Origin: Planctomycetota bacterium
Lineage (GTDB): Bacteria; Planctomycetota; Phycisphaerae; Phycisphaerales; Phycisphaeraceae
NCBI GenBank assembly: GCA_024276075.1
Contig: JAJRXX010000022.1
Coordinates: forward strand, 1 to 37,798
Direction of reading: 5' to 3'
Length of the DNA stretch: 37,798 bases
Shown one piece after another: positions 1-37,798 of this stretch; the stretch's first letter is position 1; each line of letters begins with the position of its first letter. A program made the position numbers and the translations under genes. The notes beneath the pieces were generated by a model. The model had not been told where the DNA came from. It saw only the letters and a program-made list of their open reading frames with translations, and ran no database searches.

Positions 1-2581
<2,581 letters not shown>

Positions 2582-2893
2582 ACACCGACCATTGACCGAT
2601 CCGAACGCAGCACCCCCAAAATGGGTTGATACGAGACGACTCGACAGTGGCCGGTATTCTCTGCTGTGCACGATATAAAACACAGCAACCCACGTTTATA
2701 GCCGCATTTAATGCCCAAAGGCACTAGATGAAGCCACCCATGCCTTTTGCGGGACATGGTGTAGGCAAGCTCCTCAAGAGCTTTATTCTCGGTGTTACAC
2801 TCGCGTGCAACTTAAACCTGGCTATCCACTTGTCAAAGATCGTACCCCCGGCCGTTGGTACGGACAGAGGGCTGGCTAAATGCCAAGCTCCTT
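2582..2893 (-). other. 23S rRNA leader (precursor 5' region)
   Basis: About 300 nt lie between the proposed promoter and the mature 23S 5' end. They hold two clear hairpins: arms CGTACC (2841-2846) and GGTACG (2857-2862), and arms AAGCTC (2767-2772) and GAGCTT (2778-2783). A boxA-like motif is also present. No tRNA cloverleaf and no 16S 3' end were found on either strand. Part of this leader presumably pairs with the 23S 3' flank to form a processing stem, but that flank is outside the window. Confidence 0.6.
2830..2840 (-). promoter_or_regulatory. boxA-like antitermination motif in rRNA leader
   Basis: The minus strand reads GATCTTTGACAAG, close to the CTTTGACAA/CTTTAACAA boxA core of rRNA leaders that recruits NusB/NusE antitermination complexes. 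It lies immediately downstream of the 2841-2862 hairpin, a usual arrangement. The same TTGACA could be read as a second -35 box, but no good -10 follows it, so boxA is preferred. Confidence 0.5.
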
Positions 2894-2921
2894 ACTTTAT
2901 CCGGGCGGCGGTGGGTGTCAA
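2894..2921 (-). promoter_or_regulatory. Sigma-70-type promoter for the 23S gene
   Basis: On the minus strand there is a perfect -35 TTGACA (2916-2921), a 16-nt spacer and a -10 TAAAGT (2894-2899, four of six consensus bases). Transcription would start near 2887 and run through the leader into 23S. This is what an unlinked 23S gene with its own promoter needs. Confidence 0.6.
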
Positions 2922-2977
2922 ATGATGCGGGTGATGGCAAGGGGTGATGTGGAGCAGGTGTGGTTAAGTGGGGCGCG

Positions 2978-2998
2978 CCAGACAGTCATGACGTCTGG
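2978..2998. terminator. Hairpin just after the GIY-YIG gene
   Basis: Arms CCAGAC (2978-2983) and GTCTGG (2993-2998) form an inverted repeat starting nine bases beyond the minus-strand stop codon at 3007. The loop contains the palindrome GTCATGAC. There is no U-tract, so it may be a weak terminator or an mRNA-end hairpin separating this gene from the 23S promoter. Confidence 0.35.
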
Positions 2999-3006
2999 CC
3001 AAGACT

Positions 3007-3921
3007 TCATCCCTTCGTAACGTTGTCGTGATCAGCCGTGGTCTTAGCCGCATTGATCACAGCTTGTTTCCATTCGTTGTACGTCTGGCCCGTCTTTTCG
3101 ATCTTCCAACTCATCCGGCCATTCGTGTTGCGAGCCGCCACGACCGCTGCCGCTGCACTGGGGCTGCTAAATAACACATCGTCTGCGAATTTATAATACG
3201 ACTCGTCGTGATCAACGAGTTTTCCGTCCTCCACCAGTTGGTTCCGAAGACCGACGTAGGATTCCCATGAAGGGACACCTATCTTACGAGCGGTTGATCC
3301 TTTTAAGACAACGAACTCGCCATCAATTTCATACGCTGTGGCATTGGTGCCGACGTCCGAAATAATAAACTTCGGCGATTTTTCGGATGATAGCTCTTGC
3401 ACAAGCTTGGGTTGAAGGAATCCAAGCCCCAGCACGGGAAACACCATCTCAACCTGCCCCAGAAAGTACTCCATGTCAGCCACATCAGGTTCGGGCATCG
3501 TTTTCGGAAAGGGTGTGTTACCGTTTGCCACCTCGGCCCGGCCAGAGTCCATGAGCTTTTCGATCAAGCGGCTTTCCAGGTACCGGACGTGAGCTTTTGT
3601 GAGGTTATCATCCTTGCTCGTGACAACCGCTGCCTTAATCCAAAAGTCTTTCTTCGAATCATTGTCATGTTTCGTCAAACGATCAAGGACATTGTCCCCT
3701 TCACCCACATAAACACGATCCCGATTCTGCCGGTTCGGATCGGGGCCAACCAGACAATAAATACCCGTTCGTTTTAGCTCAAGGCGTGACACAAGCTCCG
3801 CCAGGTGCGTACGCGGGACAAGCATCGCCTGCCCGCTCCAATTGATGATTTCCGCCACGATCGGTCCCTTAGCAGTGCCGTCGATGAGATATAGTCGTAT
3901 TGTTTTTCCTTTAGGGATCAC
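3007..3921 (-). CDS. GIY-YIG nuclease family protein with DUF4357-like C-terminus
   Basis: A 304-residue predicted nuclease of unknown cellular role. The GIY-YIG fold is visible: GIY at residues 53-55, YVG at 71-73, a candidate catalytic Arg81 (RLTKH) and Glu116 (YLESRL), all in the order expected for a metal-dependent nick at DNA. The C-terminal segment (about 245-300, with LFSSPSAAAAVV and NGRMSWK) resembles DUF4357, which often accompanies this nuclease type in host-encoded proteins. The start is GTG at 3921; an A/G-rich stretch (AAGAAGAAG) upstream may serve as a weak ribosome site, and no ATG lies nearby in frame. It sits alone between the 23S promoter and a repeat cluster, so context gives no pathway. 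An ATG start further in would remove the N-terminal strand. Family assignment is firm, function is not. Confidence 0.85.
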   Translation of the reverse strand: MIPKGKTIRLYLIDGTAKGPIVAEIINWSGQAMLVPRTHLAELVSRLELKRTGIYCLVGPDPNRQNRDRVYVGEGDNVLDRLTKHDNDSKKDFWIKAAVVTSKDDNLTKAHVRYLESRLIEKLMDSGRAEVANGNTPFPKTMPEPDVADMEYFLGQVEMVFPVLGLGFLQPKLVQELSSEKSPKFIISDVGTNATAYEIDGEFVVLKGSTARKIGVPSWESYVGLRNQLVEDGKLVDHDESYYKFADDVLFSSPSAAAAVVAARNTNGRMSWKIEKTGQTYNEWKQAVINAAKTTADHDNVTKG

Positions 3922-4052
3922 GTCACTTCTTCTTTTTTAATGTTAAATTCCGTTGACAAAATATCTATTTCCTCTCGATGGGCCGCGGGTATCTGGGGCT
4001 AATTTTACTAAAATTGTACGCACTCCACTGTTTAAGAGACGGTTTTGTTTAT

Positions 4053-4294
4053 GCCCCGCGTGGGTCACGCGGGGCTAAATGGGGGAATTGGTGTGTGCGG
4101 AGAGAATACACGGCTTCCCCGCCTTCGACGTGTGAAGCCGTGGCACCCGGGCCACGCTTTCAAAAGCATGAATCAGCACACTGGTTGCAAGCAACCCGTG
4201 CCACCCAGACGGAAGCGGTCCGCACAGCGGACCCTACAACTTTGGGCGGCGCGGGGTTGTGGTGCCGGATGCCACGGGTGTATTCACCCGTGGC
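4053..4294. repeat. Cluster of five different palindromic (REP-like) units
   Basis: The non-coding gap 3922-4310 is mostly hairpins. The arms are GCCCCGCGTG/CACGCGGGGC (4053-4075), CACGGCTTC/GAAGCCGTG (4109-4142), GGTTGC/GCAACC (4183-4196), GGTCCGC/GCGGACC (4217-4233) and GCCACGGGTG/CACCCGTGGC (4271-4294). The second and third are followed by GTGGCACCC or GTGCCACCC; the first and last by CTAAAT. The same units recur at 22739-22838 and 26490-26510, and related ones sit inside the small inverted-repeat elements at 19271 and 20422. No gene is seen here. Confidence 0.85.
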
Positions 4295-4310
4295 TAAATA
4301 TCCACCCTAC

Positions 4311-5690
4311 CTACGCCGGCACAACCTCACGGCTAGACGCTGTTGTCATCTGTTGGGCCAAGTCCAAGAGCCGTTGCGAATAAGGCGCGTCTGATTGATC
4401 CACGAAGTAGGCGGCTTTCTCTTTTTGCTCTTGCTTAAATCGTGGAGAGCTTGCTTTCGCTAGCAACTCTCGGCAGACGGTCGCAAGCTGCTCGTGCAAA
4501 CGGACGCGGGGGATGCCCATCATCTGAATGAACTGGTCAAAATAAACCGAGTTGTGAACGGCGCGGAGGAACGGGTTCGCCTTGATCTCATCGTCGGACA
4601 CCATGCACGCGACCGCATTGCCGTGCAACGCAGCTTCGAGCATGATGGTGGAGACGTTGGAGATCAAACAATCGGCTGCGCTTAAAAGATTATGGGTATC
4701 CATGTAGTCGGTCAGATTGATCTTGTTGGGCTGGTCTGCTTTTGAGTTGTTGTAAAACGCACGCATGGCAGGGTCCATGCCCACGTGCCGCCAGGGGATG
4801 TCGAAAAAGTCGGGCTCGTCCGGCGAAGGCGCTCGCCAGGGGTGGGGGCGAAATATCACAAAGCAGTTTTCGAGGCCGCTGTGTTCGATCGCGTCTTCGA
4901 GCAGGCGCAGGTGCTTGATCTCATTAACGCTCTTGCTTGAGCCGGCGTACACAATCAGGTGAACGCTGGGGTCGATGCCAAACGATCGGCAAAGCTGTTC
5001 TCGACTGACCGTGGGCTTTTGGCGGTAGACCTCAAACTGTGCTGCGCCGAGGATGTGAATTTTTTCTTCGGGGGTGCCCATAAATTCAATGGCGTGTTGC
5101 TTGGTCTGCTCACCCCAGACCGCTAACACGTCCGGGTGATCCACCACCATCGACTTGGTTGAAGGGTTGTCCCAGGAGTTCATCAGCACCAGAAAGGGGG
5201 TGCCCGATCGTTTGCTGTACAGAGCTAGGTCGGCGATGAACAGCCCCTCAAGAACAGACGGATGGATGATCAGATCGGGTGAAAAATCAGCGATCACCCT
5301 TTCGATCTGCGGACACGGCCCCGCTTGCTTGAGTGTCTTGTGGCGGTAGATGGGGAATATGACGGGCTGCGAACGCAGCCACATGCCGCGGTAAACATCT
5401 TCACCCATCATTTTCCAAGCACCCTGAACCGCACGGTACGCGGCTTTACGGCGGGTGCGGTGCAGCGTCTGGATTTTGGCGAGATGCCTTAGCTTGGCGG
5501 CACGCTTTTGATCGACTTCAATGCATGCTTTGTTTTCCAGGCCAAGAGTTGAGATGTCCGTTTTAATCCGCTTGGTTTTCTTGGGGAAGACGTATTGGAC
5601 TTCATGACGCGCTTCGAGCAGACGGAAAGCGCCGCTATGAATAAAGTGGCGGATGATAATGTCGTGTTCGACAAAAATTTGAATCCGCAT
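4311..5690 (-). CDS. GT-B-type glycosyl/glycerophosphotransferase of a surface-glycan cluster
   Basis: A 459-residue cytoplasmic protein without signal peptide or membrane helices. The C-terminal half resembles CDP-glycerol-transferase-like and capsule GT-B enzymes: a nucleotide-binding-type strand IVYAGSS, then FVIFRPHPWR, and ISNVSTIMLEAALHG, the region that grips the sugar-nucleotide or CDP donor in such folds. The N-terminal half contains PDLIIHPSVLEG and LVLMNSWDNPS. It begins 37 nt after the ABC exporter stop and is the last gene of the minus-strand glycan cluster, so it probably adds a residue to the exported polysaccharide or lipid-linked glycan. Donor and acceptor cannot be read from sequence. 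The start ATG at 5690 gives the usual MRIQIFVEHD-type beginning. Confidence 0.75.
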   Translation of the reverse strand: MRIQIFVEHDIIIRHFIHSGAFRLLEARHEVQYVFPKKTKRIKTDISTLGLENKACIEVDQKRAAKLRHLAKIQTLHRTRRKAAYRAVQGAWKMMGEDVYRGMWLRSQPVIFPIYRHKTLKQAGPCPQIERVIADFSPDLIIHPSVLEGLFIADLALYSKRSGTPFLVLMNSWDNPSTKSMVVDHPDVLAVWGEQTKQHAIEFMGTPEEKIHILGAAQFEVYRQKPTVSREQLCRSFGIDPSVHLIVYAGSSKSVNEIKHLRLLEDAIEHSGLENCFVIFRPHPWRAPSPDEPDFFDIPWRHVGMDPAMRAFYNNSKADQPNKINLTDYMDTHNLLSAADCLISNVSTIMLEAALHGNAVACMVSDDEIKANPFLRAVHNSVYFDQFIQMMGIPRVRLHEQLATVCRELLAKASSPRFKQEQKEKAAYFVDQSDAPYSQRLLDLAQQMTTASSREVVPA

Positions 5691-5727
5691 CAGGCGTTCT
5701 CAGTATCTCTATCGGCAAGCGCACCGC

Positions 5728-7491
5728 TTAACAAGGGGCGCCAATCAGTGAAGGCGGGCTTTGGTTTACCGTTTCTCGCTGCAATTCCCTCAGGTCAAAC
5801 ACGGCGTCCGAGTGCTCTATGGTTGACAGACGGTGTGCCACGACGATGACTGTCTTTGATTGGCTAAGCCGGCACATGGCCTGCTGAATGAGCTTTTCTG
5901 ATTCGTGGTCTAACGCGCTGGTGGCTTCATCAAAAAGATATATATCCGGGTCACGGACCATGGCGCGGGCAATCGAGACCCGCTGCTTTTGCCCACCCGA
6001 CAGCGTCATCCCTCGATCACCCACCAGTGTGTCGTAGCCTTTGGGCTGAGCCATGATGGTGTCGTGTATCGCGGCGGCACGCGCCGCGTCTTCGATCTCG
6101 TGGTCCGTGGCGTCGAGGCGACCCATCCGGATGTTGTCGCGGATGGTCCCGTGAAAAAGGAACGGGTCTTGGCCAACGTACCCGATGCGTGATCGCCAAC
6201 TGTCGAGTTGGTAGTCGCTCAAGGATTTGTTGTTAACCAGGATGACGCCGGACGTCGGCTTGAGCATCCCCATCAACAGATGGATGATCGTACTCTTCCC
6301 GATTCCGGAAGGGCCGACGATCGCGGACATCTTGCCGATAGGGAATACAACGTTGAGGTCTTTGAGAACACAGGTGTCGCTGCCATATGAAAAGCTCACG
6401 TTCTTTAATTTAATCTCACCTTGCAAACGATCAACAACCCATCCGTCTTTGGGTTCTTGCTGAAGTGCGTGTCGATAAAGCGCCTTGTGCAGCATCGTGA
6501 TTGCGGGGAGGCGGAACGCGATATCCAACGAGTGCGTCATTAGAAACGACAAACTACTGATTAATTTTTGGCCACAAATGACCATCACCGCGATCACCGG
6601 CAGCTTGGTTTGAACGCGCTGGGGCTCAAATTGAGTGGTCGCAAACACAATCGCGATGATGGCGGAAAAGACGAGGAATTCGCCGGCTGGGGTAGGAATC
6701 GCATTAACCATACGGAAGCGGATCAAAACCCGTCTGCTGCGAGCACTAGCCTTTTCAAAACGCTGCTGCATCGCGCCGATCAACGAAAACGCTTTGATAA
6801 CCGCCTGCCCGCTTATGTTTTCGGAGGCTTGCGTCAGGATCGCTTGCTGCGCCTCGATCCGATCCTTTCCCAGTGTGTTCGAATAAGGGTGCGCGACGCG
6901 GCTTAAACAGAACCACAAAAGGCCCCCTACAACGCCCATGCTCAATGTAATCTGCCAATCAATTGCGATTAAGACAGCTATCATGACGATGCTGAATATG
7001 ATCTTTGAACAATACTCAACCACCGATATCAAAAACTTAGATGCCATGGGCGGCTCGCCAACGATCTTGTGCAGGGCTTCCCCCTGCTTGCCTTTTACGC
7101 TTAAATCAAACCGGCGCCCCAAGTAAAATTTATGAAGCTGATTGGACCACTGCTCACTCAACCGCATCGCAAATGATGCCGCTAGATATTTGCTAAGAAC
7201 CGATAGCGTGCATTTGATCGCCATCATCGAAAACATGATGACGACCAACACCGCAATATGATGTTCCTTGGGAGCCCACTCCAACAACGGCAGCAGAAGC
7301 TTGTCCAAAAAAGAATAACTCTGTTTCCCCATAGCCATGTCAAGAAAGGGGATCAGCAGCACAATGCTAAAAGAAGAGCTGATTGCTTCGAGCAGAGAAA
7401 TGCCCAAAAGGAACAAGATGCGGGCCTTGTAGGGGGCTATCGCTCGTAATATCAAACGCGATGAGTGCAGGATTCGTTTTAGATGATTCAT
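5728..7491 (-). CDS. ABC exporter, fused permease and ATPase (MsbA/glycan-flippase type)
   Basis: A 587-residue half-transporter that would work as a homodimer in the inner membrane. Residues about 15-330 hold the membrane domain, with hydrophobic spans near 25-50, 78-105, 150-200 and 270-320. The ATPase domain is complete: Walker A GPSGIGKS (393-400), Q-loop Gln441, signature LSGGQ (497-501), Walker B DIYLFDEA (516-523), D-loop SALD and switch His553. Length and architecture fit MsbA, PglK and other lipid-linked-glycan exporters. It lies between a methyltransferase gene and a glycosyltransferase gene on the same strand, pointing to export of a surface glycan intermediate. A lipid or peptide substrate cannot be excluded. 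The gap upstream is occupied by a 143-bp inverted-repeat element. Confidence 0.92.
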   Translation of the reverse strand: MNHLKRILHSSRLILRAIAPYKARILFLLGISLLEAISSSFSIVLLIPFLDMAMGKQSYSFLDKLLLPLLEWAPKEHHIAVLVVIMFSMMAIKCTLSVLSKYLAASFAMRLSEQWSNQLHKFYLGRRFDLSVKGKQGEALHKIVGEPPMASKFLISVVEYCSKIIFSIVMIAVLIAIDWQITLSMGVVGGLLWFCLSRVAHPYSNTLGKDRIEAQQAILTQASENISGQAVIKAFSLIGAMQQRFEKASARSRRVLIRFRMVNAIPTPAGEFLVFSAIIAIVFATTQFEPQRVQTKLPVIAVMVICGQKLISSLSFLMTHSLDIAFRLPAITMLHKALYRHALQQEPKDGWVVDRLQGEIKLKNVSFSYGSDTCVLKDLNVVFPIGKMSAIVGPSGIGKSTIIHLLMGMLKPTSGVILVNNKSLSDYQLDSWRSRIGYVGQDPFLFHGTIRDNIRMGRLDATDHEIEDAARAAAIHDTIMAQPKGYDTLVGDRGMTLSGGQKQRVSIARAMVRDPDIYLFDEATSALDHESEKLIQQAMCRLSQSKTVIVVAHRLSTIEHSDAVFDLRELQRETVNQSPPSLIGAPC

Positions 7492-7510
7492 ATATCAACC
7501 TGAGAACATC

Positions 7511-7653
7511 TACTAGAACCTATTCCAAAACCCAAAAATTTGGTCGCCGACAACTATCCACCGGTGTAAACCTTCGTCATTTGCACTGGCTGACAAGCAG
7601 CCAGTGGCACCCGATTCAACCCCCATCGGGAGGTTTTGGAATGAGTTCTAGTA
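7511..7653. mobile_element. 143-bp MITE-like element with 22-bp inverted ends
   Basis: The left end (7511-7532, starting TACTAGAACC) and the right end (7632-7653) are inverted repeats matching at 20 of 22 positions. Inside is a perfect hairpin, arms CACTGGCTG (7584-7592) and CAGCCAGTG (7598-7606), followed by GCACCC, so it reads GTGGCACCC like the palindromes elsewhere in this window. There is no coding capacity. The element separates the ABC exporter gene from the upstream methyltransferase gene within the glycan cluster. Confidence 0.75.
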
Positions 7654-7709
7654 ACTCATGAAATCAGGATACAGCCTAGACCCGCCAATTGCTTGAAAAT
7701 ACAGGTTTG

Positions 7710-8501
7710 CTAGAGATCATCGATGCTCCATTCGCCCCTTCTAAAGTAAATTTCATCAATGATTTTGGCGGAGTATTTGCCTAGAGGCTCTTCATCGAGC
7801 AGGAAAAAATGCTGGTCTCTGTCTGGGCAATACTTGTAACTCCAAGACCTTTGAAGGTTGTTCTTTATGAAGCGGGCGTTGGCTGTTCTCCCATCAACTA
7901 CAATAATTGTTTTTGGCGTGAGGAAGTGTTCTAACTTCAACACGTCGCAAGCCATCGGCATCATATCTTTGTGCCGCGTGCTCCAGCCATTGACTTCGCT
8001 GTTCACAGAAAACTGATCGGGTGCATCAAGGTATATGAAGTCTGGATTTATAAGGGGGAGTTTTTCATACTCCGTGGCTATTCGGCCGTTCCACATGACC
8101 ATATTCACCGCTGAATAATGGAACGCAACATATTTCTCAAGCGACCTGTCGATCCTGGACTTTGCTAGCTCGATGTATTTTTTTTGATTATCGACGCAGT
8201 GGCATTCGTACGGATTATTCCGCCGATAGTTAGATAAGCTCCCTGCCGCTTCTTCCACTTTTCTCAACGACGCGGCGAACAGCATGCTGCTCCATCCGCA
8301 TCCGAACTCAAGTATTGTCGTTCTTGACGTTTTTTGAATAAGCTGGTGAAGAGAGGCCAAATCATCTAGTTCGGGTCGATAGGGAGAAACTTGCTCAAGC
8401 TTAGCGTTTACACCAGCCGCGGATTCTTTTGATGGACCTATCAACGACGTCAGGCCGAGCCCAGTCAATATAGTTTGATTATCCATACGCTGATCGTCCA
8501 T
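7710..8501 (-). CDS. Class I SAM-dependent methyltransferase-like protein of the glycan cluster
   Basis: A 263-residue protein with a Rossmann-type SAM motif ILEFGCGWSSM (63-73), an acidic second-strand region (ECHCVDNQ, 99-106), FIYLDAPD (155-162) and VVDGR (201-205). This layout is seen in small-molecule and sugar methyltransferases and in uncharacterised proteins of polysaccharide clusters. The start ATG at 8501 lies only about ten bases from a perfect minus-strand TATAAT, so a leaderless or near-leaderless mRNA is possible; ATG at 8486 is the alternative. AT content looks higher than in its neighbours, which may indicate transfer. Substrate unknown; catalysis is inferred from the fold only. 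Confidence 0.65.
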   Translation of the reverse strand: MDDQRMDNQTILTGLGLTSLIGPSKESAAGVNAKLEQVSPYRPELDDLASLHQLIQKTSRTTILEFGCGWSSMLFAASLRKVEEAAGSLSNYRRNNPYECHCVDNQKKYIELAKSRIDRSLEKYVAFHYSAVNMVMWNGRIATEYEKLPLINPDFIYLDAPDQFSVNSEVNGWSTRHKDMMPMACDVLKLEHFLTPKTIIVVDGRTANARFIKNNLQRSWSYKYCPDRDQHFFLLDEEPLGKYSAKIIDEIYFRRGEWSIDDL

Positions 8502-8511
8502 AGATAGGCGT

Positions 8512-8536
8512 ATTATACCGGTCGGGGATCGGTCAA
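8512..8536 (-). promoter_or_regulatory. Possible internal promoter in the glycan cluster
   Basis: The minus strand has a perfect -10 TATAAT (8512-8517). TTGACC (8531-8536) lies upstream, but the spacer is only 13 nt, so the -35 match may be chance. It falls in the 54-nt gap between the cytidylyltransferase stop and the next methyltransferase, and could start transcription of the last three genes. Confidence 0.35.
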
Positions 8537-8555
8537 TTGCCCCTCTTAAACGGTG

Positions 8556-9266
8556 TCATAAACGATTGAGATATTCTTCAGCTAGGGTGATATCGTGCTC
8601 GGTATCGATATTCGCCACGGGGCCTTCGATCACGACCGCTCCAAGGTGCTTGCCGTATGTGGTTTTCTGTTCAACTAAACATGCACGTGTAAATGCGTAG
8701 GCCACGCCGTTGCGGTGATAGGTCGGGGTGAGCTGCTGACGTGCGATGATGTTTTGGCCCAACGGGTCGGACAATCGCATGTTCTGCCCGTCGATGACCA
8801 ATTGCTTGAGCGGGTGAAACTTCAGATCGGTGCGGCTGACGGTCCAAACCGCGTCGAATTCACCTTGAATCAGGTGCTCGACAGTTTGTGTCACTTGCCC
8901 GGGTGTGCGTGTAGGAGACGTGGGCTGGAGCATCACGACGACATCGTAAACAGTCTGGTCGATACGCTCTGCTTCCTGAAGCGCGTGGTGTAACACATCC
9001 CAATCCCCGATCTGATCGCCCGAGAGTGCTGGTGGCCTACGGAATGGTACGTCCAAGCCAGCCTTCTGCGCCTCCAAAGCAATCGCGTCGTGATCGGTGG
9101 ATACGACCGCCCGATCGATCCAGGGGAGTTGGCGGACGATACGGCCAACGTGCGCCACCAATGACAGGCCGGCGACCTGACGCAGGTTTTTTAGTTTGAC
9201 GCCTTTGCTCCCGCCACGTGCTGGGGCAATCGCCAAGACTCGTTTGTCTTCGAGCATAACGGTCAA
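8556..9266 (-). CDS. Acylneuraminate cytidylyltransferase family protein (CMP-sialate synthase-like)
   Basis: A 236-residue enzyme predicted to activate a nonulosonic acid (sialic-, legionaminic- or pseudaminic-type) or a related acidic sugar with CTP to give the CMP-sugar. The nucleotide-binding signature APARGGSKGVKLKNL is near residues 14-28. LQPTSPTRTPGQ, the substrate-loop region AVWTVSRTDLKFHP, and NIDTEHDITLAEEYL at the C-terminus are all typical of NeuA/KdsB-like cytidylyltransferases. The 711-nt frame begins at TTG 9266, overlapping the TGA of the preceding methyltransferase; ATG at 9257 is an equally good start and loses only three residues. No NeuB-type synthase or epimerase is in the window, so the sugar itself is not identified. 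Confidence 0.88.
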   Translation of the reverse strand: MTVMLEDKRVLAIAPARGGSKGVKLKNLRQVAGLSLVAHVGRIVRQLPWIDRAVVSTDHDAIALEAQKAGLDVPFRRPPALSGDQIGDWDVLHHALQEAERIDQTVYDVVVMLQPTSPTRTPGQVTQTVEHLIQGEFDAVWTVSRTDLKFHPLKQLVIDGQNMRLSDPLGQNIIARQQLTPTYHRNGVAYAFTRACLVEQKTTYGKHLGAVVIEGPVANIDTEHDITLAEEYLNRL

Positions 9267-10144
9267 CTCTTGCCCGGGTGGCCCACCCAGATGACGGTGT
9301 CGGTCTTTCCATTCGCTTCTAAATCTTCTAGATACGATTTGCTGGTTCCCGCAAAAATGTTCCTTAACACGTCGCTGCCCCCGGGTTCATGCTCAGTGAT
9401 CCAGTGCAAATGATTTTCAATCCCGTAACGCTGATAAGCGATTGTTTGCTCGGTGACGAAGCCGTGGTGGGTGATAAGCCTGGGCAGGGAATCGTTTGAA
9501 TAGACGTAGGGGTGTTGGCATTGAAAATAGAATCTCTTGTAGCTGGGGCAGTCGTATATCGCTAAGAGCGGGTCGAACAGAGACGGCACTTCAATAATCA
9601 CGATCGATTCCGGGTGTGTGAGTCGGCTCAGTTCATCTAAAAACGCACCGGGATCAATGATGTGCTCAAGCACGTGGAACAGGCATACCAGGTCAAACGC
9701 CGACCTCGATGCAGCGGCTTCTTGAAGCGAGCGGTAATCCGTGAGGCCATGGATTTGAGACCGACTCGGAAGCGTAGATTGATCCGGCTCGACACACGCT
9801 AACTGAAGGTCCGGGCATTCTTGAGCAAGGATTTTCAGGAACGCGCCGTCTCCCGCTCCGATCTCTAAAACACGGTTGATGTCTTTGTGAAACCACGGAG
9901 CGATTTTATGGAATCGGTTCTTCTCCACCGTGCGGGCTTGGCGATAGGGTTGCTGCTTGAGCTTCGCGTTTCTGGGCACGTAGTGTTCATAATCAAGGCG
10001 CGGCTGAGGGTCGAGATAAGCAAAATCATGCTGTTGGTTTATCCAGACGTCGATCGTGTCGTCGCCGTAAACGCCGCGCTGCAACAGCGTGAAAGAGTCC
10101 TGATCGAACGGGGCGTGCGGCAGCGATTTGAGCGTGGTCGTCAT
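9263..10144 (-). CDS. Class I SAM-dependent methyltransferase, first gene of the glycan cluster
   Basis: A 293-residue protein with a textbook SAM motif I, VLEIGAGDGAF (92-102), motif II around CVEPDQS, and FHVLEHI, the methyltransf_23/25-type motif common in enzymes that methylate nucleotide sugars or lipids. A long N-terminal segment rich in aromatic residues (about 1-85) may position the substrate. It is directly followed by the cytidylyltransferase with overlapping stop and start, so the two are translationally coupled and probably act on the same glycan precursor. Upstream (10145-10384) lies a short repeat-bearing gap where the cluster promoter should be; no clear -35/-10 pair was recognised. 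The ATG at 10144 is followed by MTTTLKSLPH, without a signal peptide. Confidence 0.82.
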   Translation of the reverse strand: MTTTLKSLPHAPFDQDSFTLLQRGVYGDDTIDVWINQQHDFAYLDPQPRLDYEHYVPRNAKLKQQPYRQARTVEKNRFHKIAPWFHKDINRVLEIGAGDGAFLKILAQECPDLQLACVEPDQSTLPSRSQIHGLTDYRSLQEAAASRSAFDLVCLFHVLEHIIDPGAFLDELSRLTHPESIVIIEVPSLFDPLLAIYDCPSYKRFYFQCQHPYVYSNDSLPRLITHHGFVTEQTIAYQRYGIENHLHWITEHEPGGSDVLRNIFAGTSKSYLEDLEANGKTDTVIWVGHPGKS

Positions 10145-10289
10145 GATGGACGCTATTTTAGTCGCTCACGCCGATCGGCGACGATCCTCGCTGTTTGGCA
10201 GGGAAATCCGATTGTGGATCAGCTTGAATATTTTGGCGGGAATTGTCGTTCGAAACATTGGCGACAAGGGGTTTTCACAGCAGAAAAGG

Positions 10290-10316
10290 CCCGCTCCCTG
10301 ACGGTCGCGGCTCGTT
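10290..10316. repeat. Dispersed repeat, GCTCCCTGACGGTCGCGGCT type
   Basis: The core CCCGCTCCCTGACGGTCGCG continues into GCTCGTT. A near-identical copy is at 31123-31150. Diverged copies lie inside the elements at 18895-18999 (opposite strand) and 32870-33013. The arms CCGC and GCGG allow a weak hairpin. No gene is visible in 10145-10384. Confidence 0.7.
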
Positions 10317-10384
10317 GCGGTGCTCGATGAGGCATGCTGGCTTGGTTGAATCTCATTTTGTGAGACACTCTACGTAGGATCGCT

Positions 10385-11947
10385 TTATCCACCCCGGCGC
10401 AGGGCACGCTCGGCGCGGGTCTGCATTTCTTTGTCGATCAGTTTGATCAGTTCATTCTGCAGAGACTTGATCTGGTAAAGGTAGACGGGGGGCTTAATGC
10501 CGTTAAATAGGAAGCTGAAGACTACGGTGTCCTCACCTGCGGTGGCGGGTCCGCCGTCGGCAGGCACGGTGGTGGGCATGACGAGATACCCGCTGAGGGT
10601 GCTCACGCCGTCGATGTAGCCGCTCTTGCCGAAAACGCGGCTCGATAGCCCGCGTTTGAAGCGCTTCCGCAGTGTCCCGTCGACCCCGCCCACTGAAAGG
10701 CTTTCGCGAAACAACATCTTACGCTGCGGGTCCTGATGCATTTTTTTCAATATCTCAACGAGCACAGCGGCAGTCACACGGTTATCCCGGCTCAGACCGC
10801 TCCCGTCCACGACCACGACGCTGGCGCTACGCGGACCGATCAGGTGATTAAGAAACGCGCGGATGGCGGCTGCTCCGTTTTCCCAACTGCCCGGAGCGCC
10901 GGTGTACTGTCGGCCGATGCGTTTGAGCAGGGCTTCGGCGAATAGGTTTTGCGAGTCTTTATTACACCTGCTAATCACCAGCGGCAGCGTGGTCTGTACG
11001 GTATGCAAGACGCGCCCCTGGGGCAGTGCGTCGTCCCAATCAGGCCGACCGATCGCGTCAACACGGATGCCCGCGGCTTCGAGGCGGTGAGCCAGGAGCC
11101 TGGCAAAGAACAGCGGTGGGTCGTGAAAGGTGACGTAAAACGGCTCAGACCGGCTCTTGACCTGACCCCAAAACGTCAGCTCATTGGTCCCCGGCTTTCG
11201 GCTGATCCAGAATGTGTCGCTGTTGCCCGTGGCGGCACGATTCATGGGCCTGAGGAACGGCACGGCGGGTCGGATCGTGATCAGCGGGGATTGTCTCGGT
11301 AGCGTCGGTTCGACGTAGACGTCGAGACAATTGTCATTGACGTTCAACCCGGCGACCTCAGCGCAATACCACATATTGAGTTGGTCAGCGGGCCAGGTGG
11401 GGTGAATAAAATTACGATCGAACGCGCGGTCATCGACGATGAGCCGTTGCACGCTGCTCAAGCCGGTTGCCCGCACCTGTTCAACCCAGGCGTTGAGCAG
11501 TTGCTCGACGTCGAGGTTGTGTCTGTTTAGTAGAGTCTGATCCCCAAAGGCGGGATCGCCGTCGCCTTGTACAAGCAGTATGGGGCCATCGCGTGGCCTG
11601 AAGTCGGGGTCCGCCATGACCAATCCCTCCCTCTCCCGCCAGTCTTCGGGCATTAGCAGCCTCAGCTCGGTACGGAATAAGAAGTCCGGCCCCAACAGGT
11701 GCAGTGCGGCAGCGGTAATGATCAGCTTCATGTTACTGGCGGGGATCATCGGCTCGATGGGATTGACCGCGGCTAATCGCTCGCCGGTGTCCGCGTCTGC
11801 AACGTATACAGAGACCTTGGTCTCGCGGAGCCCGGCACCGCGGATGACCCGCTCGATCTGGAGTTGGAGCCCCCCGGCCAGTGACCAGGAGGTACTCGAC
11901 AAGATCAGCAACGAGGCTAAAAACGATTTTAAGGAGCTGTGAGGCAT
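10385..11947 (-). CDS. dacB: D-alanyl-D-alanine carboxypeptidase/endopeptidase, PBP4 (S13) family
   Basis: A periplasmic serine peptidase that trims or cleaves D-Ala-containing peptidoglycan cross-links. The start is placed at ATG 11947, not the longer frame to 12028, because MPHSSLKSFLASLLILSS is a good signal peptide with cleavage near SLAG (about residue 25). The three active-site motifs are present: SNMK (71-74, nucleophile Ser71 and Lys74), SQN within KDSQNLFAEALLKR, and KSG near the C-terminus (GKSGYIDGVSTLSG). The large insertion between the first two motifs is characteristic of the S13 family. The length, 520 residues, fits PBP4 with its extra domains. This implies a peptidoglycan-type wall, as now accepted for planctomycetes. 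No neighbouring wall gene is evident. Confidence 0.93.
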   Translation of the reverse strand: MPHSSLKSFLASLLILSSTSWSLAGGLQLQIERVIRGAGLRETKVSVYVADADTGERLAAVNPIEPMIPASNMKLIITAAALHLLGPDFLFRTELRLLMPEDWREREGLVMADPDFRPRDGPILLVQGDGDPAFGDQTLLNRHNLDVEQLLNAWVEQVRATGLSSVQRLIVDDRAFDRNFIHPTWPADQLNMWYCAEVAGLNVNDNCLDVYVEPTLPRQSPLITIRPAVPFLRPMNRAATGNSDTFWISRKPGTNELTFWGQVKSRSEPFYVTFHDPPLFFARLLAHRLEAAGIRVDAIGRPDWDDALPQGRVLHTVQTTLPLVISRCNKDSQNLFAEALLKRIGRQYTGAPGSWENGAAAIRAFLNHLIGPRSASVVVVDGSGLSRDNRVTAAVLVEILKKMHQDPQRKMLFRESLSVGGVDGTLRKRFKRGLSSRVFGKSGYIDGVSTLSGYLVMPTTVPADGGPATAGEDTVVFSFLFNGIKPPVYLYQIKSLQNELIKLIDKEMQTRAERALRRGG

Positions 11948-12127
11948 AGGGGATTTAGTACTCGGCGCGCGGTATACTTTAGATTTGATCGGTCGGTGTG
12001 GCGATTCGAGTTGAACCGTTGGCCACATACCTGACGACCCACTCTCTGAATCGATGGATCACAGTACTGGCTAAAATTAGACTTGCATTGGTCCGCTACG
12101 ATAGCAGGGGCTAGCCAAGAGGGCGTG

Positions 12128-12150
12128 GTCAGCAAAGAAATGCTGCTGAC
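12128..12150. other. Hairpin in the gap between dacB and the 64-residue gene
   Basis: Arms GTCAGCA (12128-12134) and TGCTGAC (12144-12150) form a perfect 7-bp stem downstream of the minus-strand gene ending at 12226. A CTCCC/GGGA pairing lies at about 12161-12187. Neither is followed by a U-tract on the minus strand, so termination is only a suggestion. Nothing else was recognised in 11948-12225. Confidence 0.3.
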
Positions 12151-12225
12151 TTGTGGATACCCTCCCCTCAGCGCGCTTGGGAAGGGAGCATGACAGTACG
12201 AGCGATCTATGAGAAAAGGTGATCT

Positions 12226-12420
12226 CTAGGCGGCACGAGCCTTGATGTCTTCGAGTGCTGTTTTAGCTGGGATCGAGTCGCCGGTTTCGTCGAGGAATTG
12301 CACTTTACGCTGCGTGATGAGCCCAATGCGCTCGGGCGCGGGCATCTTGCTCCACTCGTCGAGGCTGATGAGGTTGTGCCCAGATCCTATTTGAACTGAT
12401 ATTTGATGCACACTCGCCAT
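12226..12420 (-). CDS. Small conserved-looking protein of unknown function, 64 residues
   Basis: I do not recognise the family. The product is a small soluble protein (starting MASVHQISVQIGSGHNLISL) with a mixed alpha/beta pattern and no Cys, signal peptide or membrane span. It contains LDEWSKMPAPERIGLI and KVQFLDETGDSIPAKTAL, which suggests a short helix-turn-strand domain. Translation is well supported: a strong AGGAAGG-type ribosome site (GAGGAAGGTTA) directly precedes the ATG at 12420. It lies 123 nt downstream of the ammonium transporter on the same strand and could share its transcript. Unlike GlnB/GlnK it lacks a T-loop or PII signature, so it should not be called a PII protein. Confidence 0.65.
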   Translation of the reverse strand: MASVHQISVQIGSGHNLISLDEWSKMPAPERIGLITQRKVQFLDETGDSIPAKTALEDIKARAA

Positions 12421-12543
12421 TAACCTTCCTCGCTTTCCTGTACGGTTTTTTTCAACAGTTTCTCTGCTCGCTCATCGCGTACCGGGTTAAAAATCGATAC
12501 GCAAAAGCCCTAAGCGGAAAACTCGTCGCCTGCTCCGCTTCCA

Positions 12544-13968
<1,425 letters not shown>

Positions 13969-14567
13969 CAGAGGCTCCTTTTGATGTGGAGGTTTGATCC
14001 CCCAAAAATCGATTTGAACGGGCCTGCGAAGCTGTCATTATTTTTTAGAACTGTGGCCCCTTACTCAGAACCTAATCGACATGATGACAAATGAGTTTTA
14101 GTAAATTCGGATTTTCCCGTGGTTTCGTAGGGGCTGTGCCACAAACTATGAGTTATGGCCTAGGTGTTCTCACTGCACGTGCCGGTTATTGGTGCCTACC
14201 GTGACTGATACGGACCTATATTCCGGGTTCGATTGCGGAAGGTATGGCGATGATCCACGTCAAGCGCGACCCAGATACGTGAATCAAATCATGATCATGT
14301 GAACGTAGATTCGCGGTAGTGAGGCTGATCCAATCGAGCATGTGATGACTTTGTGCTGTGAGTTTTGGGGCCTGTTACTCGCACCGCCAAGACAGCGTGT
14401 GTCGTGACGTATCACGCTGGGATGGATCACCGTATTTCAATGTCGTGGCGGGTAATGGCGAATAAATGGCCTAATTTCATTGACTTCGCCCATTTCGGGG
14501 TTAGGTTTGTGATAGTCGTAGCTATTTTGGGCTGCGCGCGGGGTTGTGGTGCAGCGGAGGGTTTTTA
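13969..14567. other. Divergent intergenic region between amt and malate synthase gene
   Basis: About 600 bp without a convincing gene. It must carry the divergent promoters of amt (leftward) and the glyoxylate operon (rightward). One candidate rightward promoter is listed separately. A GGTTCGATT string near 14227 resembles a tRNA T-loop but has no matching stems. The frame at 14365-14568 has no ribosome site and is not accepted. Confidence 0.5.
14480..14507 (+). promoter_or_regulatory. Candidate promoter of the glyoxylate operon
   Basis: TTGACT (14480-14485), 16 nt, then TAGGTT (14502-14507). The -35 matches five of six consensus bases; the -10 is weak. Transcription from about 14515 would give a leader of about 50 nt before the malate synthase start at 14568. 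Confidence 0.3.
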
Positions 14568-16184
14568 ATGGCCCCGGTAACGAAATGGCCGGGAGGGGCG
14601 AAGCTGTTGGCTGCGCCGCCCGAGACTGAGCATATCCTTACACCCCAAGCGGTTGATTTCGTCGCTGCGCTGGCCAGACGCTACGCGTGCAGGGTCGAGC
14701 AGTTATTGTTCAAGCGTGCGAGGCGGCAGTCTCAGTACGACGCGGGGATGATGCCCACGTTCCTGCGCGAGACACGCCATATCCGCGAAGACCCTCACTG
14801 GAAGGTAGCGCCTCTGCCGACCGACCTAGAGGACCGTAGGGTGGAAATCACCGGACCGGTTGATCGGAAAATGGTGATCAACGCGCTCAACAGCGGCGCG
14901 AACACGTTCATGGCTGACTTCGAGGACGCGACCAGCCCGACATGGGCCAACCTGCTTCACGGTCAATTAAACCTGAAAGACGCGGTGGACGGCACGATCC
15001 AATATGTGCACCCGACGTCGGGCCGCGAGTACTCACTGTGCGATCACCCCGCGACGCTGCTGGTTCGGCCACGCGGATGGCACCTGTGGGAGCGTCACCT
15101 AGAGGTCGACGCTGTGTCTGTACCCGGCGCGCTGTTCGACTTTGGGCTGTACTTTTTTCATAACGCAGCGTCATTGCTGGCAAAGGGGTCTGGGCCTTAC
15201 TTTTATCTGCCCAAGCTCGAAAGTCACCTCGAAGCGCGCCTGTGGAATGACGTATTCAACGACGCGCAGGACATGCTGGGCATACCCAGGGGTAGCATCC
15301 GAGCGACGGTGCTGATCGAAACGCTGCCGGGCGCGTTTGAGATGGAGGAGATACTGTACGAACTGCGTGAGCACTGCGCGGGACTCAATTGTGGGCGATG
15401 GGATTACATTTTTAGTTATATCAAGACGACCCGTCAGAACCCCGACCACGTGTTGCCCGACCGTGACCAGGTAGCCATGACGCAGCCGTTCATGCGCGCG
15501 TATACACAGATGGTGGTGCGCACGTGTCACCGACGTGGCGCATCGGCGATCGGCGGTATGGCGGCACAAATCCCGATCAAAAACGACACCCCACGAAACG
15601 ACGCGGCGCTGGAAAAAGTTAGAGCTGACAAGCTCCGCGAGGTGCGCGACGGCCACGACGGGACATGGGTAGCTCATCCGGGCTTGGTGTCCATGGCGAG
15701 GGAAATCTTCGACACACATATGCCTACGCCCAATCAGATCCACCGCACCCGTGAGGATGTTCAGGTGTCAGCTGACGATCTGTTGGAAGTGCCGCAAGGC
15801 TCACGAACGATGGCGGGGTTACGACGCAACGTGAACGTGGGGATCAGCTACCTCGCCTCGTGGCTAAAGGGCGCCGGGTGTGTGCCGCTCAATAACTTGA
15901 TGGAAGACGCCGCCACAGCGGAGATATCACGCGCTCAGTTATGGCAATGGGCGCACCACGGCGCGTCGCTCGAAGACGGGCAGGCGGTCACACACACGCT
16001 GTTACGCGAGGTGATCGCGGAAGAACTCGCAAAGATCAGACAGTCTGACAATGAGGGTGCGCGCGGGAAGGATTGCCTCGGCGAGGCGGCGGGGATGTTC
16101 GAACGTATGTGCACGAGTGATGAACTGGCGACGTTTCTTACGCTACCGGCGTACGACAAACTGCTGGAACTAGAAAATCGCTGA
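14568..16184 (+). CDS. aceB: Malate synthase A
   Basis: Condenses glyoxylate with acetyl-CoA to malate, the second step of the glyoxylate shunt. The 538-residue length fits the A isoform (AceB type), not the longer GlcB. The family signature is present: REHCAGLNCGRWDYIFSYIK, containing the conserved GLNCGRWDY. Other marks are the acidic segment FMADFEDATSPTW, LLVRPRGWHL, and GGMAAQIPIKNDTPRND leading into DGTWVAHPGL. The start is ATG 14568, preceded by GGAGGG at seven bases, rather than the ATG eight codons earlier at 14544. The isocitrate lyase frame begins 36 nt after the stop, so they form one operon. This enzyme appears fully intact, which contrasts with its partner. Confidence 0.95.
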   Translation: MAPVTKWPGGAKLLAAPPETEHILTPQAVDFVAALARRYACRVEQLLFKRARRQSQYDAGMMPTFLRETRHIREDPHWKVAPLPTDLEDRRVEITGPVDRKMVINALNSGANTFMADFEDATSPTWANLLHGQLNLKDAVDGTIQYVHPTSGREYSLCDHPATLLVRPRGWHLWERHLEVDAVSVPGALFDFGLYFFHNAASLLAKGSGPYFYLPKLESHLEARLWNDVFNDAQDMLGIPRGSIRATVLIETLPGAFEMEEILYELREHCAGLNCGRWDYIFSYIKTTRQNPDHVLPDRDQVAMTQPFMRAYTQMVVRTCHRRGASAIGGMAAQIPIKNDTPRNDAALEKVRADKLREVRDGHDGTWVAHPGLVSMAREIFDTHMPTPNQIHRTREDVQVSADDLLEVPQGSRTMAGLRRNVNVGISYLASWLKGAGCVPLNNLMEDAATAEISRAQLWQWAHHGASLEDGQAVTHTLLREVIAEELAKIRQSDNEGARGKDCLGEAAGMFERMCTSDELATFLTLPAYDKLLELENR

Positions 16185-16220
16185 ATCGTTTTGTACGAAA
16201 AAAAAAGAAGGGAGAGGGAG

Positions 16221-17504
<1,284 letters not shown>

Positions 17505-17536
17505 GCGTAGACAAAGATTCACACGAGCGTGCAACG

Positions 17537-18718
17537 ATGGCCACACCGCTGCCTTTAGACCCACCGACGCGAGTGCTGATGGGCCCCGGTCCGTCGGACG
17601 TGGCGCCGTCGGTACTGCGTGCGCTCGCTGCGCCCACGGTCGGACACCTGGACCCCTATTTCCTGAACGTGATGGACGACGTACGTGCGATGCTACGGGA
17701 CGTGCTGCGCACGGGCAACGCTGTGACGATACCGATGTCGGGCACGGGTTCTGCGGGTATGGAGACGTGCTTCGTAAACCTACTCGAGCCGGGCGACGCG
17801 GTGCTCGTAGGTGTAAACGGCGTCTTCGGCACGCGCATGTGCGAGGTAGCACGCCGGTGCGGTGCAAAAGTCACAGCGGTCGAGGTGCCGTGGGGGCGTG
17901 CGTTTGATGTCGATCAGTTCCGCAAGGCGGCAGATGGAAAACAATATCGCCTGGTTTGCGTTGTGCACGCGGAGACGTCCACGGGTGTGCTTCAGAACCT
18001 GACGGGATTCCGCGGGTTGGCTGATGAGTTGGGCGCGCTGCTGCTGGTGGATGCGGTGACATCGCTGGGCGGAGTGGCGGTGGAAATGGACGAATGGGGT
18101 ATCGACGCGATCTATTCGGGTACGCAGAAATGTCTATCGTGCCCGCCGGGGTTAAGCCCGGTGAGTTTGTCGGCGTGTACGACGAAGGTTTTACAAAACC
18201 GTCGATCGCCGGTGCAAAGCTGGTACCTGGACCTATCTCTGATCGGGCAGTACTGGGGCACGGAGCGTGTGTACCACCACACCGCACCGATCAATATGCT
18301 CTACGCGCTGCATGAATCGTTGAGGCTGGTATTGAGCGAGGGTCTGAAAGCGAGACACCGGCGCCACCGTGTTCATGCGGAAGCATTGTGGGCGGGCCTG
18401 GAGGCGATGGGTCTAAAACTACCGGTGGCGGACGGCGAGCGCTTGGCGCCGCTAACGGTAGTGGAGGTTCCGGAGGGTGTAAACGAGGCTACGGTGCGGA
18501 AACACTTGCTCGATGTATACAATCTGGAGATCGGTGGCGGGCTGGGCCCAATGAAGGGTAAGGTCTGGCGTATCGGTCTGATGGGCCACAGTAGCACGGC
18601 TCGTAACGTAACGCTGTGCCTATCGGCGCTATCCAGCGCGCTGCGTGCCCAGGGGTACCAGCCTGCGGACGACCCTCTGTCGGCTGCGGAACATGTCTTG
18701 GCGTCGTGTGGGGAGTAG
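17537..18718 (+). CDS. Alanine/serine-glyoxylate aminotransferase family protein
   Basis: A PLP-dependent class V aminotransferase, 393 residues, that should convert glyoxylate to glycine using alanine or serine as amino donor. Visible marks are RVLMGPGPSDV at the N-terminus, MSGTGSAGMETCFVNLL (PLP-phosphate region), LLVDAVTSLGG (PLP-binding Asp) and YSGTQKCLSCPPGLSPVS with the Schiff-base lysine. The C-terminal domain has GGGLGPMKGKVWRIGLMGHS. The start is placed at ATG 17537 because MATPLPLDPPTRV matches the family's usual beginning; a TTG at 17501 would overlap the isocitrate lyase stop and add 12 residues. It closes the malate synthase-isocitrate lyase operon, offering a second outlet for glyoxylate. 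It ends in TAG, so TAG is a normal terminator here. Confidence 0.9.
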   Translation: MATPLPLDPPTRVLMGPGPSDVAPSVLRALAAPTVGHLDPYFLNVMDDVRAMLRDVLRTGNAVTIPMSGTGSAGMETCFVNLLEPGDAVLVGVNGVFGTRMCEVARRCGAKVTAVEVPWGRAFDVDQFRKAADGKQYRLVCVVHAETSTGVLQNLTGFRGLADELGALLLVDAVTSLGGVAVEMDEWGIDAIYSGTQKCLSCPPGLSPVSLSACTTKVLQNRRSPVQSWYLDLSLIGQYWGTERVYHHTAPINMLYALHESLRLVLSEGLKARHRRHRVHAEALWAGLEAMGLKLPVADGERLAPLTVVEVPEGVNEATVRKHLLDVYNLEIGGGLGPMKGKVWRIGLMGHSSTARNVTLCLSALSSALRAQGYQPADDPLSAAEHVLASCGE

Positions 18719-18894
18719 CCCATTGTTGTAACGACACAGCTTACCCGCCTTGTGCGTGTGAAGGTGTGGCACCCATCACAAAAGTCTTGGTTGCAGTCAA
18801 CACAACCCTCCCCCAGCCCTCCCCCTCTCCCTGTGAGCAGGATTTTGCACAATTGCTGTAAGTGCTTCAAATTCATTGGTGAAGGAGTAGGGCA

Positions 18895-18999
18895 TAGAGC
18901 ATTTTTCGTTGCGGTGTAGCGGTTACATACGAGCTGTGACCGTGAGGGAGTGAGCTGTTTGATGTCGCCGTATGCTACAGGTTTTTGAAAAATGCTCTA
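18895..18999. mobile_element. 105-bp MITE-like element, TAGAGCATTTTTC ends
   Basis: The left end TAGAGCATTTTTC (from 18895) is matched by an inverted right end finishing AAAAATGCTCTA at 18999. The ends begin and finish with TA, as in elements mobilised by IS630/Tc1-type transposases that target TA. The centre carries, on the opposite strand, a diverged copy of the CTCCCTGACGGTCGCGGCTCG repeat also found at 10290 and 31123. A related element lies at 32870-33013. Confidence 0.65.
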
Positions 19000-19265
19000 G
19001 AGGATCATTGCGGCTTGTACCCAGCGTTGTACGCGTCGTTGGGACGTTGCTTGTGAAGGTTTCGATGTCGTTGAGTAGCTGTTCGATGGCGTCACTACGC
19101 AACCGTCGGCTAAACGTGGAGATCGACGGCAACGGACATTCGGCCAGCGCACAGGGGGTATTGCGACGATCACAAGCCCAACTCAATGGGCGTCTACATA
19201 CGACCGACCACAGGTAGAGCGTCGTGATCAACGCGTCGTGATATTGTTGCCGTTTGCCGCGTCGC
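19000..19265 (-). pseudogene. Transposase fragment (N-terminal part only)
   Basis: The minus-strand frame from about 19265 down reads RRGKRQQYHDALITTLYLWS, then RRPLSWACDRRN and PSISTFSRRLRSDAIEQLL. This resembles the N-terminal region of IS4/DUF772-like transposases common in planctomycetes, where a helix-turn-helix segment with S-x-S-T-x-S-R-R-L precedes the catalytic domain. Only about 90 codons remain; the DDE catalytic part is absent. The fragment is bounded on its right by the 126-bp element at 19271-19396 and on its left by the 105-bp element at 18895-18999. The continuous open frame to 18923 and up to 19369 simply reads through these elements. Family assignment is tentative. Confidence 0.5.
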
Positions 19266-19270
19266 GGTGC

Positions 19271-19396
19271 TAGAGCAACTGGCGTCAATATCCGCCATTT
19301 TGATTGGATCGCAGGTGTAACAGACATCTGTATTTCACGGCTTGCAAGCAAGCCGTGCCACCCGGTCAATGAAGATTAATGACGCCAGTTGCTCTA
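19271..19396. mobile_element. 126-bp MITE-like element, copy 1
   Basis: Terminal inverted repeats TAGAGCAACTGGCGTCA (19271-19287) and its exact complement (19380-19396); five more flanking bases on each side (GGTGC/GCACC) also pair. Inside is a hairpin with arms CACGGCTTGC (19336-19345) and GCAAGCCGTG (19348-19357), followed by CCACCC. Copy 2 at 20422-20547 has exactly the same length and the same hairpin. Confidence 0.85.
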
Positions 19397-19474
19397 GCAC
19401 CGCATGATCCACGCGGGATATATTTTAATATGTAAATTTGGGCTACAATCAACCATTGCACCCTACCATCACCC

Positions 19475-20389
19475 ATGGCCACACCCACACGCAAACCTCG
19501 CTCCCCTCGCCCACGCACCCAAAACGATAGCCCCCGTTCTAGCCCCACGCCCGACGAGTTCACCGACGCCTCTCGCGGTGAACGCTTGCACAAGGTCCTC
19601 GCAAACGCAGGCCTCGCTTCACGCCGTCAGTGCGAAGCGATCATCACCGCAGGCCGGGTCACCATAAACAGTCACCGCGTCACCACCCTGCCAGCTTGGG
19701 TCGATCCCGCCATCGATCGCATCGAGGTCGACGGCCAGCCCATCGCCAAGCCCCGCCGTCACGGCCACGCTTTCGTATACGTCGTCGTCAACAAACCCCG
19801 ACGTGTCATCTCAACCACACATGACCCCGAAGGCCGACCCTGCGTCACCGAACTGGTCAAGCTCCCCACGCGCCTCTACCCCGTAGGCAGGCTCGACGCA
19901 GACTCGTCGGGACTCATACTCCTGACAAACGACGGCGAACTCGCCAATCGCCTCACACACCCCAGCTACGAGGTGCCCAAGCAATACCAAGTCTCCGTCC
20001 GAGGCCGCATCACCCACGACGACCTCCAAGACCTCAAAAAAGGCCTGTACCTCGCACATATCAAACGCCCAAACACACCGATCACACGACGACGCCCAAA
20101 CCAACCCAAACCCGCCCAGGCAAAGCTCGCATCCATGGCTAAGGTCAAACTCCTAGGCTACAGCAGGGACAGAACACGAGGCGACAGGACGAACCTGGCC
20201 ATCACACTAAAGGAAGGCCAGAACCGCGAAATCCGACGACTCCTCGCAAAGCTAGGCCACAAAGTACGACGACTCGAACGCACCGCCATCGGCCCAATCC
20301 AACTCAAAGGCACAGCACCCGGACATTGGCGTCACCTCACGCCAATCGAACTCGCCACACTCCGCAGAGCCACCCACCTCACCCGTTAG
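19475..20389 (+). CDS. rRNA pseudouridine synthase, RsuA/RluB/RluE/RluF family
   Basis: Isomerises specific uridines in rRNA to pseudouridine. A basic, proline-rich N-terminal tail (1-30) is followed by an S4 RNA-binding domain (about 36-85, RLHKVLANAGLASRRQCEAI). The catalytic domain has the family motif GRLDADSSGLILLTNDGEL with catalytic Asp141, and later KEGQNREIRRLLAKLGHKV, typical of the RsuA/RluB branch. At 304 residues with an S4 domain it is closest in form to RluB, but the exact target base cannot be read. The ATG at 19475 lacks a clear ribosome site. The coding strand is strikingly C-rich, unlike the plus-strand genes before 18718. The gene is flanked on both sides by 126-bp elements, and its TAG stop coincides with a TAGAGTATTTTC string resembling an element end. 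Confidence 0.93.
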   Translation: MATPTRKPRSPRPRTQNDSPRSSPTPDEFTDASRGERLHKVLANAGLASRRQCEAIITAGRVTINSHRVTTLPAWVDPAIDRIEVDGQPIAKPRRHGHAFVYVVVNKPRRVISTTHDPEGRPCVTELVKLPTRLYPVGRLDADSSGLILLTNDGELANRLTHPSYEVPKQYQVSVRGRITHDDLQDLKKGLYLAHIKRPNTPITRRRPNQPKPAQAKLASMAKVKLLGYSRDRTRGDRTNLAITLKEGQNREIRRLLAKLGHKVRRLERTAIGPIQLKGTAPGHWRHLTPIELATLRRATHLTR

Positions 20390-20986
20390 AGTATTTTCAT
20401 ATTTGGTTGCCAATCCTGCGTTAGAGCAACTGGCGTCAATGTTCTCCATCTTGATTGGATCACAGGTGTAACAGACATCAGTATCTCACGGCTTGCAAGC
20501 AAGCCGTGCCACCCGGTCAATGGAGATTAATTACGCCAAGTGCTCTAGACGCGCAATCTTTTGCCAGTGATACCCGTTGCGTTCATAACGACCCACGCGC
20601 GTAAGCCAGTGGGTTCTTCCACGGGCAATCTACAGCCGGAAATCGATGACGCCAAACGCTCTAGCAGATCAACTGCTGGGGTGTAACACTACCGGGCATC
20701 GACCCACGCATTCTACTCCCCTAAGCAAAACCATCCTCACCACCCAGATCGATCGGAATCGCTAAGCCCCCAGCCACGGCTCCGACCCCAAAATAAGTCT
20801 TCGTGAAAACCCGCTGTTGTGGTATATTGGTGACACCAATTGCGGGGGGGCCGCTACCGCACCGTGAGGTGTGAAAACCGTGATGAAAGCAAACGTACCG
20901 TTCAGCGTAGATCGCGATTAAGGCAAAACACCAACCGCTTGCCTTTGTCTTATACCGCACACGTTGTCGCAACTTTGGAGAAAGTG
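20390..20986. other. Repeat-rich gap before the collar-domain gene
   Basis: After the pseudouridine synthase stop comes a TATTTTCATATTTGGTTGCC segment that resembles one at 32843-32869, then the second 126-bp element. A solo right end of the same family follows (TGACGCCAAACGCTCTA, 20647-20663). A weak -10 (TATATT, 20823-20828) may serve the gene at 20987. No coding region is supported; the frame extending the next gene upstream to 20840 lacks coding character. Confidence 0.6.
20422..20547. mobile_element. 126-bp MITE-like element, copy 2
   Basis: The left end TAGAGCAACTGGCGTCA and the inverted right end TTACGCCAAGTGCTCTA bound a sequence equal in length to copy 1. Internal landmarks are shared: TTGATTGGATC, ACAGGTGTAACAGACATC and the CACGGCTTGC/GCAAGCCGTG hairpin. 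The two copies frame the pseudouridine synthase gene in the same orientation. Confidence 0.85.
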
Positions 20987-22432
20987 ATGCACCGCACAAT
21001 CTTTTGTACCCTCCTGACCACCGCTATCTCATTCCAGCCCGCATCCTCGCTCGCTCAGACCGCCCCCTCCGGCACAACCGGTGGCAGTCAATCATTCGAC
21101 AACTTCCAACCCTCGCTGGCACTAAACTACTTCATACCCACCCAGGGCACCTTTCCTTCACGCAGCGGCTCAAACCCGTCCGAGATGCTCCTTGGCAACG
21201 TACGTATGTTTGCTGGGAATTTCGTCCCTGGTGGATCGTTGTCAACCGACGGCCGGTTGCTCAACATCGCCAACAACTCAGCGTTGTTCTCCCTACTGGG
21301 CACGACCTACGGCGGCGACGGACGCACGACCTTTGCACTGCCTGATCTGCGTGGCCGAACAGCTGTGCACGCTGGCACGGGACCGGGGCTTACCCGCATG
21401 CGCCTCGGCGAAAAGCCGGGCAACGCAACCGTCACACTCACTCAAAACCAACTACCCGCACACGCACACGCGCTGCCAGCACCAGCGAACACCACAGGTG
21501 CCACAGGCGCCAGTCAACCGTTCGACAACAGACAGCCCTCACTTGGTCTGAACTACTTAATCAACATAAGCAACGGACTCTTCCCTTCTCGAAGCGGCGG
21601 CAGCTCGACCGGTGGCCAAGCGTTTCTTGGACAGGTATCGCTTTTCGCAGGCAACTTCGCGCCCGCAGGATGGGCGTTGGCTGACGGGCAGTTGCTCCCG
21701 ATTTCACAGTTCCAAGCGTTGTTCTCCCTAATGGGCACAACCTACAGCGGCGACGGACGTACAACCTTTGCACTGCCTGATTTGCGTGGTCGCACACCCG
21801 TCCACGCCGGCACAGGCCCGGGCCTCTCTCGTGTGCGCCTAGGCGAAAAGCTCGGTTCCGACAATATCACCCTCACACAAGCCCAGATGCCTTCACACAA
21901 CCATTCCGTGCCACCCGAGACCAATATCCCAGTCACCGTCACAGACCCCGCCGGCGGCGGCCAGCTTTTCGACAACCGCCAGCCCGGCCTAGGAATCAAC
22001 CACATCATCGCACTATCTGGAATCTTCCCCTCCACCTCCGGCCAAATCGGCGGTGAAACGGTCCTGGGCGAGATCGCCCTATTTGCAGGCAACTTCGCAC
22101 CCGCAGGATGGGCATTCGCCGACGGTCAACTGCTCTCGATTTCGCAGTCCTCAGCATTGTTCTCCCTACTGGGCACGACCTACGGCGGCGACGGACGCAC
22201 GACCTTTGCACTGCCTGATCTGCGTGGCCGAACAGCCATTGACGCGGGATCGGGACCTTTGGGAAACTTCCAATTGGGTCAGAAATTCGGCAACGAAAAC
22301 GTCACACTCACCGAGTCCCAACTCCCAGCACACTCCCATTCGGTCCCCATCATCCCCGAGCCTTCCACACTCGCCTTCGTCATTGTTAGCTTGTTCGCAA
22401 CCCTATCAAGACGACGAAAACACTCCCGATAG
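20987..22432 (+). CDS. Exported protein with three phage-tail-collar domains and a PEP-CTERM anchor
   Basis: A 481-residue protein of unknown role, probably on the cell surface. The start is ATG 20987, with GGAG six bases upstream, giving a signal peptide (MHRTIFCTLLTTAISFQPAS, cleavage near SLAQ). Three tandem repeats at about 34-163, 176-308 and 325-454 each contain FAGNF.P, DGxLLxIS/ANxxALFSLLGTTY, GGDGRTTFALPDLRGR and a closing LTxxQ(L/M)P(A/S)H(A/S/N)H. This is the tail-collar fold seen in phage tail fibres and in microcystin-dependent (MdpB-like) proteins. The last 25 residues form a PEP-CTERM tail: IPEPSTLAF, a hydrophobic helix, then RRRKHSR, which predicts exosortase-dependent sorting. 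The coding strand is C-rich like the upstream gene. There is no phage context, so a domesticated or host adhesin-like role is an inference. Confidence 0.85.
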   Translation: MHRTIFCTLLTTAISFQPASSLAQTAPSGTTGGSQSFDNFQPSLALNYFIPTQGTFPSRSGSNPSEMLLGNVRMFAGNFVPGGSLSTDGRLLNIANNSALFSLLGTTYGGDGRTTFALPDLRGRTAVHAGTGPGLTRMRLGEKPGNATVTLTQNQLPAHAHALPAPANTTGATGASQPFDNRQPSLGLNYLINISNGLFPSRSGGSSTGGQAFLGQVSLFAGNFAPAGWALADGQLLPISQFQALFSLMGTTYSGDGRTTFALPDLRGRTPVHAGTGPGLSRVRLGEKLGSDNITLTQAQMPSHNHSVPPETNIPVTVTDPAGGGQLFDNRQPGLGINHIIALSGIFPSTSGQIGGETVLGEIALFAGNFAPAGWAFADGQLLSISQSSALFSLLGTTYGGDGRTTFALPDLRGRTAIDAGSGPLGNFQLGQKFGNENVTLTESQLPAHSHSVPIIPEPSTLAFVIVSLFATLSRRRKHSR

Positions 22433-22827
22433 CAACCCGTCATACGCTGCCATCGGACAAACTGCCACGCCACCAATCCCATAAATGATTGTCGCAACAT
22501 TCTCGTATGCGGGAATAAGCCAAACAATGACTCATGCACATTCATCTTAGTTTCAGCGCGTCGTACGGCGCTTGTTATACGCATGGCGTATAGTTCTAGC
22601 GCGTTGTAAAGGATGTAAGAGATTGCCTGTTTTGCCTTTGCGTTCGCAGATGCCGCGCAAGTACCAATCTTGATTGGTATGATGGGTTGTCTACAGATTG
22701 TGTTCGTCATGGTGCTGGGCCTACACGCTAGCTTCCCACACGGGTTGCAAGCAACCCGTGATACCCGGCGTTGAACCAGTCGGAGTGGTCCGCACAGCGG
22801 ACCCTACGCGTGTATGCCCCGCGTGTA
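22433..22827. other. Non-coding gap with a 106-bp repeat and palindromes
   Basis: Between the convergent collar gene and glcF. It contains the 106-bp repeat (22575-22680) and the palindrome cluster starting at 22739. No gene is supported on either strand. Confidence 0.6.
22575..22680. repeat. 106-bp dispersed repeat, copy 1
   Basis: Begins TTATACGCATGGCGTATAG, with arms ATACGC and GCGTAT, and ends with the perfect inverted repeat ACCAATC (22663-22669) / GATTGGT (22672-22678). Copies of the same length lie at 30292-30397 and 30968-31073, and a degenerate one at 30099-30203. On the minus strand the copies remain open, with a shared reading of the type AKAKQ, YILYNALELYAMRIT. Confidence 0.85.
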
Positions 22828-22838
22828 TCACGCGGAGC
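22739..22838. repeat. Cluster of three palindromic (REP-like) units reaching into glcF
   Basis: Arms CACGGGTTGC/GCAACCCGTG (22739-22760), GGTCCGC/GCGGACC (22787-22803) and GCCCCGCGTG/CACGCGGAGC (22816-22838, one mismatch). All three unit types also occur at 4053-4233. The last overlaps the final codons and the stop of glcF (stop at 22828-22830). Confidence 0.85.
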
Positions 22839-24288
22839 TAAGTGGGACGGTTGGTGTGCCGAAGTATGCTTTGTGCAGGAGTGTGACGGGGTGCAGGACG
22901 GTGAGGGGGGTGCCCAGGCGTTCGGCTTCGGATTTGATTTGCATGGCGCAGCCGACGTTGCCTGTGACGCAGACGCGGGAATTGGTCTCCTGGATGCGCT
23001 GCACTTTTCGCTGGCCTAGTTGTGCGGCCATGGCGGGTTGTGTGAGGTTGTACGAGCCGGCGGCGCCGCAACACATGTCGGACTCGGGCAGCGGTGTGAG
23101 CGTCAGATTTTCGATCCAGCTGAGGACTTGGCGGGGTGGTGCGACGACCTGTTGGGCGTGTGCGAGGTGGCAGGGGTCGTGGTAGGTGGCGGTGGTTAAA
23201 TGTGGGGGCAGGAGATGCGTGGGCCGGGGTGGGTCGAGTGTTACGAGTAGCTCGGAGATGTCGCGGACGCGTGAGGCGAAGTCGCGGGCGCGGTCGGCGT
23301 AGACGGGATCGTCGCGCAGGAGGTGTGGGTATTGCTTTAGCATGGCGCCGCAGCCTGCGATGTGGTTGACGATGTATTGGTCGTGGGGTTGGTCGGTGTG
23401 GGCTGTTTTGAGGAATGCGTCGATGTTGGCGCGTGCGAGTGCTTTGGCGTGTTCGACGTGGCCGGCGTGGTGGTGCAGGGCGCCGCAGCAAAGTTGCGTG
23501 CGGGGTACAGCGACGTCGCAGCGGGCGTGACGCAGCAAGTCGATGGCTTGACGGTTAATGTCCTGAAACAGGACGCTTCCGATGCATCCTGTGAACAGGC
23601 TAGCGGTTGCTTTGCGTGTTGCGTCGGGTGCATCGGCGGCGGGGTAATGGTGGTCTAAGTCGGGTTCCCAGAGGGTGCTTTGGGTCGGGAGGGTGCGCAT
23701 CATTTTGAGTAGTGGTGTGGGTATGACGCGGCTGATCGGTGGTTTGGTTAGTCGTTGCCAAAGGCGCAGTTTTTGTAAGAGTCTGGCGGGGAAGATTACG
23801 AGCTTCAGGCGTGGCGGGTAGGGCAGGACGTGGAGGGTGATGGCGCGTACGAGTTTGTCGGCGAGGGTTTGTATGGTCGGCGTTGCGGTGCTCGGTGGTG
23901 TTGAGGTCAGGCGTGTGCGAGTTTCTTCGATCAATTCGTGGTAGACGACGCCCGAGGGGCAGGCGGTCTCGCAGGCGTGGCAGTCGAGGCAGAGGTCGAG
24001 GTGATGGGCGACGGGTGGTGTGAGCTCGATGCGCCCGTCGGCGAGGGCTTTGATGAGTCGGATGCGCCCGCGTGGTGAGTCTGTTTCGAGGCCTGTGGTG
24101 ATATAGGTTGGGCAGGCGGGCAGGCACAGGCCACATTGGACGCAATCCAGGGCGCGGTTATACGTGCGGGGGTCGAGTTTTAGTGCGGGTGGTCTTTGCG
24201 GCGCATCGTCGTCGTGTGGGTTGGGATGGGTTGCGGTTCCCAGGCCTGAGACGGTATGCGTGGGTTTGGGGTGGGTGGGTGTGGTCAT
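22828..24288 (-). CDS. glcF: Glycolate oxidase iron-sulfur subunit
   Basis: Electron-transfer subunit of glycolate oxidase (GlcDEF), which oxidises glycolate to glyoxylate at the membrane. The 486 residues start with a low-complexity Pro/Thr/His tail (1-35). Two 4Fe-4S motifs follow, CVQCGLCLPACP (Cys49, 52, 55, 59) and CLDCHACETACP (Cys100, 103, 106, 110), then two CCG-type domains with CCGALHHHAG and MCCGAAGSYNL. The start is ATG 24288, whose ATGA overlaps the glcE stop; a much longer open frame to 24981 only shadows glcE. The last ten residues (GTPTVPLSSA) and the TGA stop are written by a palindromic repeat also found at 4053. Coding-strand composition is C-rich, matching glcE. Confidence 0.93.
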   Translation of the reverse strand: MTTPTHPKPTHTVSGLGTATHPNPHDDDAPQRPPALKLDPRTYNRALDCVQCGLCLPACPTYITTGLETDSPRGRIRLIKALADGRIELTPPVAHHLDLCLDCHACETACPSGVVYHELIEETRTRLTSTPPSTATPTIQTLADKLVRAITLHVLPYPPRLKLVIFPARLLQKLRLWQRLTKPPISRVIPTPLLKMMRTLPTQSTLWEPDLDHHYPAADAPDATRKATASLFTGCIGSVLFQDINRQAIDLLRHARCDVAVPRTQLCCGALHHHAGHVEHAKALARANIDAFLKTAHTDQPHDQYIVNHIAGCGAMLKQYPHLLRDDPVYADRARDFASRVRDISELLVTLDPPRPTHLLPPHLTTATYHDPCHLAHAQQVVAPPRQVLSWIENLTLTPLPESDMCCGAAGSYNLTQPAMAAQLGQRKVQRIQETNSRVCVTGNVGCAMQIKSEAERLGTPLTVLHPVTLLHKAYFGTPTVPLSSA

Positions 24289-25475
24289 TGTTGTGCTGTG
24301 ATGAATCGGCCTGGGTTGAATAGGTTGTGCGGATCCATTGCGTGTTTTAGCTTTGTGAGTGTGGCGCGGTCGGTCAATGCGGGTGGCCAAGGGTCGATTG
24401 ATTGGGTGCCCGTTGGTCTGGCGTACCAGATGCGTAGGCCGCCGACGGATGCTGCGAGTTGTGATGTGTGCAGGTCGAGCTTGTGGGCTGAATCGGCGTC
24501 GAGGTCGCCCCCGGCGAAGACGCGGCCGTGCGCGGGCAGGGCGTCGATTTGCAGGGTGGTGTAGGTTGTGGCCCATTGTGATAGCTGGCGGCAGACGGCT
24601 CCGGTGGCTGCGAGTGGGACGATGAGTTTGACGAGTGCGGGCGTGTGACGTCGCCATTGAGATCGTCGGGTGCGCTGCTGTGCGTCTTGATCGAGCGTGG
24701 TTTCCTGGGTGCGGTCGATTTTGAGTTCGGGTGCGAATCGGTTGAGGAACGTTTCGAGTGCGTTGCTTTGCGCGCGGCATCCGGCGGTGTGGCCGAAGTA
24801 GGCTAGGTGTACTCGCCAGTGGTTTGCTTGGGCGTGTAGTGCGAGGTGTACGGGGCCAACGTCGGAGACGAGCAGGTCGGTTGTGATGGCGTCGAGCCGA
24901 CGTGGTGTGTCGATGGAGAGTTCGACTGATAGAACGGTTTGGGGGATGGCGGAGGTTCGGAGTGTGGCTTCGTAGATGCATCCGAGCTCGCCGAGGCTGC
25001 CGACCATGAGGCGGGTGACGTCGTACCCGGCGACGTTTTTAACGGTTCGCCCGCCGACGTGGATGTCTCGGCTGTGGCCGTCGATGTAGCGGAGGCCTAG
25101 GAGCAGGTCGCGCATGGCCCCGAAGCCGACTCGCAATGGGCCGAAGACGTTGTGCGTGATGACCTCGCCTAGGGTCATGTCGTCGTGCGCGTCGATCGGC
25201 AGGAACTGGTTCGATTTTTTTAGTGTGGCTTGAAGCTTGGCGATGGTCGTGCCGGCTTCGACGCGGACGACCAAGTCGCGGTCGTAGTGCTCGATGGTGT
25301 TGTTTTGGAGGATTAGCTGGATGTGATCAGGGGGTGGTGGGTGTCCGAGCGTTTTGTGTGCGTGGCCGTAGTCTACGATCGGTGTTCTTTGGGCGGTACA
25401 GCGCTGGACCAGTTCGATGATCTGAGCGGGCTGGTTGGCGGTGACGGTTGTGTTTTCTGTCAAGGGTTTGGGCAT
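24285..25475 (-). CDS. glcE: Glycolate oxidase FAD-binding subunit GlcE
   Basis: A 396-residue FAD-linked oxidoreductase of the PCMH/FAD_binding_4 type, partner of GlcD and GlcF. The FAD domain (about 15-190) shows LVVRVEAGTTIAKLQATL, LGEVITHNVFGPLRVGFG (the family usually has a Gly-rich stretch here), and GGRTVKNVAGYDVTRLMVGS, which is typical of GlcE. The C-terminal part ends NLFNPGRF, as in glycolate/lactate oxidase subunits. Its stop overlaps the glcF start by four bases, so the two are coupled. No glcD lies upstream; the next gene is divergent from 25611. Either GlcD is encoded elsewhere or the pair works with another flavoprotein. The ATG at 25475 is chosen; no clear promoter was recognised in the 135-bp divergent gap. 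Confidence 0.9.
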   Translation of the reverse strand: MPKPLTENTTVTANQPAQIIELVQRCTAQRTPIVDYGHAHKTLGHPPPPDHIQLILQNNTIEHYDRDLVVRVEAGTTIAKLQATLKKSNQFLPIDAHDDMTLGEVITHNVFGPLRVGFGAMRDLLLGLRYIDGHSRDIHVGGRTVKNVAGYDVTRLMVGSLGELGCIYEATLRTSAIPQTVLSVELSIDTPRRLDAITTDLLVSDVGPVHLALHAQANHWRVHLAYFGHTAGCRAQSNALETFLNRFAPELKIDRTQETTLDQDAQQRTRRSQWRRHTPALVKLIVPLAATGAVCRQLSQWATTYTTLQIDALPAHGRVFAGGDLDADSAHKLDLHTSQLAASVGGLRIWYARPTGTQSIDPWPPALTDRATLTKLKHAMDPHNLFNPGRFITAQQ

Positions 25476-25610
25476 GGCGCGTAGTCTGTCGAGTGACGCG
25501 GTGCTGATACGGTCATGATAGCGGGGCGTGGTCGATGATACGCAGTGATTGTGGGGGTCGCCCAGTGGTGTGGCCCAGCGAATTGTGTCGTCTGGGTTAA
25601 ACTCACTGTT

Positions 25611-26513
25611 ATGGATAGGCCCATGGAGCTAACGAGTATTGATAACCCGCGTGTGAAGGGTGTGGTGAGACTTCGGCGTCAGTGGGAGCGAAGGCGGTCG
25701 GGGCTGTTCATTGCGGAGGGTGAGCGAGAGGTTTCGCGTGCTCTGGAGGCGGGTCTAGGGTTGCGGGGACTGTATCTGTGCGCGGAGATGCTCGGCTCGG
25801 ACGGGGAGCGTCGGTGGTCAGCGAATCGAGAGAGGGTTGAAGGTCAGGGGTCGGCTGTGGTATTTGGTGTGACCGCGCCGCTGATGACGAAGATGGCGTA
25901 CCGGCAAAACCCAGAGGGTTTGCTTGGTGTGTTTGAGCAACCTGTTTGGCGGTTGGCGGACTTGCCGGCTCGTGGTGAGGGGCAAGGTGAGGTTGACCTG
26001 TGGCTGGTGACGGTGGGGACACAGAAGCCTGGTAATCTTGGTGCCATGGCGCGCAGCGCTGTAGCTGCAGGGTGCAAGGGTTTGCTGGTCTGCGACGGTG
26101 TGGTCGATGCGTTTAACCCGAACGCGATTCGTGCGAGCACGGGCGCGGTATTTGAATTGCCTGTGGTAGCGGAATCGACGCAGGGGGTGTTGGCGTTTTT
26201 GCGGGGTCGGGGTGTTCGGGTGGTGGCTGCGAGGCTCGGTGCGGGGGTGTGTTATACCGAGGTTGATCTGACGGGGCCGGTGGCGTTGGTCGTGGGGCCT
26301 GAGGATGAGGGGCTTGATCCGGGTTGGCCGGGTTCTGTGTTGGTGGGTGATGGGGCTGACGAGGCACGGGAGGGTGTGGAATCGGTGGCGATCCCGATGT
26401 GTGGTGGGGTTGTGGATTCGCTCAATGCGTCGGTTGCGGCGGGAGTGTTGCTCTTTGAAGCGGTGCGTCAAAGGCGGGGTGAGGATGTTCCCGCGTGTGT
26501 CACGCGGGGCTAA
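25611..26513 (+). CDS. TrmH/SpoU-family RNA 2'-O-methyltransferase
   Basis: A 300-residue SPOUT-class enzyme that methylates a ribose 2'-OH in rRNA or tRNA using SAM. An N-terminal substrate-binding domain (LTSIDNPRVKGVVRLRRQ, then RRSGLFIAEGEREVSRALEA) is followed by the three SpoU motifs: VTVGTQKPGNLGAMARSA, VALVVGPEDEGLDPGW, and IPMCGGVVDSLNASVAAGVL, which form the trefoil knot. The start is ATG 25611; ATG 25623 (MELTSIDNPRVKG) is also possible, while the frame back to 25545 lacks coding character. The coding strand is very G-rich. The final residues (VPACVTRG) and the TAA stop come from a CCCGCGTG/CACGCGGG palindromic repeat, so the native C-terminus was probably slightly different. The exact RNA target is unknown. 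Confidence 0.92.
   Translation: MDRPMELTSIDNPRVKGVVRLRRQWERRRSGLFIAEGEREVSRALEAGLGLRGLYLCAEMLGSDGERRWSANRERVEGQGSAVVFGVTAPLMTKMAYRQNPEGLLGVFEQPVWRLADLPARGEGQGEVDLWLVTVGTQKPGNLGAMARSAVAAGCKGLLVCDGVVDAFNPNAIRASTGAVFELPVVAESTQGVLAFLRGRGVRVVAARLGAGVCYTEVDLTGPVALVVGPEDEGLDPGWPGSVLVGDGADEAREGVESVAIPMCGGVVDSLNASVAAGVLLFEAVRQRRGEDVPACVTRG
26490..26510. repeat. Palindromic (REP-like) unit at the 3' end of the TrmH-type gene
   Basis: Arms CCCGCGTG (26490-26497) and CACGCGGG (26501-26508), then GCTAAGTGGG. This is the unit seen at 4053-4075 and 22816-22838. Here it lies inside the coding frame, and its TAA (26511-26513) is the stop codon. Confidence 0.85.
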
Positions 26514-26654
26514 GTGGGGTGACGGTGACACTCGGTTCAAACTAGAACACGGCCGAACGTCGGAGGTGGTGATCAGCCATAGCACGGTGTGGGCTGGCGC
26601 GGTAGGATCGGGGTGCTTTTTTCGAGTGGCCGGTTCTAGGCAGAGGTTGTCGCG

Positions 26655-28019
26655 ATGCGCGTGTTTATGCTCGGTTGGGAATTCCCCCCGTATATTGCGG
26701 GCGGGTTGGGTACGGCCTGTTACGGTTTGACGAAGGCGTTGAGCCGGCAGGGTGTGCGGGTGACGTTTGTGTTGCCCAAGGGCGTGGGTACGGACTACAC
26801 GTCGCATGTCCGTTTTCTGTCGTCGGAGTCACAAGATACGAGCGGCGGCGATCGATCGTCTGCGGAAGCGGCGGGAATCTGTGAGTTAGACGGTCCGGCT
26901 GTGGCGGGGGAGTTTGTGAACGTGACGTTTAAGGGTGTAGCGTCGCGTCACATGCATAGCTCTTACCAGTCAACAGGAGGCAATCTGCACACCGGTACGG
27001 TCGGGCAGGTTGGCCAAGTTGGTCGGGTCGTTAGCCGACCTATTGCGATGCGTGCCCAGAGCGAATCGGCTCAATCGGAACCTAGTTATGGCGGTGATAT
27101 CTTTGCTGAGTCGCGGCGGTACGCTCGGGTGTGTGTGGGTCTGGCGCAAGATGACGAATTTGACGTGATCCATGCTCACGATTGGATGACGTTTCCGGCG
27201 GGTATGGCGGTAGCGGCGGCGGCGAGCAGGCCGTTGGTGATTCACGTGCATTCGACCGAGTACGACCGGGCTGGTGAGCAGGCGAATCAGGAAGTGTGTG
27301 ATGTGGAGCGTCGTGGGATGCAGGGTGCGATGCGTGTGATCGCTGTGAGTCATCTGACCAAGTCGATCATTGTGCATCGGTACGGGATCGACCCGGGCAA
27401 GATCGACGTGGTTTACAACGGGATCGAAAACGACAAACGGGGTGAGCCTCAGCCGGCGAGTGTGGCCATTGCCAAGACCGACAAGATTGTGTTGTTTTTG
27501 GGCAGGATCACGATGCAGAAGGGTCCTGAGTATTTCATCGAGGCGGCGAAAAAAGTGTTGGACAAGTTCGACAAGGTCAAGTTTGTGGTTGCGGGTACGG
27601 GCGACAAGACACAGGCGATGATGGACATTGCCGCGAAGCACGGGATTAGCCACAAGGTGTTGTTTACGGGGTTTCTCCGGGGCAGCGATGTGGAGCGGGT
27701 CTTTAAGATGGCGGACGTGTACGTGATGCCCAGCGTGAGCGAGCCGTTTGGCATTGCCCCGCTCGAAGCGATCAGCCACGATGTGCCGGTGATCATTTCA
27801 AAGACTTCGGGGGTCGCTGAGGTGCTGGCGCACGCGCTGAAGGTTGATTTCTGGGACGTGGGTGATATCGCTGACAAGATCCTCGCGGTGCTCAAGCACC
27901 CGCCTCTGAGTTCGACGCTGCGCGAGCACGCGGACCTGGAAATCCGCAAGCTGACCTGGGACGGTGCTGCGAGCCGGTGTCGGCAGGTCTACGAGACGGC
28001 GTTGGGCGCGATGGCTTAA
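26655..28019 (+). CDS. Glycosyltransferase family 4 / glycogen-synthase-like protein
   Basis: A 454-residue GT-B retaining glycosyltransferase. The N-terminus MRVFMLGWEFPPYIAGGLGT is the beginning typical of starch/glycogen-synthase-like and planctomycete GT4 proteins, with the Gly-rich donor loop IAGGLGTA. A less conserved insert (about 55-150) is rich in Gly, Ser and Gln. The C-terminal domain has VLFLGRITMQKGPEYFIEA, VVAGTGDK, VLFTGFLRGSD and MPSVSEPFGIAPLEA, the E-x7-E motif that binds the nucleotide-sugar. It is probably cytoplasmic and could build a storage glucan or modify a glycan; the donor cannot be told from sequence. The ATG at 26655 follows GGCAGAGG-type sequence. It stands alone on its strand, 141 bp after the TrmH-type gene. 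Confidence 0.88.
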   Translation: MRVFMLGWEFPPYIAGGLGTACYGLTKALSRQGVRVTFVLPKGVGTDYTSHVRFLSSESQDTSGGDRSSAEAAGICELDGPAVAGEFVNVTFKGVASRHMHSSYQSTGGNLHTGTVGQVGQVGRVVSRPIAMRAQSESAQSEPSYGGDIFAESRRYARVCVGLAQDDEFDVIHAHDWMTFPAGMAVAAAASRPLVIHVHSTEYDRAGEQANQEVCDVERRGMQGAMRVIAVSHLTKSIIVHRYGIDPGKIDVVYNGIENDKRGEPQPASVAIAKTDKIVLFLGRITMQKGPEYFIEAAKKVLDKFDKVKFVVAGTGDKTQAMMDIAAKHGISHKVLFTGFLRGSDVERVFKMADVYVMPSVSEPFGIAPLEAISHDVPVIISKTSGVAEVLAHALKVDFWDVGDIADKILAVLKHPPLSSTLREHADLEIRKLTWDGAASRCRQVYETALGAMA

Positions 28020-28121
28020 ACGTGTTGCAATTGAACGATCCTGGCGTGAGTCCGTGTGTGATTGGGGTCGCGTTTATTACAATCTCTGCGATACGCATCT
28101 AATCCATGAGGGTGGTTGAAT

Positions 28122-28664
28122 ATGTCCATGACACGGCGACGGTTTACCATTGTCGCGGCTGCGTCCGGAGTTTCGTTGACGGTGCTTGGTTGCGGCGGAG
28201 ACGATGGGGGTGATGAAAATAGCCAATCGGGTGCTGGAGGTACGGGCACCGGTCCGGACAAGGCGGTAAAAAAGAAACCCAAGCTCGCCACCGAGCCGTT
28301 CCTGATCGGCACGCCAGAGCGTTATCGTGGGGCTGGCGTGTACCCCGATTACAGAGATGACAAGGGCGTCTGGATCGTCAGCGACGGGCAATCATTGGTT
28401 GCACTCAATGCCCTGTGTACACACCTGGCTTGCATGACCGAGTTGGATATGCCCAGCCAACAATTTAGTTGTCCGTGTCACGAGAGCCGTTTCGATTTTC
28501 AGGGTGTGAACCAAGCCGGCTCGAAGGCGAAGCGTCCGCTGGAGCGGTGCGCGGTGCGGCTGATGGCTAACGGTTCGATGCAGCAGATCGAGGTGGACCC
28601 GACACGCCGCTTCCGAAAAGACAAGGATCAATGGTCCGATCCGGCTTCGATGTTCCGGTTTTGA
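28122..28664 (+). CDS. Rieske [2Fe-2S] lipoprotein
   Basis: A 180-residue exported electron-transfer protein. The N-terminus MSMTRRRFTIVAAASGVSLT contains a twin-arginine pattern and leads to a lipobox VLGC with Cys24, so it is predicted to be exported folded by Tat and lipidated. A Gly/Asp/Ser-rich linker (25-52) follows. The Rieske cluster ligands are Cys99 and His101 (CTHLAC) and Cys117 and His120 (CPCHES). Cys104 and Cys119 are placed to form the disulfide usual in cytochrome-bc-type Rieske proteins. The start ATG 28122 has GAGGGTGG upstream; TTG 28116 is less likely. No cytochrome b or c gene is adjacent, so its partner complex is unknown. It could belong to an alternative bc-like complex or to an oxidoreductase. 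Confidence 0.9.
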   Translation: MSMTRRRFTIVAAASGVSLTVLGCGGDDGGDENSQSGAGGTGTGPDKAVKKKPKLATEPFLIGTPERYRGAGVYPDYRDDKGVWIVSDGQSLVALNALCTHLACMTELDMPSQQFSCPCHESRFDFQGVNQAGSKAKRPLERCAVRLMANGSMQQIEVDPTRRFRKDKDQWSDPASMFRF

Positions 28665-28989
28665 TGAATGCCAAGGCCCGTCGTGTTGGGATTGGGTGGG
28701 GCATCTGTGGCGCTGGCGAGTGCCGACGGGGCGCATGTGATTTACATCTCTGCAAGCCTTGCGAGGTCCTATAAGTAAAAGGCGGTGTGAGGCGGGTTTG
28801 ATCGTAAACTCTGGCCTGATAGGCGCCTTGACGTTTGGATGAAATTAGGCTAACGTAAGACGAACAGAATCAGGTTGAAAGTTTCAAGTTTCATGACGGA
28901 TGTAGTCGAATCAGATCGGGACGGGCAGGCAGGGGCCACAATATTTGGTGGTTTTGTCTGGCCGCGACCCCTATGGAGGCTATATTGCC

Positions 28990-29679
28990 ATGACCATGCC
29001 GTTAGTGATGCTGGGACCGGGCGGAGACTACGTGACGCGCATGGAGGCGCGAGGGAAGAGGCTGGTGAGGACGTTCGGCGGCACGCGGAGCGGGTCGCCG
29101 GACTCGGAGTCGAGCGGAGGGTCGCTGGGGTACAGCGCGCTACCGCGGCGTGGCGGCGCTGGAGAGCGCGACACAGGGGGGGCTGCCGGCTGGGGTTACG
29201 AGGAGGGCTCTGCTTGGTCTGGGCAGCAAGAACGAGAGCAGGATTCGTTCGAGCACTCGCCGGGTGTGCCTCACGTGGCGGGGCAATACCATACGGTGGA
29301 CCAACGCTCGTCGTATCTGGTGCACGAGCGGATTGCTTCGGCGGTGTGGGTGGCGATCGACTCTTGGGTGGCTGCGCAAGGGGACGATTTGGCGCGTTTA
29401 TGGCGGAATCGCATGACGCTGATGGTCGAGGGGTCGGACGGTCGTGGCGGTGGCGTGGAAATCAGCACGGAGCAAGAACATGAACCTGACGCCGAAGCAG
29501 TTGCACATCTTGACCCGAGTCCGCGACCTGCGCGTGGCCAAGGGCTATTCGCCGACCATGCAGGAATTGGCAGACGAGTTGGGGGTCAGCAAGGTTACCG
29601 TGTTCGAGCACGTCGAGGCGTTAATCAAAAAAGGCGCCTTGTTACGGCAAGCGAACAAGGCTCGCTCTTTGGAGGTTAG
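28990..29679 (+). CDS. Uncertain ORF overlapping lexA, unknown product
   Basis: The family is not recognised. The frame starts at ATG 28990 (GGAGG ten bases upstream) and codes 229 residues. Codon choice looks coding-like (mostly G or C in third position) until about 29480. That part contains hydrophilic Gly/Ser/Glu-rich stretches and RSSYLVHERIASAVWVAIDS, which would be an amphipathic helix. After 29480 it overlaps lexA by 200 nt in another frame and loses coding character. Possibilities are a genuine gene with a long overlap, a gene whose true stop was lost by a frameshift, or a chance frame in G-rich DNA. The competing frame at 28875-29483 looks worse (Arg/Ala/Gly-rich). Confidence 0.4.
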   Translation: MTMPLVMLGPGGDYVTRMEARGKRLVRTFGGTRSGSPDSESSGGSLGYSALPRRGGAGERDTGGAAGWGYEEGSAWSGQQEREQDSFEHSPGVPHVAGQYHTVDQRSSYLVHERIASAVWVAIDSWVAAQGDDLARLWRNRMTLMVEGSDGRGGGVEISTEQEHEPDAEAVAHLDPSPRPARGQGLFADHAGIGRRVGGQQGYRVRARRGVNQKRRLVTASEQGSLFGG

Positions 29680-30094
29680 CCCTGGTGTGGCGCTGCCGGA
29701 CGAGCAGCGTAATACACGACTGCCTTTTGTGGGCACAATCGCTGCGGGTAGCCCAATCGAGGCGGTCGAGGACCGAGAGCATTTGGACCTGGAAGAGCTG
29801 TTTTCAGCTGGGGGGAGGAAGAGTCAGCCGTTTGTCCTGCGTGTTCGTGGGGACTCGATGATCGAAGAGCAGATCCGCGACGGCGACTACGTAGTGATTG
29901 AGCCGCGTCAGACGGTGCGTAACGGGCAGACTGTGGTGGCGCTGCTGGAGAATGGCGAGGCGACGCTGAAGAAGTTTTACCGTGAGCGCGACGGTGTTCG
30001 GCTACAGCCGGCCAACGCGAGCTACGAACCGATCCGTGTTAGAGACTGCAAGGTGCAAGGCGTAGTGATCGGTGTGATTCGTTCGTGCCGCTAG
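29480..30094 (+). CDS. lexA: LexA SOS-response repressor
   Basis: Represses DNA-damage genes and self-cleaves when RecA filaments form. The 204 residues begin with the winged helix-turn-helix (LTPKQLHILTRVRDLRVAKG, YSPTMQELADELGVSKVTVF). The linker holds an Ala89-Gly90 cleavage bond (VGTIAAGSP). The S24 peptidase domain has Ser126 in RGDSMIEEQIRDGDYV and the lysine of EATLKKFYRE (Lys164). All autoproteolysis residues are therefore present. The start is ATG 29480, preceded by GGAG; the longer frame from 29444 would add 12 residues ahead of the normal MNLTPKQ start. I could not find a SOS box of a known type upstream. The lineage-specific operator is not obvious, so autoregulation is expected but unshown. 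A degenerate 106-bp-type repeat starts five bases after the stop. Confidence 0.95.
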   Translation: MNLTPKQLHILTRVRDLRVAKGYSPTMQELADELGVSKVTVFEHVEALIKKGALLRQANKARSLEVSPGVALPDEQRNTRLPFVGTIAAGSPIEAVEDREHLDLEELFSAGGRKSQPFVLRVRGDSMIEEQIRDGDYVVIEPRQTVRNGQTVVALLENGEATLKKFYRERDGVRLQPANASYEPIRVRDCKVQGVVIGVIRSCR

Positions 30095-30567
30095 CGCTTG
30101 ATACGCATCGCATATGTTTTGACCGCATTGTATATCCATAAGTATTTGTGACATCTCGTCCAGGATACAAGGGCAGTCGGTCAATACTTATGGTGATTGG
30201 TATAAGCGGAATTTCATGACATCCTGGGTTGTGTGTATTCATAGCGGTCAACAGATTACTGCGTATGTGTGTGTTCGTGTCTCCTGGGCGGTTATCCGCA
30301 TTGCAACTATTTTTGGCGCGTCGTAGATGATGTAAATCAGTGTCTGTTTTGTCCCCGTGTTCGCAGATAGCGCACAAGCATTAATCTTGAATGGTATTAC
30401 GCTGTGTATGAGAGCATTTGTACGAGGATTTGCGTATAAGCCGAACGGCTTATTTTCATGATTCAATCTAAAAACCCTGGCGTTGATCAATTGGTCGAGC
30501 CGACGTTAGCAAGTGGTTACTTGCCGGGGGGCGCCGCCCAAACGACTCACCAAGGGGGACTGGCGCA
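30095..30567. other. Repeat-filled gap after lexA
   Basis: Contains a degenerate copy of the 106-bp repeat (30099-30203), which carries an extra inverted pair CCATAAGTATT (30136-30146) / AATACTTATGG (30183-30193). A clearer copy follows at 30292-30397. Frames on the minus strand here only read through the repeats. A purine-rich AAGGGGGAC near 30551-30559 serves the next gene. Confidence 0.65.
30292..30397. repeat. 106-bp dispersed repeat, copy 2
   Basis: Aligns without indels to 22575-22680 and 30968-31073 but is the most diverged of the three (roughly three quarters identical by eye). The start TTATCCGCATTGCAAC has lost the clean ATACGC/GCGTAT palindrome. The CTGTTTTG core and the TTAATCTTGAATGG end are retained. 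Confidence 0.75.
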
Positions 30568-30894
30568 GTGTTGAGAAAAATCATAGTTGTGAGCGTGTTG
30601 TGCTTGCTGGGTGCTGAGCCGCGCGATCTTCACGTCGAGGTCCGCCGAGAGTTGGGCGCGTTTACGCAGGAGATGGTGTCGCAACTGATGACGGGTGAGG
30701 ATCGCCACTGGGGTTTCGACAGGTTATCGGAGGAATTTCAGCGGTTGCAATATGAATTTACAACGACGAACGATGCGGACACCATCTCTTATCTGGCGGT
30801 TCGTGTCGCCAACGCTGCGATGATGATGCGGCACTATCGTAATAAGCAAGAAGGTTCTGTTGTGCAGAGCGATACGCTTGTCCGTAAAAGATAG
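30568..30894 (+). CDS. Small exported or membrane-attached protein of unknown function
   Basis: Not recognised. The product is 108 residues. It begins at GTG 30568 behind a good AGGGGGAC ribosome site, which supports real translation. The N-terminus MLRKIIVVSVLCLLGAEPRD is a short basic-plus-hydrophobic segment like a signal peptide or anchor. The rest is predicted to be helical and charged (VEVRRELGAFTQEMVSQLM, DRLSEEFQRLQYEF, AVRVANAAMMMRHYRNKQ), suggesting an extracytoplasmic helical bundle. It lies between two copies of the 106-bp repeat, with no operon partner. The sequence offers no catalytic motif. Confidence 0.6.
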   Translation: MLRKIIVVSVLCLLGAEPRDLHVEVRRELGAFTQEMVSQLMTGEDRHWGFDRLSEEFQRLQYEFTTTNDADTISYLAVRVANAAMMMRHYRNKQEGSVVQSDTLVRKR

Positions 30895-30967
30895 TCGATG
30901 CGTAGTTGCCGTTCCGGCCGTGATCATGGGTAGCGAAGGGCTCGAATATAGTTGTGGTGTACGTGTG

Positions 30968-31073
30968 TTATACGCATTGCGTATAGTTCTAGCGCGTTGT
31001 AAAGGATGTAAGTTATTGTCTGTTTTGCCTTCGCGTTCTCAGATGCCGTGCAAGTATTAATCTTGATTGGCAT
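30968..31073. repeat. 106-bp dispersed repeat, copy 3
   Basis: Closest to copy 1. It starts TTATACGCATTGCGTATAG (arms ATACGC 30970-30975 and GCGTAT 30979-30984), shares TTCTAGCGCGTTGTAAAGGA and CTGTTTTGCCTT, and ends TTAATCTTGATTGGCAT. It has exactly the same length as copy 1. Confidence 0.85.
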
Positions 31074-31122
31074 TTTTGATACGCATTCCAATGAATTCTC
31101 GTGCTCCAGTCGCAGCAAAGAA

Positions 31123-31150
31123 GCCCGTTCCCTGACGGTCGCGGCTCGTT
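31123..31150. repeat. Dispersed repeat, GCTCCCTGACGGTCGCGGCT type, second copy
   Basis: Reads CCCGTTCCCTGACGGTCGCG then GCTCGTT, one base different from 10290-10316 over the core. The upstream flank CAGCAAAGAAG also resembles CAGCAGAAAAG at the first copy, so the repeat unit is at least 38 bp. Confidence 0.75.
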
Positions 31151-31166
31151 GTGTAAGCACAAGGAT

Positions 31167-31271
31167 TAGAGCAACTTGCGTAATTATTCTCCATCTCCCC
31201 AAGAAGAAGGCAGGTCAATGACCTGCCCTACTCCAGAACTGACATGGCGATTATTTATGCAAGGTGCTCTA
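31167..31271. mobile_element. 105-bp MITE-like element related to the 126-bp family
   Basis: The ends TAGAGCAACTTGCGTAATTA and, inverted, TAGAGCACCTTGCATAAATA match imperfectly over about 28 bp. The interior differs from the 126-bp copies and contains a hairpin with arms GGCAGGT (31209-31215) and ACCTGCC (31221-31227). Same ends with a different cargo hairpin. Confidence 0.7.
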
Positions 31272-31578
31272 AGCGGAATGTGTATGAGTGAAGGATTACC
31301 GGAACCGGCATGGCGTCTCAAGCGGTGGCGGTACCCGCGTAAGCCTGCTTATTGCCTGAGTATGGCTCACGGCGTAAACGCCTGTGCCAAAGTCGTCGAT
31401 ATGAATGTCGATCGAGCGTGTGTTTTGTTCAGGGGGGAGTTTGTCGCGCGGAGTCAGGACAAGAATTACTTGAATGTCGTCGTCGGCCATTGTCTTCGGA
31501 AAAGACCAGTTGTCGTGTTTTCGGAGGGGTGTGGCTGTGTCGTCTGACGGCGTTTTATGTGAGTGGTGGTAAGGTAAT

Positions 31579-32829
31579 TTGATAGCCAACAACGAACAGG
31601 ATGAGCAGTCGAGCGCGAACACATTTGTTGGTCGGCAGCCGATATTTGATCGTGATCAGAATGTGTTTGGGTACGAGTTGCTGTTCCGATCGGGGTCGAC
31701 GACCAACGCGAATCTTGCTGGGCAGGGGGACATGGTTTCGCTGTCACTTATGAACAACAGCCTGACCGTGATCGGCTTGGAGGCGCTTACGGGTGGTAAG
31801 AAAGCGTTTGTGAACATCACGAGAAAGCTTTTGTTGGACGGTGACTACACGGTGCTGCCCAAGGACGTGGTAGTAATTGAGCTTCTGGAAAATATCACGC
31901 CCGACGATGAAGTACTCGACGCGTGTAAAAAACTCAAAGATGCGGGGTATACGTTGGCTCTGGACGACATGGTATCGGAAAAGGGATACGAGTCACTGCT
32001 TGGTTTAGTGGATATTGTAAAGGTCGATTTTCGTGGCGTGGCGCCGCAAGAGCGCATCGCGCTCGCACAACGGTTGGCGGGTTTGGACGTGAAGTTGCTT
32101 GCGGAAAAGGTCGAGACGCGCGAGGAATACGCGGAAGCGGTGGAGGCAAATCACGACCTATTCCAGGGCTATTTTTTCAGTAAACCTCAGATCATTGAGG
32201 GGCAGGAGCTCTCGGGTCTGAAGCAGAATTACCTGCGTCTCATGGCTGAGGTCAATCGGCTTGACATTAATTTTGATCAACTTGAACAAGTTATCAGGTC
32301 GGACGTATCGCTGTCGGCGAAGCTGTTGCGTTATCTGAACTCGGCATCGTTTGGGGTTAAGAACAGGATTGATTCGGTTAAGCACGCGTTGGTATTGCTG
32401 GGGGTGAAGCCACTCAAAAAATGGGTGACGCTGATCACCATGTCACACATAGGCAAGGACGCGCCGGATGAGTTGATGGTGAATTCGTTGATCCGTGCGC
32501 GGTTTTGTGAACTCATTGCGCAGCACACCGGCTTGGCGGAGCGTCAGTTTGACGTGTTCATGATGGGCATGATGTCTGTTCTTGACGTGATGCTTGGTCA
32601 GCCGATCGAAGAGGTGATGGCGTCGCTGCCGCTGCCGCCTGACGTGAAGGCGACATTGGCAGGCGAAGAGACGCCACTGAGTAATCTGTATGCGTTTTCG
32701 CTGGCCTGCGAGCGTGTCAATCGCAGTCGTGCGGTAGAACTGGCACAGAGTCTGGGTGTGCCGGAGAGTCAGGCAGATCAGGTGTACTTCGATGCGATTG
32801 TCTGGGCAGATCAGGTGGTGCGTGGCTGA
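31579..32829 (+). CDS. EAL-HDOD domain signalling protein (YuxH type)
   Basis: A 416-residue cytoplasmic regulator. Residues about 15-205 form a degenerate EAL domain: FVGRQPIFDRDQNVFGYELL opens it, but the catalytic E-A-L is replaced by E-L-L, and later motifs (LALDDMVSEKGYESL, VDIVKVDFRG, LLAEKVETREEY) have several substitutions. Hydrolysis of cyclic-di-GMP is therefore doubtful. Residues about 210-400 form an HDOD domain (VIRSDVSLSAKLLRYLNSAS, DSVKHALVLLGVKPLKKWV). This pair is a known architecture, often scaffolding motility or signalling systems. The start is TTG 31579, since an in-frame TAA lies three codons upstream and no ATG occurs before the domain. No partner gene is adjacent. Confidence 0.9.
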   Translation: MIANNEQDEQSSANTFVGRQPIFDRDQNVFGYELLFRSGSTTNANLAGQGDMVSLSLMNNSLTVIGLEALTGGKKAFVNITRKLLLDGDYTVLPKDVVVIELLENITPDDEVLDACKKLKDAGYTLALDDMVSEKGYESLLGLVDIVKVDFRGVAPQERIALAQRLAGLDVKLLAEKVETREEYAEAVEANHDLFQGYFFSKPQIIEGQELSGLKQNYLRLMAEVNRLDINFDQLEQVIRSDVSLSAKLLRYLNSASFGVKNRIDSVKHALVLLGVKPLKKWVTLITMSHIGKDAPDELMVNSLIRARFCELIAQHTGLAERQFDVFMMGMMSVLDVMLGQPIEEVMASLPLPPDVKATLAGEETPLSNLYAFSLACERVNRSRAVELAQSLGVPESQADQVYFDAIVWADQVVRG

Positions 32830-33508
32830 TCGGGGTTAGGCGTTTTTATATTTGATTGCAGCCCTGCGTTAAAAGCATTTTTCAGTTTCGTGTACGGCAG
32901 TACGGCTTGACGATCGATACGCTCTTTCATGCGGGCCAATTAGAGCCAAAAAACCGCTTGCTGACGCGCGCGGCTCGCTGAGAATCCAGCATGCGAAATC
33001 AGAAAATGCTCTAGGCGTTGGTAGCGCATGGTGCGAGGATATGACGGTTATCGGGGTCGTAGGGGTTGAACGGGTTGTGACGATTGATGGTTGTACGGGG
33101 TAGGGTCGGTGTTTGATTATCAGTTGATTCGACGTGTGTAGACGGGTGATAACAATTGGGCTTATCGGTCTTTTGGGTCTGGATTCGTGGCTAGTGAGGT
33201 CTGAGGCGGTGTCGGGTACGTATCGGTCGCTAGGGTATGCCACACGGTCGTCTATGGGACTGAATCGGCTGAACTTAGGGTATTCCCTGCTTCATTCAAT
33301 AGTTTTAAGTGCCGATCAATATATGCATCCAAAGTGTTGTCCGTGACCGGTCTAGGCTGGTCGAGCCGTTGTGCCCGTGAAGTTGTCAGAACTGTGTTCG
33401 TATATGCGATTTTAGATTTAGGGTAGGCCGTCTCGCGGTGGTGTGATAGGGCGATGTGCTAATAGCACGGCGTCGTGCGTGCGTGGGTTGTCAAGAGGGG
33501 AATTCTTG
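32830..33508. other. Gap between the EAL-HDOD gene and the giant LEPR gene
   Basis: The first part repeats the TTTTTATATTTGATTGC segment also seen after the pseudouridine synthase gene, then comes the 144-bp element (32870-33013). The remaining 495 bp hold no supported gene. A small frame at 33134-33346 lacks a ribosome site. A short palindrome, GTGCTA (33456-33461) / TAGCAC (33463-33468), about 40 bp before the next start could be an operator. Confidence 0.55.
32870..33013. mobile_element. 144-bp MITE-like element, second AGAGCATTTTC-type copy
   Basis: The left end TTAAAAGCATTTTTCAGTTT and the inverted right end CCTAGAGCATTTTCTGATTT pair imperfectly over about 20 bp. The interior carries a diverged GCTTGCTGACGCGCGCGGCT version of the repeat at 10290. 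Compared with 18895-18999 it has the same end type and the same cargo motif in the opposite orientation. Confidence 0.6.

Positions 33509-37798
<4,290 letters not shown>

Follow-up and report, generated by a model that had tools for sequence, protein, structure and literature searches.

The closest described systems to the repeat analysed here are the GTAG-tagged REPs, families of which occur in Planctomycetes including R. baltica and whose termini often give a TAG stop to flanking ORFs, according to Di Nocera et al. 2013 (PMC3733652), and the supply of stop codons by REPs is a phenomenon already in print there. Like those families, the present repeat is a short many-copy hairpin, one end of which bears a conserved unpaired head, and its copies are found past the ends of coding regions, in convergent as well as same-direction gaps; it is set apart by its head (TTAG within CCAYTTAG, where the known super-families have an unpaired GTAG or CGTC end). 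Other mobile repeats are known to be read as protein. The ERIC-type (RU) fusions of enterobacteria (Delihas 2007, PMC2759123) likewise lengthen a conserved enzyme past its domain and replace its stop, with elements of 103–168 bp against a unit of ~36 nt adding 5–9 residues here. The Rickettsia palindromic elements (cited in PMC3733652 and PMC2759123) are also palindromic repeats read in frame, inserted within genes, in contrast to the present family. The definition of REPs in PMC12306157 (palindromic, 14–40 nt, common motif, many copies, seldom overlapping coding regions, transcribed) describes our family in its sequence and placement, with ~36 nt, 108 copies and 101 of 108 intergenic by home-made gene calls. 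The present family is new in combining a TTAG head with stems specific to its lineage, though we do not claim that TTAG REPs are absent from the literature; such a head would extend the GTAG/CGTC scheme of REPs by one more case.

The window, i.e., the whole stretch of 37,798 nt that was analysed, holds the units listed below. The palindrome of the glcF unit reads GCCCCGCGTG-TAT-CACGCGGAGC and that of the trmH unit (at ~26490–26510) CCCGCGTG-TGT-CACGCGGGGC, while GCCCCGCGTGGGTCACGCGGGGCTAAATGG was found at 4053, in the first free-standing unit. Near-matches to the palindrome numbered 10 in the window (5 places on both strands) against a mean of 2.84 and a maximum of 9 in 100 shuffles, and 11 exact palindromes of the form CCGCGTG-N(1–8)-CACGCGG were present in the genome against none for the reversed control; the palindrome is more than chance in both. 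The first-pass annotation had the glcF and trmH units in opposite orientations, but it is the host genes that run oppositely: both units, like the one at 4053, have the TTAG head on the minus strand. The unit at 4266–4299, missed by that annotation, is the fourth in the window, and its hairpin sits 15 nt past the stop of the gene at 4311–5690.

Table 1. Coordinates of repeat units, hairpins and gene ends within the window.
Feature	Position	Strand	Remarks
REP-like unit at glcF end	22811..22850	-	TTAG head on - strand; hairpin 22816-22838; codes glcF ...PLSSA and TGA
REP-like unit at trmH end	26483..26522	-	outer stem imperfect; trmH reads the other strand
Free-standing unit	4048..4087	-	perfect 10-bp stem
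Second free-standing unit	4266..4299	-	stem CCACGGGTG
Adjoining hairpin, other family, GTAG head	22787..22807	-	GTAGGGTCCGCTGTGCGGACC; just beyond glcF unit
Adjoining hairpin, family D type	22737..22766	.	CACGGGTTGCAAGCAACCCGTG; type framing a RAYT gene elsewhere in the genome
glcF-like gene	22828..24288	-	4Fe-4S and CCG domains; 486 aa from start used here
TGA stop of glcF	22828..22830	-	starts at hairpin loop, inside 22816-22838 palindrome
TrmH/SpoU-type rRNA methylase gene (trmH)	25611..26513	+	start from home-made gene finder; longest ORF starts 25545
TAA stop of trmH	26511..26513	+	opposite TTA of TTAG head

The repeat, and not the genes, had been proposed as the common sequence, and the genome-wide search agreed with this. 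In 502,892 bases read from 67 sources (the window and 66 stretches picked for copies, 3 of them for Y1 transposases), 131 matches were reduced to 108 distinct, dispersed units by dropping 23 overlapping opposite-strand matches, a number that is a lower bound, since scoring covered 150 of the 1,496 candidates from the first look. The search model (R1) was built on 24 copies including three from the window, whose own scores are hence not independent. The unit of ~36 nt consists of the conserved head, present in 100 of the 108 copies, and a 10-bp GC-rich hairpin; conservation stops within ~5 nt of both, with no overall conservation of the flanks. Stem positions covaried in 24 sequences that were partly chosen by palindrome: 11 cells showed changes in both arms, where shuffles gave 2.8. 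The 4053 copy is the same element, and CTAAATGGG, noted earlier as a shared flank, belongs to the unit itself, whereas GGTGTG, named as a second shared flank, did not hold genome-wide, where conservation just beyond CCA-YTTAG is at background level. The sequence CACACCAA, which holds the complement of GGTGTG, occurs up to ~20 nt upstream of 3 of the 108 copies, all from the CGCG-stem subfamily (3 of its 14 copies, a count reached in 3 of 500 shuffles of these flanks), and is possibly a feature of that subfamily at most. A few copies (four on contig C65, for example) have longer flanks in common, and some copies may therefore not stem from insertions of their own. With regard to the pairing in opposite orientation that marks BIMEs and REPINs, neighbouring pairs less than 300 nt apart were found six times in the genome, one of them inverted; a single hairpin at locus L145 carries the head at both ends.

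Tabulated against genes, the copies proved near-absent from coding sequence and leaning to 3′ ends: 101 were intergenic, 5 lay over predicted 3′ ends and 2 over predicted 5′ ends, and none of the 108 was deep inside a gene, though 77% of the sequence was called coding (calls of our own finder, whose output misses at least one plausible ORF, 7710–8501). Convergent gaps, which make up 19% of the total gap length, held 29 of 96 copies (p 0.008); the 50 copies in tandem gaps and the 17 in divergent ones showed no departure from the length shares of these gaps (p 0.26 and 0.23). Within tandem gaps the mean copy position was 0.39 instead of 0.50, a shift matched by 1 in 1000 random placements. Unit centres were densest 20–200 nt past stops (1.7–2.1 per kb, against 0–1.2 per kb over equal distances before starts), these densities applying to the picked stretches and not being genome averages. 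No enrichment was seen 0–20 nt past stops (0.65 per kb), where a centre means that the unit touches the gene.

Five predicted genes, four of them backed by a family (the ORF at locus L133 is without a Pfam match), end inside a unit, in broad agreement with the proposal that insertions are tolerated at gene ends. They use four different stops on both strands, and their reading of unit DNA in four frame/strand combinations yields different peptides. Two of the stops come from the hairpin loop and three from the strand opposite the head, which differs from the GTAG-tagged REPs of PMC3733652. The gene named glcF, on the basis of its 4Fe-4S/CCG domains and an FAD-binding neighbour, ends in ...YFG-TPTVPLSSA*. 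Its TGA indeed lies in the unit, but of the ten residues formerly ascribed to the repeat 5 are certain and 9 the most that can be counted, if the flank common to 3 copies is included; alignment to orthologues runs out near AYFG, 9 residues ahead of the stop. At trmH (...GEDVPACVTRG*), the last 8–9 residues and the TAA are supplied by the unit. Its end resembles that of the unrelated L133 ORF (GEDATGVITRG*), read in the same frame.

These final residues were absent from the fetched top matches, 25 glcF and 28 usable trmH orthologues (a 29th trmH locus was cut by a contig end), and none of the 54 orthologue gene ends carried the unit; the same final residues without the palindrome, which had been named as the decisive counter-observation, were therefore not encountered among these relatives, which belong to the same family or order. 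Tails of at least 9 residues without a unit occurred in 5 of the 25 glcF orthologues, and tails of at least 12 residues in 4 of the 28 trmH orthologues, so tail length alone proves nothing. The relatives returned included no same-genus genome in which an empty site could be compared, and we thus infer that the units arrived by insertion and that the genes did not extend into units already present. Related TTTAG-headed hairpins with other stems are carried by relatives; the relative G006 has at least three inverted pairs.

We consider it very probable that a REP-like repeat has spread between genes and that a few copies came to lie across gene ends, supplying the last residues and stops. A non-autonomous element of ~36 nt would have spread to 100 or more sites, probably moved by a RAYT-type Y1 transposase; copies in gene interiors or immediately ahead of start codons would presumably have been lost through selection, and the survivors would lie between genes, chiefly in convergent gaps and downstream of stops. 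Where a copy landed on last codons, translation would enter it for a few codons and halt at a built-in stop, so that glcF would have gained 5–9 and trmH 8–9 residues beyond the conserved folds, tails that are probably neutral. The case is a clean and countable one of small repeats redrawing protein ends, and warns that C-terminal peptides shared among annotated genes can be repeat DNA. That such peptides were instead selected and coded independently in each gene is hardly conceivable: trmH and the L133 ORF do share a GED...V.TRG end, but the same DNA occupies 101 intergenic places, the frame usage of the five genes gives differing peptides, and a conserved C-terminus was rejected as the tails differ in all the orthologues compared.

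The first-pass annotation had proposed that the repeats insert at gene ends and are tolerated because each strand offers a stop. Both strands do contain a stop in all 105 full-length copies, the built-in codons being TAG or TGA where the head is read and TAA or TGA on its complement, compared with 65% of random intergenic and 39% of coding 41-mers, and together with the density past stops this could suggest a repeat that targets gene 3′ ends, its stops having evolved for safe landing there. We regard this as very unlikely. The copies have a common ancestry, so that the stops count about once, as one inherited property; in 96% of copies one frame of the head strand is free of stops, as are two frames of the complementary strand in 55% and 72%, and most copies lie further away than the unenriched first 20 nt past stops. 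Preferential insertion at ends is not supported, since the placement seen would also result if insertions into genes and promoters were selected against, and the stops as the cause of tolerance are weakened by the many random intergenic 41-mers that pass as well, although the stops may help units to be tolerated at gene ends. The hairpin could also have been retained because it terminates transcription in both directions or stabilises the 3′ ends of glcF and trmH, for which the enrichment in convergent gaps and stable predicted folds (z −5.6 at 4043–4092, −2.7 in glcF) would speak. This appears quite improbable, as the fold predicted for the trmH mRNA segment (z −2.3) is other than this hairpin and the orthologue gene ends examined do without the unit; an intrinsic terminator was rejected, the GC stem having no T run after it on either strand and the 5 terminator-like sites called in 22400–26800 (shuffle mean 5.0) including none at 22811–22850 or 26483–26522. 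By analogy with E. coli, where REPs up to 15 nt from a stop codon stall ribosomes and lower expression (as summarised in PMC12306157), units at or near stops might reduce the expression of their genes, and 14 gene ends (13 copies) lie inside or within 15 nt of a hairpin. We find this rather doubtful: ribosomes translating glcF and trmH have to melt the hairpin ahead of the stop, which is not so in the E. coli case, and stalling would be an effect of the unit, not a reason for its presence.

As for the transposase that would have moved the repeat, REPs of the kind described by Nunvar et al. 2010 (PMC2817692) flank RAYT genes (NF047646), and a co-resident family behaves alike. Four Y1_Tnp matches were found in the genome, two of which are RAYT genes framed by inverted pairs of family D hairpins. 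The TTAG family differs from those REPs in that no RAYT of its own genome was seen between two of its copies, nor was a dedicated transposase found there among the loci scanned; the RAYT on C65 (L034), whose framing pair is of family D, has a TTAG-family copy on the 3′ side only, with a poor, unrelated hairpin match on the other. Among 42 transposase loci scanned for TTAG-headed hairpins (L031, L033, L034 and L201–L240 except L213, a set that leaves out the fourth Y1_Tnp match of the genome, on C71 inside a 1,294-aa frame), L210 alone had family-like hairpins on both gene sides. It would be a bold and improbable extension that the TTTAG-headed hairpins form an order-wide REP super-family of their own, with genus-specific stems and a RAYT branch of its own, whose built-in TAG/TAA/TGA stops are kept for harmless capping from either strand. 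In the relative G009, a Y1 gene that is only weakly RAYT-like (NF047646 score 24.5, far under the cut-off of 80) lies between TTAG hairpins, one of which supplies its TAG, and built-in unit stops thereby also terminate a RAYT-like gene in a relative.

The palindromes that the first-pass annotation had reported at the 3' ends of glcF and the TrmH-type gene (trmH) and at one free-standing site were confirmed by inspecting the sequence, together with a fourth copy. On the - strand these units read CCAYTTAG, then GCCCCGCGTG-ANN-CACGCGGGGC, then CAT, with small deviations: the glcF copy contains a U-G pair, and the outer stem of the trmH copy is broken. The palindrome is a repeat family and no coincidence of two genes: its exact core occurred 11 times in the 2.88-Mb genome vs. 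0 for the reversed control, a head-including pattern with 3 mismatches allowed found 19 places (adding stems altered on both sides), and a covariance model built from 24 copies had at least 145 genome-wide matches at E up to 1 (150 of 1,496 candidates scored). Reading 67 sources (502,892 bases) gave 131 model matches, i.e., 108 distinct hairpins after removal of 23 overlapping opposite-strand matches. The TTAG head was present in 100 of the 108 and the most frequent stem, CCACGGGTG, in 52; conservation ended within a few bases of head and hairpin, and longer flanks were common to some copies (e.g., four on contig C65). From the dispersed copies and sharp borders we infer that the TTAG unit is a mobile repeat.

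Locations of repeat units and associated features (L, DNA stretches read; strands are those of the genes)
Feature	Location	Strand	Remark
Unit ending glcF	window 22811-22850	-	stop TGA on head strand
Unit ending trmH	window 26483-26522	+	stop TAA on strand opposite head
Free-standing unit	window 4048-4087		
Fourth unit	window 4266-4299		
Unit ending DUF58 gene	L136		stop TAG of head
Unit ending 105-aa ORF without Pfam match	L133		stop TAA on strand opposite head
Unit ending hexapeptide-repeat transferase gene	L142		stop TGA on strand opposite head
ATTGCAAT upstream of TTAG unit (example)	L170:6108-6172		
RAYT gene	L035:4329-4998		
RAYT gene	L037:3483-4076		
Short Y1/RAYT-like gene	L210:1282-1790		relative's genome G009
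MITE-like element, first copy	window 19264-19405		
MITE-like element, second copy	window 20413-20555		
MITE-like element, partial	window 31166-31196		
Large open gene	window 33509-37798		
Dispersed repeat around GCCCGCTCCCTGACGGTCGCGGCTCGTTG	window 10284-10317, 31118-31151, 32947-32980		

All three palindromes share one orientation, and glcF and trmH differ in direction: glcF reads the unit as ...CCA CTT AGC TCC GCG TGA, while trmH translates its opposite strand, ...GAT GTT CCC GCG TGT GTC ACG CGG GGC TAA. The comparison with orthologues that had been proposed as a check drew on protein searches over 61 genomes (own included), the examined loci all lying outside the own genus but within the same family or order (stronger matches: 25 further glcF loci, 49-62% identity; 29 further trmH loci, 46-60% identity, 28 usable for tails). 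Conserved sequence ran to AYFG in glcF and RQR in trmH, past which the orthologue tails were unrelated. Tails measured 0 to 18 residues in glcF (median 3; 5 of 25 at least as long as the own tail of 9) and 1 to 21 in trmH (median 4.5; 4 of the 28 at least as long as the own 12). It is the sequence of the own tails, not their length alone, that marks them as added. The unit model found no unit at the gene ends of these 54 loci; its two matches lay about 0.8 kb beyond a glcF gene (24.8 bits) and, at chance level, within a trmH gene. The glcF residues inside the genome-wide unit are PLSSA. The CACACCAA that precedes them is also present at two further members of the CGCG-stem subfamily, a count reached in 3 of 500 shuffles; if it is part of the unit, the entire non-conserved tail TPTVPLSSA would be repeat DNA. 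The earlier attribution of ten glcF residues to the repeat therefore just exceeds this upper limit.

Five predicted genes end in a unit. The unrelated trmH and L133 ORF have similar ends because both use the same opposite-strand TAA. Every full-length copy (105/105) carries a stop on each strand; the share is 65% among intergenic 41-mers, 39% among coding ones and 56% among shuffled units. In 96% of copies, one frame of the head strand lacks a stop. Since the copies have a common ancestor, these stops count as one event rather than a hundred confirmations. The proposed reason for tolerance, a stop offered by each strand, agrees with the copies but is unproven as a cause. That REPs can provide genes with stop codons and C-terminal residues has already been published (PMC3733652), as has the same for larger elements (PMC2759123).

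The first-pass annotation further proposed that the repeat inserts at gene ends and is tolerated there; this is broadly right, the insertion event itself being inferred, but a preference for such sites is unproven. According to home-made gene calls (404 genes, 77% coding), 101 of the 108 copies are intergenic, 5 overlap gene 3' ends (counting trmH and L133, where the hairpin finishes just before the stop) and 2 overlap predicted starts; a further copy (L163) lies 3 nt from one. Unit centres lie within a gene in just 4 cases: three ≤ 11 nt from the stop, the fourth 17 nt from where its gene is predicted to start. Of the 96 copies whose gap has a gene on both sides, convergent gaps contain 29, tandem gaps 50 and divergent gaps 17; these gap types make up 19%, 58% and 23% of gap length (p = 0.008, 0.26 and 0.23, respectively). 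Copies in tandem gaps were closer to the upstream gene end (0.39 vs. 0.50, n = 49), and only 2 centres lay ≤ 50 nt before a start. Other REPs are reported likewise to favour convergent and same-direction gaps and 3' ends (PMC3733652). Selection against harm would suffice to explain this bias, and unit centres were not enriched 0-20 nt after stops; nothing in the gap types or in the distances to stops and starts thus indicates that the repeat targets gene ends.

An intrinsic terminator was ruled out at the glcF and trmH units, as no T run follows either hairpin. For the glcF unit, RNA folding is predicted; for the trmH segment, a different fold is predicted to be preferred over the unit hairpin. 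A stall-type translation effect has been reported for E. coli REPs near stops (PMC12306157), and by analogy one is possible at the 14 gene ends lying inside a hairpin or ≤ 15 nt from one.

The unit fits the general REP definition (PMC12306157), transcription criterion aside, but lacks the heads of the two described super-families, GTAG and CGTC (PMC3733652). At E up to 0.001, the unit model had matches in 11 of 61 genomes. In some relatives there are hairpins with a TTTAG head and a stem particular to that relative (GCCCCGGGTC in G009, GCCCGCCGTG in G010), and G006 has the same CGCG stem, with pairs in opposite orientation. The TTTAG-hairpin pattern was not commoner than the control in G014 (4 vs. 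9) or G002 (8 vs. 12), yet most G002 matches are clear palindromes. Within the own genome, other hairpin families cluster with this one: 57 of the 108 copies had a member of four such families ≤ 150 nt away (25, 17, 17 and 8 by family vs. 15.0, 8.5, 6.1 and 4.8 for randomly chosen intergenic positions). ATTGCAAT, a word of one of these other hairpins (CCACGCATTGCAATGCGTGG), lay no more than about 25 nt upstream of the unit in 22 of 105 copies, an arrangement that looks like a mosaic of REPs and suggests a two-hairpin composite element.

Four Y1_Tnp matches were found in the own genome. Two of these genes (contigs C7 and C65) are framed by inverted copies of family D, another co-resident hairpin family; the REP-associated transposase (RAYT) model placed the C7 gene above its cut-off and the C65 gene below, as it did the C55 gene, which has no such frame. 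The RAYT genes in L035 and L037 each form a typical REP-transposase unit with an inverted family D pair (97% and 100% complementary), the framing hairpins differing (GGGTGCCACTGGCGG... and GGGTGGCACGGCTTGC...). Only one TTAG copy lies beside the C65 gene. In G009, a short Y1/RAYT-like gene with a weak model match lies between TTAG hairpins, its stop being the TAG of one and further hairpins lying on the other side, an arrangement suggestive of a link between the TTAG family and a RAYT.

A family D type hairpin is also enclosed by a MITE-like element of ~140 nt in the window. Its two copies lie 1.15 kb from each other and share 90% identity over 134 nt; the first has 36-nt inverted ends (TAGAGCAACTGGCGTCAAT). 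The window further holds a separate dispersed repeat and a large open gene with internal repeats ~183 nt apart that continues past the window end.
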